A stretch of 64,000 nt of DNA from Methanoculleus bourgensis MS2 (lineage in GTDB: Archaea > Halobacteriota > Methanomicrobia > Methanomicrobiales > Methanoculleaceae). The notes under the pieces are model-generated. The model saw nothing but the letters and a program-made list of their open reading frames with translations. It ran no database searches and was not told the DNA's origin. Made by a program: the position numbers and the translations under genes. The stretch covers positions 2,356,001 to 2,420,000 of the forward strand of contig NC_018227.2 in the NCBI RefSeq assembly GCF_000304355.2, given 5' to 3'. This document shows positions 1 to 64,000 of this stretch, piece by piece; positions within the stretch are counted from its first letter, which is position 1, and each line of letters opens with the position of its first letter.

Positions 1-65
1 CCATAGTGGCCTTCACCGGCGGTGCAGCCCTGCCCGGTATCGATAAGTCCCCCGCCGCCGAATCC

Positions 66-347
66 ATGAACATGGCAGTGCGGGTGCGTGTGTGGATCAG
101 CGGACTGGTGCAGGGTGTCGGGTTCCGGTGGGCCGTGGAGGATGAGGCCCGGGCCGAAGGAGTCACCGGATGGGTCAGGAACCTCCCGGACGGCCGTGTG
201 GAGGCCGTCTTTGAGGGTGACGAGGTGCCGGTGAGGCGAGTGGTCGAGTTCTGTCGCCGTGGTCCGGCCCTGGCCCGGGTCGATGACGTGGAGGCGGTTC
301 GCGAGGAGTACTCCGGAGAGTTTGAAGGGTTCTCCATCCGGCGATGA
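66..347 (+). CDS. acyP: acylphosphatase
   Basis: A 93-residue cytosolic acylphosphatase, which hydrolyses acyl phosphates such as carbamoyl phosphate or 1,3-bisphosphoglycerate. The family signature is clear: GLVQGVGFR carries the phosphate-binding loop and catalytic Arg, and GWVRNLPDG carries the catalytic Asn. The length fits the family (about 90-100 aa). The frame is open back to a GTG at 6, but homology begins at the Met codons at 66 and 72, so the start is one of these; neither has a clear ribosome binding site. It is followed on the same strand by a nitroreductase 80 bp downstream, with no obvious functional link. Confidence 0.93.
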   Translation: MNMAVRVRVWISGLVQGVGFRWAVEDEARAEGVTGWVRNLPDGRVEAVFEGDEVPVRRVVEFCRRGPALARVDDVEAVREEYSGEFEGFSIRR

Positions 348-427
348 GGGGACCGCCACATCCCGGGCCGGGAGATCCCTGCGACCTCACTCAAAGCATA
401 AGTACCAGGGACGAACCCTGGAAGGCT

Positions 428-1018
428 ATGGCGACAGATACAGAGCACCGCCAGATCTTCTCCGTGATCCGGGAGCGCCGGAGCGTCAGGAACTACACAG
501 ATCGTGAGGTCCCGGATGACAGCATCAGAGAGATCATCGCTGCGGGCATCCAGGCGCCGACTGCTCTCGGGCTTCAGCCCTGGCAGTTTGTGGTTGTCAG
601 GGACAGGGACCTGATGCGGAAGGTCTCCGACTACTGCAAACCGGTCCTGGTAGAAAAGATTGAAGAGGTGCCCCGCAACCCGGGAACAGATCTCTTTCTC
701 GCGGCGCTCAGGGATCCGGAGTACAGCATCTTCTACAACGCTCCGGTGCTGATCCTGATCCTCGGCGCACGGGAGGTTGTATCAAGTGTCATCGATTGTG
801 CGCTCTGTGCAGAGAATATGCTGCTTGCCGCCTGGGCGCTTGGTCTTGGCAGTTGCTGGGTCGGCTCCGCCGCCCTCATCGGGCAGAACCCCGACCTTCT
901 CGCGGCGCTGAAGGTCCCGGACGACCACCAGATTGTAGCACCATTGATCTTCGGTTATCCCGCCCCCCTGCCGCCAAAACTGGAGCGGCGGGAGCCCCGG
1001 ATCACCCGGATCCCGTAG
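428..1018 (+). CDS. nitroreductase family protein
   Basis: A 196-residue FMN-dependent nitroreductase-fold oxidoreductase. The N-terminus has the usual RRSVRNYTDREV motif for FMN phosphate contact, followed by APTALGLQPWQFVVV, and the C-terminal half has the conserved GLGSCWVG segment. Size is typical for the single-domain family. The substrate cannot be told from sequence; relatives reduce nitro compounds, quinones or flavins. The open frame extends upstream to 344 but that part is low-complexity and lacks homology, so ATG 428 is preferred. It is convergent with the protease gene that ends at 1046. Confidence 0.9.
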   Translation: MATDTEHRQIFSVIRERRSVRNYTDREVPDDSIREIIAAGIQAPTALGLQPWQFVVVRDRDLMRKVSDYCKPVLVEKIEEVPRNPGTDLFLAALRDPEYSIFYNAPVLILILGAREVVSSVIDCALCAENMLLAAWALGLGSCWVGSAALIGQNPDLLAALKVPDDHQIVAPLIFGYPAPLPPKLERREPRITRIP

Positions 1019-1045
1019 CTGCCTGCCGGTGTGCCGGCCCCCCTC

Positions 1046-2101
1046 TCACCCGGTGGCGGGCGTCGCGATCGCCTCGATCGGGATGATCGGGAGCGTGATC
1101 CGCTGCTGTCCCCTGATGAGCGTCAGGGTTGCCGGCTCCGCGATGGGCCAGGTGGTGAGGAACCGGTGCAGGTCATCGACGCACGTCACGCAGGTATCGT
1201 TGATCGCGATGATCAGGTCACCCGGCCGGAGTCCGGCCCGGCCGGCGGGGCTTGCCCGGGAGACCGAGACGACCTCGACCGCCTGATTCCCGGAAAGTCC
1301 GAGCGCCCGGATGAGCGGCCGCTCCAGTGGCCGAGACTGGCCGGCGATGCCGAGGTAGCCGCGCCGCACCCTGCCGTCGGCGACCAGTTGCGGGAGGACC
1401 CAGGCGGCGGTGTTGGATGGGATCGCGAAGCAGATTCCCTGGGCCATGGGGATGATTGCCGTATTGATACCGATGACGCGGCCACGTGAGTCCACCAGCG
1501 GACCGCCGGAGTTGCCGGGGTTGAGTGGAGCGGTATGCTGGATGATGTTCTCGATCAGGCGGCCATCCCGGCTCCGAAGCGCGCGGCCGAGGGCGCTCAG
1601 GACACCTGTCGAAACGGTCGAGTCAAAGCCGAGCGGGTTGCCGATGGCTATCGCGAGCTGCCCGACCGAGAGCGCGGCCGAGTCGCCGAAACGAACGTAG
1701 GGAAGCCCCCCGGTATCGGCGCGGAGCACGGCGAGGTCGGTCGCCGGGTCGGCCCCGGCCAGGCGGGCAGGGAGTGCGGTCCCGTCCGCCAGGCGGACCT
1801 CGATCCTCCCTGCTCCCTGCACCACGTGATTGTTGGTCATGATGTAGCCCTCCGGTGCCACGATCACGCCTGACCCCGCTCCCATCTGTTCGCCCCTCCG
1901 GCCCTGGAGGGTCTTTCCCACGACGACGCTCACGACCGTGGGCCCCACGGACCCGACGACCCGGACGACCGCCCGGGAGTAGGCGTCAAGGAGGTCGGCG
2001 TCGGACTCTTCGGTATCAGGGAATGTACGGGTCCCTTCTATCCCGGATACCGGAGGGGAGCCGTCCGCCTGCAGGATGGATTTGTACCTTATTTTATCCA
2101 T
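1046..2101 (-). CDS. HtrA/DegP-type serine protease with PDZ domain (S1C)
   Basis: A 351-residue trypsin-like serine protease of the HtrA family. The catalytic triad is visible as His92 (NNHVV), Asp122 (DPATDLAVL) and Ser198 (GNSGGP). A C-terminal PDZ domain covers roughly residues 255-345 (AGLRPGDLIIAIND). There is no signal peptide or membrane segment near the N-terminus, so unlike bacterial DegP it appears to be cytosolic. The role is presumably protein quality control. An AT-rich TATA-like stretch lies at about 2110-2125, only 10-25 bp upstream of the ATG, suggesting a leaderless or nearly leaderless transcript. Confidence 0.92.
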   Translation of the reverse strand: MDKIRYKSILQADGSPPVSGIEGTRTFPDTEESDADLLDAYSRAVVRVVGSVGPTVVSVVVGKTLQGRRGEQMGAGSGVIVAPEGYIMTNNHVVQGAGRIEVRLADGTALPARLAGADPATDLAVLRADTGGLPYVRFGDSAALSVGQLAIAIGNPLGFDSTVSTGVLSALGRALRSRDGRLIENIIQHTAPLNPGNSGGPLVDSRGRVIGINTAIIPMAQGICFAIPSNTAAWVLPQLVADGRVRRGYLGIAGQSRPLERPLIRALGLSGNQAVEVVSVSRASPAGRAGLRPGDLIIAINDTCVTCVDDLHRFLTTWPIAEPATLTLIRGQQRITLPIIPIEAIATPATG

Positions 2102-2270
2102 TGCGATTTATATTTTTATAATCAATAATAATCTAGTTTCCGCACAGGAGCATGGAACAACGCCACTGGCGGCGCGCAGGGTTATTCACCGCCCGGCCGC
2201 GCAGGGTGCCGGTCCTATGATCCCGCTCCCGCCGCAAGAAACAAATAGGCACAACCGCCATTGCCCTCGC

Positions 2271-2969
2271 ATGCTCGGGACAGCTGCGATCGAGGTGGAT
2301 GCCACGAAGGTAGAGGTGCCCCAGGCGACCGCACGATTGGTGCCACAGCCCGGCGAAGCCTACGATCTCGTGGAGATCGAGACCGACCGGGGAACGACCG
2401 CCTGCCACTACTATGAGGCGAAGGGGGCCAGGAACGGGGTCGTCATGGTCGGCGGTACCGGCGGTGGGTTTGACAGCCCTGCAGGGGGGCTGTACCCCCG
2501 GTTGGCGCAGGACCTCCCGAACCACAGGATAAGCGCGCTTCGGGTCCGTTACCGGCACCCGAACGACCTCGTAGAGTCGACTGTTGACACAATACTTGGT
2601 ATGCGCTACCTTGAGAGCCTGGGGGTCCCGGCCGTCGGGCTGGTCGGGCACTCGCTCGGGGGCGCGGTGGTGATCCAGGCAGCGGCAAACGACCCGAAGG
2701 TCAGGGCGGTCGTCGTGATCTCGACCCAGGCGGCCGGGACCGGACCGGTTGCCCGGCTCCCGGAAGGAGCGGCAATTCTTATGATCCACGGTGATGCCGA
2801 TACGGTCACCTCCCCCCGCTCCTCGGAAGAGGCCTACCGGCGTGCCCGTGAGCCCAGGCGGCTGATCATCTATGAAGGAGCAGGTCACTCCCTCGACGAG
2901 GCGGCCGGGAGCCTCTTTGTCGAGGTGAAGGCCTGGCTCCTCAAACACCTTCCGGGGACGCTCGTCTGA
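2271..2969 (+). CDS. alpha/beta hydrolase (dienelactone hydrolase-like)
   Basis: An alpha/beta-fold hydrolase of about 232 residues. The nucleophile elbow GHSLGG (Ser near residue 127), the acid in MIHGDADTVT and the catalytic His in YEGAGHSLDE are all present in the right order. An oxyanion-type GGTGGG segment lies near the N-terminus. The substrate is unknown. The frame is open upstream to 2076, overlapping the divergent protease promoter; ATG 2271, or possibly 2217, is the more likely start because the upstream part is not conserved-looking. The next gene, an aminotransferase, begins 23 bp after the stop and may be co-transcribed. Confidence 0.85.
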   Translation: MLGTAAIEVDATKVEVPQATARLVPQPGEAYDLVEIETDRGTTACHYYEAKGARNGVVMVGGTGGGFDSPAGGLYPRLAQDLPNHRISALRVRYRHPNDLVESTVDTILGMRYLESLGVPAVGLVGHSLGGAVVIQAAANDPKVRAVVVISTQAAGTGPVARLPEGAAILMIHGDADTVTSPRSSEEAYRRAREPRRLIIYEGAGHSLDEAAGSLFVEVKAWLLKHLPGTLV

Positions 2970-2992
2970 GCAGGCGGGTCTGGTGAATAGGA

Positions 2993-4111
2993 ATGGCGAT
3001 TCGTGAGTTCAGGCTGGAACGGTTCCTGGCGGAGCGTGAGTTCCGGGCGCCTTACGTGCTCGGCGCCTCCGACTGCGAGACGATGAGCGTGCAGGAACTC
3101 CTCTCCCTCGAACCAGGGTCCGAAGACGACCTCCTGCGGTTGCGGCTCGGCTACGTCGAGCCGGCGGGAAGCCCTTCGCTCCGGGAGGCAATCGCCGGGC
3201 TCTACTCCGGGGTATCGCCCGACGAGGTCATCACCTTCAACGGGGCGTCTGAAGGGATCATGGCGTTCATGGCGGTCTCCCTCCGGCCCGGCGACCACGT
3301 CATCGTCCAGTTCCCCGCATATCAGTCGCTCTACGAGGTCGCCCGCTCAGTCGGGTGCGACGTCACGTTCTGGAAGATGGATGAGGAGAAGGGCTGGAGC
3401 CCTGACCTGGGGGCGTTGCAGGACCTGGTCCGGCCGACGACGAAGGTGCTCGTCATCAACTCCCCGCACAACCCAACCGGCTACCAGTTCCCGGAGAGAG
3501 ACTTCCGGGCCCTGGCCCGGTTCGCGGAGGACCGGGGCATCATCGTCTTCTCAGATGAGGTCTACCGGTTCCTCGAGCACCGGGCTGACGATCGCCTCCC
3601 TGCCATGGTCGATTTACCGGGCGCTCATGTCTCGCTCGGCGATGTCTCGAAGGCGTATGGGCTTGCGGGACTCCGCACCGGGTGGATCGCAACCCATGAC
3701 CGCGACCTGCTCGGGCGGCTTGCGGGCTACAAGGACTACTCGACCATCTGCAACAGCGCCCCGGGTGAGTTCTTAGCTGAGATCGCGCTCCGCCCCCGGG
3801 GAAAGATCGTCGCCCGGAACCTGGAGATCGTGCGGCGCAACATCAGGCTGCTGGACGACTTCTTTGCGACATGGAGCGACCTCTTCTCCTGGGTCCGCCC
3901 CCGGGCGGGATCGACGGTGTTTCCCCGGCTCAGGGCCGGGATAGGCGCGGAAGAGTTCTGCACCGATCTCCTCAGGTCGGCAGGCGTCCTCCTCGTCCCC
4001 GGGACGGTCTTCGAGCACGACGACGCCCATGTCAGGCTCGGCTACGGGAGACTGGATATGCCTGAGGCCCTGGAGCGTCTTGAGGGCTACCTCAGGGTCC
4101 GGTTCGGGTGA
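2993..4111 (+). CDS. PLP-dependent class I/II aminotransferase
   Basis: A 372-residue fold-type I aminotransferase. The PLP-binding Lys lies in DVSKAYGLAGLRTGW (about residue 219), the substrate-contacting NSPHNPTGY motif precedes it, and FSDEVYR supplies the Asp that contacts the pyridine nitrogen. This resembles aspartate/aromatic-type aminotransferases, but the amino-acid specificity is not decidable from sequence. It ends 25 bp inside the 3' end of the convergent glycerophosphodiesterase gene. The start ATG at 2993 is preceded closely by the hydrolase stop. Confidence 0.9.
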   Translation: MAIREFRLERFLAEREFRAPYVLGASDCETMSVQELLSLEPGSEDDLLRLRLGYVEPAGSPSLREAIAGLYSGVSPDEVITFNGASEGIMAFMAVSLRPGDHVIVQFPAYQSLYEVARSVGCDVTFWKMDEEKGWSPDLGALQDLVRPTTKVLVINSPHNPTGYQFPERDFRALARFAEDRGIIVFSDEVYRFLEHRADDRLPAMVDLPGAHVSLGDVSKAYGLAGLRTGWIATHDRDLLGRLAGYKDYSTICNSAPGEFLAEIALRPRGKIVARNLEIVRRNIRLLDDFFATWSDLFSWVRPRAGSTVFPRLRAGIGAEEFCTDLLRSAGVLLVPGTVFEHDDAHVRLGYGRLDMPEALERLEGYLRVRFG

Positions 4112-4803
4112 ACCCGGGCGGGGCCTGACGCCTGAAGGTACCGCCGTGCGGCGCAGGGGTCGTCGGTCGCAAACCCGTCGACGCCGAGCCGGGCTGCCTC
4201 AGCAAAGTCGTCCCTGGTATTCAATGTCCACGGGGCGACGAGCAGTCCTGCCTTGTGCGCCTGCTCCACAACCTCGCGCGAGACCCTGTCCCACCGCGGG
4301 AGGATGATATCCGCCTGCACCTGGCGGGCGAGCCAGACTGGGTCATCGGCCTCTTTTGAGTAGATGAGGCCCGCCTGGACCCCGGGGAGGAGTCTCTTTG
4401 CCATCGCCACGCTCTCCGGGTTGAATGAGACCAGGATAAGCCGGTCCGGCATCAGGTCCATGAGCCCTGAAGCGATGACCGCCTCGGTCCCTGGTTCCTT
4501 GATCTCCACGACGAGCCCGGCCCCCCGGTCGCAGACGAGTTTGAGGATCTCGTGGAGCGTTGGGATAGTCTCCCCCTCCCCCGCGTCCAGCCTCTTCAAC
4601 TCCTCGATGGTGTAGCCCTTGACCGGCCCGGTTCCGTCCGTCGTCCGGTTGAGGGTTGCGTCGTGGATTGCGACCGGGATGCCGTCTTTTGCGAGGCGCA
4701 GGTCGACCTCGACGAAGTCGGCGCACTCGATACCTCTCCGCAGCGCCCGCAGGGTGTTCTCAGGTTCGAGGCCCCTGGCACCGCGGTGTCCGATGATGAG
4801 CAT
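4087..4803 (-). CDS. glycerophosphodiester phosphodiesterase
   Basis: A 238-residue GDPD with a TIM-barrel fold, which cleaves glycerophosphodiesters to glycerol phosphate and an alcohol. The signature is complete: IGHRGARGLEPENTL with the first catalytic His, EVDLRLAKDGIPVAIHD with the metal ligands and second His, and VVEIKEP later. No signal peptide is seen, so it is cytosolic. The frame is open to 4875, but ATG 4803 sits exactly before the conserved start. It overlaps the 3' end of the convergent aminotransferase by 25 bp, with codons on both strands appearing functional. Confidence 0.92.
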   Translation of the reverse strand: MLIIGHRGARGLEPENTLRALRRGIECADFVEVDLRLAKDGIPVAIHDATLNRTTDGTGPVKGYTIEELKRLDAGEGETIPTLHEILKLVCDRGAGLVVEIKEPGTEAVIASGLMDLMPDRLILVSFNPESVAMAKRLLPGVQAGLIYSKEADDPVWLARQVQADIILPRWDRVSREVVEQAHKAGLLVAPWTLNTRDDFAEAARLGVDGFATDDPCAARRYLQASGPARVHPNRTLR

Positions 4804-4873
4804 GCCACGCCCGTGCACCCGGGACAAGATATAATTGGCGGGACTCGGGGTGCCGCTTTTGGCACCCACGGTC

Positions 4874-4878
4874 AAAAA
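4874..4878 (-). terminator. short poly-T terminator after DUF2795 gene
   Basis: Five consecutive T residues on the transcribed strand directly after the stop at 4883, in the position expected for an archaeal oligo-T terminator; short, so tentative. Confidence 0.35.
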
Positions 4879-4882
4879 GGAA

Positions 4883-5137
4883 TTACTTCTGCCGGATCTT
4901 CAGGAACTCCGACTTCACATCTTCCGGGTCGCTGTACTGCCTATCTTCGAACTGGTTCAGCGCGTCAAGGACGATCTGGGGCGCTTCGCTCTCCTTTGCC
5001 CGGGTGATAAGGTCGCTTCTCGATGCCGGATATTTTATCCCGGAGGTGCTTGCCTCGATGATCTGCGGGTCGAGTTCCTGTATGGTCCCGGCAACCGCGG
5101 ACTGCCCGCCCATGGCGGTTTCTTTCATACCTCTCAT
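4883..5137 (-). CDS. single DUF2795-like domain protein
   Basis: A small 84-residue protein whose second half (KYPASRSDLITRAKE through YSDPEDVKSEF) matches the DUF2795 pattern: a 'yPASr.dLi..A...' helix followed by a 'l..l.dr.Y.sp.DV' helix. The function of the family is unknown. The start at 5137 is supported by GGTGGTGAG a few bases upstream; 5128 is an alternative. A five-A run at 4874-4878 (T5 in the transcript) lies just after the stop. The same domain occurs twice in tandem in the protein at 48053-48502. Confidence 0.75.
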   Translation of the reverse strand: MRGMKETAMGGQSAVAGTIQELDPQIIEASTSGIKYPASRSDLITRAKESEAPQIVLDALNQFEDRQYSDPEDVKSEFLKIRQK

Positions 5138-5375
5138 ACTTCTCACCACCAAATATCTGCTCCCTTGTGGGGTGCGACCCCTGGAGGGGCTATATACCAT
5201 AAAAATATATCGTCTCTACGGTGGCAGCGAGGACTACCCCGGCGGCTCGGGTCGTTCCTGGCCGGGGGGGATCTTGTGCCGGGATATCGTCGCCTGATTC
5301 ATCTTCCCGCTCTCCTGTGTAGCGCATCCCGGGAGAACTCAGCTGGAAATCTCCCCGATTACCCCGAAATCAGGA

Positions 5376-5450
5376 GGGTACCACTGGTACCCGGCTGAGG
5401 CGGCTGTTTGGGGAGGGCAAATCAAAAGGTTATTTTGTCTGCCTCCCCAA
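5376..5450. promoter_or_regulatory. promoter region of binding-protein gene with two inverted repeats
   Basis: The 323-bp gap 5138-5460 holds no gene but contains GGGTACC-act-GGTACCC (5376-5392) and TTGGGGAGG (5408-5416) mirrored by CCTCCCCAA (5442-5450). The second pair flanks an AT-rich stretch near 5427-5436 that could serve as TATA box about 25-30 bp before the ATG at 5461, so it may be an operator framing the promoter. No ribosome binding site precedes ATG 5461, consistent with a leaderless mRNA. Upstream of 5370 I see only the AT-rich start region of the divergent DUF2795 gene near 5190-5215. Confidence 0.4.
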
Positions 5451-5460
5451 CCCTCATTTC

Positions 5461-6249
5461 ATGAAGATGCATGGTATTTTTACGCTGCTGGCCTGTATCG
5501 TCGCAGTTCTGGCAGTCGCAGGCGCAGGATGCACCGGAACGGCCGACCAGACCGACGGTGCGGGACTGAAAGATTCCTATATTGTCGGCATCGATGCCGC
5601 ATACCCACCCTACAGCTACATCGACAAGGACGGTAACGCCCAGGGATTCGATGTCGACTCGATGAAGTGGATCGCCGAGAAGAAGGGCATTAAGGTGACG
5701 TTTATGGATGTTGACTGGGACTCCATCATTCCTGCCCTCCAGGCCGAGAAGATCGATATGGTCTACGCGGGGATGACGATCACTCCCCTGCGGCTGGAAG
5801 CGGTCAACTTCACTGACCCCTACTGGACGGTCAACCAGGACGTCGTGGCTGCCGAGGGTTCCGACGTGACGATTGACGATGTTCTTGCCGGAAAGGTGAT
5901 CATCGGCACCCAGCGGGGATGCACCGCAGCCCTCTGGATCGAGGAGAACCTGATCGAGACCGGGAAGATGCCGGAGCAGAACCTGAAACTCTACTCTGAG
6001 ACGCCGCTTGCGGTCAACGACCTCACGTCGGGCAGGATCGATGCGGTCATGTACGATGACGTCTCCTTAAAGGACATCGTCCGGGGCACGTCGGTGAAGG
6101 TTATCGGGTCTGTCGATACACAGGAGGATTTCGGCGTCGCCATCCGAAAGGGAGACACTGCGCTCCTTGAGTTCATGAACGAGGCGATCGCGGAACTGCA
6201 GGCAGATCCCTACTGGGAAGAACTCAAAGAGAAGCATAACCTGAAATAA
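5461..6249 (+). CDS. amino acid ABC transporter substrate-binding lipoprotein
   Basis: A 262-residue extracellular solute-binding protein, family 3 (polar amino acids). The N-terminus is a lipoprotein signal peptide with a lipobox ending in AGAGC (Cys24). The mature part begins with the family's ligand-binding pattern (GIDAAYPPYSYIDKDGN...GFDVD) and continues with the two-lobed fold. The ligand cannot be specified beyond a polar amino acid. Its likely partners are the permease-ATPase-permease genes at 7769-9897, which are transcribed on the opposite strand about 1.5 kb away with no binding protein of their own. Confidence 0.92.
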   Translation: MKMHGIFTLLACIVAVLAVAGAGCTGTADQTDGAGLKDSYIVGIDAAYPPYSYIDKDGNAQGFDVDSMKWIAEKKGIKVTFMDVDWDSIIPALQAEKIDMVYAGMTITPLRLEAVNFTDPYWTVNQDVVAAEGSDVTIDDVLAGKVIIGTQRGCTAALWIEENLIETGKMPEQNLKLYSETPLAVNDLTSGRIDAVMYDDVSLKDIVRGTSVKVIGSVDTQEDFGVAIRKGDTALLEFMNEAIAELQADPYWEELKEKHNLK

Positions 6250-7446
6250 TTGGGACCCCGGGGACGACCTGTCCCCACCCTTTTTGTAACCCAACATAAT
6301 CTGGAGGCTCTTCTCCTGTACCCACGCAGACCCGCCGACGTAGACCATGAAGCGTCTACGCTGTCGCAGTACCGCACACCCATCCTCTGTGCGCTGATAA
6401 CGGCAGTTCTCATCGGCGGGAGTGCTCCGTTCACCAAACTCCTCCTCGACGGGGCCGGGCCGCTTGCGCTCGCAGCACTGGTTTCACTCGGGAGCGGTTC
6501 CGGCGCCCTGCTCTTCTCCCTCTTCGGGACAGCAGCGGGCACCCGGCGGAGCCACGTGGAGGCCCCGCCCGGGAGGAGCGACATCCCCTGGCTCATCGGC
6601 GTGACGGTCTTTGGCGGCGTTCTCGCGCCAGTTACCCTGATCTTCTCCCTCCCCGGGACGCCGGCGGCGACGGCCGCCCTCCTCCTGAACTTCGAGGCTG
6701 TGGCGACGACCCTGATCGCCGCCGCAGTCTTCGGGGAATGGGTGAGCCGCCGGGTCTGGGTTGCGCTTGGGTGCATAACCGCGTCATGCATCCTTCTCAC
6801 CTGTGACCCGGTGACGGGCTTCGGGTTATCCCTTCCGGCGCTCGGGATCCTGCTCACCTGCCTCTTCTGGGCTGTCGACAACAACCTGGGGCAGCGGCTC
6901 TCGGCAAAAGACCCGCTCCTGACCATCTCCATAAAAGGGATCGGTGCCGGCATCATCACGCTCCTCTTCACGGTTGCTGCCGGGGAGCCCTTCCCGGACC
7001 CTGTCACGACAGCCGCTGCCATGGTCATCGGGTTTCTCTGCTACGGCGGTCTGACGAGCATCCTCTTCCTCCTCGCCCTCCGGGGCATCGGCGCCGCCCG
7101 GGCAGGCTCGCTCCTTGCTGTCTCCCCGTTCTTCGGCGTCCTCTTCTCGCTTGTACTCTTTGCCGAACTGCCGGCGGGCGCGTTCTACGTCGCACTCCCG
7201 GTCATGGCGCTCGGTGCGTGGTTGCTGATCTCAGAGGAGCACTCCCACCCCCACCGGCACCCGCCTGTCGTCCACGAGCACCGCCACCGCCACGACGACC
7301 TCCACCATGACCATACCCATACGGTCGACGACCCGCCGCTCTCCTCAGCGACCGACGAGCACTCCCATGTGCATGCTCATGCCGAACTCTTCCACGAGCA
7401 CCCGCACCAGCCTGATATCCATCACCGGCACCCGCACCGGCGGTAG
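6250..7446 (+). CDS. EamA/DMT-family transporter with His-rich C-terminal tail
   Basis: A membrane protein of the drug/metabolite transporter superfamily with two EamA repeats and about 10 hydrophobic helices, from ALITAVLIGGSAPFTKLLL to VALPVMALGAWLLI. The last 68 or so residues form a hydrophilic tail with about 23 histidines arranged as HxH pairs and HH, a likely metal-binding segment. The start is unclear: the frame opens at a TTG right after the upstream stop (6250), and no in-frame ATG or GTG precedes the first helix; an ATG at 6348 is out of frame and soon hits a stop. The substrate is unknown; the tail suggests a divalent transition metal link. Confidence 0.82.
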   Translation: MGPRGRPVPTLFVTQHNLEALLLYPRRPADVDHEASTLSQYRTPILCALITAVLIGGSAPFTKLLLDGAGPLALAALVSLGSGSGALLFSLFGTAAGTRRSHVEAPPGRSDIPWLIGVTVFGGVLAPVTLIFSLPGTPAATAALLLNFEAVATTLIAAAVFGEWVSRRVWVALGCITASCILLTCDPVTGFGLSLPALGILLTCLFWAVDNNLGQRLSAKDPLLTISIKGIGAGIITLLFTVAAGEPFPDPVTTAAAMVIGFLCYGGLTSILFLLALRGIGAARAGSLLAVSPFFGVLFSLVLFAELPAGAFYVALPVMALGAWLLISEEHSHPHRHPPVVHEHRHRHDDLHHDHTHTVDDPPLSSATDEHSHVHAHAELFHEHPHQPDIHHRHPHRR

Positions 7447-7516
7447 GGTGGGATGCCCGGATTCTACCGGGAGGGCTTAGAGGTACCGCCGTGTGCGGGG
7501 AAGGAGCGCGCGCCCT

Positions 7517-7556
7517 CCCCGGCCCCCTCCCCCAATGGCGATATTCACCACGGTCC
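7517..7556 (-). repeat. dispersed G-rich intergenic repeat, copy A
   Basis: Reading the minus strand, this 40-bp stretch begins GGACCGTGGTGAATATCGCC and continues into a G-rich run ending GGCCGGGG. It matches copy B (12251-12290) with only about five differences. It lies in the 322-bp gap between the convergent DMT and permease genes; the rest of that gap shows no gene. Confidence 0.6.
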
Positions 7557-7761
7557 GCTGTCCTGGGTGATCCGGGGGAACAGTCCGGTTCCGGCATCGC
7601 GCTTCACCAGAGCGCATGAATAACAGTGAGGGGCAGCGATTGACCGGGGTTCAGCGACGTTTGAAACCTCACCGGTATCCGCCCGGGCATTCAGTGTGCC
7701 CTGGTATATTAGCGCCAATGGGGCCACGACCCCTGCCCCCGTGCCCGTATGGGTTCATGCG

Positions 7762-7767
7762 AAAAAA
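7762..7767 (-). terminator. poly-T terminator of amino acid ABC operon
   Basis: A T6 run on the minus strand begins two bases after the permease stop codon (7769), a typical archaeal terminator for the three-gene transporter operon. Confidence 0.5.
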
Positions 7768-7768
7768 G

Positions 7769-8452
7769 TTACAACTGGGCGGCGGCGGCCCGGTTCATGC
7801 CGGGGACAGCCACGCGCTTCTCCAGGATGCTGACAGCGACGGTCGTGATTGTCACGAGCACCAGGTAGACGATGCCGACGACCATGAACGTCTCTGTGTA
7901 GATGAAATACTTCGTCGCCACGTTCTTCCCCACACCAGAGAGTTCGACGACCGTGATCATGTAGGCAAGCGACGAGTACTTGATCAGGTAGATGAACTCG
8001 TTGGAGAGCCCCGGTATCGCACGGCGGAGCGCCTGTGGCAGGATGACGTTTTTGATCGCCTGCGCCCGGGTCATCCCCAGCGCCTGGGCGGCGACCATCT
8101 GGCCGTCCTTGATCGAGAGGAGGGCGCCCCGGACATACTCGGAGTTGTAAGCCCCGTTGCAGAGAACAAACCCGATCACCGATGCGGCGAACGCAGAGAG
8201 GGTGATCCCTATCGACGGGAGGCCAAAGTAGAGGATGAAGAGGAGAAGAAGCAGAGGTGTGCCCTTGATGAGGAAGACGAACGTCTTACAGACCCTCGAT
8301 AGAATAGGGCCGCCGTATTGCCTCCCCGCCGCGACACCGATCCCGAGCGCGAGGCCGAACGGGGCGGAGCATACGATCAGCTGCAGGGTTATGACCAGCC
8401 CCTGCATCAGCGCCGGGAGGAGGATATCGAAGATGAAGGTAACCTGGTCCAT
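7769..8452 (-). CDS. amino acid ABC transporter permease (distal gene)
   Basis: A 227-residue His/Glu/Gln/Arg-type ABC permease with about five membrane helices. The cytoplasmic EAA-like loop that docks on the ATPase is AQALGMTRAQAIKNVILPQ. It is the third gene of a minus-strand operon, 8 bp after the ATPase gene. Together with the other permease (9220-9897) it would form a heterodimeric membrane channel served by one ATPase. The binding protein is probably the one at 5461-6249. Confidence 0.93.
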   Translation of the reverse strand: MDQVTFIFDILLPALMQGLVITLQLIVCSAPFGLALGIGVAAGRQYGGPILSRVCKTFVFLIKGTPLLLLLFILYFGLPSIGITLSAFAASVIGFVLCNGAYNSEYVRGALLSIKDGQMVAAQALGMTRAQAIKNVILPQALRRAIPGLSNEFIYLIKYSSLAYMITVVELSGVGKNVATKYFIYTETFMVVGIVYLVLVTITTVAVSILEKRVAVPGMNRAAAAQL

Positions 8453-8460
8453 ACCGCTCT

Positions 8461-9216
8461 TCAGTCTCCCCGGTAAGTATCAAACTGACCGATGAAGTTC
8501 TTCATCCGGGTGAACCGCGGATCCTGCATGAGCAGGTCCGGCGTCCCCTGCTCGGCCACCACGCCGTTCTCCATGAAGAGGATCTCGGTTGCCACCGAGC
8601 AGGCAAACCCCATCTCGTGGGTGACGACGAGCATCGTCATCCCCTGCTGGGCCAGCCTCTTCATGACCTCCAGCACCTCCCTGGTCAGTTCGGGGTCGAG
8701 CGCGGACGTCGGTTCGTCAAAGAGGATGACCTCCGGGTCCATGGCAAGCGCCCGGGCGATGGATACCCGCTGGGCCTGGCCCCCGGAGAGTTCAGCCGGA
8801 TAGTGGTCGGCCCAGTCCTCCAGCCCCACCTGCCGGAGTTCGGTGAGCGCTTTTTCGCGCGCCTCCTCCTTGCTCATGCCCCTGACCTTGAGCAGCGCCA
8901 GCTCGACGTTTTTGAGCGCGGTGAGGTGGTCAAAGAGGTAATAGTTCTGGAAGACCATCCCGATCTTCTGCCGGAAGTAGTTGATCCGGGCGCCTGAGTT
9001 CGTGACCTCCTCGCCGTCGAGCCAGACGCGCCCGCGATCGGGCATCGTCAGCTGATTGATGCACCGCAGAAGCGTGCTCTTCCCCGTCCCCGACGGGCCG
9101 ATGAAGACCTTCGTCTCACCTCTCCGGACGTCAAACGAGATCCCGCGCAGCACCTCCTTATCCCCGAAGGACTTGTGTATGTCCTCAACTCTCAGCACAA
9201 TGTCGTTCCTATTCAT
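8461..9216 (-). CDS. amino acid ABC transporter ATP-binding protein (GlnQ-type)
   Basis: A 251-residue ABC ATPase that energises polar amino acid uptake. All motifs are intact: Walker A GPSGTGKST, Q-loop MVFQNYYLF, signature LSGGQAQR, Walker B VILFDEPTSALD and H-loop VVTHEMGFA. It sits between two permease genes, 3 bp after one and 8 bp before the other, so all three are surely co-transcribed. Length and motifs match GlnQ/ArtP-type subunits. Confidence 0.95.
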   Translation of the reverse strand: MNRNDIVLRVEDIHKSFGDKEVLRGISFDVRRGETKVFIGPSGTGKSTLLRCINQLTMPDRGRVWLDGEEVTNSGARINYFRQKIGMVFQNYYLFDHLTALKNVELALLKVRGMSKEEAREKALTELRQVGLEDWADHYPAELSGGQAQRVSIARALAMDPEVILFDEPTSALDPELTREVLEVMKRLAQQGMTMLVVTHEMGFACSVATEILFMENGVVAEQGTPDLLMQDPRFTRMKNFIGQFDTYRGD

Positions 9217-9219
9217 GTT

Positions 9220-9897
9220 CTACACCGCTCCGGACCCGAATCCGGGAATCGCGATTTTTCTCTCCAGCCCGTGCAGGACTTTGAGGCCCCCGTAGTTCAG
9301 GATAATGAAGATCCCTGCCGCTGCAAGGAAGATCGGCATCGTCAGGTAGGTCTGTGCAACGATCCTCGACGTAACGGTGAGCAGTTCGGCGACCCCGATG
9401 GCGTAACAGACCGCAGAGTCGGTCAGCATGTTGGGGTACTCGTTCGACCACCCGGGAAGCGCAATACGCATCGCCTGGGGGAGTATGACGGAACGAATGG
9501 CGGTGAACCTGCTCATCCCGAGGGATCGGGCCGCGATCATCTGTCCTTCGCTGACCGACTGGATGGCCCCCCGGAAGATCTGGGACTGATATGCCGCCCC
9601 CCGGAGACCCAGCACGACCGCTCCGACCACGAAGGCCGGGACATTGCCGAGTCCGATCCCGGGGAATATGCCGAACCAGAAGAGGAAGAGCAGGACGAGG
9701 ATGGGGAGACCCCTGAAGAACCAGACGTAGATCCCGATGATCCAGCGCACCGGGCGGGAGCCGTAAACCTGGCCGAGCGCCATGGGTAGTCCGAGGAGGG
9801 CGCCGATGCCGAGGGCGATCAGAACCAGGCCAAGCGTGGCAGCAATGCCTGAGACGATATATGGAGACCAGTCGATAAGGATTGACAGAAGATCCAT
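9220..9897 (-). CDS. amino acid ABC transporter permease (first gene)
   Basis: A 225-residue permease of the polar amino acid ABC family, with the EAA-type loop ARSLGMSRFTAIRSVILPQ and about five membrane helices. It is the first gene of the permease-ATPase-permease operon. It is paralogous to the permease at 7769-8452. A strong hairpin lies 24-54 bp upstream of its ATG in the leader. Confidence 0.93.
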   Translation of the reverse strand: MDLLSILIDWSPYIVSGIAATLGLVLIALGIGALLGLPMALGQVYGSRPVRWIIGIYVWFFRGLPILVLLFLFWFGIFPGIGLGNVPAFVVGAVVLGLRGAAYQSQIFRGAIQSVSEGQMIAARSLGMSRFTAIRSVILPQAMRIALPGWSNEYPNMLTDSAVCYAIGVAELLTVTSRIVAQTYLTMPIFLAAAGIFIILNYGGLKVLHGLERKIAIPGFGSGAV

Positions 9898-9920
9898 TTG
9901 GCTATCCCTGAATTATTGTG

Positions 9921-9951
9921 CGGCACTCTCTTCCGGCTGAAGAGAGTGCCG
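9921..9951 (-). promoter_or_regulatory. perfect 13-bp inverted repeat in the ABC operon leader
   Basis: CGGCACTCTCTTC (9921-9933) and GAAGAGAGTGCCG (9939-9951) are perfect reverse complements separated by 5 nt. The position, about 25 bp before the first permease ATG and downstream of an AT-rich possible TATA region near 9980-9990, puts it in the 5' leader or around the transcription start. It could be an operator or an RNA hairpin affecting operon expression. The rest of 9952-10166 shows no gene. Confidence 0.5.
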
Positions 9952-10166
9952 GTTACTCTACGAATTATTCTGACGGAAAGCAAAATAAACGTTCCCAAAT
10001 CCTCTTCAATCCCGGGCGCTTGCCAGTGGCGAATACATCATCCTTAACAACCAGTACGAGTATCTCCCCGGAAGAGCGGAACGGGCTGACCTGCCCGGAC
10101 CGTCGACACGTCCTCATCCCCGGACTCCAGCAAGGCTTAAGTATATAGGAACTGGGAGGAAGGGGT

Positions 10167-11087
10167 ATGCCACCTGCACCCGATATCAGGATCCCTCTCG
10201 ATGTGCCCTCCGAGGAGCAGGAGAGGTACCGGGAGAACTACCGGAAGATAACGCACGGCACCGGGAGGCTGATGCTCTTTGCCGGGGACCAGAAGATCGA
10301 GCACCTCAACGATGACTTCGCCGGGGAAGGCATCCACCCGGACGATGCCGACCCCGAACACCTCTTTCGGATCGCAAGCAGGGGAAGGGTCGGGGTCTTT
10401 GCGACGCAACTCGGGTTGATCGCCCGGTACGGCAGGGATTACCCGGACGTGCCCTACCTGGTCAAACTCAACTCCAAGACCAACCTGGTCGGGACCTCCC
10501 AGAGCGACCCGGTCAGTTCGGAACTCTACCATGTCCGGCAGGCGGTTGACCTCCGGGACCGGGCCGGTCTCTCGATCCTCGGCGTCGGCTACACGGTCTA
10601 CCTTGGGAGTGAGTACGAGCCGCTGATGCTCTACCAGGCAGCACAGATCGTCAACCAGGCGCACAGATACGGTCTCATCACCGTGCTCTGGATGTACCCC
10701 CGCGGCAAGGCTGTCAAAGACGAGCGCGACCCGCACCTGGTCGCGGGCGCGGCGGGGGTCGCGGCGGCGATCGGGAGCGACTTTGCGAAGGTGAACCCGC
10801 CAAAGGTTGGGGGGTCGGTCGATGCGGCGCTCCTCCGTGAGGCGGTGGCGGCCGCCGGCAGGACCGGAGTCGTCTGTGCGGGCGGGTCGCAGGCCAGCGT
10901 GCCTGAGTTCCTGCAGCAGCTCCACGACCAGATCCACGTCGGCGGCACGGTCGGGAACGCGACCGGGCGGAACATCCACCAGCGGTCGCTTGACGAGGCG
11001 GTTCGGTTCTGCAACGCGATATCGGCGATCACCCTCGACGACGCGGGAGTGGATGAGGCGATGAGGATCTATGGAGGAGGTGGGTGA
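10167..11087 (+). CDS. archaeal class I aldolase (probable fructose-bisphosphate aldolase)
   Basis: A 306-residue aldolase of the archaeal DhnA/LacD-like TIM-barrel group, which uses a Schiff-base Lys (plausibly in DFAKVNPP). The N-terminal half carries LMLFAGDQKIEHLNDDF and VPYLVKLNSKTNL, typical of the archaeal protein. The likely reaction is cleavage or synthesis of fructose 1,6-bisphosphate; a role in another aldol pathway is possible. The next gene, a phosphofructokinase, starts 4 bp after the stop with its ribosome binding site inside this gene, so the pair forms an operon around fructose 1,6-bisphosphate, which supports the assignment. Confidence 0.85.
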   Translation: MPPAPDIRIPLDVPSEEQERYRENYRKITHGTGRLMLFAGDQKIEHLNDDFAGEGIHPDDADPEHLFRIASRGRVGVFATQLGLIARYGRDYPDVPYLVKLNSKTNLVGTSQSDPVSSELYHVRQAVDLRDRAGLSILGVGYTVYLGSEYEPLMLYQAAQIVNQAHRYGLITVLWMYPRGKAVKDERDPHLVAGAAGVAAAIGSDFAKVNPPKVGGSVDAALLREAVAAAGRTGVVCAGGSQASVPEFLQQLHDQIHVGGTVGNATGRNIHQRSLDEAVRFCNAISAITLDDAGVDEAMRIYGGGG

Positions 11088-11091
11088 TGGG

Positions 11092-12126
11092 ATGACGACG
11101 ATAGGTGTCCTGACAGGAGGAGGAGACTGCCCCGGACTGAACGCGGTGATCCGGGCGGTTGTGCGGACCGGGGCGAAGTATGGGTTTGACACGATCGGGA
11201 TCAGGGACGGATGGCACGGGTTGATCGCCGGAGACGTCGAACCGCTCACCGATTACTCGGTGACCGGGATCCTCCCGAAGGGGGGGACGATCCTCGGGAC
11301 GTCGCGGACGAACCCCTTCAAAGACGAGGCTGACGTCCAGCGGTTGCGCGACAACATCAAGAGGTTCGGGATCGACGCGCTGGTCGCCATCGGGGGCGAG
11401 GATACCCTCGGTGTCGCGAATAAACTCTCAACAATGGGTATCCCGGTGGTTGGGGTTCCAAAGACCATCGATAACGACGTCGCCGCGACCGACTACACCT
11501 TCGGATTCGACACCGCTGTCTCAATCGTCACCGAGGCGATCGACCGCCTTCACACGACGGCAGAGTCCCATCACCGCATCATGGTGGTGGAGGTGATGGG
11601 CCGGCATGCCGGCTGGATCGCGACCATGGCCGGGATCGCGGGTGGGGCAGACCAGATACTCATCCCAGAGGTCCCGTTCGACCTCGACGAGGTCGCCGGG
11701 CACCTCCAGGCGCGCTACGAGAAAGGGAAGAAGTTCAGCATCGTCGTGGTCGCCGAGGGTGCCCAGCCAAAGGGGATGGAAGGAGCGATAACCCAGTCGG
11801 CCAGGACTGACGAGTTCGGGCACGTGACGCTCGGCGGTATCGGGACGTTCCTGCGCGACGAACTTGAGAAAAGGCTCGGGATGGAGACGCGGGTGACGGT
11901 GCTCGGGCATGTCCAGCGGGGCGGATCCCCGACGGCGCACGACCGGGTGCTCGCGACCAGGTTCGGGGTGGCGGCGGTGGAACTCATCAGGGAGAAGGAT
12001 TTCGGGAAGATGGTCGCGCTCCGGGGCAACGACATCGTCGCGGTCCCGCTCGAGGAGGCGGTGGCGAACCTCAAGACCGTGGATATGGACCTCTACAAGA
12101 TCGCAAGCATCTTTTATGGGGGCTAA
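11092..12126 (+). CDS. 6-phosphofructokinase, PfkA family, probably PPi-dependent
   Basis: A 344-residue PfkA-family kinase converting fructose 6-phosphate to the 1,6-bisphosphate. The donor loop GGGDCPGLN, the catalytic PKTIDND and the F6P-binding VMGRHAGWIA are present. In numbering that coincides with E. coli PfkA, residue 104 is Asp (GGEDT) and residue 124 is Lys (PKTIDND). ATP enzymes have Gly at both; Asp104/Lys124 is the known signature of PPi-dependent enzymes. The reaction would then be reversible, fitting gluconeogenesis as well as glycolysis. ATG 11092 is chosen because a GGAGGTG site precedes it; an upstream ATG at 11071 overlaps the aldolase. Confidence 0.92.
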   Translation: MTTIGVLTGGGDCPGLNAVIRAVVRTGAKYGFDTIGIRDGWHGLIAGDVEPLTDYSVTGILPKGGTILGTSRTNPFKDEADVQRLRDNIKRFGIDALVAIGGEDTLGVANKLSTMGIPVVGVPKTIDNDVAATDYTFGFDTAVSIVTEAIDRLHTTAESHHRIMVVEVMGRHAGWIATMAGIAGGADQILIPEVPFDLDEVAGHLQARYEKGKKFSIVVVAEGAQPKGMEGAITQSARTDEFGHVTLGGIGTFLRDELEKRLGMETRVTVLGHVQRGGSPTAHDRVLATRFGVAAVELIREKDFGKMVALRGNDIVAVPLEEAVANLKTVDMDLYKIASIFYGG

Positions 12127-12250
12127 TCTGCCCCGTCGCTTTCTGCCTGCGTGGGGGTAGGGTTGCCCGGGACACGGCGCTGCAGGAGGATCCGGAACTG
12201 GATGCCAGGATAGACCAAAACCCGGTCCTCCCCACCAATCCCAATGCGGT

Positions 12251-12290
12251 GGACCGTGGCGGATATCGCCATCGGGGGTGGGGGCCGGGG
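12251..12290 (+). repeat. dispersed G-rich intergenic repeat, copy B
   Basis: Begins GGACCGTGGCGGATATCGCC and runs into a G-rich tract, followed by a hairpin-capable GGGGG-tttct-CCCCC. It closely matches copy A on the other strand at 7517-7556, and its leading GCGGTGGACCGTGG recurs in copy C. The surrounding 12127-12441 stretch shows no convincing gene. Confidence 0.6.
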
Positions 12291-12441
12291 GGTTTCTCCC
12301 CCTCCCCGCAGGGGGACACTTGTAAGTTCCTCCCGCAAGCCCCACCCCTCCCCACACCAGTAGACTCTCCTTGCAAGCCCCCCACTCCGCCCACCTACAG
12401 ATGATCCCGGAGCGGTCGCCCGGTCCCCTTCCCTCCTTCCC

Positions 12442-12732
12442 TCAGGCACCCTCATCCTCCCCGAGGTTCGCCCGCACAACCGCACCGGCGACCCCGGCGG
12501 CGGTCCCGAGGATTATATAGAGATACCCAAGAGCGATCGCCACCATCCCTGCAAGCCCGGCGACGAACCCATCACCATGGGATGCGGTCCAGAGGAACGG
12601 GAGCGAAAAGAGCCGGGTCCCGAAGAGCGCCGTTATGAACCCGGCCTCGAGGCCGTCCCTCGCCTCGCCTCCGGGGCGCAGGTATATTATGGAGCAGGGA
12701 GGTATGGGACTCGCACCGGAGATACGCCCCCC
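12442..12732 (-). pseudogene. small membrane protein ORF lacking a normal start codon
   Basis: The minus strand is open between in-frame stops at 12733-12735 and 12442-12444. It encodes a convincing small membrane protein: a Gly/Ala/Leu-rich helix (DGFVAGLAGMVAIALGYLYI), a second hydrophobic stretch (ILGTAAGVAGAVVRA) and an acidic end NLGEDEGA. No ATG, GTG or TTG precedes the conserved-looking part; the only candidate is CTG at 12681 or the internal ATG at 12546, which would leave 34 residues. It may be a 5'-truncated remnant or use an unusual start. It is divergent from the ABC exporter, whose TATA region it overlaps. I do not recognise the family. Confidence 0.45.
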
Positions 12733-12748
12733 TCAACCTGACCCCACC

Positions 12749-14599
12749 ATGAGAGACTACTACCGACGCACTATTGCCTTCGCCCGGGATACCATGCGCC
12801 AGCCGGTGAAGGCCGGCAGGGACCTCCACTTCTCTGACCTCGCCTTCTTCCTCAGGTTCGCCCGCCCAATCTGGAGGGTGGGCGTGCTGGCTCTTATAGC
12901 CACGGCTCTTGTCTCCGCCGCAAAGACCGTCCTCCCGCTCAGCATCAAGTTCTTCATCGATAACGTCCTGCTGGGTGAGACCCCTGACCCCGGGAGCCTC
13001 CTTGCAGGGGCCGGCGGGCTCCTCTCATCGCTCAACACCCTCATCCTCGCCCTCCTGGTGCTCGGGATCTTCACCGGCGGCATGGATCTCATCAGGAACT
13101 ACTGGACGGCGCGGTTCCGGGAAGATTACGCCTTCAACCTCCAGACCGCACTCTTCGAGCATGTCCTGAGTTTCCCGCTCTCGTACTTCAAGTCGCAACA
13201 GACCGGCTACATCCTCTCCCGCCTCTCAGACGACGTTCAGATTCTGCAGTACACCATCTCCCAGTACCTCCCCCAGATCGTTGCAAACGCCCTCTACGTT
13301 ATCTTCGCCTTCGCGATCCTCTGCACCTTAAACCTCAGGCTGACCTTTGTCGTCGTCGCCTTCATCCCCCTCTACCTCCTGGTCAACGCCGTCTTCATCA
13401 GGAGGATCCGTGCCGCCACCTACCGGGAACGCGAGCGGCAGGCTTACGTCTCGCGGGACCTCGCTGAGGTGATCACGGGTATCGAGACCGTAAAATCGCA
13501 TGCTGCTGAAGACCGGGAGGTGCATAAGGTCTCCCGGACGCTCCGGGATATGGTCGATGCCCGGATCAGGAACACGATGCTCTCCGCCGCGTCAGAGTAC
13601 TTCAGGATCGGCACAATGTCGCTCATGCTGATCGCCGTCTTCTGGTTCGGCGGCAACGAGGTTCTCGCCGGCGCAATGACCATAGGCGATTTTGTCGCGT
13701 TCGCGGTCTACATCGTGACGTTCGCCCCCACCGTCAACACCTTCTTCGCCTTCCCGGTCGTCATGCAGCCCGCGCTCACCTCAGCCGCACGGCTTCGCGA
13801 CCTCTTTGCGATGCACGGCGAGCCGGGCGCCGCCCCCGGCACCGGGGGGACTCTGCCCGGCGCCGTGCAGGGCCGGATTGAGTTCTCGGGGGTCTGGTTC
13901 GGCTACTCGAGGGAGAACCCGGTCCTGCGGGACGCAAACTTCGTCGTCCGCCCCGGCGAGGTGGTCGCCGTCGTCGGGCGGACCGGCGCCGGGAAGACGA
14001 CGCTCGTCAACCTTATCCTCCGGGCGTTTGTGCCGCAGGAAGGCACGATCGCCCTCGACGGGCGCGACCTCGCGTCGCTCGACCCCCGGTGGCTGCGGCG
14101 GCAGGTATCCATCGTCTCCCAGGACCTCTTCCTCTTCCATACCACCATCGAGGATAATATCCGTTACAGCAGGCCTGGCGCTACATTTGAAGAGGTCGCG
14201 GAGGCCGCACGGAAGGCGCAGATCCACGATGACATCATGCGGTTCCCGGAGGGATACCAGACAGTCGTCGGCGAGCGTGGGACCCAGGTCTCCGTCGGCC
14301 AGCGGCAGCGGATTGCCATCGCCCGGGCGTTCCTGAAGGATGCGCCCATCCTCATCCTCGATGAACCCACATCAGCACTGGATATGCAGACCGAAGCCCA
14401 GATCAGGCAGACGCTCCGGGTCCTGGTCCGGAATCGGACGACCATCCTCGTCTCCCACCGCCCCTCGCTCCTGGACCTGACCAACCGCGTCCTCTCGATC
14501 GAGGATGGGCGGGTGCAGGAGTTCCGGGGAGCGGATGTCACCATAATACCTGGAACCGGCTGCAGATACCACACTCCTGGTGGGTCAGTCGTCCCCTGA
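12749..14599 (+). CDS. ABC exporter, fused permease-ATPase (MsbA-like)
   Basis: A half-transporter of about 617 residues, acting as homodimer in the cytoplasmic membrane. An N-terminal six-helix ABC_membrane domain (about residues 30-315) is followed by a nucleotide-binding domain with Walker A GRTGAGKTT, Q-loop SIVSQDLFLF, signature VSVGQRQR (a variant of LSGGQ), Walker B ILILDEPTSALD and H-loop SHR. The substrate is unknown; lipids, drugs or peptides are all possible. The frame is open to 12635; starts at 12704 or 12689 are possible, but a TATA-like GTATATTAT at 12682-12690 places transcription start near 12710, favouring ATG 12749. Confidence 0.9.
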   Translation: MRDYYRRTIAFARDTMRQPVKAGRDLHFSDLAFFLRFARPIWRVGVLALIATALVSAAKTVLPLSIKFFIDNVLLGETPDPGSLLAGAGGLLSSLNTLILALLVLGIFTGGMDLIRNYWTARFREDYAFNLQTALFEHVLSFPLSYFKSQQTGYILSRLSDDVQILQYTISQYLPQIVANALYVIFAFAILCTLNLRLTFVVVAFIPLYLLVNAVFIRRIRAATYRERERQAYVSRDLAEVITGIETVKSHAAEDREVHKVSRTLRDMVDARIRNTMLSAASEYFRIGTMSLMLIAVFWFGGNEVLAGAMTIGDFVAFAVYIVTFAPTVNTFFAFPVVMQPALTSAARLRDLFAMHGEPGAAPGTGGTLPGAVQGRIEFSGVWFGYSRENPVLRDANFVVRPGEVVAVVGRTGAGKTTLVNLILRAFVPQEGTIALDGRDLASLDPRWLRRQVSIVSQDLFLFHTTIEDNIRYSRPGATFEEVAEAARKAQIHDDIMRFPEGYQTVVGERGTQVSVGQRQRIAIARAFLKDAPILILDEPTSALDMQTEAQIRQTLRVLVRNRTTILVSHRPSLLDLTNRVLSIEDGRVQEFRGADVTIIPGTGCRYHTPGGSVVP

Positions 14600-14645
14600 T
14601 CCCCCGGCCGCAGGCTTATGGGGTGCGGCGACGCATCCCTATGGC

Positions 14646-15359
14646 ATGGAGCATAGGACAGGATGCCTGATCTGCGGCAGGAATCTTGTGTATACCGGGG
14701 AGCCCCGCGACCTTGCGTGTGCCGTCTGCGGGGAGGTCCAGAGCACCACGGCGGCCTGCGAAGCCGGGCACTTTGTCTGTGACCGGTGCCACAGCCTTGA
14801 GGCGCTCGACCTCATCGAGCAGTTCTGCATCACAACGCCGCTCGAGGACCCGCTTGCCATCGCCTGTATCCTGATGCGGAGCCCGGCAGTCAGGATGCAC
14901 GGGCCTGAACACCACTTCCTTGTGCCGGCAAGCCTCATCGCCGCTTACTGCAACCACCGGGGGGAACCCGGAAGAAAAGGGGCGCTGCTCGGGCAGGCAC
15001 GTGCACGGGCCGGGATGGTCAGGGGAGGTTTCTGCGGAACCCACGGCACCTGTGGTGCGGCAGTCGGGACCGGGATCTTCGTGAGCCTGATCACCGGGTC
15101 CACGCCATTGAAGAAACAGGAGTGGTCGCTTTCAAACCAGATGACCGCACGCAGCCTGATGGTGATCGCCCGGCACGGCGGTCCCCGGTGCTGTAAACGG
15201 GACTCCTGGCTTGCGATCAGGACAGCAACCATCTTCCTCGAGGAGCGGTTCGGCATAACCCTCCCGGTGCAGGAAGCGGTGCGGTGCGAGTTTAGCGATA
15301 TCAACCGCGAATGCCTGCAGGAGGCCTGCCCCTTCCACGCGAGCTACCCGACCGGGTGA
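14646..15359 (+). CDS. DUF5714 domain protein, cysteine-rich
   Basis: A 237-residue protein with an N-terminal CLICG...CAVCG...CEAGHFVCDRC zinc-ribbon-like region (first 50 residues) and a conserved body containing GGFCGTHGTCGAAVGTG and RCCKRDSW, then CEFSDINRECLQEACPFH at the end. This matches the DUF5714 pattern found in methanogens and other anaerobes, sometimes fused to methyltransferase domains; the function is unknown. The many Cys residues imply zinc or Fe-S binding. ATG 14646 starts right before the homology. The last 16 bp overlap the convergent small membrane gene. Confidence 0.8.
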   Translation: MEHRTGCLICGRNLVYTGEPRDLACAVCGEVQSTTAACEAGHFVCDRCHSLEALDLIEQFCITTPLEDPLAIACILMRSPAVRMHGPEHHFLVPASLIAAYCNHRGEPGRKGALLGQARARAGMVRGGFCGTHGTCGAAVGTGIFVSLITGSTPLKKQEWSLSNQMTARSLMVIARHGGPRCCKRDSWLAIRTATIFLEERFGITLPVQEAVRCEFSDINRECLQEACPFHASYPTG

Positions 15360-15535
15360 CCCGCGGCCCGCAGAGCGGTTACGATGGCATAGTAGCCGAC
15401 GACGATCCCGATGAGCGTCGCCACAACGGCAACCAGGTCGTTTTCCCAGTGCATGCGGCTCCACCATCCCGCCGCACTGCCGATAAGGAACGATGCGAAG
15501 ATGATGAGGAGCTCCTGTTTGTCGAGTGAGGCCAT
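15344..15535 (-). CDS. small two-helix membrane protein
   Basis: A 63-residue protein with two hydrophobic helices (LLIIFASFLIGSAAGW and VAVVATLIGIVVGYYAIV) separated by a short polar loop (SRMHWEND). The composition and codon use look like a genuine gene. I do not recognise a family. It overlaps the 3' end of the convergent DUF5714 gene by 16 bp. Confidence 0.65.
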   Translation of the reverse strand: MASLDKQELLIIFASFLIGSAAGWWSRMHWENDLVAVVATLIGIVVGYYAIVTALRAAGHPVG

Positions 15536-15772
15536 GGTTCTTTCCTGCCAGTTTGGGGTGGTAAACTATCGGTTTTCGCCGGCATAGCGTTTGCGCATGC
15601 GGTCCTCCAAACCCTGCTGCTGCCCGGAGGGGGTCGCACCCTGCCCTCCCGGCAGGAGTGAACCCCATTCGGCTCATTCTGCCCTGAGGCACGCTGGCGT
15701 CTGGGGGTTTCCGGCCCCGTGGTCGATGACTATATCAACTCATGGTGGCATGGCTGACCGGAGCGAGGCATC

Positions 15773-16093
15773 ATGGCAGAAAGGGAACCGGTCTACACCA
15801 CCGGCATCTGGCTGGTGAACCCTGGCCGGGAGGAAGAATTTATTGCCGCATGGAAGGAGTTTGCCGAGTGGACGTCCCGGTTGGGTGGAGGCTCCCTTGA
15901 GGTGCTCCTGTTGCAGGACGCCGAACAGCCCCAGCGGTTCGTATCGGTCGGGCCGTGGAAGGATGTCCCGGCTATCCGGGCATGGCGCAGCACCCCGGAG
16001 TTCGGCGCATTCATGCAGAGAGCAAAAGAACTCTGCACCGGTATTCACCCTGCCATCATGAAACCCGTCGTTCGTATCGGGGAGCGTTCCTGA
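15773..16093 (+). CDS. antibiotic biosynthesis monooxygenase (ABM)-domain protein
   Basis: A 106-residue ferredoxin-like-fold protein of the ABM superfamily, recognisable from the pattern YTTGIWLVNPGREEEFIAAW, the central EVLLLQDAEQPQRFVSVGPW and a terminal helix. Members are small dimeric oxygenases or heme/quinone-handling enzymes; in a strict anaerobe the actual role is unknown. ATG 15773 follows 237 bp without a gene. It is convergent with the Mg2+ ATPase gene. Confidence 0.8.
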   Translation: MAEREPVYTTGIWLVNPGREEEFIAAWKEFAEWTSRLGGGSLEVLLLQDAEQPQRFVSVGPWKDVPAIRAWRSTPEFGAFMQRAKELCTGIHPAIMKPVVRIGERS

Positions 16094-16150
16094 TCAGGGC
16101 ACTCCGCCGGCGGCAGATCGAAACACCTCCTCGTATGCAAAGAGACCCTT

Positions 16151-18673
16151 TCAGAAACGCCCGGCAAAGAACCTGACCTTCACCATCTCCACTGTCACCA
16201 GATAGCCTGCCACCAGTCCGGCGAGGACCAGATAGAAGTGCGGCGGCAGCAGGACAAAGCCGAAGGCGGTCCCCAGGGGGAGGAAGGGCATCGCGAGGGC
16301 AGCGGCGATGACCGCGGCGGTGCTGAAGGCCAGTTGCCAGCTCGGCCTGCTCCGGTAGAATGGGCTCATCCGTGTCCTGATGACGAAGATGATCAGGGTC
16401 TGGGTGACGATCGACTCAATGAACCACGCGGTCTGGAAGAGGGGGGCCGTCGCATGGAAGACCAGCAGGAGGATCCCGAAGGTGAGAAAGTCGAAGAGTG
16501 AACTGATAGGACCGAAGACGAGGATGAAGTCCCTGATGAAGTGTATGTCCCAGCGCCTGGGGTGGGAGATGTACTCGTCGTCGACCCGGTCGGTTGGGAT
16601 CGTCGACTCAGAGAGGTCGTAGAGGAGGTTGTTGAGAAGGATCTGGATCGGGAGCATCGGCAGGAAAGGAAGGAGCAGCGATGCTCCGGCAACGCTGAAC
16701 ATATTGCCGAAGTTTGAACTCGTCCCCATCATGAGATACTTCATCGTGTTCCCGAAGGTCCTGCGCCCCTCTATGACGCCGTCTCCGAGGACCTGAAGGT
16801 CTTTTTCAAGCAGGACGATGTCTGCAGCTTCCTTTGCAATATCAACCGCCGTATCGACCGATATACCGACGTCGGCGGTCCGCAGGGCCGGAGCATCGTT
16901 GATCCCGTCCCCCAGAAAGCCGACGATGTGGTTGTTCCTCATCAGCGCCCTGATGATCTGATCTTTCTGGATGGGCGTCACCCGGGCAAAGATCGTGGTC
17001 TCGTCGACCACCCGCGCCAGCGCCTCATCGGTCATGTGGGTGATCTCGGCACCGGTCAGGGCCCGGTGCACCGGGAAGTCCAGATCCCGGCAGATCTTCC
17101 TTGTGACCTGCTCGTTATCCCCGGTAACGATCTTCAGGTCGATCCCGTCCCTGATAAGCCGCTGGAGCGACTCCCGCGCCTTCTCCTTCGGGGGATCGAT
17201 GAAGGCCACAAAGCCGAGCAGGACCAGATCCTTCTCATCATCTGGTGTATAGACTGCCTTCGCATCTCCGACCGGCCGGCAGGCGACCGCAAGGACCCTG
17301 AAGCCGTCGGCGCTCAGCGCCTCGTAGCGGTGTTCCACCTCCTCAGCGAGCTCGCCGGTGAACGGCCGGACCCCTGCCTGGTCTCTGGTCGAAGAGCAGG
17401 CGTCAAAAACCTGTTCTGGAGCACCCTTTGTGACCAGGAACCGTTCGCCGCCCTTTTCGACGATTACTGAGACCCGCTTCCTGACAAAATCGAAGGGGAT
17501 CTCGTCGACCTTCCTGTAGCCCTCGACCGGGATGTCGCGGTACGCGAGGATCGCCTCATCAAGCGGGCTCTTCAATCCGGTCTGGTTGAGACTGTTGAGG
17601 TACGAGAAGAGCAGCACCGTCTCGTCGTCGTGCCCCTCCGGATCGGTGTGGAGCACGAGGGATATGGCGTTTTCCGTCAGCGTACCGGTCTTATCGGTGC
17701 AGAGGACGTCCATACTCCCGAAGTTCTGGATCGCCTCGGGGTGCTTCACGAGGACGCCCTTCTCTGACATGGCAATGGCACCTTTTGCAAGGTTGAGGGA
17801 GAGGATCATGGGGAGGAGTTCGGGCGTCAGCCCGACGGCGAGGGCCACGGCGAAAAGGAGGGATTCAAGGACACCGTGTTTGAAGATGGCGTTGACCAGG
17901 AATACAACGAGCACCAGGAGGAAGGTGGTGCGCATGATCAGGTAGCCGAAGTGCCGAAGCCCCCTCTCAAACTCGGTCTCGGGAGGACGTGCGGCAAGCA
18001 CCTGTGCGATATGCCCGTATTCGGTATTCTTCCCGGTCATGGCGACCACGGCGGTCGCATGGCCGCTTACCACCGATGTCCCGAGGAAGAGGTAGTTATC
18101 CCACGCGGTCCGGTCTGTCTCTACCACAGAAAGGCGATCTGCAGTCTTCTCCACCGGGAACGGTTCGCCTGTCAGGGCCGACTGGTTGATGAAGAAGTCG
18201 CGGGCGGCAAGGACGCGGGCATCTGCGGGTACGATATCCCCGGCGGTAAGGTCGATGACGTCCCCGGGAACCAGTTCGGCCATCCTGATCTCCCGGCGTT
18301 CTCCGTCCCGGAGTGCTGTGGCCGTCCTGCTGATCTTCTGTTTTAAGAGATCGACCGCCGCTTCGGCGCGGTACTCCTGGAAAAAGTCCAGGGTAACACT
18401 GAGGACGACGATAACGAGGATGATTATGGCCTGGACAATCTCGCCGACGAAGGCGGATATGATCGCGGCGATGATGAGGATGATCACGAGCGGGTTTTTC
18501 AGGTGGCCGAGGAAGGCGATCAGACCGCGGTACCGGCGCGCCTCTGCGATCTCGTTCATCCCGTACCTTTTCTGCCTCAGGACCGCCTCGTCGGTCGAGA
18601 GGCCGGAGGGAGACGACCCGAGGTGAGCAAGGCAGTCGTCGACGGTCATCGCAAGCAGGTCCTCGGTCTTCAT
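16151..18673 (-). CDS. mgtA: Mg2+-importing P-type ATPase (MgtA/MgtB type)
   Basis: An 840-residue P3B-type ATPase mediating magnesium uptake across the cytoplasmic membrane. The phosphorylation motif LCTDKTGTLT, the actuator loop SALTGEPFPVEK, and the hinge GDGINDAPALRTADVGISV are all intact, with about ten membrane helices. The terminal helices MGTSSNFGNMFSVAGASLLLPF match the Mg2+ transporters rather than Ca2+ pumps. Length equals the family norm. It stands alone; the 494-bp upstream gap contains no recognisable riboswitch. Confidence 0.93.
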   Translation of the reverse strand: MKTEDLLAMTVDDCLAHLGSSPSGLSTDEAVLRQKRYGMNEIAEARRYRGLIAFLGHLKNPLVIILIIAAIISAFVGEIVQAIIILVIVVLSVTLDFFQEYRAEAAVDLLKQKISRTATALRDGERREIRMAELVPGDVIDLTAGDIVPADARVLAARDFFINQSALTGEPFPVEKTADRLSVVETDRTAWDNYLFLGTSVVSGHATAVVAMTGKNTEYGHIAQVLAARPPETEFERGLRHFGYLIMRTTFLLVLVVFLVNAIFKHGVLESLLFAVALAVGLTPELLPMILSLNLAKGAIAMSEKGVLVKHPEAIQNFGSMDVLCTDKTGTLTENAISLVLHTDPEGHDDETVLLFSYLNSLNQTGLKSPLDEAILAYRDIPVEGYRKVDEIPFDFVRKRVSVIVEKGGERFLVTKGAPEQVFDACSSTRDQAGVRPFTGELAEEVEHRYEALSADGFRVLAVACRPVGDAKAVYTPDDEKDLVLLGFVAFIDPPKEKARESLQRLIRDGIDLKIVTGDNEQVTRKICRDLDFPVHRALTGAEITHMTDEALARVVDETTIFARVTPIQKDQIIRALMRNNHIVGFLGDGINDAPALRTADVGISVDTAVDIAKEAADIVLLEKDLQVLGDGVIEGRRTFGNTMKYLMMGTSSNFGNMFSVAGASLLLPFLPMLPIQILLNNLLYDLSESTIPTDRVDDEYISHPRRWDIHFIRDFILVFGPISSLFDFLTFGILLLVFHATAPLFQTAWFIESIVTQTLIIFVIRTRMSPFYRSRPSWQLAFSTAAVIAAALAMPFLPLGTAFGFVLLPPHFYLVLAGLVAGYLVTVEMVKVRFFAGRF

Positions 18674-19167
18674 GAACCTATGTACCCCTGCAGCGGGTAG
18701 CGGCTATGCGATAATAGTTTCGGGGACTGCACGTCACGCCCGGGACCCCGGGGCTGACGCCACAGGTGGCAGGATGGTTGGGGCATGCGGAGCGGCGCAG
18801 GTACCCGGGCCTGCTGCAGCGGTTCAGGTTCGAATGGGCACCCAAATTCGATTTTCCGTGAAAACCTCTGGCCCTGATCCATCGTGCCCTGAGTATGGCT
18901 TCTTTTTTTGGGGAGGGGAGATAACCCAAGTGCGTAACTTCTAAGGAAAATATATCATCGAGCAGCAATATGAACTGATGTGACGAACCCTGAACCCTGA
19001 CATATTATCGCATGGAGAGAGTCTGGTATGCTCAAATGCCGCTTCGGTGGTATGAGGCCAGTATGTGCCGGTGTTTGATAGCTCCGAAATTCTCTTCCGG
19101 CGAGTTGTCTCTCCGTCCACCTGCCCTGCACCGATCCGGTGGACCATTAGCAGTTATATGAGGTGGA
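18674..19167. other. intergenic region between mgtA and PAS protein
   Basis: No gene is supported in these 494 bp. AT-rich patches at about 18900-18910 and 18950-18960 could be promoter elements for the flanking divergent genes. A GGTTCGAAT near 18827 resembles a tRNA T-loop but nothing around it folds as a tRNA. A GAGGTGG ribosome binding site just precedes the PAS gene start at 19168. Confidence 0.5.
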
Positions 19168-21777
19168 ATGCAGGAAAATTCTCTGGACCAGCAGATTCAG
19201 GCCGTCCGACACTGTATCAGTGAACTCACCCTGGGGATGCCGGCAGGCCCGGGGGACGCTACCCCACCCGGGAGGCTTCGCCGCGCTGCGGAAAACCTAG
19301 CCACAGCCGCAACCCGGGCAGAGGAGGAACGGCAGCAGCTCCGGGACCTTCTCGGGTCCTCCCCCGACGGGTTCGTGGTGACGGACACAGACGGCCGGAT
19401 CATCAGCGCAAACCCGGCGGCAGTAGCCCTCCTCGGTGAGTCACTGCCGGGCACGCTCCTCGTGGCATATGGCTACCCCGACACGCAACCTGAAATCGCT
19501 CTCATGCTTGCGGACCTCCGCGCCGGGAGAGCGTGCGCACCCCGGGAGACAACCCTGCGCTCCCGGGGCGGCGCCCGGGTCAGGGTCGTGATCACCGCCG
19601 CCGGCAGGGGTGCCGGGGAGAAGCGGTGGCTGATCCGGGAGCGGCCGGCGCTCCAGGAGAGCGAAGAGCGAGACCGGCTCCTTGCAAGAGTTGAGGAGGA
19701 GCGTTCCCTGCTGCAGGCCATCATCGAACAGATGCCCGAGGGCGTCGTCATCGCCGAAGCCCCATCGGGAAGGCTCATCCACTACAACGAGCAGTTACGC
19801 CGGATGTGGGGGCGACCCGACATGCCGCGCGATCTCAGGACATTCAGCGGGCTTCACTCTGATGGGCGGCCCTACCAACCCGAGGAGTGGCCGATTGCCC
19901 GGTCGGTCGCCAGCGGGGAGGTGGTGAGGGATGAGGAGTTTCGGATCCTCCGGGCAGACGGTACCTGGATCTACATAAACGCCAGTTCCGCTCCCATCCA
20001 CGACGAGAGCGGTATCGTGCGCTATGCGGTAGCGGTCCTCTCCGATGTGACCGACCGGAAGCAGATGGAGGAGGAACTGCAGGCGAGCGAGGAGAAATAC
20101 CGGAAACTCTTCGAGAATACGGGTGATGCCATCAACATCTTCGAGATGGTCCGCGATGAGCACGGCGAGATCGTGGACTGGATCCTGCGCGACGCAAACC
20201 CTGTCTCACAGCGCGACCTCGGCAGGCTGGACGAGATCGTCGGGAGACGCGTCACCGAACTCTTTGGCGCGGAGGTGATGGCCGAATATATCACGAGGTC
20301 GCGGGAGATCATGGCGTCAGGCGTCGGGCAGAAGTATGAGAACAGTTTCTGGGGCAACCGCTACTATATCTCCTCCACCTATCCCATTGGAAAAGACCTG
20401 ATCGGGAGTGTCAGCACCGAGATCACCGACCGGAAACGGATGGAAGAGGAACTGCACCTCCAGCAGCAGCGGCTCGAACTGGCCCTCAGCGCCGCGAGGA
20501 TGATCGCCTGGGACTGGGAGCCTGCCGCCGGCCGGCTCAGGATCAGCGGCGACTTTGAAGGGATCTACGGCCGGCCGCCCTTCGCCCGGCCCGAGGAGAG
20601 GCTGGCACTGGTCCACCCCGACGATATCGACCGCCTGCGCGCCGAAGGAGAGCACAGCGGGCCCTACCACACCGAGTACAGGATCATCCGCCCCGACACG
20701 GGAGCCGCTGTCTGGCTGGAGTCCCGTGGCGAGGTCCAGAGGGATGAGGCGGGAGGCTTCGTCAGGGCCGTCGGCGTCACGATGGATATCACCGGACAGA
20801 AGCAGTCCCGCCAGGCGCTGGAGCACCAGCAGGAACTCCTGCAGGGGATCATCGACGCAATCCCGGTGATGATCACGATCTATGACCCGGATCTCATGTT
20901 CTTCCGCCTCAACCGTGAGTTCCAGAGGGTGCTGGGCTGGTCGGAGGAGGACGGGGCCAGGGGTGACCTGATGACGAGGTTCTTCCCCGACCCCGAGTAC
21001 CGGAAGATGGCCGACGACTACATGCGGTCACTGAAACCGGGGTGGCGCGACCTCCTGCTGGTCGCAAAGGACGGTTCCATCGTCGAAACCGCCTGGGCCA
21101 ACATCCGTCTCTCCGACGATACGCGTGTCGGGATCGGCATCGATATCCGTGAGCGGACGCGGGCTGAAGCCGCCATCATAGAGAGCGAAGAACGGTTCCG
21201 GGCGCTCATGAACGCATCGCCAAACGCAGTGATGCTCATCGATCGCGACGGCACCATCCTCATCCTGAACGAGGTGGCTGCCGAGAGGTTCGGTGGGAGC
21301 GTCCAAGAACTCATGGGCACACCGGTATATGATTACTTCACGCCGGAGGTTGCCGCGAGACGGAGGGAGATTATCGAGGAGGTCTTCTCGACGGGCCGGC
21401 CGGTCAGGTTCGACGATGAGCGGGAGGGGAGGGTCCTCTACAACTCCCTCTTCCCGGTCGCCGACGCGGAAGGAAACGTGGTGCGGGTCGCGGTGCTCTC
21501 CTACGACATCACCGAGCAGAGACGCTCTGAGGAGATGCGGCACCAGGCGTTCGCCCAGATCGAGCATAACATGGAGCAGTTCGCTATCCTCGGCGATCAC
21601 ATCCGCCTGCCCCTGCAGGTCATCCTCGCTACGTCAGAACTCCTGGACGATGAGCAGGCATCGGAGCGGATCCGCAAACAGGTCTGGCGGATCAACGATC
21701 TCGTCAGGCAACTCGACAGGGGCTGGGTGGAGTCAAGGGAGATCCGGGAGTTCCTCCGCAGGCACGAACTGATGTAG
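19168..21777 (+). CDS. six-PAS sensor protein without a kinase ATPase domain
   Basis: An 869-residue cytosolic protein with six successive PAS domains (opening roughly at residues 65, 185, 310, 430, 555 and 675), several ending in the PAC-type (V/I)TDRK linker. After the last PAS comes a helical segment of about 90 residues with FAILGDHIRLPLQVI, resembling a degenerate histidine-kinase dimerisation helix: the His is kept but the usual H-E-L-R-x-P box is altered. No HATPase domain (N, G1, G2 boxes) follows; the protein ends soon after. It is presumably a signal receiver or adaptor, not an autonomous kinase. No membrane helix is seen. Start supported by GAGGTGG. Confidence 0.88.
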   Translation: MQENSLDQQIQAVRHCISELTLGMPAGPGDATPPGRLRRAAENLATAATRAEEERQQLRDLLGSSPDGFVVTDTDGRIISANPAAVALLGESLPGTLLVAYGYPDTQPEIALMLADLRAGRACAPRETTLRSRGGARVRVVITAAGRGAGEKRWLIRERPALQESEERDRLLARVEEERSLLQAIIEQMPEGVVIAEAPSGRLIHYNEQLRRMWGRPDMPRDLRTFSGLHSDGRPYQPEEWPIARSVASGEVVRDEEFRILRADGTWIYINASSAPIHDESGIVRYAVAVLSDVTDRKQMEEELQASEEKYRKLFENTGDAINIFEMVRDEHGEIVDWILRDANPVSQRDLGRLDEIVGRRVTELFGAEVMAEYITRSREIMASGVGQKYENSFWGNRYYISSTYPIGKDLIGSVSTEITDRKRMEEELHLQQQRLELALSAARMIAWDWEPAAGRLRISGDFEGIYGRPPFARPEERLALVHPDDIDRLRAEGEHSGPYHTEYRIIRPDTGAAVWLESRGEVQRDEAGGFVRAVGVTMDITGQKQSRQALEHQQELLQGIIDAIPVMITIYDPDLMFFRLNREFQRVLGWSEEDGARGDLMTRFFPDPEYRKMADDYMRSLKPGWRDLLLVAKDGSIVETAWANIRLSDDTRVGIGIDIRERTRAEAAIIESEERFRALMNASPNAVMLIDRDGTILILNEVAAERFGGSVQELMGTPVYDYFTPEVAARRREIIEEVFSTGRPVRFDDEREGRVLYNSLFPVADAEGNVVRVAVLSYDITEQRRSEEMRHQAFAQIEHNMEQFAILGDHIRLPLQVILATSELLDDEQASERIRKQVWRINDLVRQLDRGWVESREIREFLRRHELM

Positions 21778-21798
21778 CGCCGGACAGGCGGTCTCCTC

Positions 21799-22330
21799 TC
21801 ACTCCTCCGTGGTGAAGACGAACTCCTCGACGAGGTTCCAGACCCCTTCTCCCGGAGAGACCTCGTTCCTCCAGATTATTCTGCCCGGGTCGCTCGCATC
21901 CCAGACAAAGCGCAGTTTCATGGGTGCGGGGCCAACCGATTCCATAATCAGCCGGTCTCTCTATCTCACCCTAAAAGACGGCCGCGACACTGTTGCTATC
22001 AAAGCCAGCCGCCCGGTATTCCTGCGCCGCGACGTCCCACCCCGCAACCCAGCGGGACTTCCAGGTGAGCAACTTCTCACCGCCGGCAAACAGGTCCTGC
22101 TCAAGCGTGCAGGAGAACCAGAGACCGTCGATGACCCGCTCGCAGGTCACCCGGCCGACAACATCCATCTCCGGAGAGCCCGGCCCCGCTCTGCCGGCCG
22201 GTATAGTTCTTCTCCATGTGCCGTTCCGGAGGAAACGTGAAAGCGCCTCTGTCCTGGCCCCAGGTTTCACGACGGCAGGCCTCAACCGGGGTTCCGCAGC
22301 CTGCTGCATTTCTCGCAAACTATCAGTCAT
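21799..22330 (-). pseudogene. DUF1579-like gene broken by frameshift
   Basis: The minus strand first encodes 119 residues beginning near 22330 with features of the DUF1579 lipocalin-like family (NGTWRRTI, a CERVIDGLWFSC strand, a GWDVAAQEYRAAGFDS strand), then stops at a TAG near 21971. The expected remaining C-terminus appears in another frame, from MESVGPAPMKLRFVWDAS to a stop at 21799-21801. Both downstream frames have stops at the junction (about 21965-21980), so more than one small indel is needed to restore the gene. It is either a decaying pseudogene or a sequence error. Confidence 0.55.
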
Positions 22331-22430
22331 AGGACATCCATCCGCCGAATAAGAGTGAGAATATATGACTTGCGGGGGAGGAGGTGCGGGGTAACCCCGC
22401 TCCTTCTTCCCTGGCCGTTCTCTTCCTGCA

Positions 22431-24851
22431 TCACTCTACGATGAAATCACCGTTCATGGAGGGGTGGACGTCGCACTGGAAGTAGTATGTCCCGGGTTCG
22501 GATGGTGCCGTGAAGGTGTAGTTGGTTGTCGCCGGGCCGGTGATGATCTCACCCACAAAGATCCGCTCCGACCGGAAGGAACTGTCGTAGACCGCGAAGT
22601 TGTGGGGGATGCCGGAATCCTTGTTGTTGAAGTTCACCGTCACGTTCGCCCCAGCGGGCACCGTGATGGTGTCCGTATCGAAGGCAATGTTCTCGGCGGT
22701 GAGGTTCACCATCGCCGTAGCGTTTCCGGTTGTTGTCGGGATTGGTGTGACGTTCATTGTCGGTGTCGGCGTGACGTTCCCGCCGACCGTCACGTTCACC
22801 GTGTCAAACACAAGTGGGATGATCGGCGTGTGGTCGTTGTTGACCACCTGGACTGAGAGGTTGTGCGCACCCGGCGTCACGTTCTCCCAGGTGTAGGAGG
22901 TGTTCGTGGAGACGACATACCCACCGGTCTCCGGGATGGCGGGCGCGCTCGCGTTCGTCGGCACTACGGCGTCCAGGTAGTAGTGCAGGTGCCCTTCACC
23001 CGGGGCGTTCGGCTGTCCGGTCGGCTCGACCAGCGTGAAGTCCGTCAGGTTCACGCTCACCGTGACGTTCCCGACAGCGACGCTGGCCCCCTCCTCCGGT
23101 GACGTGATCGTAACGTTCGCTTTGGCAGTCGGGGTCACATTCACCGTCGGTGTAGGTGTTACATTCATCGTCGTGGTGGGTGTCACGTTCGCTGTCGTTG
23201 TCGGTGTTGGGGTCACGTTCCCCATGCCCCCTGGCCGCAGGGCGATGACCTGGGACGTGCCCCCAACGCCGCAGGGCCAGACGATGGTGTCGTTTGCCAC
23301 CGCAGGCCAGGCGTTGATACCCGCAGGAGCGGTGAAGTTCCAGACCTGCTCGCCGGTCATCCCATCGAAGGCGTAGATCGTCCCGTCGAAGGTCGCCGTG
23401 AAGACCAGGTCGTTGACGACCGTCGCGCCGCCCACATTGATAGAATCAAGTTTCCTGTCCCAGAGGATCTTGCCGGTATCGACCTCGATAGCCACAAGTC
23501 CGCCCGTCCCCTCGGTGAACGGCTGGATCTCTGCCTGGGGCGCGTTCTCGACACCTATCGAGAGCGAACTTATCGGTGTCCAGTTGGTGTAAAGGTCAAC
23601 GTAGGGCACATAGACCGTGCCGTTGGCGTAGGCCATCGGGGTCTCGACACCTCCGAGTGCTCCCGGGTAGACCGTGGTGTTGCCGGGCGGCAGCACCGCA
23701 AGCTGGTCGTTCTCGTGCCTGCCCACGTCGGCGATCCAGAGAATAGCACCGGAGTCACGGTTGAAGGCGTAGACCCTGCCCATCTTCCCGGCACCGAGCA
23801 CGACTTTCTGGTCCTTGCCGCTGACGTTGGCATCGGTGAGGATCGGCGCAATCTGGAGGTCATGGTCAAAGAGGTCGTGCGGGAGCACCTGTGTGAACCA
23901 GGCCATATCCCCGGTCGCATGGTCGAGCGCCATCATGGTGTTGGTGTAGAGGTTCGGGCCGGGTCTGCTTGCGCCGTTCGGGTACTCCGGGGTCCCTGCG
24001 AACGGTGCCGGGTTTGCTATGGCCCAGTAGACGATGCCGGTCTCCGTATCCACAGCGGGAGTGTACCAGGCCCCGCCGCCGCTGTTGACGTCAGGGTTGC
24101 CCCAGATGCTCACCGGGTCGTCGACCGTGCTGAGGTTCCACGCGATCGTTCCGGTTTCCTGGTCCAGGGCGTAGAGGTACCCGACAGCCCCGCCCCGGTA
24201 GAAGACATCGCCGCGGCCGGGCACCGTCGAGGTGTAAACGAAGTTGTCGTAGACCGTGGGCTGGATATCGATGCCCTCACCGATGACCTCCCCGGCCAGG
24301 GGCGTGGTGTTGATGAGCTGCGTCGACCAGAGTTCTTCGCCGCTCGATACGTTCAGCGCCGCGATAGAGAACGGGTCACCCGCCACGAAGACTTTGCCCC
24401 ACCCGACCGCAGGCCCGTTCGGCCCGGTCACGGTGGTGTTGTTGTAGATCTTCTCCCACTTCACCGAACCATCGGCGAGGTTTAGGGCGTAGGTGTTGGC
24501 GTAAAGGTCCTGGAAGAATACGGTGTCCCCCATGATGATGGGGTTGCTGCTTGCGCCGCCGAAGGTGCCGTTGGCGGTGATATTAAACGTCCAGGCGATC
24601 GATAGATCGCGGACATTATCTTTGTCGATTGACGCTTCAGTTGTTGCCCTGGAATTTTCGTAGTCCTTGTTGGGAAGCGGCCAGTCAGCCGCATACTGCA
24701 TGATCTCCGGCGGGACTCCCTCCGCCGTCGGTGGTCCTGTTGTCTGGTTGGTCATGTTGCCTGCGTTCTCCACCTGGGCGACCGCCCCGGAGAAGAGTAC
24801 TACACACCCTATCACCAGGGTGAGAGTAAGGAGTCTCAACAATCTTTGCAT
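22431..24851 (-). CDS. secreted quinoprotein (PQQ-ADH-like propeller) fused to Ig-like and cupredoxin domains
   Basis: An 806-residue exported protein. After a signal peptide (to SGAVAQ, residue 26) comes an eight-bladed quinoprotein alcohol dehydrogenase-like propeller (about 45-545) with repeated 'YALDxxTGxxxWN' blades and the typical PHDLFDHD segment. A Thr/Pro-rich linker follows, then an Ig-like domain with GEGHLHYYLDAVVP (DUF4399-like), then a type I copper domain with ligands in PHNFAVY and CDVHPSM. The architecture suggests electron passage from the propeller to copper outside the cell. Methanogens are not known to make PQQ, so cofactor and substrate are open. ATG 24851 is about 30 bp after the TATA box; longer starts are possible. 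Confidence 0.88.
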   Translation of the reverse strand: MQRLLRLLTLTLVIGCVVLFSGAVAQVENAGNMTNQTTGPPTAEGVPPEIMQYAADWPLPNKDYENSRATTEASIDKDNVRDLSIAWTFNITANGTFGGASSNPIIMGDTVFFQDLYANTYALNLADGSVKWEKIYNNTTVTGPNGPAVGWGKVFVAGDPFSIAALNVSSGEELWSTQLINTTPLAGEVIGEGIDIQPTVYDNFVYTSTVPGRGDVFYRGGAVGYLYALDQETGTIAWNLSTVDDPVSIWGNPDVNSGGGAWYTPAVDTETGIVYWAIANPAPFAGTPEYPNGASRPGPNLYTNTMMALDHATGDMAWFTQVLPHDLFDHDLQIAPILTDANVSGKDQKVVLGAGKMGRVYAFNRDSGAILWIADVGRHENDQLAVLPPGNTTVYPGALGGVETPMAYANGTVYVPYVDLYTNWTPISSLSIGVENAPQAEIQPFTEGTGGLVAIEVDTGKILWDRKLDSINVGGATVVNDLVFTATFDGTIYAFDGMTGEQVWNFTAPAGINAWPAVANDTIVWPCGVGGTSQVIALRPGGMGNVTPTPTTTANVTPTTTMNVTPTPTVNVTPTAKANVTITSPEEGASVAVGNVTVSVNLTDFTLVEPTGQPNAPGEGHLHYYLDAVVPTNASAPAIPETGGYVVSTNTSYTWENVTPGAHNLSVQVVNNDHTPIIPLVFDTVNVTVGGNVTPTPTMNVTPIPTTTGNATAMVNLTAENIAFDTDTITVPAGANVTVNFNNKDSGIPHNFAVYDSSFRSERIFVGEIITGPATTNYTFTAPSEPGTYYFQCDVHPSMNGDFIVE

Positions 24852-24875
24852 ACGGGGCAGGAAATGAAAACGGAG

Positions 24876-24887
24876 CATATTATACCT
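24876..24887 (-). promoter_or_regulatory. TATA box of quinoprotein-cupredoxin gene
   Basis: GGTATAATATG on the minus strand, about 30 bp before ATG 24851. The upstream flank (GGGCAACCCTGCGAAAGGTA) is nearly the same as that before the paralogous cupredoxin gene, so the promoters are duplicates. Confidence 0.55.
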
Positions 24888-25075
24888 TTCGCAGGGTTGC
24901 CCTTTTAGCCCCAAAAAACCTCTTTCGGCTGAAATCACCCGCTGAAGGCCCCGCTTCTGTATGCCGGGAGCGAGATGGCGCGGTTGCCGGCTCCCGGGTC
25001 AGGGGGATCTGCACAAGGGAAAAGGGTAGGAAGAACGGGAACTGTCCCGCTCTTCTCACACTGGTTCGTTCTTCG

Positions 25076-25861
25076 TCACTCCACGATGAGATCTCCGGTC
25101 ATCTGTTGGGGGTGGACGTCGCAGCGGAAGAAGTAGGTGCCGGGCTCGGACGGTGCTGTGAAGGTGTAGTTGGTCGTCGCCGGGCCGGTGATGATCTCGC
25201 CCACGAAGATCTTCTCAGCCGCAGAGGAGTCGGTGTAGACCGCAAGGTTGTGCGGGACGCCGTCATCCTTGTTGTCGAAGTTCACCGTCACGTTCGCCCC
25301 CGCGGGCACCGTGATGGTGTCTGTATCAAAGGCGATGTTCTCGGCGGTGAGGTTCACCACCGTCGCGTTCCCGGTCACGTTCCCGCCGACCGTCACGTTC
25401 ACCGTGTCAAACACAAGTGGGATGATCGGCGTGTGGTCGTTGTTGACCACCTGGACCGAGAGGTTGTGCGCACCCGCCGTCACGTTCTCCCAAGTGTAGG
25501 AGGTGTTCGTGGAGACGACATACCCACCGGTCTCCGGGATGGCGGGAGCACTCGCGTTCGTCGGCACTACGGCGTCCAGGTAGTAGTGCAGGTGGCCTTC
25601 ACCGGGTGCGTTCGGCTGCCCCGTAGGCTCGACCAGCGTGAAGTTCGTCAGGTTCACGCTCACCGTGACGTTCCCGGCGGGGACGCCGGCACCCTCCTCT
25701 GGTGACGTGATCGTAACGTTCGCTTCAGTAGTCGGTGTCACATTCGCTGTCGGCGTCGCAGTTGTGCCGTACCCATACCCATCCTGGGCGACCGCCCCGG
25801 AGAAGAGGGTTACACACCCTATCACCAGGGTGAGGATCAGGAGTCTTTCCAGTCTCGTCAT
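25076..25861 (-). CDS. secreted cupredoxin with Ig-like (DUF4399-like) domain
   Basis: A 261-residue exported protein: signal peptide ending SGAVAQ, short Thr-rich linker, Ig-like domain with GEGHLHYYLDAVVP, and a C-terminal blue copper domain with ligands His (PHNLAVY), Cys and His (CDVH) and Met (PQQM). It is nearly identical to the N-terminal signal peptide and the last 230 residues of the neighbouring quinoprotein fusion, differing mainly by lacking the propeller. The Cys-His-Met spacing is one residue longer than in the paralog. It likely carries electrons or copper at the cell surface. ATG 25861 is chosen by comparison with the paralog and the TATA box. Confidence 0.88.
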   Translation of the reverse strand: MTRLERLLILTLVIGCVTLFSGAVAQDGYGYGTTATPTANVTPTTEANVTITSPEEGAGVPAGNVTVSVNLTNFTLVEPTGQPNAPGEGHLHYYLDAVVPTNASAPAIPETGGYVVSTNTSYTWENVTAGAHNLSVQVVNNDHTPIIPLVFDTVNVTVGGNVTGNATVVNLTAENIAFDTDTITVPAGANVTVNFDNKDDGVPHNLAVYTDSSAAEKIFVGEIITGPATTNYTFTAPSEPGTYFFRCDVHPQQMTGDLIVE

Positions 25862-25885
25862 ACGGGGCGGGGAGATGGAAGCGAG

Positions 25886-25897
25886 CATGATATACCT
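25886..25897 (-). promoter_or_regulatory. TATA box of cupredoxin gene
   Basis: GGTATATCATG on the minus strand about 30 bp before ATG 25861, with an upstream flank (ACCCTGCGAAAGGTATA) identical to that of the paralogous gene at 24851. Confidence 0.5.
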
Positions 25898-26013
25898 TTC
25901 GCAGGGTCGCCCCTTGGACTCCTGGGAAGACCAGCCTGCCTGAACCATCCCTGGTGTGGGCACAGATCCACCCAGTGGGCAGGGTTAAGTAGGGGCCCGC
26001 CGTATCGGCGCCC

Positions 26014-26358
26014 ATGATACGCACGAAAAGGATCTATGAAGAGCCCTCGGAGGACGACGGGCTCCGGGTACTCGTCGACCGGCTCTGGCCGCGAGGCCTC
26101 TCGAAGGCGAAGGCGAAGATCGACCGGTGGGAGAAGGACCTTGCGCCGACGACCGAATTGCGCCGATGGTTCGGGCACGACCCGGCAATGTGGGAAGAGT
26201 TCCTGCAACGCTACCGGGCCGAACTTGAGGGGAAGGAGGAGGCACTTGCCCGGCTCCGGCGTGAGGCAAACGACGGAACCGTCACGCTCCTCTACGCCGC
26301 CAAAGACGAGGAGCACAACAACGCCGTGGCGCTGAAGCGGTATATCGAGGAAGAGTAG
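26014..26358 (+). CDS. DUF488 family protein (YeaO-like)
   Basis: A 114-residue DUF488 protein, recognisable from the N-terminal IRTKRIYEEPSEDDGLRVLV, the hallmark DRLWPRGLSK, and the later WFGHDPAMWEEF and TLLYAAKDEEHNNA. Family members are small cytosolic proteins of uncertain function with a proposed nucleic-acid or metal-related role. It precedes the CO dehydrogenase gene by 46 bp on the same strand, with a T-rich run between them that could be a terminator, so co-transcription is uncertain. Confidence 0.9.
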   Translation: MIRTKRIYEEPSEDDGLRVLVDRLWPRGLSKAKAKIDRWEKDLAPTTELRRWFGHDPAMWEEFLQRYRAELEGKEEALARLRREANDGTVTLLYAAKDEEHNNAVALKRYIEEE

Positions 26359-26404
26359 GCTGCACCGATACTTTTTTACGGCTCCGGTCCGGTTACCTGC
26401 CCGT

Positions 26405-28315
26405 ATGACCATGGAGAGCAACAGGATATCATACCACGACTCGGTCCGGACCGTCTACGAGCGGCTCAAGAAAGATGGCATGTCCAACGTCTGGGACCGC
26501 TACGAGGCCCAGGGTCTCGGGACCGACCCCGACCGGCGGTGCGCTTTCTGCCAGGCGGGGGCGCGGTGCGACTTCTGCTCAAACGGCCCCTGCCGGGCCG
26601 ACGCGAGCCGGAACCATCGGGGGGTCTGTGGGATCAACGCCGACGGCATGGCGATGCGGATGATGCTGCTGCGCAACGTCATGGGAGCGTCGAACTACCA
26701 CTACCACGCAGCGCAGGCGGTTCGGACCCTCCGGGCGACCGCCGAAGGGAAGACCCCGTTCTCCATCGCAGAGCCTGAGAAACTCAGGACGTTTGCGGGA
26801 CGGCTCGGGATTGATGCGGGCGGGAGCGACGCCGAGGTAGCCCTCAGACTCTGCGACTTCGTGGAGGAGGACTTCCACCGGTTCACCCACGAGCCGAGCC
26901 TGATCGTGGAGCGGCTCGCTCCCCCGGAGCGAAAAGAGGTCTGGAAGAGGCTCAACCTCTTCCCGGGCGGGATCTACGGGGAGACGATCGTCGATACCGC
27001 CTCCACCCTCACGAACGTCGACGGCTGGTTCGCAAGCCACGCCATGCGGGCGATGCGTCTCGGTGTCGCGATGGCCTACCAGAGCCAGATCGTGCTTGAG
27101 TACATCCAGGACATCCTCTACGGCATCCCCCGCCCGCACCCCATGCGGGTCGACCTCGGGGTGCTCGACCCCGACTACGTCAACATCCTCCCGAACGGCC
27201 ACGAACCCTTCCTCGGGTTCGCTCTCATCGACCTTGCCCGCACTGAGGAGTGGCAGGAGAAGGCGCGAGCGGCCGGGGCGAAGGGGCTCCGGGTCATCGC
27301 CAACATCGAGACCGGGCAGGAGCTGATCCAGCGCCGGGAGATGGACGAGGTCTTCTACGGCTACACGGGGAACTGGATCATGCAGGAGGCGGTGCTCGCC
27401 ACCGGGGCGGTGGACGTCTTTGCGGCCGACATGAACTGTTCGCTCCCGCTCGACCCCCTCTACGCCGAGAAGTACCACTTCAGGCTGATCCCGGTCAGCG
27501 AGGTCGTGGTCTTTGAGGGTGGGGGCGAGCGGCTCGATTACGTCCCTGAGGAGGCGAAGGAGCAGGCGGCAACCCTCCTCCAGATGGGGATCGAGAACTT
27601 CAGGGAGCGGCACGCGAAGGTCGAGCCGATCCGGGGTCTTCCCGTGCGGGAGGCGGTGGTCGGGTTCGCCCCCGAGAGTATCGTCGCGGCGCTCGGGGGG
27701 AGCCTTGACCCACTGCTCGGTGCCATCAAGGACGGGACCATCAGGGGCGTTGTGGGGCTGGTCTCCTGCACCACCCTCCGCGACTCAGGGCAGGACGTCC
27801 ATACCGTCGCGGTCGCGGAGAGCCTGATCGCCCGCGACATCCTGGTCCTCGGGATGGGCTGCGGCGTTGCGGCCCTCCAGGTCGCCGGGCTCTGCTCTCC
27901 GGAGGCGCGGGAGAAGGCCGGGCCGGGGCTTTCGGGGCTCTGCACGGCGCTTGGCGTGCCGCCGGTGCTCGGGTTCGGGACCTGCACCGACACCGGCCGG
28001 TGCGCCGACCTCCTCCACTCGATCTCAGAAGCCCTCGGCGGTGTCCCCCTCCCCGACCTCCCGGTCGCCGTCGCCGCACCGGAGTACATGGAGCAGAAGG
28101 CGACGATCGACGCCCTGTTTGCGCTCGCGCTCGGCCTCTACACCTACGTCAACCCGGTCCCTACGGTCATCGGCGCCCCGGACCTCGTCAAACTCCTCAC
28201 CGAGGACCTCCCCGGCATCACCGGCGGGGTGCTCCACGTCGAGACGGACGCGAACGCGGCGGTGGAGGGGATCGTCGGGCACATCGAGGAGAAGCGGGCG
28301 AAACTTGGGATATGA
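26405..28315 (+). CDS. cooS: anaerobic Ni-Fe carbon monoxide dehydrogenase, CooS type
   Basis: A 636-residue monofunctional CODH catalytic subunit, oxidising CO to CO2 or the reverse at a Ni-Fe-S C-cluster. The N-terminal cluster region has Cys46, 49, 55, 58, 63 and 75 (RRCAFCQAGARCDFCSNGPC). Compared with Carboxydothermus CooS, the B-cluster cysteines are kept, but the second D-cluster Cys of the C-x7-C pair is Arg54, with Cys49 as a possible substitute. Fold landmarks include LVSCTTLRDSGQD and GMGCGVAALQVAGLC. No cooF, cooC or ACS genes lie next to it, so its electron partner is unknown; a membrane Fe-S protein gene lies 2 kb downstream. Confidence 0.94.
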   Translation: MTMESNRISYHDSVRTVYERLKKDGMSNVWDRYEAQGLGTDPDRRCAFCQAGARCDFCSNGPCRADASRNHRGVCGINADGMAMRMMLLRNVMGASNYHYHAAQAVRTLRATAEGKTPFSIAEPEKLRTFAGRLGIDAGGSDAEVALRLCDFVEEDFHRFTHEPSLIVERLAPPERKEVWKRLNLFPGGIYGETIVDTASTLTNVDGWFASHAMRAMRLGVAMAYQSQIVLEYIQDILYGIPRPHPMRVDLGVLDPDYVNILPNGHEPFLGFALIDLARTEEWQEKARAAGAKGLRVIANIETGQELIQRREMDEVFYGYTGNWIMQEAVLATGAVDVFAADMNCSLPLDPLYAEKYHFRLIPVSEVVVFEGGGERLDYVPEEAKEQAATLLQMGIENFRERHAKVEPIRGLPVREAVVGFAPESIVAALGGSLDPLLGAIKDGTIRGVVGLVSCTTLRDSGQDVHTVAVAESLIARDILVLGMGCGVAALQVAGLCSPEAREKAGPGLSGLCTALGVPPVLGFGTCTDTGRCADLLHSISEALGGVPLPDLPVAVAAPEYMEQKATIDALFALALGLYTYVNPVPTVIGAPDLVKLLTEDLPGITGGVLHVETDANAAVEGIVGHIEEKRAKLGI

Positions 28316-28357
28316 GGTCGCCCACCCCCCTCTCTCCATACCCTGTCACCCGGCAGG

Positions 28358-29173
28358 TTACAGGCCCCCGCCCGCCTTCACTGGCCCTTCGATTTGCTCG
28401 GAGTTTGCGATCATCCTGTTGACGAACTGTCTCTGGACGCAGGTGATGAACGGCAGGGTGATCACCACGGCATTACGCACCCCGTTCTCCCGGTAGATGA
28501 TCATGCAGACGCGGTCGTCGGCAATGAAGATGTACTCGAGCAGGTACGCTGCGCCGTCCACCGAGAGCGGGCCACAGTAGATCTTCTCAAAGATGTTCTC
28601 CTGGAAGAAGGCGCAGAAGGGCTTTGGGACATGGAGGAAGGCGTTCCCGAGCGGCTTTCTGATCCCGCGCTTCCCGTTCGGGAGGAGGATGCTCACCGGG
28701 TGGTCCCGTGACGTATCGGCGATCAGCCGGGCAAACTCCCCGATCTCTCCGTAGTCCAGGCAGACGACCGCGAGGTCGCGGGTGACGCCCCCGGCGAGCG
28801 ACTCGGCGTGGCGCCTGATACTCCACTCGCCCTGCACGTACCAGATCGGCGAGTTCTTCGACCGTGCGTCGAGCGAGAGGGCATCAAGACCCTGCGCCGC
28901 GGCCGTCGCCGCAGCATCGGCAGCGCTCTTTAAATGGTGGATGACGACGCCCGGCTCGACCGGGATGTAAATGTGAGGATTTCCCCGCCTGATCGTGATG
29001 AAACCCCGGGCTGCAAGCCCTTCGGCGATGTCGTAGACCCGTGGGCGGGGAACCCCGCTCGTTTCGTGGATCTGGCGGGCGCTCCCCTCGCCGATACCGA
29101 CGAGGGCCGCGTAGACCCGGGCTTCGTATTCGGTCAACCCGAGTGCCATCAGGTTTCTGATCAGGTCATCCAT
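28358..29173 (-). CDS. TrmB-family transcriptional regulator
   Basis: A 271-residue TrmB-type regulator. The N-terminal winged helix (LMALGLTEYEARVYAALV ... ETSGVPRPRVYDIAEGLAARGF) is typical, followed by a coiled linker and a C-terminal effector-binding domain in which the ligand is not apparent. It is convergent with cooS (43-bp gap) and divergent from the DUF2115-cupin operon, sharing a short AT-rich promoter region with it, so control of that operon, and perhaps cooS, is the simplest inference. TrmB relatives often sense sugars but many do not. Confidence 0.9.
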   Translation of the reverse strand: MDDLIRNLMALGLTEYEARVYAALVGIGEGSARQIHETSGVPRPRVYDIAEGLAARGFITIRRGNPHIYIPVEPGVVIHHLKSAADAAATAAAQGLDALSLDARSKNSPIWYVQGEWSIRRHAESLAGGVTRDLAVVCLDYGEIGEFARLIADTSRDHPVSILLPNGKRGIRKPLGNAFLHVPKPFCAFFQENIFEKIYCGPLSVDGAAYLLEYIFIADDRVCMIIYRENGVRNAVVITLPFITCVQRQFVNRMIANSEQIEGPVKAGGGL

Positions 29174-29248
29174 GTTGTTACTATATTAGTTACACTAGGG
29201 TTAAACCTCTCAATGTCTCATGGTTATCTGGAGAACTCTGGTGACATC
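29174..29248. promoter_or_regulatory. shared divergent promoter of TrmB gene and cupin/Fe-S operon
   Basis: This short intergenic region contains CTATATTAG (29181-29189), usable as a TATA box in both directions, bracketed by two GTTAC copies (29177-29181 and 29189-29193) 12 bp apart. That arrangement would let a bound regulator such as the adjacent TrmB block both promoters. A GGTGA site precedes the ATG at 29249. Confidence 0.45.
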
Positions 29249-30028
29249 ATGCGGCTAAGAATGATCCTGGAGCGAGTCCTGCGACTCTTTGGCCGGGAAG
29301 GTCACGAAACCCCCCGGGCCGGCCCCGATGAGATCTGCGCCCTCCTCATCGACCCCTTCGCCGGGGATCTGGGTGAGGGAACCCACGGGGGGTCGGTCCC
29401 GGTAGAGGCCATCAGGACGGCATGCCGCCGGATGCAGGGTGCAGCGACAAAGGGAGAACTCCTCCACATCATCGCCGGCGAGGTGGGAGCGTTTGACCTG
29501 CACGACCTTGAGGCGATGAACGCCGGGTTCGAGCGGAAGGTCGCGAGCCTCCCTGAAGACTACCGCGACCGCCTCCTTGCAAGCGTCAGGGAAGAGATCT
29601 TTGGGGCGCACCACCGTCTGGTTCTCCTCTCGCGGAACGGTGCGGCCCCGAGCATGGATTCCCCCCCGGCTCCGGCGCATGCTGCCTACTGGGCCATGGT
29701 GGCGGAGGCCTGCACCGAGAAAGCCCGGGAGAAGGATCCAAGGTACCTCTACCTGAAGTACCTCCTCTCCGGGTTTGCCATGTTTGTCCTCGCCGAGCCC
29801 GCTCACCCGGTCGGCACCCCGTTCCCGGGAGGGCAGATCGTCGACGAGTGGGAGGGGGCCTACCTCTGCCCGGTCAGGGATATGGCCGACGACGTGCCTT
29901 TCGCCCTCTGCCCCTACTGCCCGGCGGCCCAGAGCAACGAGCCGACCTTCCCGGAGATGCGGGCCCGCCGCCTGGAGCGGAGGAGGCGGGAAAGCCTCGC
30001 GAACTACTGGACAAATTATAAAGGATGA
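29249..30028 (+). CDS. DUF2115 (UPF0305) family protein
   Basis: A 259-residue protein of the methanogen DUF2115/UPF0305 family. The diagnostic C-terminal part has HPVGTPFPGG, then YLCPVRDMADDVPFALCPYCPA, in which three Cys could bind a metal or Fe-S cluster. The N-terminal 150 residues are helical. The function is unknown. The frame is open upstream to 28934; ATG 29249 follows a GGTGA site, with ATG 29213 as alternative. Its stop overlaps an ATG at 30025 (ATGA), so it is translationally close to the cupin gene and is the first gene of a five-gene operon. Confidence 0.82.
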   Translation: MRLRMILERVLRLFGREGHETPRAGPDEICALLIDPFAGDLGEGTHGGSVPVEAIRTACRRMQGAATKGELLHIIAGEVGAFDLHDLEAMNAGFERKVASLPEDYRDRLLASVREEIFGAHHRLVLLSRNGAAPSMDSPPAPAHAAYWAMVAEACTEKAREKDPRYLYLKYLLSGFAMFVLAEPAHPVGTPFPGGQIVDEWEGAYLCPVRDMADDVPFALCPYCPAAQSNEPTFPEMRARRLERRRRESLANYWTNYKG

Positions 30029-30048
30029 ATCCACAGGAGATGAATGAT

Positions 30049-30387
30049 ATGAAGATTGTTGATGTATCAAAGGAACCGATCAGCGAAACCCCCCACCGCG
30101 TCGACGCCCGGAAGATCTACGACACCGAGCACGCGACCGCGGTGGTGATAACGCTTGCGCCCGGAGAGTCGCTCAAGAAGCACATAACGCCGGTGGACGT
30201 CTTCTTCTACGTCCTCGAAGGGACCGGGGTCGTCGAGATCGGCGACGAGCGCGCTGAGGTCGGGAAGGATCACCTGGTCGACAGCCCGGCAAAGATCCCG
30301 CACCGCTGGATCAACGAGAGCGATCAAACCTTCCGGGTGCTCGTGGTGAAGGTCCCGCGACCGACGACCGGGACGAGACTGCTGTGA
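30049..30387 (+). CDS. cupin domain protein 1
   Basis: A 112-residue single-domain cupin. Motif 1 is weak, KKHITPVDVFFYVLEGTG (H and D/E-type ligands), and motif 2 is DSPAKIPHRWIN, with a final His. Such proteins bind a metal and act as small-molecule sensors or enzymes; no substrate can be named. Start 30049 is preceded by AGGAG at 30034-30038; 30025 is also possible, overlapping the DUF2115 stop. It lies 7 bp before the NapH-like gene, with a second cupin on the other side of it. Confidence 0.85.
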   Translation: MKIVDVSKEPISETPHRVDARKIYDTEHATAVVITLAPGESLKKHITPVDVFFYVLEGTGVVEIGDERAEVGKDHLVDSPAKIPHRWINESDQTFRVLVVKVPRPTTGTRLL

Positions 30388-30394
30388 GGACGCA

Positions 30395-31180
30395 ATGGTT
30401 GTTGAATCGATCCCGAAGGCCGTGGGTTTCATCTACGGCCTCCTCGCTTTTGTCGCCCTCACCTGGCTCTGGTACTCGGGCCGGTTCACCCGGCGGCGCG
30501 CGATGCCGTTTCTCATCGCTTCGGTGCTCCTCGGGTTCCTGGTCTTTGCGCCGGTCTTCCCGTACCAGTTGCAGATGGTCGTCCTCGGGAATGCAGCAGC
30601 ACTCGGCTCGCCGCTCCCTATGGCGCTCGGCGGGCTTCTCGCCTTCATCGTCCTTGCCCTCGTCTTTGGCCGGGTCATCTGCGGACAGGTCTGCCCGGCG
30701 GGGGCCGTCCAGGAACTCATGTACCTCGTGCCAGTGAAGAAGCACGGCCGCGCCGAAAGCCGGGTCCCGGTGGCGGTCAGGGCCGGGGTCTTCGTCATCT
30801 TCCTCGTCGCCGGCCTCGGGCTCTCGGTGAACCTTCTTGCGCTTATCGGCCTTCCGGGTTTCTTCCACCTCACGGTCGCGAGCGTATCGTTCTTCGTCTT
30901 CCTTTCGATCGTCCTCCTCTCCGCTGTCGTCTACCGGCCGTTCTGCCGCTACGTCTGCCCGTACGGCGCCCTCCTCGCCCCCGTGGCGTCGAGGGCCTTC
31001 TACCGGCTCCGGCGGACGGACGCCTGCATAGGGTGCCGGAAGTGCGAGCGGGCGTGTCCGACCGGGGAGGCAGACCCATCCGCCCGCCTCGGCGAGTGCT
31101 ACCTCTGCGGCCGGTGCACGGAGGCCTGCCCGGTGGAGGGGGCGCTCGTGTACGGGCGGGGAGATGGGAAGAGTACATAA
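30395..31180 (+). CDS. membrane 4Fe-4S protein, NapH-like
   Basis: A 261-residue integral membrane protein with about five helices and Fe-S sites. Two CxxxCP motifs lie at membrane boundaries (GQVCPAGAVQEL and CRYVCPYGALLAP), typical of NapH/NosR/RdxA-type quinol or electron-transfer proteins. The C-terminal cytoplasmic part has two 4Fe-4S ferredoxin motifs (CIGCRKCERACP and CYLCGRCTEACP). It probably passes electrons between a membrane carrier and a soluble partner. It is flanked by two cupin genes in one operon. No periplasmic reductase gene (NapA, NosZ) is nearby. Confidence 0.9.
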   Translation: MVVESIPKAVGFIYGLLAFVALTWLWYSGRFTRRRAMPFLIASVLLGFLVFAPVFPYQLQMVVLGNAAALGSPLPMALGGLLAFIVLALVFGRVICGQVCPAGAVQELMYLVPVKKHGRAESRVPVAVRAGVFVIFLVAGLGLSVNLLALIGLPGFFHLTVASVSFFVFLSIVLLSAVVYRPFCRYVCPYGALLAPVASRAFYRLRRTDACIGCRKCERACPTGEADPSARLGECYLCGRCTEACPVEGALVYGRGDGKST

Positions 31181-31219
31181 ATGGAGAGCAGCAGAATAAA
31201 GGAACAGGATGGTGTACCA

Positions 31220-31567
31220 ATGGCTAAAGAGAAACGTGCAGAGTTACAGGGAAAGGTTCTCAAGTTACTGGATCTCGTCGCCTACCAGGACGGGACCGTG
31301 GCAAGCAGGATGATCATCAACAACCGATCAGGGAGCATCACCCTCTTCTCGTTCGACGAGGACGAGGGGCTCTCTGAGCACACCGCGCCTTACGACGCGG
31401 TGGTGACGATCCTTGACGGGGAGTGCGAGGTCTGGATCGCGGGCGAGACGCACCAGATGAGCGCGGGGGAGACGATCATCTTCCCGGCAAACGTCCCCCA
31501 CGCCCTCTCCGCCATAACGCGGTTCAAGATGTCGCTTACGATGATCCGGGGGAGTGAAGGAGCGTGA
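31220..31567 (+). CDS. cupin domain protein 2
   Basis: A 115-residue cupin with a full motif set: SEHTAPYDAVVTILDGECEV (motif 1) and IIFPANVPHALSAI (motif 2). The pattern resembles small methanogen cupins annotated as of unknown function. ATG 31220 is chosen because homology starts there; the frame is open to 31181, immediately after the NapH-like gene. Its stop overlaps the GTG start of the next gene by 4 bp, so the two are translationally coupled. Confidence 0.87.
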   Translation: MAKEKRAELQGKVLKLLDLVAYQDGTVASRMIINNRSGSITLFSFDEDEGLSEHTAPYDAVVTILDGECEVWIAGETHQMSAGETIIFPANVPHALSAITRFKMSLTMIRGSEGA

Positions 31568-31839
31568 CAAACGAGAAGGAAGGCGATTACTGCACCATAT
31601 GCGGCGGGATCAAGCCAGAAGCGATCAAGATCAAGACGGTCCTCGTGAACGGGAAGGCGACCGGCATCAACCAGCTGGAGATGATCATCGATGGCGTTCG
31701 GAAGTTGCATCTCGCGGATGACGCCGCCATCCGCGCAGAACTCCTCAGGAGGGCCGGCGCCTTTAACTACATACCGACAAAGAAGAAAGAGGCTTACGGC
31801 GACGCCCTGATGCAGGAGTATAAGACGGCTCCGGAGTGA
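31564..31839 (+). CDS. small CxxC protein, end of cupin/Fe-S operon
   Basis: A 91-residue protein that starts with GTG overlapping the upstream stop. It has one CTICGG motif near the N-terminus (a redox or metal-binding pair), followed by a beta-rich KIKTVLVNGKATGINQLEMI segment and a helical tail ending in YIPTKKKEAYGDALMQEY. I have seen similar small proteins in methanogens but cannot name a function. Operon position with two cupins and a membrane Fe-S protein suggests a redox role. Confidence 0.8.
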   Translation: MTNEKEGDYCTICGGIKPEAIKIKTVLVNGKATGINQLEMIIDGVRKLHLADDAAIRAELLRRAGAFNYIPTKKKEAYGDALMQEYKTAPE

Positions 31840-31887
31840 GAGGGCAGGATCAGAGCCTCCCTGTTTGGGCAACGGGGGTTCCTTGGC

Positions 31888-32116
31888 CAGTACTTCGCTA
31901 AAACGGTTGAGGTAATCTTCAAGAGGCCAAACCATCGTCCTCCCTTCGCGTTCTTCGCGGCTTCGCGTGAGTTAATGGGCGAAGATAGCAATATGGCCTC
32001 TCGCGCTCTCACGCGTTGCCCGCGAAGTCCGGTGCCCGGGTGCTGCCGAACCCGTTTTAGGTCGCTATGCGAGGCTGCATTGGTCGATTTCAGATGCCGA
32101 AATTAGCGAAGTACTG
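31888..32116. mobile_element. MITE-like element with 14-bp terminal inverted repeats and 5-bp target duplication
   Basis: The segment begins CAGTACTTCGCTAA (31888-31901) and ends TTAGCGAAGTACTG (32103-32116), perfect inverted repeats. Both ends are flanked by TTGGC (31883-31887 and 32117-32121), a 5-bp direct repeat of the kind left by transposition. The 229-bp interior has no ORF of note and includes CTTCGCG-rich tracts. These are the hallmarks of a non-autonomous miniature transposable element; no transposase is in the window. It fills much of the 523-bp gap 31840-32362, which otherwise holds a T6 run near 32131 and no gene. Confidence 0.72.
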
Positions 32117-32362
32117 TTGGCGGAGACGCCGTCCTTTTTTGGGGGGCGATCCGGGGGAATTGGTTGTTTTCATCCATGCAGCCTCTCGCCGCGCCTCATG
32201 AGTGATTCATCCACTCTGCTCCTCTGGCCGCCATCGTAGAGCGAACCCCTGATGCGGCCCCCGCCCTTTTCTCTCCCGGAGGATCTGCTCTCCGGGAACA
32301 CGCCGCATCACAACCCTTTTTCCCCGGCCGCCCCCAATTTCAGTACCGAAATAGGAATCCCC

Positions 32363-33745
32363 ATGCCCGCCACTCCAGATGCCGTTCAGCGCCGGACCGT
32401 CCTCATCATCGCCACCCTCGCCGCGTTTCTCACCCCCTTCATGGGCTCGGCGGTGAACATCGCGCTCCCGTCCATCGCCGCCGAGTTCACCCTGGACGCC
32501 GTCTCGCTGAGCTTCGTGGCCTCGTCATACCTCCTCGGAACCGCGATGTTCATTGTCCCGTTCGGCCGGTTCGCCGACATCTACGGGCGTAAACTGGTCT
32601 TCACCCTCGGTGTGGTCGTCTTCACCGCATCAGCCCTGCTCTCGGCGCTCGCGACATCGGGGCTTGCGCTCATCCTCTTCCGGTTCATCGAAGGCATGGG
32701 GAGCGCCATGATCTACGGCACCGGCGTCGCCATGATCACCTCGGTCTTCCCACCAGAGGAGCGGGGGCGGGCACTCGGGATCAACGTCACCGCCGTCTAT
32801 ATTGGCCTCTCCATCGGGCCGTTCCTCGGCGGCTACCTCACCGAGTTCCTCACCTGGCGGAGCATCTTCCTCACCAACATCCCTCTCGGCATCTACATCA
32901 TCTACCAGATCCGTCGCCACCTGGCCGAAGAGTGGGCAGACGCACGCGGGGAGCGGTTCGATATCATCGGTTCGGTCTTCTACAGCGCGATGCTCCTTGC
33001 CGTGATGTACGGGTTCTCAAAACTCCCGGAGCCTGGCGGTATTGCGGCGATCATCGCCGGCGTGGTGCTCGCCGGGGTCTTCTACGCCTGGGAGACCAGG
33101 ACGCCGGACCCGGTCCTTGATATACCGCTTCTTGCATCAAACAGGGCATTTGCGCTCTCAAACCTCGCCGCTCTGATCAACTACGGCGCGACGTTTGCCG
33201 TCGGCTTCCTCCTCTCCCTCTACCTCCAGGTGGTCAGGGGGCTCGACCCCGGCACCGCGGGGCTCGTCCTGATCACGCAACCGGTCGTCCAGGCGCTCTT
33301 TGCCACCCCGGCCGGGAAACTCTCCGACCGCGTCGAGCCGCAATACGTCGCATCAGCAGGGATGGCGCTCACCACCCTCGGCCTCGCCCTCCTCACGTTT
33401 CTCGCGCCCGAAACCCCGATACCCCAGATCATCGCAAGCCTTGTCCTCTTCGGGTTCGGGTTCGCCCTTTTCTCCTCCCCGAACACCAACGCTGTCATGA
33501 CCTCGGTCGATAGATCTCTCTATGGCGTCGCGTCCGGGATGCTCGCCACCATGCGGACGACAGGGATGATGTTCTCGCTTGGGGTCGTCACCGTCATCTT
33601 CGCCGTCCTCATCGGCACCACCCAGATCGGGGCCGCGGTCCAAGCCCCCTTCATGACGAGTCTCCAGGTGGCGTTCACCGTCTTCACCATCCTCTGTGCC
33701 CTCGGCATACCTGCCTCACTTGCCCGGGGCAGGGTGCGGGGGTGA
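32363..33745 (+). CDS. MFS multidrug efflux transporter (DHA2/EmrB-like)
   Basis: A 460-residue major facilitator transporter with 13-14 predicted helices. The motif A region GRFADIYGRKLVFTLG follows helix 2, motif C-like AVYIGLSIGPFLGGYL occurs in helix 5, and the 14-helix layout matches the DHA2 drug:H+ antiporter family. The natural substrate is unknown. The frame is open to 32252, but ATG 32363 precedes the first helix directly. Its stop lies 10 bp from that of the convergent decarboxylase gene. Confidence 0.9.
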   Translation: MPATPDAVQRRTVLIIATLAAFLTPFMGSAVNIALPSIAAEFTLDAVSLSFVASSYLLGTAMFIVPFGRFADIYGRKLVFTLGVVVFTASALLSALATSGLALILFRFIEGMGSAMIYGTGVAMITSVFPPEERGRALGINVTAVYIGLSIGPFLGGYLTEFLTWRSIFLTNIPLGIYIIYQIRRHLAEEWADARGERFDIIGSVFYSAMLLAVMYGFSKLPEPGGIAAIIAGVVLAGVFYAWETRTPDPVLDIPLLASNRAFALSNLAALINYGATFAVGFLLSLYLQVVRGLDPGTAGLVLITQPVVQALFATPAGKLSDRVEPQYVASAGMALTTLGLALLTFLAPETPIPQIIASLVLFGFGFALFSSPNTNAVMTSVDRSLYGVASGMLATMRTTGMMFSLGVVTVIFAVLIGTTQIGAAVQAPFMTSLQVAFTVFTILCALGIPASLARGRVRG

Positions 33746-33755
33746 CCGCCACCTC

Positions 33756-36056
33756 TTACTCCACGACGCAATAGACGTAGTAGACCTGCTGGCCGTCCCT
33801 CGTAACGACGTCCACCCCGTGCACCTCGTTCTCAAACCCGGGGAAGAGCGTATCAAACTCCTGCAGGGAGATGAGGTGGTCGACGATCGCCCGCGTGGCC
33901 GGGCAGCATCGCTCTCCCGGCATGATGACCGGGATACCGGGCGGGTAGGGCACGACCATCACCGCCACGGTCCTCCCCTCGATATCGCTTGCTGGTACTG
34001 CCGCAACCTCGCCCCGCACCAGGCGGCGGTAGGCCTCCGCCGGGGTCATCGCCGGTTCCGGCAGCGTCGCGTAGACTGCCCTGACGACGTCGGTGATCGA
34101 GACATCCTTCAGGTAGCCGTGCATCTCCTGGCAGAGGTCGGAGAGCCCCCGCCCCGAATACCGGGCCGGGTGTTCCCGCACCAGGTCGGGAAAGACCTCC
34201 TCGAGCGGGCTGTTGCGATCGTAGAGCGCCTTGAACCGGAAGAGTTCCGCAAGCAGCGTCCCCGACTTACCTTTGGTGATCCCGAGCGTGAAGAGGACCA
34301 GGAACGAGTAGTACCCGGTCTTCTCGACGACAATCCCGCTCTCCCTGAGGTACTTCGTGACGATGCCTGCCGGTATCCCCCGGTCCTCCATGCTCCCGCC
34401 AGGCCTTATCCCGGGGGTGAGGATGGTCACCTTGATGGGGTCGAGCATCGCGTATCCTTCTTCGATGCCGGCAAACCCGTGCCAGGTATCGTTCGGATCC
34501 AGGAGCCAGCAGCCGGCGTGATTCCTGAGAAGCAGGTCATCCGCATCCCCAAGCGGCCTCTCTGCCTCCTGGTCCATGATACAGTCAGGCTGCCAGACGG
34601 TGAACCACCAGTAGTTCTCCTCGGGAAGGGGGCTTGCCCGGATCTCCTCTGCCACCGTCACCATCTTCTTCCGAAACACGATTGCCTCCTCAATCGCCTC
34701 CTCGATGAGGAACTTCCCCGAGTGCCCGGCCATCATCCTGGCTGCGACGTCGAGGGAGGCGATGATGGTGTACTGAGGGGAGGTGGAGGTGAACATCATG
34801 AACGCCTCGTTGAACCGGGGGTGGTCGACGGGTCCTTTGCCCTGCCTGACGTGGAGCATCGAGCCCTGCGAGAAGGCGGCGAGGACCTTATGGGTTGACT
34901 GGGTGGCAAAGACCGTCGGGCCGACCTCGCCTGGGGTGTGCATCCCGAACCGCCCGGCGTAGAGGGGGTGGAACCTGGCGTAGGCGGACCACGCCTCGTC
35001 GAAGTGGAGGTATGGGACCACGTCCCGCAATTGCTCCTCGATCCGCTCTGCGCTGTAGCAGATCCCGTCGTACGTGGAGTTCGTGATCGCAGCCAGCCTG
35101 ACCGCCTGCACTGCAGGGTCATCTATGAGCGGGCAGGCCCGGATCTTTTCCCTGATGACCTCAGGCCTGAACTCGCGGCTGCGGATGGGCCCGATGATCC
35201 CGTACTCGTTCCGGGCCGGGATGAGGTAGACCGGAACGGCGCCGGTCATGATGATCGCGTGCATAATGGATTTGTGGCAGTTGCGGTCGACGAGGACAAC
35301 ATCGCCGGGGGTGACGGTGCCGAGCCAGACGATCTTGTTTGCGGCGGATGTGCCGCCGGTGACAAAGTAGGTCCGGTCAGCCCCGAAGACCTCTGCGGCT
35401 TTCCGCTCCGCATCGCCGACGACACCGGAGTGCTTCAGGAGCGACCCGAGTTCAGGCACCGAGACCGAGAGATCGGCCCTGAGAGTGTTCTCGCCGAAGA
35501 AGTTGTAGAAGATCCGGCCGGCGGCGCTCTTGAGGAACGCGACGCCCCCCATGTGCCCGGGCGTATGCCAGGAGTATTTGTACTCCTCGACGTAGTCCAT
35601 CAGCCCCTGGAAGAACGGCGGGAGGACATCGGCAAGGTAGTTCTTTGCCGCACGCTTGATGTGGCCGGCGATGAACGCCGGAGTATCCTCGAGCTTCCAG
35701 ATGTAACCGTCGATCCGGGATATGACGCCGAGAGGTATGGCGGAGATCGCGAGTTTCTCGGTGTTTAAGAAGATCGGAACCTTTGGGTTACGTTCCCTGA
35801 TGAGGGTGATGACGTCTGCGGCGGTGAGCATCCCGTCCGCGGCCTCGGGAGTGAGTTCCCAGTCGATGATGATGCAGCTCGTATGCGGGTGCGAGAGGAA
35901 GGCGTGAACCCCGTCACGGGCGGTCAGGGCTTCGATGACGGGGAAATCCTCGGATTTCAGCTCTTTTACGATCTCCCGGGACGCCCGCCCCTCCGCGGTA
36001 TCCGAGTGCAGTTCGTCGTCGATGATGAGAACGGGAAACTCCTCCAGGTAGTCCAT
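33756..36056 (-). CDS. arginine/lysine/ornithine decarboxylase, bacterial fold-type I
   Basis: A 766-residue PLP-dependent basic amino acid decarboxylase of the large bacterial type. The first 130 residues form the response-regulator-like wing domain (FPVLIIDDELHSDTAEG, CIIIDWEL), followed by the PLP core with the lysine in QSTHKVLAAFSQGSMLHV (Schiff-base Lys) and FDEAWSAYARFHP, then the C-terminal domain. It decarboxylates Arg, Lys or Orn to agmatine, cadaverine or putrescine; the exact substrate is unclear. Archaea usually make agmatine with a pyruvoyl enzyme, so horizontal acquisition is likely. Start 36056 is chosen by homology. Confidence 0.92.
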   Translation of the reverse strand: MDYLEEFPVLIIDDELHSDTAEGRASREIVKELKSEDFPVIEALTARDGVHAFLSHPHTSCIIIDWELTPEAADGMLTAADVITLIRERNPKVPIFLNTEKLAISAIPLGVISRIDGYIWKLEDTPAFIAGHIKRAAKNYLADVLPPFFQGLMDYVEEYKYSWHTPGHMGGVAFLKSAAGRIFYNFFGENTLRADLSVSVPELGSLLKHSGVVGDAERKAAEVFGADRTYFVTGGTSAANKIVWLGTVTPGDVVLVDRNCHKSIMHAIIMTGAVPVYLIPARNEYGIIGPIRSREFRPEVIREKIRACPLIDDPAVQAVRLAAITNSTYDGICYSAERIEEQLRDVVPYLHFDEAWSAYARFHPLYAGRFGMHTPGEVGPTVFATQSTHKVLAAFSQGSMLHVRQGKGPVDHPRFNEAFMMFTSTSPQYTIIASLDVAARMMAGHSGKFLIEEAIEEAIVFRKKMVTVAEEIRASPLPEENYWWFTVWQPDCIMDQEAERPLGDADDLLLRNHAGCWLLDPNDTWHGFAGIEEGYAMLDPIKVTILTPGIRPGGSMEDRGIPAGIVTKYLRESGIVVEKTGYYSFLVLFTLGITKGKSGTLLAELFRFKALYDRNSPLEEVFPDLVREHPARYSGRGLSDLCQEMHGYLKDVSITDVVRAVYATLPEPAMTPAEAYRRLVRGEVAAVPASDIEGRTVAVMVVPYPPGIPVIMPGERCCPATRAIVDHLISLQEFDTLFPGFENEVHGVDVVTRDGQQVYYVYCVVE

Positions 36057-36493
36057 GCGGTCATACTCCTGGATGATACTCTTCGGGGTGCTCTTTAGAA
36101 TGTTTTGGTTCTCCGGGCGACGGGGGTGCTCCAGGACACCCGACCTTCCCACCCCGGGGTTGCCTCTTCGCGGAAACTCATCCTGACAAGGCCAGATCAC
36201 CTCTACACTCCTGATTCACGCAGAAGTGTGCGAGCGACTCGAATTCACGAAGGACGTTGGAATGGCCATCTGCGCCGAGAGGCCGAAGGTCTCCCAAACT
36301 GCGGAATACATCCGGGCCTGCAACCCCCGGCCAAGAGACCTTGAGAATACGGGAAGAACGATCCGGGAGCGGCACCACTCATCAGAGGTCCCTGACGGTA
36401 CCAGCAAATCATGGGGAGGTGATGGGAGATACAGGATCCGGAGATACTACCGGGTTGATGACCTTTATATACGGAAACGGCAATCTACCTCCT
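36057..36493 (+). promoter_or_regulatory. intergenic region with promoter of the glycogen cluster
   Basis: No gene is supported in this 437-bp stretch between divergent genes. A TTTATATAC TATA box at 36464-36472 lies about 26 bp before the ATG at 36494, so the first glycogen-cluster gene is probably leaderless. No ribosome binding site precedes that ATG. Confidence 0.5.
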
Positions 36494-37948
36494 ATGACAG
36501 GCGCGGACTCAAATCCACCGGTGTTCAGTCTGGGGTTCGACGTCCATTACCCCAGCCAGCTCAATTCCGGATTTCGGCCTGAGATGGCAAAGGGAAGGAG
36601 AAACCTGAAGGATAGTTACTTTAACACGGACACAAAGGAAGACCTGGGACGGGTCATCGACCGTTCCTTCCAACCTGTGACAGAGATCCTCCTCGACCTC
36701 CTCGATGAGGGGTTCAGGTGTGCCTTCGGCATCTCCGGGGTGGTGCTGGAGCACCTGGAGGAGTGGTACCCGGATATGCTCGAACTCTTATCTCATGCGG
36801 CAACCCACCAGAACGCTGAAGTCCTCGCACAGACCTACTACCACAGCGTCGCCGGGCTGTTCGTCGACCCGCAGGAGTTCGTGGACGAACTCCTCATGCA
36901 TCGCGATCTCATGAAGGAGCACTTCTCGGTCGTGCCGACCACGTTTGCGCATACCGACTATCCCATCACCCCGGCCACCGCTGAGGCCCTCGCTGGATCC
37001 GGGATCGGGGCGGCCATCATCGAGGGGGCTGCTGCAGAGCGGGATCCAAACCACACCTACACCTACCATGGCCTCCCGGTCCTCGTCACCCACTGCGACC
37101 TTGCCGACGATATCGCAGTGCGGTTTCCATGGAGGGAGTGGGACCGGTGGCCGCTCATGGCCGACCGGTATGCGGAGTGGATCTCGGTATCCCCCGGCGA
37201 ATGCGTCACGCTCTTCCTCGACTACCGGATATTTGGAGACATCTTCAGGAAGGAGACTGGCATCCTCGAGTTCCTGCGTGCACTCCCGCCCGCCCTCGCC
37301 GATGTGGGGGTCAGGACCGTGCATCCCTCAGACGTCGCCCGGATCCCCCCGCATGGCGATATAGGAGAGACCGCCGGGCCGACCGGCCCGGGCAACTCAC
37401 AGGGCTATCAGAGGACCATCCTGCAACAGTCTGCGCTCGAGGCGCTCGAGGCAGCCGGGAGCCTGGTCACCGACAGGGAGATCTGGCGCTACCTCCTCGA
37501 TACCGAGCACATCCGGCGGATGGCCATGCGTTCAACTGCGTGCGGGAGACCGCTTCACGCCGTCAGCCACCAGGAGACGTATGACTACTTCGCCTCCTTC
37601 ATGCGGATCCTCTCGCACCTCGAGGAGCGATCTGCAGCCAGCGCACGGTCACAGAGAGCCACTCTCTCGCTGCGCTGCGTCCCCCCCGAGTCAGCGTTCT
37701 ACTTCTCGTCATACGACCGGCCGGCAGGCTACGCTGCCCACAGCCTCCAGGAACTCGCAAACATGCTTGAGTTTACCCCTGACGATGTCGTCCGCTATCA
37801 TGTAGAGCGGGGGGACTTCTACCGGTGGGTCGACCAGGTCATTGGCGATGCGAAACTTGCAAAAGAGATCCAGGATATCGAGGACCGCACCAGGCTCAGG
37901 TCGGCAGTTCAAGAGAGGATTGATACCCTATGGAAACGCTTAAGATAG
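36494..37948 (+). CDS. divergent GH57-family protein, first gene of glycogen cluster
   Basis: A 484-residue GH57-like protein with the family's layout: an N-terminal FDVHYPSQL in place of the usual VHQPxR, a His/Tyr-rich AATHQNAEVLAQTYYHSV, the nucleophile region TTFAHTDYPITP and the acid region LFLDYRIFGDIFRKETG. Compared from memory with GH57 alpha-amylases, the nucleophile motif NTE reads HTD (Asp155) and FMDYETFGEH reads FLDYRIFGDI. It may be a modified enzyme or a regulatory homolog. Its last 19 bp overlap the glycosyltransferase gene. Upstream frame to 36257 is non-coding-like. Confidence 0.82.
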   Translation: MTGADSNPPVFSLGFDVHYPSQLNSGFRPEMAKGRRNLKDSYFNTDTKEDLGRVIDRSFQPVTEILLDLLDEGFRCAFGISGVVLEHLEEWYPDMLELLSHAATHQNAEVLAQTYYHSVAGLFVDPQEFVDELLMHRDLMKEHFSVVPTTFAHTDYPITPATAEALAGSGIGAAIIEGAAAERDPNHTYTYHGLPVLVTHCDLADDIAVRFPWREWDRWPLMADRYAEWISVSPGECVTLFLDYRIFGDIFRKETGILEFLRALPPALADVGVRTVHPSDVARIPPHGDIGETAGPTGPGNSQGYQRTILQQSALEALEAAGSLVTDREIWRYLLDTEHIRRMAMRSTACGRPLHAVSHQETYDYFASFMRILSHLEERSAASARSQRATLSLRCVPPESAFYFSSYDRPAGYAAHSLQELANMLEFTPDDVVRYHVERGDFYRWVDQVIGDAKLAKEIQDIEDRTRLRSAVQERIDTLWKRLR

Positions 37949-39084
37949 CATTCTTCTGCTGGGAGTCGCTCCACTCCTCGTTCAAGGTAGGCGGGCTTGC
38001 TCCGGCGGCGACTCATCTTGCCGAGCATCTCGCGGCGAGGGGGCACGAGGTCCACTACTTCACGCGGGGAGCGCCCGGGGATGCGACCGAGATCAACGGC
38101 GTCCACTACCACTACTGCCTGCCTTTCGGCGACAACATCGTCGAATACTGCAGGACCATGTGCAACATGCTCACAGACGCGTTCCGCACCTGCGATACCC
38201 CGGCGTTCGATATCCTCAACTTCCATGACTGGCACCTCGTCGAGGCGATGCACACCCTCCGCGACCGAAACACCGTCCTCTCCTTCCACTCCACCGAGTA
38301 CGGGCGGCACGGCGGGAACTTCGGCGGCTGGTGGGAGTTCAAAGAGATATCGGGCAAGGAGTGGTATGGGGGCTACATCGCAAAGGCGGTTACAACCGTC
38401 TCGAACTCGACAAAGACCGAGGTGATGTGGCTCTACAACGTCCCTGAGTGGAAGGTCACCGTCGTCCCGAACGGGATTGACCCCGAGCCTTTCCGTATCA
38501 GGGTCGACCCGGGCGAGGTGAAGATGCAGTACGGCATCCACCCGCTCGCGCCCCTCGTCCTCTTTGTCGGGCGCCTCACCTACCAGAAGGGGCCTGATCT
38601 CCTGGTCCAGGCCGTACCCGGGATCCTTGCCAAACGCTGGGATGTGCAGTTCATCTTCGCCGGTACCGGGGATATGCGTGGCTACCTGGAAGGAGCGGCG
38701 CACGGCCTTCCGGTGCAGTTCCCCGGATACGTCTCCGATACGGAGCATATCAGGCTCCTGAACGCCTGCGACCTCGTTGCCATACCGAGCAGGAACGAAC
38801 CCTTCGGACTCGTCTTGACCGAGGCCTGGAGCGCGGAGCGCTGCGTCGTCGCGACCGATGTTGGGGGTCTCTCCGAGAACATCGATAACTACGTAAATGG
38901 GATCAAGGTCCCCGTCCGTCCCGAATCGATCGCCTGGGGGATCGGCCACCTCATCGATGACCCTGCCTACATGCAGAAACTCGGGAAGGCCGGCCGCCGG
39001 AAAGTGATGGAGAAGTTCAGGTGGGACGTCGTCACTGAGAGGATGCTCGGCGTCTACAGAAAAGTTCTCTCCGGCAACCCCTGA
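37930..39084 (+). CDS. GT4-family glycogen/starch synthase-like glycosyltransferase
   Basis: A 384-residue GT-B glycosyltransferase of family GT4. The N-terminal domain has [20 protein letters not shown] (donor-loop region) and the C-terminal domain has [22 protein letters not shown] and the E-x7-E motif [13 protein letters not shown]. In this context (GlgB, MalQ and phosphorylase downstream) it is the likely chain-elongating alpha-1,4-glucan synthase using a nucleotide glucose. No glgC pyrophosphorylase gene is in the window. Overlap with the upstream GH57 gene implies coupled translation. Confidence 0.88.
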
Positions 39085-39100
39085 TCCGGAGGGTGAGACC

Positions 39101-41032
39101 ATGCAGCAGGCGCTACCAGATATCACAAAGACCGGGAGTCTCATCACAGATTACGACGTCTACCTCTTCAGGCAGGGGAACCACTTCCGCCTCTACGAGC
39201 GACTGGGATCGCACCCTGTCGTTCTCGAAGGCACGCGGGGGACGTTCTTTGCGGTCTGGGCACCGAACGCTGCGGAAGTCTCGGTCATCGGGGACTTCAA
39301 CGGGTGGGAAGCGGGCAAAAACCCGCTCGCAGTCAGGAGCGAGGGATCAGGCATCTGGGAGGGGTTTATCCCTGACGTCGGCCACGGGGCGCTCTACAAG
39401 TATCACATCAGGAGCAGGTACAACGACTACTCCGTGGATAAAGGCGACCCGTTTGCCTACTACTGGGAGATCCCGCCAAAGACCGCATCTATCGTCTGGG
39501 ACCTCACCTACACCTGGCGCGACCGGGCGTGGATGCGGGGTCGCGAGGAGAACAACTCGCACGACGCCCCGATCTCCATCTACGAGGTGCATCCGGGCTC
39601 GTGGCGAAAGGTGCCGGAGGAGGAGAACCGGTCACTGAGTTACCGGGAGGCGGCAGACAAACTCGCCGACCATATGCTTGATGCCGGGTTCACTCACGTG
39701 GAGTTCCTCCCTATCATGGAGCACCCGTTCTATGCCTCCTGGGGCTACCAGACGCTCGGCTACTTTGCCCCCACCAGCCGATACGGTACCCCCCAGGACT
39801 TCATGTATCTCATCAACTATCTCCACCAGCGTGGGATCGGGGTGATCCTCGACTGGGTGCCGTCTCATTTCCCGGCCGACGGCTACGGTCTCTCCTACTT
39901 CGACGGCACCCACCTCTACGAGCACGCTCTCCCCGGTCAGCGCTACCACCCTGAGTGGAAGAGTTACATCTTCAACCTCGGGAGAAACGAAGTCCGGTCG
40001 TTTCTTGTGAGCAGCGCCCTCTTCTGGCTTGAGCGCTACCATGCGGACGGGCTGCGGGTGGATGCGGTCTCCTCGATGCTCTACCTCGACTACGCGCGGA
40101 GCGCCGGGGAATGGATACCCAACGTCTACGGCGGGAGAGAGAACCTCGAGGCGATAGGGTTCCTCAGGAAGGTGAACGACACGGTCCACGCCAACTACCC
40201 TGATGTGCTCGTCATCGCCGAGGAGGCGACCTCCTGGCCGGGGGTGACCGCCCCGACCGCGACCGGGGGGCTCGGGTTCGACCTGAAGTGGAACATGGGC
40301 TGGATGCACGATACCCTGGATTATTTCGCGCTCGACCCGGTCTTCCGGAAGTACCGGCCCGACCTCCTCACGTTCAGCATATGGTATGCATTCTCGGAGC
40401 GCTACGTTCTCCCCCTCTCGCATGATGAGGTCGTCCACGAGAAGAGTTCGCTCATAGGGAAGATGCCCGGCGACGAGTGGCGGAAGCGGGCAAACCTCCG
40501 CCTCCTCCTCGGGTATATGTTCACGCACCCGGGCAAGAAACTCCTCTTCATGGGGGCTGAGTTCGGGCAGTGGTCCGAGTGGAGCCACGATGCCGGGCTT
40601 GAGTGGCACCTCCTGGAGTATCCTCCCCACCAGGGGATCCTCCAGTGGGTCGGGGACTTAAACCGCCTCTACCGCCGCCTGCCTGCCCTCCACGAGCGGG
40701 ACGCCGACCCCGGGGGTTTTGAGTGGGTCGACTTCTCTGATGTGGAGAAGAGCATCGTCAGTTACCTGCGGCGGGGGCATGCGGCCGACGAGGTCGTCCT
40801 CGTATCCTGCAACTGCACCCCGGTGCCACGCTACGGCTACCGGGTCGGCGTTCCGTTCGGGGGGTTCTGGGAGGAAGTGCTCAACAGCGATGCGGTCGAG
40901 TACGGCGGGAGCGGCGTCGGAAACATGGGCGGGGTGGAGGCGGAGCAGGTTCCGGCGCACGGCCGGCCGTGGTCGCTCCCGCTCACCCTGCCCCCGCTTG
41001 GGGTTGTCATCTTCGCTCCGGAGGGGGTGTGA
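39101..41032 (+). CDS. glgB: 1,4-alpha-glucan branching enzyme
   Basis: A 643-residue GH13 branching enzyme. A CBM48 domain ([20 protein letters not shown], about 45-130) precedes the TIM barrel, with catalytic Asp in [17 protein letters not shown], Glu in [13 protein letters not shown] and the conserved [10 protein letters not shown]. The C-terminal beta domain includes [20 protein letters not shown]. It forms alpha-1,6 branches in glycogen. It lies 16 bp after the synthase gene and 3 bp before the DUF3536-type GH57 gene, in the same operon. Confidence 0.95.
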
Positions 41033-41035
41033 CCG

Positions 41036-43405
41036 GTGGACCGCGCCATCTGCATCCACGGCCACTTCTACCAGCCGCCGCGGGAGAACCCCTGGCTCGG
41101 GGAGGTTGAGGTCCAGCGGTCCGCCGCCCCGTACCACGACTGGAACGAACGGGTGGCAGCGGAGTGTTACGCCCCGAACACCGCCGCACGCATCCTTGAT
41201 GCGGAGGGCGTGATCGTGGAAGTCGTAAACACCTATTCACGGATCAGTTTCACAGCCGCACCGACGCTTCTCTCCTGGCTGGAGCAGCACCGTCCCGGGG
41301 TTTATGAGGCGATCATCGATGCCGACCTTGAGAGCCGGGAGCGCTACGCCGGCCACGGGTCTGCGATCGCCTCCTGCTACAACCACCTCATCATGCCGCT
41401 TGCGACCCGCGAGGACAAGCGGACCCAGATCGCCTGGGGGGTCCGCGACTTTGCGGCAAGGTTCGGCAGGGAGCCTGAAGGGATGTGGCTCCCTGAGACG
41501 GCGGTCGATATCGAGTCCCTGGACCTGATGGCTGAGGCCGGGATCAGGTTCACGATCCTCGCCCCCCACCAGGCCGGGAAGGTGCGGGCGATCGGGGCGG
41601 ATGGTTGGACTGACGTCTCCGGCGGCCGGGTTGAGACACGGATGCCCTACCTCTGTCGCCTCCCCTCGGGCCGGAGCATCGCCATCTTCTTCTACAACGG
41701 TGCCATAGCCCGCGATGTAGCGTTCGGGGACCTGCTCTCAGACGGGCGGCGGTTCGCAGGAAGGCTGCTCGGGGCCTTCTCCCGGGGTGGGAAGCGCCTG
41801 GAACTTGTGCATGTCGCAACCGACGGGGAGACCTACGGCCACCACCGCAAGTTCGGGGAGATGGCGCTCGCCTACTGCCTCCGCGCCATCGAGGCACAGG
41901 ATGATGCGCGCCTCACGGTCTACGGCGAGTTCCTTGCCGCCCACCCGCCCACGCACGAGGTCGTCATCCAGGAGAGGACGTCCTGGAGCTGCACCCACGG
42001 CGTCGAGCGCTGGCGGCGGGAGTGCGGGTGCCATAGCGGGGCGCATCCCGGGTGGTCGCAGGCCTGGCGCGAACCGCTCAGGGAGGCGGTCGACATGGTC
42101 AGGGATACCCTCGCCCCCAGGTCCGCGGAGGCACTTGAGCGCCTTGTCCACGATCCCGAGAAGGCACGGGATGATGCCGTCGACCTTGTCATCGGCCGGT
42201 GGTCCGACGAAGCCGTGGAGACATTCCTCTCCCGGCACGCGCCCCGCGACCTTGCCCCCGATGAGCGGCGGCGGATCTTAGCGCTCCTTGAGATGGGGCG
42301 GCAGGCGATGCTGATGCAGACGAGTTGCGGCTGGTTCTTCGATGATCTCACGGAGCCGGGGAGCATCCAGGTGATGCGCCACGCGGGCCGCGCGATGGAA
42401 CTTGTCCGGCAGACGCTCGGGCTTGACCTTGAGCCTGCGTTCATCGAGATCCTCGACCGGGCCCCGGTGAACGATCCCGGGTATGCGACCGGTGCTGCGG
42501 TCTATGAAGCCCTAGTCAGGCCGGCGGCGAGGGACCTTGCCCGGGTAGGAGCGAGAAGTGCTCTCTATGAGCTCTTTGGGCTTGAGCCTCCCGCGATGTA
42601 TGCTGTCGAGGGGGACTGGCGCTACCGGCTGGAGGATGACAGCCGGCGCGGTCGTGCCGGGACCGTCCGTGTGCGGTCCCGGGTGACGGGCGAGGAGGCG
42701 CTCTACGATCTGATCGCGCTCTTTGCCGGGATGGACCGGGTCCTCCTCGGCGTGCGCGAGCCGGGCGGTGATGAGGTGCTCCGGGCGGCGTGGGAGGAGG
42801 TGACGGGTTCCGGCACCATACCGGGAGTCTTTGCCCGGGTCTACACTTCGCCGGATCTCTCGGACGAGGAGCGATGGGCAACCGCCCGCCAGGTTCTCCC
42901 CGGCATCGGGGAGGCCGCCTCTGCGGTCTACCGTGACGCGGCGGCGCTGATCAGGGTGGCCGAGGATCTCGGTATCCCCGCGCCCGGAGCCGTCATCCGT
43001 CTCATGGAGCACGCCTGCAACGAGCGGCTCTGCGCGATGCTTGAAGAGGGGTGCGCCGACCCAGACCGGTTCGGGGTGCTCGCCGGCGAGATGAGGGCAA
43101 AGAACCTCAGGCCCGACCTTGCGGCTCTCGGGGAGGCGGCGAGCAGGCGGATCGCACTCTCGATCGGGGAAGCGGCGGACCGGCCCGCCGACCCGGCCCC
43201 GCTCGAGGAGGCCGTCCGCATCGCCCGGTGTGCAAAGGTATTTTCGCTGCCACTCTCCTTATGGGAGAGCCAGAATGCCGCAATTGGTATGCTCAGGCAT
43301 TATGGGGAGATGCAGCGGCGTGCCGGAGAAGGTGATAGGAATGCAGAACGGTGGGCGGAAGCCTTCAGGAGGGCGGCGGCATGCCTCGGCGTGAGGGTGA
43401 CATAA
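41036..43405 (+). CDS. GH57 glycoside hydrolase with DUF3536 domain
   Basis: A 789-residue GH57 protein with intact active-site motifs: IHGHFYQPPRENPW at the N-terminus, EGMWLPETAVD carrying the nucleophile Glu, and VATDGETYGHHRKFGE carrying the acid Asp. The C-terminal half (from about 350) is the DUF3536 region. Members are alpha-glucan hydrolases or transferases of undetermined specificity often found beside glycogen genes. It starts with GTG 4 bp after the GlgB stop. It thus provides a canonical GH57 active site in the same operon as the divergent first gene. Confidence 0.9.
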   Translation: MDRAICIHGHFYQPPRENPWLGEVEVQRSAAPYHDWNERVAAECYAPNTAARILDAEGVIVEVVNTYSRISFTAAPTLLSWLEQHRPGVYEAIIDADLESRERYAGHGSAIASCYNHLIMPLATREDKRTQIAWGVRDFAARFGREPEGMWLPETAVDIESLDLMAEAGIRFTILAPHQAGKVRAIGADGWTDVSGGRVETRMPYLCRLPSGRSIAIFFYNGAIARDVAFGDLLSDGRRFAGRLLGAFSRGGKRLELVHVATDGETYGHHRKFGEMALAYCLRAIEAQDDARLTVYGEFLAAHPPTHEVVIQERTSWSCTHGVERWRRECGCHSGAHPGWSQAWREPLREAVDMVRDTLAPRSAEALERLVHDPEKARDDAVDLVIGRWSDEAVETFLSRHAPRDLAPDERRRILALLEMGRQAMLMQTSCGWFFDDLTEPGSIQVMRHAGRAMELVRQTLGLDLEPAFIEILDRAPVNDPGYATGAAVYEALVRPAARDLARVGARSALYELFGLEPPAMYAVEGDWRYRLEDDSRRGRAGTVRVRSRVTGEEALYDLIALFAGMDRVLLGVREPGGDEVLRAAWEEVTGSGTIPGVFARVYTSPDLSDEERWATARQVLPGIGEAASAVYRDAAALIRVAEDLGIPAPGAVIRLMEHACNERLCAMLEEGCADPDRFGVLAGEMRAKNLRPDLAALGEAASRRIALSIGEAADRPADPAPLEEAVRIARCAKVFSLPLSLWESQNAAIGMLRHYGEMQRRAGEGDRNAERWAEAFRRAAACLGVRVT

Positions 43406-43418
43406 GGGGGAGCGCGGC

Positions 43419-44915
43419 ATGAACCGGCGGGGCAGCGGGGTTCTCCTCCATATCACATCGCTGCCGTCGGTGTACGGCATCGGCGACCTTGGTCCGGCAG
43501 CGCACCGGTTCGTGGACCTCCTTGCCGGGGCGGGGCAACGTTACTGGCAGATTCTCCCCCTCAACCCGACATGCCCGGACCTCGGTAACTCGCCCTACCT
43601 GAGCACCTCGGCGTTTGCCGGGAACACCTGGCTCATCAGCCCGGAGCAGATGGTCATCGACGGTCTCCTCGGGCCTGAGGATATCGGGGATCCGCCCGGC
43701 TTCCCGGAGGACCGGGTGGACTACCGGGCGGTCATGGACTACAAGAACAACCTTTTCGACCGGGCGTTCGAGCGGTTCAGGGAGCGGGGTCCGGACTTCC
43801 GCTACAAGGAGTTTGCAGCCGGGAACGTCTCGTGGCTTGATGACTACGCCATATTCGTCGCCCTCAGGGAACGGTTCGAGGGGAAGGTCTGGGGCGACTG
43901 GCCGCCCGATATCAGGGACCGGCACCAGGATGCCCTGCACGCCTACGGTACCGAACTTGCGGACCGGATCCTCAGGGAGAAGTTCCTCCAGTACGTTTTT
44001 GACCGTCAGTGGAAGACGCTCAAGAATCACTGCCGCTCAAGGCACCTCCAGGTCATCGGGGACCTCCCGGTCTACCTCACCTACGACAGCGTCGATCTCT
44101 GGGCAAACCCGGATCTCTTCAAACTGGATGAGCAGAAGAAACCGGCCGTTGTCGCGGGCGTCCCCCCGGATGCCTTCAGCGCGACCGGGCAGCTCTGGGG
44201 AAACCCCGTCTACAACTGGGAAGCGCACCTGGAGCAGGAGTTTGCATGGTGGGAGAGCAGGATCGACCGCACCCTCGCCCTCGTCGACCGGGTGCGCCTC
44301 GACCATTTCCGGGGGTTTGTGCAGTACTGGGAGGTGCCGGTTGATGAGATGACCGCAGAGAACGGGCGCTGGGTCGATGCACCCGGCCGGGACCTCTTCA
44401 CCCTGCTCGCCCGGAGCAGGTCGTGCCTCCCCATCATCGCTGAAGACCTCGGCTACATAACCTCTGATGTCCACGAGATGATGGCCCATTTTGGGTTCCC
44501 GGGGATGAAGGTCCTGATCTTCGGCTTCTCCGGCGACGTCGCGCGAAACCCGCACGCGCCTCACAACATCACAGGAGGATGCATCGCCTACACGGGGACG
44601 CACGACAACAACACCGTCAGGGGGTGGTTCGAGCACGAGGTCTCGGGCGATCAGAGGGATCTCCTGTTCCGCTACATCGGGGGCACGTTCGGCGCCGACC
44701 ATGCGCACCGAATTCTCATCCGCCTGGCGATGCTCTCCCCCGCCGAGACCGTGATTGTCCCGATGCAGGACATCCTCGGTCTTGGCGAAGAGGCGCGGAT
44801 GAACCGCCCGGGCACGGCCGAGGGAAACTGGGAGTGGCGGCTCCGCCGGGAACAGATGCGGGAGCAGGCCATGCAGGAGTTTTCCGAGGTTACCGGGCTC
44901 TACGGGCGGAAGTGA
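43419..44915 (+). CDS. malQ: 4-alpha-glucanotransferase (amylomaltase)
   Basis: A 498-residue GH77 enzyme that transfers alpha-1,4-glucan segments between oligosaccharides. Key residues are visible: Asp nucleophile in VRLDHFRGF, Glu acid/base in IAEDLGYI and the later Asp in GTHDNNTVRGWF. The N-terminus HITSLPSVYGIGDLG and PLNPTCPDLGNSPY are hallmark motifs. It is the last gene of the operon, 13 bp after the GH57-DUF3536 gene, and probably recycles short glucans for the phosphorylase. Confidence 0.95.
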   Translation: MNRRGSGVLLHITSLPSVYGIGDLGPAAHRFVDLLAGAGQRYWQILPLNPTCPDLGNSPYLSTSAFAGNTWLISPEQMVIDGLLGPEDIGDPPGFPEDRVDYRAVMDYKNNLFDRAFERFRERGPDFRYKEFAAGNVSWLDDYAIFVALRERFEGKVWGDWPPDIRDRHQDALHAYGTELADRILREKFLQYVFDRQWKTLKNHCRSRHLQVIGDLPVYLTYDSVDLWANPDLFKLDEQKKPAVVAGVPPDAFSATGQLWGNPVYNWEAHLEQEFAWWESRIDRTLALVDRVRLDHFRGFVQYWEVPVDEMTAENGRWVDAPGRDLFTLLARSRSCLPIIAEDLGYITSDVHEMMAHFGFPGMKVLIFGFSGDVARNPHAPHNITGGCIAYTGTHDNNTVRGWFEHEVSGDQRDLLFRYIGGTFGADHAHRILIRLAMLSPAETVIVPMQDILGLGEEARMNRPGTAEGNWEWRLRREQMREQAMQEFSEVTGLYGRK

Positions 44916-45030
44916 GGGGGCAGGAGGTCGATGGGATTTTGGGCGATACTGTTCCGGTCGCGCAGCGCGAGGCCCGCAGGATTCCCCTAAATTCCTGACA
45001 TTCTGGCGACATCACTCCCCTCTCGGATTA

Positions 45031-45145
45031 CCGGTGGATATCGCCTCCGGCAAAGCGGCTCTCGGGGAGAGGGGCTCTCCTTTCCCGGTCACCACCCTCA
45101 AAGTGATTCCCACCACGGTCCACCGCACCGGCGATCCCGGGGAAC
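45031..45145. repeat. dispersed G-rich intergenic repeat, copy C
   Basis: Within the 450-bp gap between malQ and glgP, CCGGTGGATATCGCCTCCGG (45031-45050) matches the repeat's core in one orientation, and CCACGGTCCACCGC (about 45115-45128) is the exact reverse complement of the copy B arm GCGGTGGACCGTGG. Between them CTCAAAGTGA recalls CTCAAAGTCA in copy D. The rest of the gap holds only the glgP promoter. Confidence 0.55.
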
Positions 45146-45314
45146 CATCCGGGTCCGACACCCACCTCATCGCGGGTGGGGACGAAGATCAGGACCGGCA
45201 TGGGGTTTCATTATAGTGCTCCGGAACCCCGCTTCTGCCCTACCTCCTTCTCAAAAAGTCACAAGAATTCCATTTTTTTCAGTTATCTCGAATTGTAGGG
45301 AAAATACGTAGACA

Positions 45315-45328
45315 TATATAATAATAAA
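45315..45328 (+). promoter_or_regulatory. TATA region of glgP
   Basis: TATATAATAATAAA lies about 40-50 bp upstream of the glgP ATG (45366), with GAGGGG as probable ribosome binding site between. This shows the phosphorylase has its own promoter, separate from the malQ-containing operon. Confidence 0.55.
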
Positions 45329-45365
45329 CGCGGACTGTATACTACTAGATGAGGGGATAGATTTT

Positions 45366-47606
45366 ATGGAGGATTCCATACACGACCAGTTTACCCACGT
45401 TCCGGAGCGGATCTCCGGTCTCGTCGACCTCGCGTACAACCTCTGGTGGAGCTGGAACCCAGAGGCCGGGGCACTCTTCAAACAGGTGAACCGGCAGGCG
45501 TGGAAGGAGAGCATCCATAACCCGGTCCGGATGCTCCGCGAAATACCTGTCGGATTCCTGAAACAGGCGGCTGAGAACCCTGCCTACCTCCGCCGCTACG
45601 ACATTGTCATGCGCCGGTTCAGGAAGTATATGAGCGCTACCGGAACCTGGTTCTCTGCAGAGCACCCAGACAGTCGCTCACTGACAATCGCCTATTTCTC
45701 GGCGGAATACGGGCTTCACCACTCGCTTCCTATCTATGCGGGCGGGCTCGGGTTCCTCGCCGGCGACCACCTCAAAGAGGCGAGCGACCTCGGTCTCCCG
45801 ATGGTTGCCGTCGGGTTCATGTACTCGCAGGGCTACCTGCACCAGGAGATCAGCCCCGATGGGTGGCAGAAGGACATCAACGAACCGCTCGACCCTGATG
45901 CGGCACCTATCACCCGGGTGCTCGATTCGGCCGGCGACCACCTTGTGGTCCGGGTTCCGCACATCGACCCGCCCATCTACGTCGCTGTCTGGAAGGTTCA
46001 GGTCGGCAGGATACCGCTCTACCTCCTGGATACCGATATCGACTGCAACGACCCACGGAACCGGGGGATATCATCCCGGCTCTACACAGGAGACCTGGAG
46101 CAGCGCCTCCGGCAGGAGATTGTGCTCGGCATCGGCGGCAGGAAGGTGCTCCACGTCCTTGGCGCTGATTATTCGGCGGTGCACCTGAACGAAGGCCATC
46201 CGGCGTTTGCGCTGCTTGAGCGGATCCGGGAGCGGGTCGAGCGGGGCATGGAGTTTGATGAGGCGCTCGATGAGGTGCGGGCGACCTCGGTCTTCACATC
46301 GCATACGCCTGTCCCCGCAGGACACGATATCTTCCCTATTAACCTCATCGACCGTTACTTCAAGGCCTACTACCCGGCGCTTGGGATCGACCGGAGAGAG
46401 TTCCTGCAGCTCGGCGTCCACCCACAGAGCCCCGGTGCAGGCTTCAACATGACCGCGTTTGCCCTGCGTGCATCGGAGCACCATAACGGCGTTTCACGTG
46501 CGCACGGAACCGTCACCAGGCAGATGTGGAGATGCCTCTGGCCCGGGACTCCCGAGACGACGGTGCCGATCGACTACGTCACGAACGGCGTCCACGTACC
46601 GACCTGGCTGAATCACCGGATGAAAGACCTCTATGACCGGCATATCGGGCCGACCTGCCCGAACTGGCTCTCGGAGCATGACGACCCGGTGGTATGGGAG
46701 CTCATCGACGAGATCCCGGATGCCGAACTCTGGTATATCCACACCTGGCTGAAGGCGAAACTCTTCAACCGGATAAGGGAGCAGGAGAGGATCAGGTGGG
46801 CGGCGCAGCATCCCGGGGGGGTGCCGGACCCGGCGACCGGCGGGGCGTATCTCAATCCGGATGTGCTCACGATCGGGTTTGCCCGGCGGTTCTCGACCTA
46901 CAAGCGGGCACACCTTATCTTTGAGGACCTGGAACGGCTGAAACGTATCCTGAACAACCGGTGGTATCCTGTTCAGGTCATCTTCGCCGGCAAGGCCCAC
47001 CCGGCAGACAACGAAGGAAAGCGGTTACTCCAGAAGATCTACCGCTACACGCAGCAGCCCGAGTTCGGGGGGCGGGTTGCCTTTGTTGAGGATTACAGCG
47101 AGAAGGTGGCCCAGTACCTGGTGCATGGCGTCGACGTCTGGCTGAACAACCCGCTGCCCCCGATGGAAGCGAGCGGCACGAGCGGTATGAAGGCGTCGCT
47201 GAACGGGGTGCTGAACCTCTCCATCCTTGACGGGTGGTGGGTCGAGGGGTACAACGGCAGAAACGGCTGGGCGTTCGGGAGCGAGACGGCTGCATGCGAC
47301 GGGAGGGACGCCACCGATGCCGCGGCGATCTACAATCTCCTGGAGAAGGAGGTCGTCCCGCTCTACTACGACCGCTCCGTCGACAACATCCCCCACGGCT
47401 GGGTGAAGATGATGAAAGAGTCGATCAAGAGCAACGGCCCCCGGTTCTCGGCCCGCAGGATGGTGAAGGAATACGTTGCCAGGTACTACCCGCCTCTCCT
47501 GAATGCCGCCGATGCCGAGTATGCCCGGGCTGTGGCAGCAGCGAAACCCCAGGCGCCGGAATGGGAGCCGCAGGCGCACGGGGAGGCGGAGGAAGGGAGC
47601 GAGTGA
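45366..47606 (+). CDS. glgP: alpha-glucan (glycogen/maltodextrin) phosphorylase
   Basis: A 746-residue GT35 phosphorylase, releasing glucose 1-phosphate from alpha-1,4-glucans. The PLP-lysine region PPMEASGTSGMKASLNG and glycogen phosphorylase landmarks SAEYGLHHSLPIYAGGLGFL, HLNEGHPAFALLE and RRFSTYKRAHLIF are clear. It is of the short, archaeal/thermophile-type alpha-glucan phosphorylases. It is the breakdown partner of the adjacent synthesis operon. A T6 terminator follows the stop. Confidence 0.94.
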   Translation: MEDSIHDQFTHVPERISGLVDLAYNLWWSWNPEAGALFKQVNRQAWKESIHNPVRMLREIPVGFLKQAAENPAYLRRYDIVMRRFRKYMSATGTWFSAEHPDSRSLTIAYFSAEYGLHHSLPIYAGGLGFLAGDHLKEASDLGLPMVAVGFMYSQGYLHQEISPDGWQKDINEPLDPDAAPITRVLDSAGDHLVVRVPHIDPPIYVAVWKVQVGRIPLYLLDTDIDCNDPRNRGISSRLYTGDLEQRLRQEIVLGIGGRKVLHVLGADYSAVHLNEGHPAFALLERIRERVERGMEFDEALDEVRATSVFTSHTPVPAGHDIFPINLIDRYFKAYYPALGIDRREFLQLGVHPQSPGAGFNMTAFALRASEHHNGVSRAHGTVTRQMWRCLWPGTPETTVPIDYVTNGVHVPTWLNHRMKDLYDRHIGPTCPNWLSEHDDPVVWELIDEIPDAELWYIHTWLKAKLFNRIREQERIRWAAQHPGGVPDPATGGAYLNPDVLTIGFARRFSTYKRAHLIFEDLERLKRILNNRWYPVQVIFAGKAHPADNEGKRLLQKIYRYTQQPEFGGRVAFVEDYSEKVAQYLVHGVDVWLNNPLPPMEASGTSGMKASLNGVLNLSILDGWWVEGYNGRNGWAFGSETAACDGRDATDAAAIYNLLEKEVVPLYYDRSVDNIPHGWVKMMKESIKSNGPRFSARRMVKEYVARYYPPLLNAADAEYARAVAAAKPQAPEWEPQAHGEAEEGSE

Positions 47607-47619
47607 GTTTCTCTCTCCC

Positions 47620-47625
47620 TTTTTT
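47620..47625 (+). terminator. poly-T terminator after glgP
   Basis: A T6 run beginning 14 bp after the glgP stop, preceded by a pyrimidine-rich stretch; a second T6 run lies about 30 bp further on. Confidence 0.5.
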
Positions 47626-47774
47626 GCGTGGGAACGGGATAGTGTTTTTTGAAGAATCAAAGAGCACATCCAAAAGTACTCTGCGACCGGATATCCGTAT
47701 GGTTCAGAGCATTCTGACGCACTTTCGCGAAGAATTGATCAATATCCAGCGTCAAATCCCTGACACGGCATTCC

Positions 47775-47862
47775 ACTGGGTATCGCCTCGCGGGGGAGGG
47801 ACCGGGAGGGGGTGTCCCCCTCCCGGAAGAGGCGTTTTGGGACGACCTCAAAGTCACGTGGG
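47775..47862 (+). repeat. dispersed G-rich intergenic repeat, copy D
   Basis: CACTGGGTATCGCCTCG leads into GGGAGGGGG-tgt-CCCCCTCCC, a perfect 9-bp hairpin, and then CCTCAAAGTCACGTGGG. The order (GATATCGCC-like core, G-rich hairpin, CTCAAAGT) matches copies B and C. It lies in the 446-bp gap 47607-48052. That gap also has an orphan TATA-like AATATAAATAGG near 47975-47986. Confidence 0.5.
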
Positions 47863-47990
47863 GGAGAGAATTTTGCCTGTTAGACGCAGCGTCATGGGTG
47901 TTTAGGACGCCTTCCAGATAACGCCCGGGTCCCGTGGGAGTTTTCCTGCCGCTCACGACAGCGCGGATCCGCCAATATAAATAGGGTGTT

Positions 47991-48016
47991 GTCCGGCCGG
48001 TGCCTGCTGGCCGGAC
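47991..48016 (-). terminator. hairpin after tandem DUF2795 gene
   Basis: GTCCGGCC (47991-47998) and GGCCGGAC (48009-48016) are perfect inverted repeats with a 10-nt loop, 37 bp downstream of the DUF2795 stop on the minus strand. It may act as terminator or mRNA stabiliser; no T-run follows. Confidence 0.35.
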
Positions 48017-48052
48017 CGCATTTCACCATCGTCCGTGCAGACCCGGTGCCGC

Positions 48053-48502
48053 TCACATGACCTCGCCGAGGGCCTTGCTCACGTCGGCGGCGGAATGGAA
48101 CTCCCGGTCCTTGATCCTCCTCAGGATATCGAGCACGTCACCGGGTGCATTGTTCTTCTGCGCCTGGTTGACGACCTCCTTCTTGCCGGCAGGATAGTCC
48201 ATACCCCGAAGGTACTTCTGCACCTGGGCCACGCTGACCGATGCCTTCTTGCCCATCTCTGCAGCCCGCTCCTCCGTCGGCGCCCGGGTTGGCCCGGTCT
48301 CCTCCCTGGCCATCGCTTTGCTGACATCGATCGGCGAGTGGTAGGTCTGGTCAGGCAGGTTATCGAGGATATCCATGACATCCCTGTCCGCCTTGTTCTT
48401 CTTTGCCTTATCGATCAAGTCCTGCCTGCTCGCCGGGTAATCTACCCCGGCCAGATACTTCTCAACCACCGCCGGGCTCACCTTAAACCGTGCCTCTACC
48501 AT
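48053..48502 (-). CDS. tandem DUF2795-domain protein
   Basis: A 149-residue protein made of two DUF2795 domains: residues about 5-60 (KYLAGVDYPASRQDLIDKAKK ... HSPIDVSKAM) and 85-147 (KYLRGMDYPAGKKEVVNQAQK ... HSAADVSKALGEVM), joined by a charged, Glu/Arg-rich linker. Function unknown. Start 48502 has GGAGG about nine bases upstream; the longer frame to 48574 runs through the promoter. The TATA region is at about 48537-48552. A single-domain relative is encoded at 4883-5137. Confidence 0.85.
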   Translation of the reverse strand: MVEARFKVSPAVVEKYLAGVDYPASRQDLIDKAKKNKADRDVMDILDNLPDQTYHSPIDVSKAMAREETGPTRAPTEERAAEMGKKASVSVAQVQKYLRGMDYPAGKKEVVNQAQKNNAPGDVLDILRRIKDREFHSAADVSKALGEVM

Positions 48503-48845
48503 TCGAATTCGCCTCCTGTGACGGCGGGTGAATGGGGCAAATAATATAAAAAGATTAGTATGGATGCCCGTCATGGTTGGTGCTGAAGGGCATCCTCATA
48601 GCCTGCGCACGAATCCGAGGAAGCCCCTCTCTGTGCCTCTGTGTTCACCGACAGGCGCGGCCGACCGAGCAGCCAGCGGACCTGGTCACAGGCAGAGGCA
48701 ACAGCATGGTCGGCATCGCTCTCTTGAAGGAAGAGATGCTGAGTCCGCCGGACCATCAGCAATACATTGATACAGGGTGGGCGACAGTGGATGGATGCGT
48801 GGAAATCCCCGGAGTTCTGTTATGCCGGGGTGGGAGGTTTGCCTG
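48503..48845. other. intergenic region between DUF2795 and DUF2121 genes
   Basis: This 343-bp stretch has the AT-rich promoter of the minus-strand DUF2795 gene (48537-48552) and a GGGAGGT ribosome binding site at the right edge for the DUF2121 gene. I see no gene or repeat between them. Confidence 0.5.
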
Positions 48846-49424
48846 ATGACTCTCGTGATCGCATTCATTGGAAAACAGGGAGCCGTAATGGCGGGGGACA
48901 TGCGGGAGATCGCGTTTTTTGGGGACGATTCCTGCATCGAAGAACTGGAGCGCGAGCTCTACAACGGCTTGATTGCCTCTGACGATGAGCTGAAGGGGCG
49001 GGCGAGCGAGATCGGGGTGACGATCAGGGTCAGGGATGATAAAGCCAAGGTTTCGCAACGGGACGGGGTGCTCATTGGTGAGGTAACCGAGACCGATGGG
49101 TCGGCAGTTGCGAAGAAGAGGCTCTATGCTACGAGAGGGAGTTACACGATCGCCGAGGTTATCGATTCCCGGTTACGGGTGACCCGGAGGGGCAGTGCAA
49201 GCAACTTCGTGGTGCTTGGAAACAACATCACGAAGCAGATTGCTAATCAATGCATCCAGGGGGCATGGGAGGGAGGAACGATTTCAGACGCCATTCGGCT
49301 CATCATGCTCACCATGCAGATAGCGGCGAGCGTGACAGCATCGGTGAGCAGAACGTTCATCCTGGTGCATACCGATCTCGCAGCCAACCTCGGCAGTGCT
49401 ATAGAGCAGGATTCCCGGGGATGA
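48846..49424 (+). CDS. DUF2121 family protein
   Basis: A 192-residue protein of the methanogen-specific DUF2121 family, opening with MTLVIAFIGKQGAVMAGDMR, a strand-turn-strand reminiscent of Ntn-hydrolase/proteasome-type N-termini although the catalytic Thr/Ser/Cys is not at residue 1 here. The middle is charged and the end is helical (IRLIMLTMQIAASVTASVSR). Function unknown. ATG 48846 follows GGGAGGT; the frame is open upstream to 48777. Confidence 0.85.
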   Translation: MTLVIAFIGKQGAVMAGDMREIAFFGDDSCIEELERELYNGLIASDDELKGRASEIGVTIRVRDDKAKVSQRDGVLIGEVTETDGSAVAKKRLYATRGSYTIAEVIDSRLRVTRRGSASNFVVLGNNITKQIANQCIQGAWEGGTISDAIRLIMLTMQIAASVTASVSRTFILVHTDLAANLGSAIEQDSRG

Positions 49425-49557
49425 ATGCTCTCCGGGTGGACTAAGAATCCCGGTAGACACCCACAGGGTTTCCCGCCACCCACTGAATTGGGGACCTGAA
49501 GCCCTGCCGGAGACGGCGACGGGCACCTCAACCGCAAAAATGCGAGAAATGCAGAAA

Positions 49558-49875
49558 TTACCGGTTAAGGAGGTTACGCCTCTTGAGCCAGTCTACCTGA
49601 GCCCTGACGTAGCGGTAGACGATATCACACTTCTCGTCCTGGAAACTCCAGGGAACGACGATAAGAAGATCCCCTTCGCGTATCCAGAGACGCTTCTTGA
49701 TCTTGCCCTTGATCCGCCCGGTGCGTGTAACACCGTCTTCACAACGGACCCGTATGTGGTTTGCCCCGAGCATCAGATCAGCCCGGGCGAATATCTCCCG
49801 GTTTCGTCTTTTCGGTAATCGTACTCGTACTATCTCTTCGCTTCCGCCTTTTTGTGGTCCTCGTCTATTACTCAG
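49558..49875 (-). CDS. eif1a: translation initiation factor aIF1A, apparent CTG start
   Basis: A 105-residue archaeal IF1A, the S1/OB-fold factor that helps the small ribosomal subunit scan and place initiator tRNA. The full protein reads from SNRRGPQKGGSEEIVRVRLP through NREIFARADLMLGANHIRV to RAQVDWLKRRNLLNR. The only possible initiation codon before this conserved N-terminus is CTG at 49873-49875; a TAA lies just upstream in frame, and no ATG, GTG or TTG is present until residue 35. GGAG (49884-49887) stands 8 bp before the CTG, the right spacing for a ribosome binding site. Alternatively an A-to-C change or sequencing error altered an ATG. Confidence 0.9.
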   Translation of the reverse strand: MSNRRGPQKGGSEEIVRVRLPKRRNREIFARADLMLGANHIRVRCEDGVTRTGRIKGKIKKRLWIREGDLLIVVPWSFQDEKCDIVYRYVRAQVDWLKRRNLLNR

Positions 49876-49891
49876 TTAATCAACTCCATGT

Positions 49892-49917
49892 CAGGTGGGT
49901 GACATAGGCCCCACCTG
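49892..49917 (-). promoter_or_regulatory. hairpin in aIF1A leader
   Basis: CAGGTGGG (49892-49899) and CCCACCTG (49910-49917) form an 8-bp inverted repeat directly upstream of the aIF1A ribosome binding site on the minus strand. It could modulate translation or be an operator. Confidence 0.35.
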
Positions 49918-50533
49918 CGTATTTTGCTGGTGGTGTATACCAATGACCCGGGCCACTATTAATGTATCCCTCCCGCGCATCAATACAATTCTTGGTTTGT
50001 CGGTGGAACCGGGTGTATGCGGCGGAATGAGGATGTTGTCCGGATGACCATGCCTGAAACCAGCACTGCGTGTCGTCATCATCATAGTGGACCATTGCAC
50101 CGTGTTTACAGGTGCGTGGGAGTGATCGCCAACCGCCCGCGAAAGACGCGAAGGATAATGGTGGGGGAGCTACACAGACTTCGTGGGCAACGTGCTCTTC
50201 CGCGTGGAGCAACATCGTGGGTGAGAAATTAGATGCGATAGTCCTATAGTGTGCCCCCACTCGGAGAGAGGCGGACCTTGCAGCATGATTGCGGATGCTC
50301 ATATCCGGTGCGGGTAAAATACGGTGCCCTGCACAGGATTCTTTGTGCATGGTCGTCTTCAAAGCGTAATCGTGCGTTACTTTCTGGGATGGAGGCGGTG
50401 AACACTGCTTCCCGCGAGCGCAATTACAGTTAGATATGCGCTCACGACGATATGGTCACCTACGGGTCGCCGCTGTGACTTCGTCCGAAGGGTAATTAAG
50501 GTTTGAATGTACATGTGTAAAGAGGATCTTTGA
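49918..50533. other. gene-free region upstream of RRM protein
   Basis: No coding region, tRNA or repeat array is supported here. There is a CCCGCGAAAGACGCGAAGG motif at about 50139-50157 resembling tracts inside the MITE-like element at 31.9 kb. GGGTAATTAAGG near 50490-50500 may be promoter for the RRM gene. Confidence 0.4.
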
Positions 50534-50794
50534 ATGGAAAGCAGCAAGCTGTACGTCGGAAACCTCACCTACTCGGTAAATGAAGAGCAGTTGAAAGAAT
50601 TATTTGCCCAGTACGGGACGGTAAACGACGTCAGAGTCATTGAACGCAAAGGGTTCGGGTTTGTTGAAATGTCCAGCCCTGAAGAGGCTGAGAAGGCAAA
50701 AGAAGCCCTGAACGATACCGTGTTCGAAGGTCGCACCTTAAAGATTGACGAGGCCCGGCCTCCGAGACCGAGAAGCGACTTCCGCCGGTATTAA
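50534..50794 (+). CDS. RRM-domain RNA-binding protein
   Basis: An 86-residue single RNA-recognition-motif protein. RNP2 is LYVGNL and RNP1 is KGFGFVEM, with the full beta-alpha-beta-beta-alpha-beta pattern, and a short basic Arg/Pro tail (RPPRPRSDFRRY). It probably acts as an RNA chaperone or cold-shock-type protein. A T6 terminator follows at 50831. Confidence 0.93.
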   Translation: MESSKLYVGNLTYSVNEEQLKELFAQYGTVNDVRVIERKGFGFVEMSSPEEAEKAKEALNDTVFEGRTLKIDEARPPRPRSDFRRY

Positions 50795-50830
50795 GTCCTT
50801 ACCCGGCTGAACAGTAACCCGAACATCTCC

Positions 50831-50836
50831 TTTTTT
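50831..50836 (+). terminator. poly-T terminator after RRM gene
   Basis: A T6 run with short flanking complementary bases (ATCTCC and AGAGAT), 36 bp after the RRM stop. Confidence 0.5.
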
Positions 50837-51133
50837 AGAGATCGGAGTCAGGGAATCCCCACCTCTGATCGATCCGGTACGCACGGAGTCGTATCGTTTT
50901 CTGTCGTTGTCCTGTCCTGTGCGACCGGGTATTCCACCGGGTGCGGGGGAGGGTGAGCAAAACGATAGAGCCTTTGGGACAGTTCTCCAGCTAAGCCGAC
51001 GAAAAGCAGCGTGCTGAAGGGAGATCTGACTCTCCTCATCAAGAGTTCCGGGTCGGCATTTCTCTCACAACCCTCGTGAAGCCCCATGAGGCAGGGCGAG
51101 AGGCGGCATCGATAAAATCAGCCTGATCCCCGG

Positions 51134-51155
51134 GCAGTGGACCGTGGTTGGGGGG
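51134..51155 (+). repeat. dispersed G-rich intergenic repeat, partial copy E
   Basis: GCAGTGGACCGTGGTTGGGG resembles the GCGGTGGACCGTGG(T/C)GG arm shared by copies B and C. The surrounding 594-bp gap 50795-51388 contains no supported gene. Confidence 0.4.
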
Positions 51156-51388
51156 TCTCGCCTACCATATCCCGGCAGAGAGGGTTCATATCTTCCACGG
51201 CGATGCGGGGCGGACCGCTGGTTCCAGGAGCAGATGCCTATCCAGGAGATCGACCTCGGGGCCTCCGGTAGGGTGGAAATTCCCGGCAGGGAGACCGCAT
51301 TCCACAAATCCTGCCCCCCACAGGCCAGGAGTGTAACCGGATGATCTGGCACAACTATTATCTATCATCATGTCATGTCCGGACCCGC

Positions 51389-53107
51389 ATGACAAAAATT
51401 ACCATTGTCATAGCATCCCTCCTGATCCTCGCACTCGTCGCAGGTGCGGGCGCACAGGTGGGATCGAGCAATGTCAGTGGCACCAACGAGAGTTCAAACC
51501 AGACGACGGGAAATGCGCAGAACGTGAGCGGCAACGTAACGGATCTCACGAACGCCGGATCCATACTTGCCGCGGCATTCCAGGACAACCGGTCCCGGAC
51601 GAACCTGACGACTATTCCGAGTTTTACGGCCGATATCGGCCTTGAACTTGTCGCGCAGAACTTCACCTCCCCCATGATGGTTACATCGCCCAACGACGGG
51701 ACCGGGAGACTCTTTGTCGTGGACCAGATCGGTGTGGTCTGGGTTGTCGACGCGAACGGGACCACGCTCCCCGAGCCGTTCCTGGACCTCCGGGGCAACC
51801 TCGCGGACCTCAGCCCGACCTACGACGAGCGCGGTCTGCTCTCCATCGCATTCCACCCGGATTACCAGTCCAACGGTAAGGTCTACGCGTTCTACAGCGC
51901 ACCCTTAAGATCCGAGGCTCCCGAGGGATGGAGTTGCACCAACCACATCTCCGAGTTCCAGGTTGATCCTGAGAACCCGAATGCGGTGAACACGTCCTCC
52001 GAGAAGGTTCTGATGTACATCGACAAGCCCTACCAGAACCACAACGGCGGCCAGCTTGCCTTCAGCCCCGCCGATGGCTACCTCTACATCTCGCTCGGGG
52101 ACGGCGGGAAGGCGAACGATGTCGGGAACGGGCATACCCCCAGTATCGGGAACGCACAGGATCTCACGAAGATCTACGGCAAGATCCTCAGGATCGACGT
52201 GGACAGCACCGCCACCGGGGGCGCGATGGTCCAGCAGAATATGACCGGAACAGCGAACGTGAACGTCAACCGGACCGAGAACCCGCCCGAGCCGACATGG
52301 ACGACGTTTGCAGGCAGCCTCTACGGCATACCGACCGACAACCCGTTTGCAGAGACCCAGCCTAGGATTCTCGATACCTACGCCTACAAGACAATCCCGC
52401 CCGAGATCTATGCCTGCGGGTTCCGCAACCCGGCCTACATGGCCTTTGACTCCGGCGGCAATAACACGCTCTTCATCGCCGATGCGGGACAGAACCTCTT
52501 TGAGGAGGTGGACATCGTCTTAGGTGGCGGGAACTATGGCTGGAACATCCGCGAGGGCACCCACTGCTTCGACCCGAACGCCACCACGGCGCCCGGTGCG
52601 TCCTGCAACATCACCGGATACCAGGGAGAACCGCTGATCGGCCCCATCTTCGAAGGCGGCCATGACCTCGGCGTTGTCGTCGTCGGCGGCAACGTCTACC
52701 GCGGGACGGCCGTTCTCGGGCTCCAGGGCAGGTACATCTTCGGCTACTGGAGCGACGGCCGGACTGTGGGCAACGGCACCCTCCTCGCTGCCACGCCCCC
52801 AACAGGATGGGCCGAGGGAGCGCTGCCAGAGACTGCCGCGAGCCTGACGCCTGACGAGAATGCCATGTGGGAGGTCCAGATGGTGAACATCACCGGCGGG
52901 GCGAACGAGACCCTGGGCGCATTCCTGCGCGGGTTCGGCGAGGACACTAACCAGGACCTGTATGTGCTGACAAACGACGTGGGAGGGCCTGACAACTCCA
53001 CCAGCACCGGCAAACTCTGGAAGATCGTAGCGCCCACCGCCGTCACTCCGGCCCCGACGACGGCGACGCCCACGGTCACCGGGGAGCAGACCGGGTACGC
53101 GGCGTAG
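51389..53107 (+). CDS. secreted PQQ-type sugar dehydrogenase (GSDH family)
   Basis: A 572-residue exported protein. A signal peptide (MTKITIVIASLLILALVAG) and an Asn/Thr-rich segment lead to a six-bladed soluble glucose/sorbosone dehydrogenase-type propeller. Its motifs include DERGLLSIAFHPDY, NHNGGQLAFSPADGYLYIS (catalytic His region), GDGGKANDVGNGH and CGFRNPAYMAFD. The C-terminus ends in a Pro/Thr linker without membrane anchor, so it is released or wall-associated. Relatives oxidise aldoses with PQQ; the cofactor source and substrate here are unknown. ATG 51389 begins the signal peptide. Confidence 0.9.
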   Translation: MTKITIVIASLLILALVAGAGAQVGSSNVSGTNESSNQTTGNAQNVSGNVTDLTNAGSILAAAFQDNRSRTNLTTIPSFTADIGLELVAQNFTSPMMVTSPNDGTGRLFVVDQIGVVWVVDANGTTLPEPFLDLRGNLADLSPTYDERGLLSIAFHPDYQSNGKVYAFYSAPLRSEAPEGWSCTNHISEFQVDPENPNAVNTSSEKVLMYIDKPYQNHNGGQLAFSPADGYLYISLGDGGKANDVGNGHTPSIGNAQDLTKIYGKILRIDVDSTATGGAMVQQNMTGTANVNVNRTENPPEPTWTTFAGSLYGIPTDNPFAETQPRILDTYAYKTIPPEIYACGFRNPAYMAFDSGGNNTLFIADAGQNLFEEVDIVLGGGNYGWNIREGTHCFDPNATTAPGASCNITGYQGEPLIGPIFEGGHDLGVVVVGGNVYRGTAVLGLQGRYIFGYWSDGRTVGNGTLLAATPPTGWAEGALPETAASLTPDENAMWEVQMVNITGGANETLGAFLRGFGEDTNQDLYVLTNDVGGPDNSTSTGKLWKIVAPTAVTPAPTTATPTVTGEQTGYAA

Positions 53108-53437
53108 AACCGAACCGGGGCACTGAACGCAAGAGTGGATAGGGGTCGGTTCGGCCCCTCCTTCTTCTCATAGGACCCGAACAGGAGCAGCACGGGGATC
53201 TTCTATGTGGACAATGGCCGGCATCCCCAAAAAGGAGAGCCTTGCGTTCGGGAACTTCACCCTGGTTACGGGTCTCCTCCGGCGTCTCGGCGCTGTAGGG
53301 CAATGCAGGCTTGCGGGCCGCATGGTGGGGCATACCCTCCACCGGAGTAGCGACCTCTTCGGGGTGAGTGGGGATGACATAACGAGTGGACTCCGTGAGA
53401 CTGTCTTTCTGCGGGGATCCCCCGCTACGGCGTCACC

Positions 53438-53599
53438 ATGCCCCGGATCGTGAACGCTCCCTTCATGGACGGCCTTGCACCGGACCCCGGGTACACCAAC
53501 AACCGTGATTACTGGGAGTCGCTCCTGGAGGATGCGGGGCCGGCCGTGCCCGTTCGCCCGCGTCGAGAAGTGAACCGCCGGTACCCTTCAGGCGGTTGA
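53438..53599 (+). pseudogene. possible gene remnant
   Basis: A 53-codon frame with protein-like sequence (MPRIVNAPFMDGLAPDPGYT, NNRDYWESLLEDAG) preceded in frame by IPRYGVT with no good start, within the 557-bp gap 53108-53664. It looks like a fragment of a larger protein, but I cannot name a family and it could be chance. Confidence 0.25.
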
Positions 53600-53649
53600 G
53601 CACGGATCGTGTCGAACTCAGGTTCTGGGAACTGCACGATAACAGCGTC

Positions 53650-53656
53650 AAAAAAA
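53650..53656 (-). terminator. poly-T terminator after surface protein gene
   Basis: A T7 run on the minus strand beginning 9 bp after the surface-protein stop at 53665. Confidence 0.5.
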
Positions 53657-53664
53657 GAGTGGGG

Positions 53665-56600
53665 CTAGTTCTTCTTCCTCTGCCAGAGGAGGAAGGTCAG
53701 CGGGGCGAGGATGGGCGCGTAGACGAGCGGCGTTGCGGGCGTTGTCGTCGCCGGCACGGTGGTCGCCTCCGTCGTCACCACTGTTGTCACATTTGCTGTG
53801 ACGTTCGTCTCGCCCCCGGTTGTGACATTAGTCTCCCCGGCTGTGGTCTCGTTCTCCGCTGCCGCGGCAGCGATAGCGAATGTTGAGAACCCTGGGGTGG
53901 TTGCACGGAAGCGATACAACCCGTTCTCCTCACTGACGACCTCGGTCTCCAGGGACTGCCAGGCACCGTCGACGTAGCGCATGAGCCTGACATCCTCGGG
54001 GGCTATGCCGTGGTCTTCGAGCCAGTCGGCAGAGATGGTAAAGACTACCTCCGCGCTGCCGATCCTGCGCTGGTCTGCCCAGTGGAGGCTGATATCGACG
54101 TACTCATAGACATCGTCCGCAGGAGGTCTCGCTGCAGTGGGGCGCGCCGCCTCTTTTACGGTCACCATCAGTCTCGGGATGGTGTCCGCCGCTGTGATGG
54201 CAACGCTGCTGACCGAGGAGACGCTGATATCTGAGAACGTGAACGTCTCGCCGCTCATCAGGTTCTCGCATGTCTCTGCGGAGAAGGTCGGTCCGGTGTC
54301 ACCGCCGCCGTCGCCCCAGTCATTGTTTGCTGAGCTGCCCGGATCCAGTGTCGGATCTGGTGTCGGTGCGGGCGCTGCCGTGACGGTGACCGCCGCCGTT
54401 CCCTCTACGTCGCCGGCCAGGGCTTTCACTTCTGCAGAACCTTCTGCAAACGCCGCAAAGAGCCCGGCTCTGTCGAGTGTGCCGACCTCAGGGTCAGAGC
54501 ATAACCAGGCAACCCTGACCCAGTCCAGCTCGTTGTCGGAATCGTCAAAGACCGTGGCGATGAACTCCTGTGTCTCCCCGGGCGCAAGCGCGGTCGTCAC
54601 GGGGTCGACCTTGACGCGGGCCGGGTACGGGAGCGGTGGGCCGACGGTCACGCAGGCAGAGCCCGATATCTCGTCCACCGATGCGGTGATGGTCACCTCA
54701 CCGGCCTCGTTGGGGCCAAAGAGACCGCACGGGCCGATGTAACCGATTTTCGGGTCGCTGCTCTCCCAGACCACCACGGCGTCCGGCATGACGCAGCCGT
54801 ACTGGTCGTACACGGTCTCGGTGAGCTGGAGGCTGTTCGCGGGGGCGATGGTGAAGGCGGATGGGCTGATTACGATCCGCGACGGGACCGGGCATGCCGA
54901 CCGGACCGTCACCGTCGCGGTTCCGGTCTCGCTGATCCCGTCGACCGACGCGGTGATTGTTGTGGTGCCTCCACAGACAGCAGTGAAGAGGCCGGTCTCG
55001 TCGATGGTCCCGACAGACTCATCGCAGCTCGTCCAGATCACCGGAGCGTCGGACGTTATGTTGCCCTCCAGGTCAAACGCGGTCGCGGTGAACTGCCAGG
55101 TGTTGTCAACGTCCAGGGTGATCTCCGACGGGGAGACCGCTACTGCGTCGATCAGGCCTGAGGGCGCATCGATGACCGTTATGGTCGCGGTCCCGGTGAC
55201 TCCTTCCGCGGATGCGGTTATGGTCGCCGTGCCGTCGTCAAGGGCGGTGAAGAGGCCGCTACAGGGATCGATCGTGCCGCCACATGATTCCCTGCAGGCC
55301 CAGGTGACCTCGATGCCCGTGATTTCGCACCCGTACTGGTCAAAGGCGGTTGCGATGAATGTCTCTGCATCTCCGGTGTTCAGGGTGATTGCCGGAGGCG
55401 TGACGACGATCCGGGAGAGGACCGGCTCGTCGCAGCATACGGTGACGGTCGTGGTTCTGGTGGCGCCGTCGCCCGATATGGTGAGGGTCGTCGTGCCTGC
55501 ACAGAGGGCGACAAAGAGGCCGGTCTCATCGATGGTGCCGACGGCCGGGTCGCTGCTCGTCCAGGTGATCGCAGCCTCCGGCACGAAGTCGCCGTAGCAG
55601 TTGAGCGGGACGGCCTCAAACTTCAGGGAGTCCCCGGGGTTCAGGGTGACCGCAGACGGGAAGAACCCGATCTTTGCGAGCCCCGGCTCTACGGCGTAGA
55701 CAGTGACGACCACTTCCGCAGAGATGTCGCCTGCCGTCGCGATGACGGTCGTTGTGCCTTCGGCGAGAGCGGTAAAGACACCGGCTGCGCTGATGGTTCC
55801 CACAGTCTTGTTGCTGCTATCCCAGACGATCTTACCGGCAGGCATGACGTTGCCATCCTGGTCGTAGCCGGTCACAATGAACTTCTGTGTGTCTTCGACC
55901 TCCAGGGTGGCCCGGAGCGGCGTGACCTTGATAGATTTCAGGACCGGGTCGGCCGGGTCAGTTGGGTCAACCGGCGCCGAAGCCTTGACGGTGACTGCCG
56001 CTTTCGCGGAGAGGCCGCCTGCCGATGCGATGACGGTTGTTGTGCCTTCGGCGAAAGCGCTGAAGAGGCCGGCATCATTGATAGTTCCCACAGTCTTGTT
56101 GCTGCTATCCCAGGTTACCGTAACACCGGTCATGGGGCTGCCGAACTGGTCCTTGAGGGTTGCCGTAAACTTCTTCGTGTCGTTGACTACGAGCGTGGCC
56201 GTGGTCGGTGTAACCGTGATGCTCCCAAGCACCGGTTCATCAGCGGTGACCATGACGGTAGCCGTCCCGGATACCTCACCTGAGGTTGCGGTGATGGTCG
56301 TCGTGCCCGCGACGTGAGCGGTGAAGAGGCCACTGGACTCTCCGATGGTCCCAACGGTCGTGTTGCTGCTTGTCCAGGTGATCATCTCAACCCCGGTCAT
56401 CTTCTTTCCAAACTGATCAAGGGCGGTTGCTGTGAATGTTTCCGTCTCGTTAATCCCAAGGGTTGTCGCGGTCGGCGTAACCGTGATGCTCGCAAGCACC
56501 GGTTCATCAGCGGAGACCGTGACAGTAGCCGTCCCGGATACCGCACCTGAGGTTGCGGTGATGGTCGTCGTGCCCGCGGCGTGCGCGGTGAAGAGACCAC

Positions 56601-57855
56601 TGGACTCTCCGATGGTCCCAACGGTCGTGTTGCTGCTTGTCCAGGTGATCATCTCAACCCCGGTCATGGGTTTCCCAGACTGGTCAAGGGCGGTTGCTTC
56701 GAACTGCTCCGTGCCGTCGACCTTAAGGGTGGCCGTGGATGGTGTGACCTTGATGTTTGTCAGGACTGGGTCGACTGATGCTGCAGGCTTGTAGGTGAAG
56801 ATGTAGAGATTCGAGTTAGGGCTCCCGCCCCGCTGCCAGACGATCGTGTTGCCGCTGACGGCAGGGTAGAGGTGCTCATCGTAATTCACATCTGGTTGCC
56901 GTACTGACTTTTCTTTCCCGGATTTGAGGTCATACAGGTAAATACCCCGCCCATCCGTTCCATCCGGTCCCTTATCCCGCTTTTCCTCCCAGGCGATGAT
57001 GCTCCCGCTGATCGCCGGCGAGACCTGATCGGAAGGATCGGTGGTGATTCTCCGCTCCCATCCGGACGGATTCGCGAGATCGGTCATATAGATGTCGGGA
57101 TTCCCATTCCGGTAATCTTCCCAGGCGATGAGGCTTCCCGAGAGTGAGGGCCAGGACTGGCGGTTGTCACTTAGGGAGGCATAGCCTATCTTGCCGGTCT
57201 CGATCTCGTAGTACTTGATCTGTTCTTCCCCGCTTTCCACCCAAGTGACATACTTCTCCGAGAGTGCGGGTTTGAACTCGGTAGTCCCCCAGGGAATCGT
57301 TGTCGTTGCGTCACAGTCGATGACCTTCTTCACGCTCCCGGCGGCGATGTCATAGAGGACGACGTTTGTCTTGCCGCTGCTGTCATCGTACCAGGCAGCG
57401 TAGTTCCCACGAACGATAGGCATCCGCTGGTTGCCCGTGCCGGTGATGAGTTTCTCTCTTCCTGTAGAGCGCTTGTAGAGGTAGATATCCCAGTTCCCGT
57501 TCCGGTTATCCTGCCAGACGATGTAGTCCCCCGAGATGGACGGTTTCTCCTGCGAGGCAGGGTTGTTTGTTATCTGCTCGCCGGTGTAGGAAGGAAGCAG
57601 CGTACCCCGGCCGGGGTCTGCCCTGAATTTGTCTACCGTCCCGAGGTAGATATCCTTGTTCCCTTTCTTCTGTTCGTCATTCCGATTATCTTCCCAGACA
57701 ATCATGTTGCCGTCGATATCAGGGTGGTCCTGCGCACCGTCGAGTGGGCTATAGAGATCCTCCCCCGGCGCAGCCTCTACCGCCATAACTGGCGGTATCA
57801 GCAACCCGATGATGACGATTGCGCACAAGAGTGCCAGATGTCTCTTTTTTGTCAT
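53665..57855 (-). CDS. giant surface protein: propeller, nine Ig-like (BIG2) domains, PGF-pre-PGF, membrane anchor
   Basis: A 1396-residue exported protein anchored to the cell envelope. Signal peptide (MTKKRHLALLCAIVIIGLLI, cleaved near residue 26); a TolB-like propeller with repeats such as YIVWQDNRNGNWDIYLY (about 30-355); nine Ig-like BIG2 domains (about 360-1180), each opening 'ixVTPxxxTL' and containing 'W.SS...VGTI...GLFTA...GTTTITA'; a PGF-pre-PGF-type domain (about 1205-1340); a Thr-rich linker and a final helix followed by WQRKKN. The domain set is typical of methanogen adhesins or S-layer-associated proteins. The first two BIG2 domains are nearly identical. ATG 57855 begins the signal peptide. 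Confidence 0.9.
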   Translation of the reverse strand: MTKKRHLALLCAIVIIGLLIPPVMAVEAAPGEDLYSPLDGAQDHPDIDGNMIVWEDNRNDEQKKGNKDIYLGTVDKFRADPGRGTLLPSYTGEQITNNPASQEKPSISGDYIVWQDNRNGNWDIYLYKRSTGREKLITGTGNQRMPIVRGNYAAWYDDSSGKTNVVLYDIAAGSVKKVIDCDATTTIPWGTTEFKPALSEKYVTWVESGEEQIKYYEIETGKIGYASLSDNRQSWPSLSGSLIAWEDYRNGNPDIYMTDLANPSGWERRITTDPSDQVSPAISGSIIAWEEKRDKGPDGTDGRGIYLYDLKSGKEKSVRQPDVNYDEHLYPAVSGNTIVWQRGGSPNSNLYIFTYKPAASVDPVLTNIKVTPSTATLKVDGTEQFEATALDQSGKPMTGVEMITWTSSNTTVGTIGESSGLFTAHAAGTTTITATSGAVSGTATVTVSADEPVLASITVTPTATTLGINETETFTATALDQFGKKMTGVEMITWTSSNTTVGTIGESSGLFTAHVAGTTTITATSGEVSGTATVMVTADEPVLGSITVTPTTATLVVNDTKKFTATLKDQFGSPMTGVTVTWDSSNKTVGTINDAGLFSAFAEGTTTVIASAGGLSAKAAVTVKASAPVDPTDPADPVLKSIKVTPLRATLEVEDTQKFIVTGYDQDGNVMPAGKIVWDSSNKTVGTISAAGVFTALAEGTTTVIATAGDISAEVVVTVYAVEPGLAKIGFFPSAVTLNPGDSLKFEAVPLNCYGDFVPEAAITWTSSDPAVGTIDETGLFVALCAGTTTLTISGDGATRTTTVTVCCDEPVLSRIVVTPPAITLNTGDAETFIATAFDQYGCEITGIEVTWACRESCGGTIDPCSGLFTALDDGTATITASAEGVTGTATITVIDAPSGLIDAVAVSPSEITLDVDNTWQFTATAFDLEGNITSDAPVIWTSCDESVGTIDETGLFTAVCGGTTTITASVDGISETGTATVTVRSACPVPSRIVISPSAFTIAPANSLQLTETVYDQYGCVMPDAVVVWESSDPKIGYIGPCGLFGPNEAGEVTITASVDEISGSACVTVGPPLPYPARVKVDPVTTALAPGETQEFIATVFDDSDNELDWVRVAWLCSDPEVGTLDRAGLFAAFAEGSAEVKALAGDVEGTAAVTVTAAPAPTPDPTLDPGSSANNDWGDGGGDTGPTFSAETCENLMSGETFTFSDISVSSVSSVAITAADTIPRLMVTVKEAARPTAARPPADDVYEYVDISLHWADQRRIGSAEVVFTISADWLEDHGIAPEDVRLMRYVDGAWQSLETEVVSEENGLYRFRATTPGFSTFAIAAAAAENETTAGETNVTTGGETNVTANVTTVVTTEATTVPATTTPATPLVYAPILAPLTFLLWQRKKN

Positions 57856-58364
57856 TTTTTCCCCCCTTGCGTGAACTCTGCTCTCTTCCTGCAGGGCCGC
57901 TGTACATACCATTCGGTAGGCACAAACAGGCTGGCTAAAGCGGGTGCTCATTGGAGCACCCCGCAGGCAGAGTGCAGATTCCGATTTAAAGACCGGTCAT
58001 AGTCTAGCCGGTGAAGGGGGAATAGCAGTATAAATATATATCCTTTACGGTGATTTATTCTATAATTTTTATAATAAAAACAGGGATATCACATCCTCCC
58101 TCATGGACGACAGGTGATCGAGACAGTCGCTCTCCACCACCGGAGTATTGCGAAGGAACAGGCAACCTTCTCAGAGGTTTTTTGTTAAGATCCTCCGCGG
58201 TTTGGGTAATTTAAGGCTCCAGGTCGTCAACTCTATCACGCCCTGGATATTGCTACCTCCTGCGGGAGACCCTCTCCGGCAAAACCACATTGTGGATTTA
58301 TCCGGTACCGGTTGTCCCCTGGGGCAGCATCAAAAAAAGGTAGAACGTTGGGCCGCGAGAGCCC
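57856..58364. other. AT-rich intergenic region upstream of surface protein
   Basis: This 509-bp gap has a strongly AT-rich stretch at about 58030-58080 with several possible TATA boxes, likely the promoter of the minus-strand surface-protein gene with a long leader. No gene is supported in it; the dnaJ terminator is at its right edge. Confidence 0.4.
58332..58338 (-). terminator. poly-T terminator of grpE-dnaK-dnaJ operon
   Basis: A T7 run on the minus strand 27 bp after the dnaJ stop. Confidence 0.5.
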
Positions 58365-59516
58365 CTACTTCACCGACTCTTTGACCTTGTCGACGACGTC
58401 CTGAAAGAAGCCTTTGCCCTTCTTTGCGCCCTTCGCTGAGGGTTTGCTCCCCTCGATCTCGAGCAGGCGCTCATAGAGTTCACGCTCCTCTTCGGTCAGG
58501 CGTTCGGGCACGACGATGCGCACCCGCACCAGCATATCGCCGGGTTTCGTCTGCCACCGCACCCCCTCGCCCGGTATCTTCAGCCCGGTGTTATACTGCA
58601 CACCGGGCGGGATATCGAGGACGACCGTCCGCCCGTCGATCGTCTGGACCTCGACCTCTGAGCCCAGGGTTGCCTGGGCGGGGGTGATATCGACGGTCAT
58701 CTCCAGGTCGTCCCCCCGGCGGGTGAACGTCTTGTGCGGTGCGACGCTGATCTCGATATAGAGGTCCCCGCTCGGCGCCCCATACTCCCCGGCGTCGCCG
58801 TAGCCCTCCATCCGGAGACGCATGCCCGTATCCACCCCTGGCGGGATCCGGACCTTCACGGTCTGCCGGGCGCGCCGGTGCCCGCTGCCGCCGCAGGCCT
58901 TGCACCGGGACTCGGGCATCTTCCCTCGCCCGCCGCAGGTGGTGCAGGTGCTCATCCGGACAAAATTCCCGAAGATGGACTGGCTCATCTGCCGCATCTG
59001 GCCGCTGCCGCCGCAGGTCGGGCAGGTCGTGAACTTCTTCGTCTCGCTCCCTGAACCGTCGCATGCAGGGCAGGGCTCGACATGATCGAGAGAGACCTCC
59101 TTCTCGGTCCCGAAGGCTGCCTCCTCAAGCGTGACCCGCATCTTCATTAGGAGGTCGGCCCCGGGGCGCGGGCCGGAACGCTGCCTGCCCCCGCCGCCGA
59201 AGAAGGTATCGAAGATATCCCCGAACCCTGAGAAGTCGGCGCTGAACCCGCCGGAGAACCCTCCTCCGCCGGCGTACGAGCCTTTGGATGCGTTACTATA
59301 GGCGGTATGTCCCATCTGGTCGTACTGGGCGCGCTTCTGGGGATCGGAGAGGACGCTATAGGCCTCGTTGATATTCTTGAACCTCTCCTCGGCCTCCGGC
59401 TCCTTGCAGACGTCGGGGTGGTATTTCCGTGCCAGGTTCCGGTATGCTTTCTTGATCTCCGCGTCATTGGCGTCCCGCGAGACGCCGAGGGTATCATAGT
59501 AGCTGTCCGGACCCAT
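58365..59516 (-). CDS. dnaJ: chaperone DnaJ (Hsp40)
   Basis: A 383-residue type I DnaJ that stimulates the DnaK ATPase. The J domain has ARKYHPDVC with the HPD motif, a Gly/Phe-rich region follows ([20 protein letters not shown]), and the zinc domain has four CxxCxGxG repeats ([32 protein letters not shown]). The C-terminal substrate-binding domains are complete. It begins 5 bp after the dnaK stop; an in-frame ATG at 59525 overlapping dnaK is less likely. Confidence 0.97.
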
Positions 59517-59521
59517 CGACC

Positions 59522-61351
59522 TCACTCTTCTTTGACTTCGTAATCGGCATCAACGACGGTATCATCCTTCTTTGCGGCACCCTCCCCCTCTTGCTGCTGG
59601 GCGGCCGCCTGTGCCTGCTGGTACATCTTTGTCGTGACCGCATATACCGCTTCGGTCAGAGTATCCATCTTCTGTTTGATGGCCTCAAGGTCGTCGCCCT
59701 CGAGCGCCTTCTTAAGGTCGGCGATCGCATCCTCGATCTTCTGCCGCTCCGTAGCATCGATCGTATCCTTCGCCTCTTTCAGGGCGCGCTCTGCGGTGAA
59801 GATGGCGGTATCGGCGGTGTTGCGCAGGTCAATCTCCTCGCGCTTCTTCTTATCCTCTTCCTCGAACTTCTTTGCGTTGTCCATCATCCGCTGGATCTCG
59901 GCCTCGGAGGGGCGGGAGTCCTGCGGTTTGATGGTGATCGACTGCTCGTTCCCGGTACCAAGGTCCTTTGCCGAGACGTGGACAATACCGTTTGCGTCGA
60001 TATCGAACGTGACCTCGATCTGCGGGATGCCCCGGGGTGCCGCCGGAATCCCGGTGAGCTGGAACCGGCCCAAGGTGAAGTTATCCTTCGCAAGCGCCCG
60101 CTCGCCCTGCATGACGTGGATCTCGACCGAGGTCTGGCCGTCGGCGGCGGTCGAGAAGATCTGGCTCTTCCGCGTCGGGATGGTGGTGTTGCGCTCGATG
60201 AGCTTCGTCGCGATACCCCCGAGCGTCTCGATACCGAGTGAGAGCGGGGTCACGTCCAGGAGCAGGACGTCCTTGGTCTCGCCAGTGAGCACGCCGGCCT
60301 GGATGGCGGCGCCGAGAGCGACACACTCGTCAGGGTTGATACCTTTATCTGGCTCCTTATTGAGGACCTTCTTCACGGTCTCCTGCACGAGCGGCACCCG
60401 GGTCGACCCGCCGACGAGGAGGACGTGGTCGATATCATCGGCGCTCAGTTTGGCGTCGGCGAGCGCCTGCTTCACCGGCCCGAGGGTCGAGTCGACCAGA
60501 TCGGCGATGAGCTGCTCGAACTTCGCGCGGGTTAGATCGAAGTCCAGGAACTTAGGGCCGCTCTCGGTCGTGGTGATGTAGGGGAGGTTGATGTTGGTCT
60601 TCTGGACGGTGGAGAGCTCGATCTTCGCGTTCTCGGCCGCGTCCCGCAGGCGCTGCATGGCGACCGGGTCCTTCTTAAGGTCAACGCCCTCTTTCTTTCG
60701 GAACTCGTCGACCAGGTAGTCGACGACCAGTTTATCGAAGTCGTCGCCGCCGAGACGGTTGTTACCGGCGGTTGATTTGACCTCAAAGACGCCGTCGCCG
60801 AGCTGAAGGATGGAGACATCGAACGTGCCGCCGCCGAGGTCGTAGACGAGCACCGTGGCCTCGCCCTCCTTGTCGATACCGTAGGCAAGCGCGCTCGCGG
60901 TCGGTTCGTTGATGATCCGGAGCACCTCAAGGCCCGCGACGGTTCCTGCATCCTTCGTCGCCTGCCTCTGAGCGTCGTTAAAGTAGGCAGGCACCGTGAT
61001 GACGGCCTTTGTGATCTTTTCGCCCAGGTACTCCTCTGCGTCCAGTTTCAGTTTCTGGAGGATCATCGCGGAGATCTCCTGGGGGGTGTAATTCTTGCTC
61101 TCGATGGCAACCTTCTCGCTTGTGCCCATCTTGCGCTTGATCGACTGGATGGTACGGTTTGGGTTCGTGATCGCCTGCCGCTTTGCGACGTTGCCGACTA
61201 GCCGCTCGCCCTCCTTGGTGAACGCTACGACAGACGGGGTCGTCCTGCCGCCTTCGGCGTTGGCGATGACCGTCGCCCGCCCGCCTTCCATGATTGCCAT
61301 GCACGAGTTGGTTGTTCCAAGATCGATACCAAGGACTTTCTCTGAAACCAT
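59522..61351 (-). CDS. dnaK: molecular chaperone DnaK (Hsp70)
   Basis: A 609-residue Hsp70 with intact ATPase signatures ([44 protein letters not shown]), the peptide-binding domain ([19 protein letters not shown]-type strand) and a helical lid ending in a Gln/Glu-rich tail and DADYEVKEE. It lacks the extra loop of the Gram-negative type. ATG 61351 lies 4 bp after grpE. Hsp70 in methanogens derives from bacteria by transfer. Confidence 0.97.
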
Positions 61352-61355
61352 GTAT

Positions 61356-61865
61356 TTATTCCTCCTTTCCTTTAGATACCACAACTTTTGCGCACCTGAT
61401 GACCTTATCCTGCATACAGTATCCGCGAATGACCTCGTCGATCACGACACCTTCCTCTGCAGCCGAAGGAACATAGGCAACTGCCTCCTGCCGTTCCGGG
61501 TCGAAAGGAAGGTCCCGGCATTCGATAGGTTTGATGCCGTGCCGGTCGAGGATGGTTGTGAAGAGTTTCCTGATCTGCTCCATCCCTTCCCGGAGGCTTG
61601 CACCGTCGGCTTTCTCCGCCCGCTCAAAGTTGTCCATGACCTCGAGCAACTCCACCGCGAAATCCTCAATGGCGAAGGTTGTGCGGGTATCGATCTCCCG
61701 GGCCATCCGCTTCCGGTAGTTGTCGAAATCTGCTGCAAGGCGCAGATAACGGCTGTTAAGGTCGTCATATGCCTTCTGCAGCTCTTCAAGCGCCGGAGAT
61801 ACTGCATCCGCCTCTTTTGCGAGATCCGGTTGCTTCTCGTTTAGTTCGGATGTTTCCTCCTTCAT
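61356..61865 (-). CDS. grpE: nucleotide exchange factor GrpE
   Basis: A 169-residue GrpE that exchanges ADP on DnaK. A long N-terminal coiled coil (about 10-75) is followed by the conserved [12 protein letters not shown] and EVMDNFERA motifs and the beta-domain ending [17 protein letters not shown]. It is the first gene of the grpE-dnaK-dnaJ operon. The frame is open upstream to 61910, within the promoter; ATG 61865 is the sensible start. Confidence 0.95.
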
Positions 61866-61888
61866 ACGCCTTACCTGCTTCAAAATGA

Positions 61889-61936
61889 TGTAATGTACTG
61901 GTTTGATCATTTATTGTAATGTAGTTCTATATATCA
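61889..61936 (-). promoter_or_regulatory. heat-shock operon promoter with 9-bp direct repeats
   Basis: On the plus strand TGTAATGTA occurs twice, at 61889-61897 and 61915-61923, 26 bp apart. A TATA box (minus-strand TATATAGAAC, 61924-61933) abuts the outer copy, so the repeats bracket the expected transcription start near 61905. They sit where a repressor would block transcription of grpE. The remaining gap to purH (61937-62177) holds no gene. Confidence 0.55.
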
Positions 61937-62177
61937 TTAACGAATGCTGCAGATATCTGTCCCCAATAACCGGCTGGTTTTCCGATTGGAGTTTCATTCA
62001 GCAATATTCTCCTGTGATATCTGGATCAGCGGAAGAGAGACCACATTCCTCAGGGGGAGATACCGGCGGTACCTGCGATGCCGGCGTTCTTGTTTCCCGG
62101 GACCCGGGAGGGTGAAAGGCGACCGTTTTCGCGGATAGCGCCAAATATATATCTCTGTATCCCACTCACGTGTAATC

Positions 62178-63662
62178 ATGAAATGGGCACTGCTGTCTGT
62201 CTGGGATAAAACAGGCATTGTTGATCTTGCAAAAGTGCTCGTCGGGCACGATTACCGGCTCCTGAGTTCCGGCGGCACCGGGGCTGCGCTACAGCAGGCG
62301 GGAGTTCCGTATACCGACGTCTCTACCTACACCGGGTTTCCCGAGATGATGCACGGCCGGGTAAAGACCCTCCACCCGAAGGTGCACGGGGGTATCCTCG
62401 GGCGCCGCGGCATCGATGATGCCGTGATGCAGGAGTATGGCATCGAGCCGATCGACCTTGTTGTGGTGAACCTCTACCCCTTCGAGGCGATGAGCGACGC
62501 CGGGCTTTCGCTCGACGAGATCATCGAGTACATCGATATCGGCGGCCCGGCGATGGTCCGGGCGGCGGCAAAGAACCACAAGTACGTGGCGGTCGTGGTG
62601 GACCCTGCTGATTACGGAACTGTTGCAGACGCGGTCCGGAGCGGCGGGTTCTCGCCCGAAGAGCGGTTGAATCTCGCCGCGAAGGCGTTTGCCCGGACGG
62701 CGGCCTATGACGGCGCGATCACGAACTACCTCACCGGCATCAACCGGCCGTTCCCCGAGGTCCTCAACGTCCAGTTCAGGAACGGGCGGGCGCTGCGCTA
62801 TGGTGAGAACCCGCACCAGGCGGCGGCGGTCTACGGGGATGCCGGCATCGCCGCCCAGGAGACGCTCCAGGGCAAGCAGATGTCGTACAACAACTACCTT
62901 GACGTCGACGCTGCCGTCGGCCTGCTCCGGGAGTTTGAGGAGTGCGCTGTGGTCATTGTCAAGCACAACAACCCCTGCGGTGTGGCCACGGGGGACGGGC
63001 TTCTTGAGACCTACATCGCCGCCCGGGAGGTCGACCCGGTCTCGGCCTACGGCTCGATCATCGCCATGAACCGCGAGGTCGCGGAGGATGTCGCCCGGGA
63101 GCTCACTGAGACGTTCGTCGAAGTCGTGATCGCTCCCTCCTACACCCCGGAGGCGCTCGAGATCATGAAGGTCAAGAAGAACATGCGGGTGCTCCGGCTG
63201 CCTGAACCGGTGGTGCAGGACGAGATCCGGAGCATCGACGGCGGCGTCCTGGTCCAGCGGGCGGAGCCCTACCGCGAGGACTGGAAGGTCGTGAGCGAGC
63301 GGGAGCCCGACGCCCACGAGATGCGGGCGATGCAACTTGCTTTGAAGGTTTGCCGGCACACGAAGAGTAACGCCATCATATTTGCAGACGAAAAAGCGGT
63401 TCTCGGGATCGGTGCCGGGCAGATGAACCGGGTTGAGTCGGCAGAGATCGCGGTCAAGAAGGCCAGGAAGTCCCTTGCCGGCTCGGCGGTTGCATCAGAT
63501 GCCTTCCTGCCGTTCCCCGACACCCTGGAGGTCGCGGCGGCAGCAGGTGCGACGGCGCTCGTCCAGCCGGGCGGCTCGATCCGCGATGCGGAGGTCATTG
63601 AAGCGGCGAACCGGCTCAACGTCGCGATGGTCTTTACGGGCGTGCGGCACTTCCGGCACTAA
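62178..63662 (+). CDS. purH: bifunctional AICAR transformylase/IMP cyclohydrolase
   Basis: A 494-residue PurH catalysing the last two steps of IMP synthesis. The cyclohydrolase domain (residues 1-190) has LLSSGGTGAALQQAGVPYTD and GRVKTLHPKVHGGIL, and the transformylase domain has the catalytic VKHNNPCGVATGDGL. The C-terminus ends with the standard GMVFTG-like AMVFTGVRHFRH. Many archaea replace this with PurP and PurO, so a bifunctional PurH is a bacterial-type trait. A T5 run follows at 63670-63674. Confidence 0.96.
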   Translation: MKWALLSVWDKTGIVDLAKVLVGHDYRLLSSGGTGAALQQAGVPYTDVSTYTGFPEMMHGRVKTLHPKVHGGILGRRGIDDAVMQEYGIEPIDLVVVNLYPFEAMSDAGLSLDEIIEYIDIGGPAMVRAAAKNHKYVAVVVDPADYGTVADAVRSGGFSPEERLNLAAKAFARTAAYDGAITNYLTGINRPFPEVLNVQFRNGRALRYGENPHQAAAVYGDAGIAAQETLQGKQMSYNNYLDVDAAVGLLREFEECAVVIVKHNNPCGVATGDGLLETYIAAREVDPVSAYGSIIAMNREVAEDVARELTETFVEVVIAPSYTPEALEIMKVKKNMRVLRLPEPVVQDEIRSIDGGVLVQRAEPYREDWKVVSEREPDAHEMRAMQLALKVCRHTKSNAIIFADEKAVLGIGAGQMNRVESAEIAVKKARKSLAGSAVASDAFLPFPDTLEVAAAAGATALVQPGGSIRDAEVIEAANRLNVAMVFTGVRHFRH

Positions 63663-63669
63663 ATACCTC

Positions 63670-63674
63670 TTTTT
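63670..63674 (+). terminator. short poly-T terminator after purH
   Basis: A T5 run 8 bp after the purH stop. Confidence 0.35.
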
Positions 63675-63736
63675 CCGAGCGACTCCAAACAGTTATACCC
63701 TCTGCCTTCTCTCTACGGCCGAAGGTGGTATGCAGT

Positions 63737-63994
63737 ATGAACTACGGCAGTCTCATCCCGGGGTCGTTTGGATACACAAAAGATGCCCTCTGGGGCGAAT
63801 GGGGGCGGGGCCCCATTCTCGTCGTCCTCGCGCTCGTCCAGATGTTCACGCTCTTTTTGGTCCTGCTCTTAAACAGCTACGTCGTCCGGGTGCTCGCCGG
63901 TTGGAGGCCTGCCCCTGACGCTGATGATTGGAGCAGGCTCTTTGTTGGCGGGTGGAAGTGGAACAGCCACTCAATGAGAGCAAATATCAAATAA
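63737..63994 (+). pseudogene. DUF4013 membrane protein, C-terminally truncated
   Basis: An 85-codon frame beginning with the DUF4013 opening (MNYGSLIPGSFGYTKDALWG), one long membrane helix (ILVVLALVQMFTLFLVLLLN) and the hallmark YVVRVLAGWRPAPDADDWSRLFV. Complete family members continue for well over 100 more residues with further helices, but here the sequence changes after about 63945 into the unrelated WKWNSHSMRANIK and stops. It is either disrupted by a rearrangement or frameshift, or a genuinely short variant. AAGGTGG gives a ribosome binding site. The window ends 6 bp after the stop. Confidence 0.65.
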
Positions 63995-64000
63995 GAATCG

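Follow-up and report, generated by a model that had tools for sequence, protein, structure and literature searches.

A non-autonomous element with ISH3-type ends and a dispersed hairpin core in Methanoculleus bourgensis MS2

Locus and structure of the element

The window, a stretch of 64,000 nucleotides from the genome of Methanoculleus bourgensis MS2 (G000; one contig of 2.79 Mb), contains an insertion located between a gene for a 91-aa protein and a gene for a major facilitator superfamily (MFS) transporter (Table 1). The insertion is intergenic, with no gene being interrupted, and it ends about 246 bp from the start of the transporter gene. Its right end (TTAGCGAAGTACTG) is the exact reverse complement of its left end (CAGTACTTCGCTAA). 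A previous reading made from the sequence only had described perfect 14-bp terminal inverted repeats, TTGGC on both sides and a length of 229 bp, all of which were recovered in their places. None of the listed ORFs of at least 80 aa lies inside the element.

Table 1. Features at the insertion locus, in positions of the window
Feature	Position	Strand	Basis or remark
Left neighbour gene, 91 aa, no Pfam match, conserved genus-wide	31564..31839	+	ORF, synteny, Pfam
Left target-site duplication, TTGGC	31883..31887	.	Sequence, comparison of target-site duplications, deletion scan
Non-autonomous element (MITE), 229 bp, subfamily A	31888..32116	+	Sequence and genome copies
Left terminal inverted repeat, CAGTACTTCGCTAA, 14 bp	31888..31901	+	Followed by A, like the right end of the IS
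Forward arm of the internal hairpin core, CTTCGCG..TTCGCG..CTTCGCGTGAG	31944..31971	+	Genome-wide copies of CTTCGCGTGAG
Loop separating the hairpin arms	31972..31997	.	Least conserved part relative to subfamilies B and C
Degenerate reverse arm of the hairpin core	31998..32027	-	Judged by eye in alignment
Right terminal inverted repeat	32103..32116	-	CAGTACTTCGCTAATTT in the inward direction; the left end of the IS has the same 17 bp
Right target-site duplication, TTGGC	32117..32121	.	Sequence, comparison of target-site duplications, deletion scan
Right neighbour gene, MFS transporter	32363..33745	+	ORF, domain search

Perfect 14-bp inverted repeats with arms at most 300 bp apart occurred only once in the window, where they form the ends of the element and are flanked by matching 5-bp sequences. 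In 30 random sequences as long as the window, generated with an order-1 Markov model of the dinucleotide make-up of the window, there were 10 such repeats altogether and none with matching 5-bp flanks.

We also searched for relatives lacking the insertion. Both neighbouring genes are syntenic in the relative G023 and the insert is absent. In a blind scan, each 234-bp block was deleted in turn and the remaining stretch was aligned to G023. The best fit was obtained for removals starting at 31883-31888, that is, for the element plus one TTGGC, with a score of 23.8 as compared to a maximum of -1.6 for shuffled sequences and -36.7 with the insert kept. At the empty site, G023 reads ATGGC instead of TTGGC, and the intergenic DNA is diverged. 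The locus is also syntenic in G020, in which intergenic divergence leaves the junction unreadable. Local alignments of the joined flanks to the loci of all relatives yielded mostly noise because the intergenic DNA has diverged, with only the syntenic G023 being informative. Empty sites were base-precise for a sister element of 1018 bp at 2273263-2274280 (L037:264-1281), which has ISH3 ends and into which members of other repeat families, among them a CTAG-bounded one, are nested. In six relatives, the flanks of this element abut with a single GGTGA overlap.

Related copies and a full-length partner

Further copies had been expected from the sequence-only reading, and a genome search for the 14-bp ends gave 27 exact occurrences, compared with 0 for the reversed control. 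The genome contains at least 13 relatives of the element, which belong to three subfamilies (A, B and C), and the full copies of subfamily A at 558238, 955981 and 1883284 are 93-96% identical to the copy in the window. The copies have 5-bp duplications of their own. Among 15 complete elements with these ends, a set that includes two full-length insertion sequences (IS) and the 1018-bp element, the duplication is perfect in 12 and matches at four of the five bases in the other three. The duplications include TTGGC, GGCCA, GGGCA, TATCC, GGTCA, AGGCT, ACGCA and AATAG, without uniform A/T edges. When subfamilies B and C were compared with the window copy, identity was 62-79% in the outer flanks and 23-42% in the loop, as if the cores had been exchanged or were evolving faster.

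Matches to the MITE sequence were obtained in 30 of 35 genomes of the genus, many of them to the hairpin core only, as in G006, where none of the exact ends was found. The transposase described below had matches in less than half of the 35 genomes, and at least some MITE copies have therefore been moved by a transposase that is no longer seen, or have been inherited. Longer versions of the MITE, 271-368 bp in size, occur in genus relatives (L121, L125 and L127), where an extra short repeat of the GGTTGCTC or GGTGCTC / GAGCACC type adjoins the hairpin core.

The full-length relative predicted to be located elsewhere in the genome is represented by two identical IS of 1318 bp at 1261895-1263212 and 2440081-2441398, which have the same 14-bp ends as the MITE and are flanked by the 5-bp duplications AATAG and ACGCA, respectively. 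The IS contains an intact gene for a transposase of 386 aa, which matched the NCBIfam model for the ISH3 family (NF033541) with 269.5 bits (cutoff 225). A weak match to IS1634 (20.9 bits, cutoff 100) was rejected. Pfam searches with the transposase gave no matches, and there were no solved structures near it in sequence. In a comparison with relatives from Methanoculleus, Methanoregulaceae and Methanosarcinaceae that are 47-82% identical, residues D116, D198 and Y291/R294/E298/R302 were invariant, of which D116, D198 and E298 presumably constitute the DDE triad.

The ISH3 family consists of archaeal IS that have been split from IS4 and is characterized by lengths of 1225-1500 bp, CRGT ends, repeats of 4-5 bp and a Y-2-R-3-E-3-R signature without the full YREK motif (PMC2266710). 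The partner IS resembles this family in its length, its CAGT ends and its 5-bp duplications, and its transposase does so in the spacing Y291-2-R294-3-E298-3-R302, the absence of the full YREK motif and the above-cutoff NCBIfam score (PMC2266710). The element in the window, in contrast, has no transposase and has only the ends in common with ISH3 elements. The 386-aa transposase is 100% identical in two other genomes of the genus, including that of Methanoculleus sp. Afa-1, which suggests that the IS has moved or been transferred recently. In the Afa-1 assembly (G004), copies of this IS are located at the ends of contigs C4-C8 and C14; the assembly breaks there, and the true copy number is thus probably higher than the listed one.

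The hairpin core

The interior of the MITE is not derived from the IS. It contains a single unit of a (CTTCGCG)n hairpin that is dispersed in the genome and ends in the 11-mer CTTCGCGTGAG. The 11-mer has 323 exact copies in the genome as compared to 1 for the reversed control, and it is amplified in many, albeit not all, members of the genus and hardly elsewhere in the order. The numbers of 11-mer copies and ISH3 ends were correlated across the 35 genomes (Spearman 0.64, kinship ignored), and two of these, G006 and G014, contained 48 and 30 hairpin copies with 0 exact ISH3 ends. A tandem array at 1395552-1395998 (L023:53-499) contains 4.2 copies of a 106-bp unit built of hairpin arms.

We inspected 30 hairpin loci, 10 from strong matches and 20 among the first 100 forward matches listed, a partly random selection in which loci already seen were avoided. 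At 17 of these, the hairpin is enclosed by ends other than the ISH3 ones, which are of three types (CTAGTGGAGCATTTCA, CTAGTGCCAAGTCAA and CTAGTGCTCGTTGTCATCTTA) and all start with CTAGTG; several mismatches were allowed in these assignments, and single ones are approximate. The commonest of these ends belongs to a MITE-like family with the ends CTAGTGGAGCATTTCACCT, which is far more numerous than the ISH3-ended one: AGTGGAGCATTTCACCT had 323 genome matches with up to 3 mismatches, compared with 8 for the reversed control. The target of this family is probably CTAG, and its members often enclose the CTTCGCG hairpin (genome-wide in G000 and at L164, L168, L172, L173 and L189). Two further MITE-like families with CTAG-bounded ends and a CTTCGCG hairpin core are those with the ends CTAGTGCCAAGTCAA (L183, L177) and CTAGTGCTCGTTGTCATCTTA (L184, L186). 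The CTTCGCG hairpin motif was not found in the open-licence literature.

Origin of the element and of its interior

The element is short, carries no transposase gene and combines terminal inverted repeats, a target-site duplication, empty sites and multiple copies with a full-length partner that has identical ends and an intact transposase gene, as is characteristic of MITEs. The copies, the partner IS and the empty sites support the sequence-only reading of a non-autonomous transposon, and we consider it very probable that the window element is a MITE of the ISH3 type, mobilised by an ISH3-family transposase that acts on its ends. The full-length IS, in two identical copies, would supply the transposase, which would recognise the 14-bp ends of the MITE and mobilise it, and insertion between the two genes at a staggered 5-bp cut would give rise to the TTGGC duplication. 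We infer that mobilisation would have occurred in trans, by the transposase of the IS that is now present rather than by an extinct or other one with identical ends.

There is hardly any room for a chance inverted repeat, or for a terminator or another structured RNA, in place of a mobile element. As a single DNA strand, the element folds better than shuffled sequences (z -4.75), but copies with independent 5-bp duplications are located at unrelated sites, Rfam gave no convincing match for the element, and the inner hairpin arms vary without matching compensation, as read from the sequences rather than counted. The empty sites and the multiple duplications refute this interpretation. We also find it improbable that the MITE arose from the IS in this genome by decay and internal deletion, which is the usual, although not obligatory, origin of such elements. 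The 14-bp ends are identical and their polarity is kept, since the right end of the MITE shares 17 bp with the left IS end and the left end of the MITE shares 15 bp with the right IS end. However, in comparisons with six copies of the IS type the similarity is limited to the outer 14-17 bp, reaching about 28 bp at one end in subfamily C, and the interior consists of a dispersed repeat rather than of an IS remnant. A deletion derivative of the local IS was therefore rejected, since the similarity stops at the ends. MITEPsy1 is a prokaryotic MITE moved by its parental IS, the movement of which has been demonstrated in vivo (PMC3189936). The window element is similar to MITEs of this type in being shorter than 300 bp and having terminal inverted repeats, a target duplication and a full-length partner in the genome, but differs from them in that its interior is a dispersed hairpin, which is also contained in MITE-like elements with other ends.

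An arrival of the window copy by means of ISH3 is compatible with another interpretation, which we regard as rather doubtful, namely that mobility or homogenisation resides mainly in the interior hairpin, which was acquired by several kinds of wrapper, the ISH3 ends being one of them. The hairpin motif outnumbers the ISH3 ends more than tenfold (323 exact matches as compared to 27), was enclosed by other ends at more than half of the loci in the partly random sample, and is abundant in the two genomes with zero exact ISH3 ends, but a mobile hairpin leaves the TTGGC duplication and the ISH3 ends of the window element unexplained.

The BOX elements of pneumococcus are modular intergenic repeats with an inner unit in variable number. 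The hairpin-bearing elements of Methanoculleus resemble these in being modular and in the varying number of the inner unit, whereas they differ in that the inner unit is located within several end types and in that the ISH3 ends are associated with clear target duplications. Tentatively, and as a possibility that we rate somewhat below even, the (CTTCGCG)n hairpin may be an exchangeable core of several MITE families with unrelated ends, comprising the ISH3 type and at least three CTAG-bounded types. Such a core might spread via different transposases, either by being mobile or recombining in its own right or through something that it confers on its carrier, for example tolerance or regulation.

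We found no paper on MITEs of Methanoculleus among open-licence publications. The ISH3-type MITE is itself of an ordinary, known kind, and the shared hairpin core is the sole part that is unusual to a specialist. The locus provides a complete and testable pair of an archaeal MITE and an autonomous IS, including empty sites. A repeat module that is present inside elements with unrelated ends would be a way for non-coding DNA to spread independently of any single transposase.
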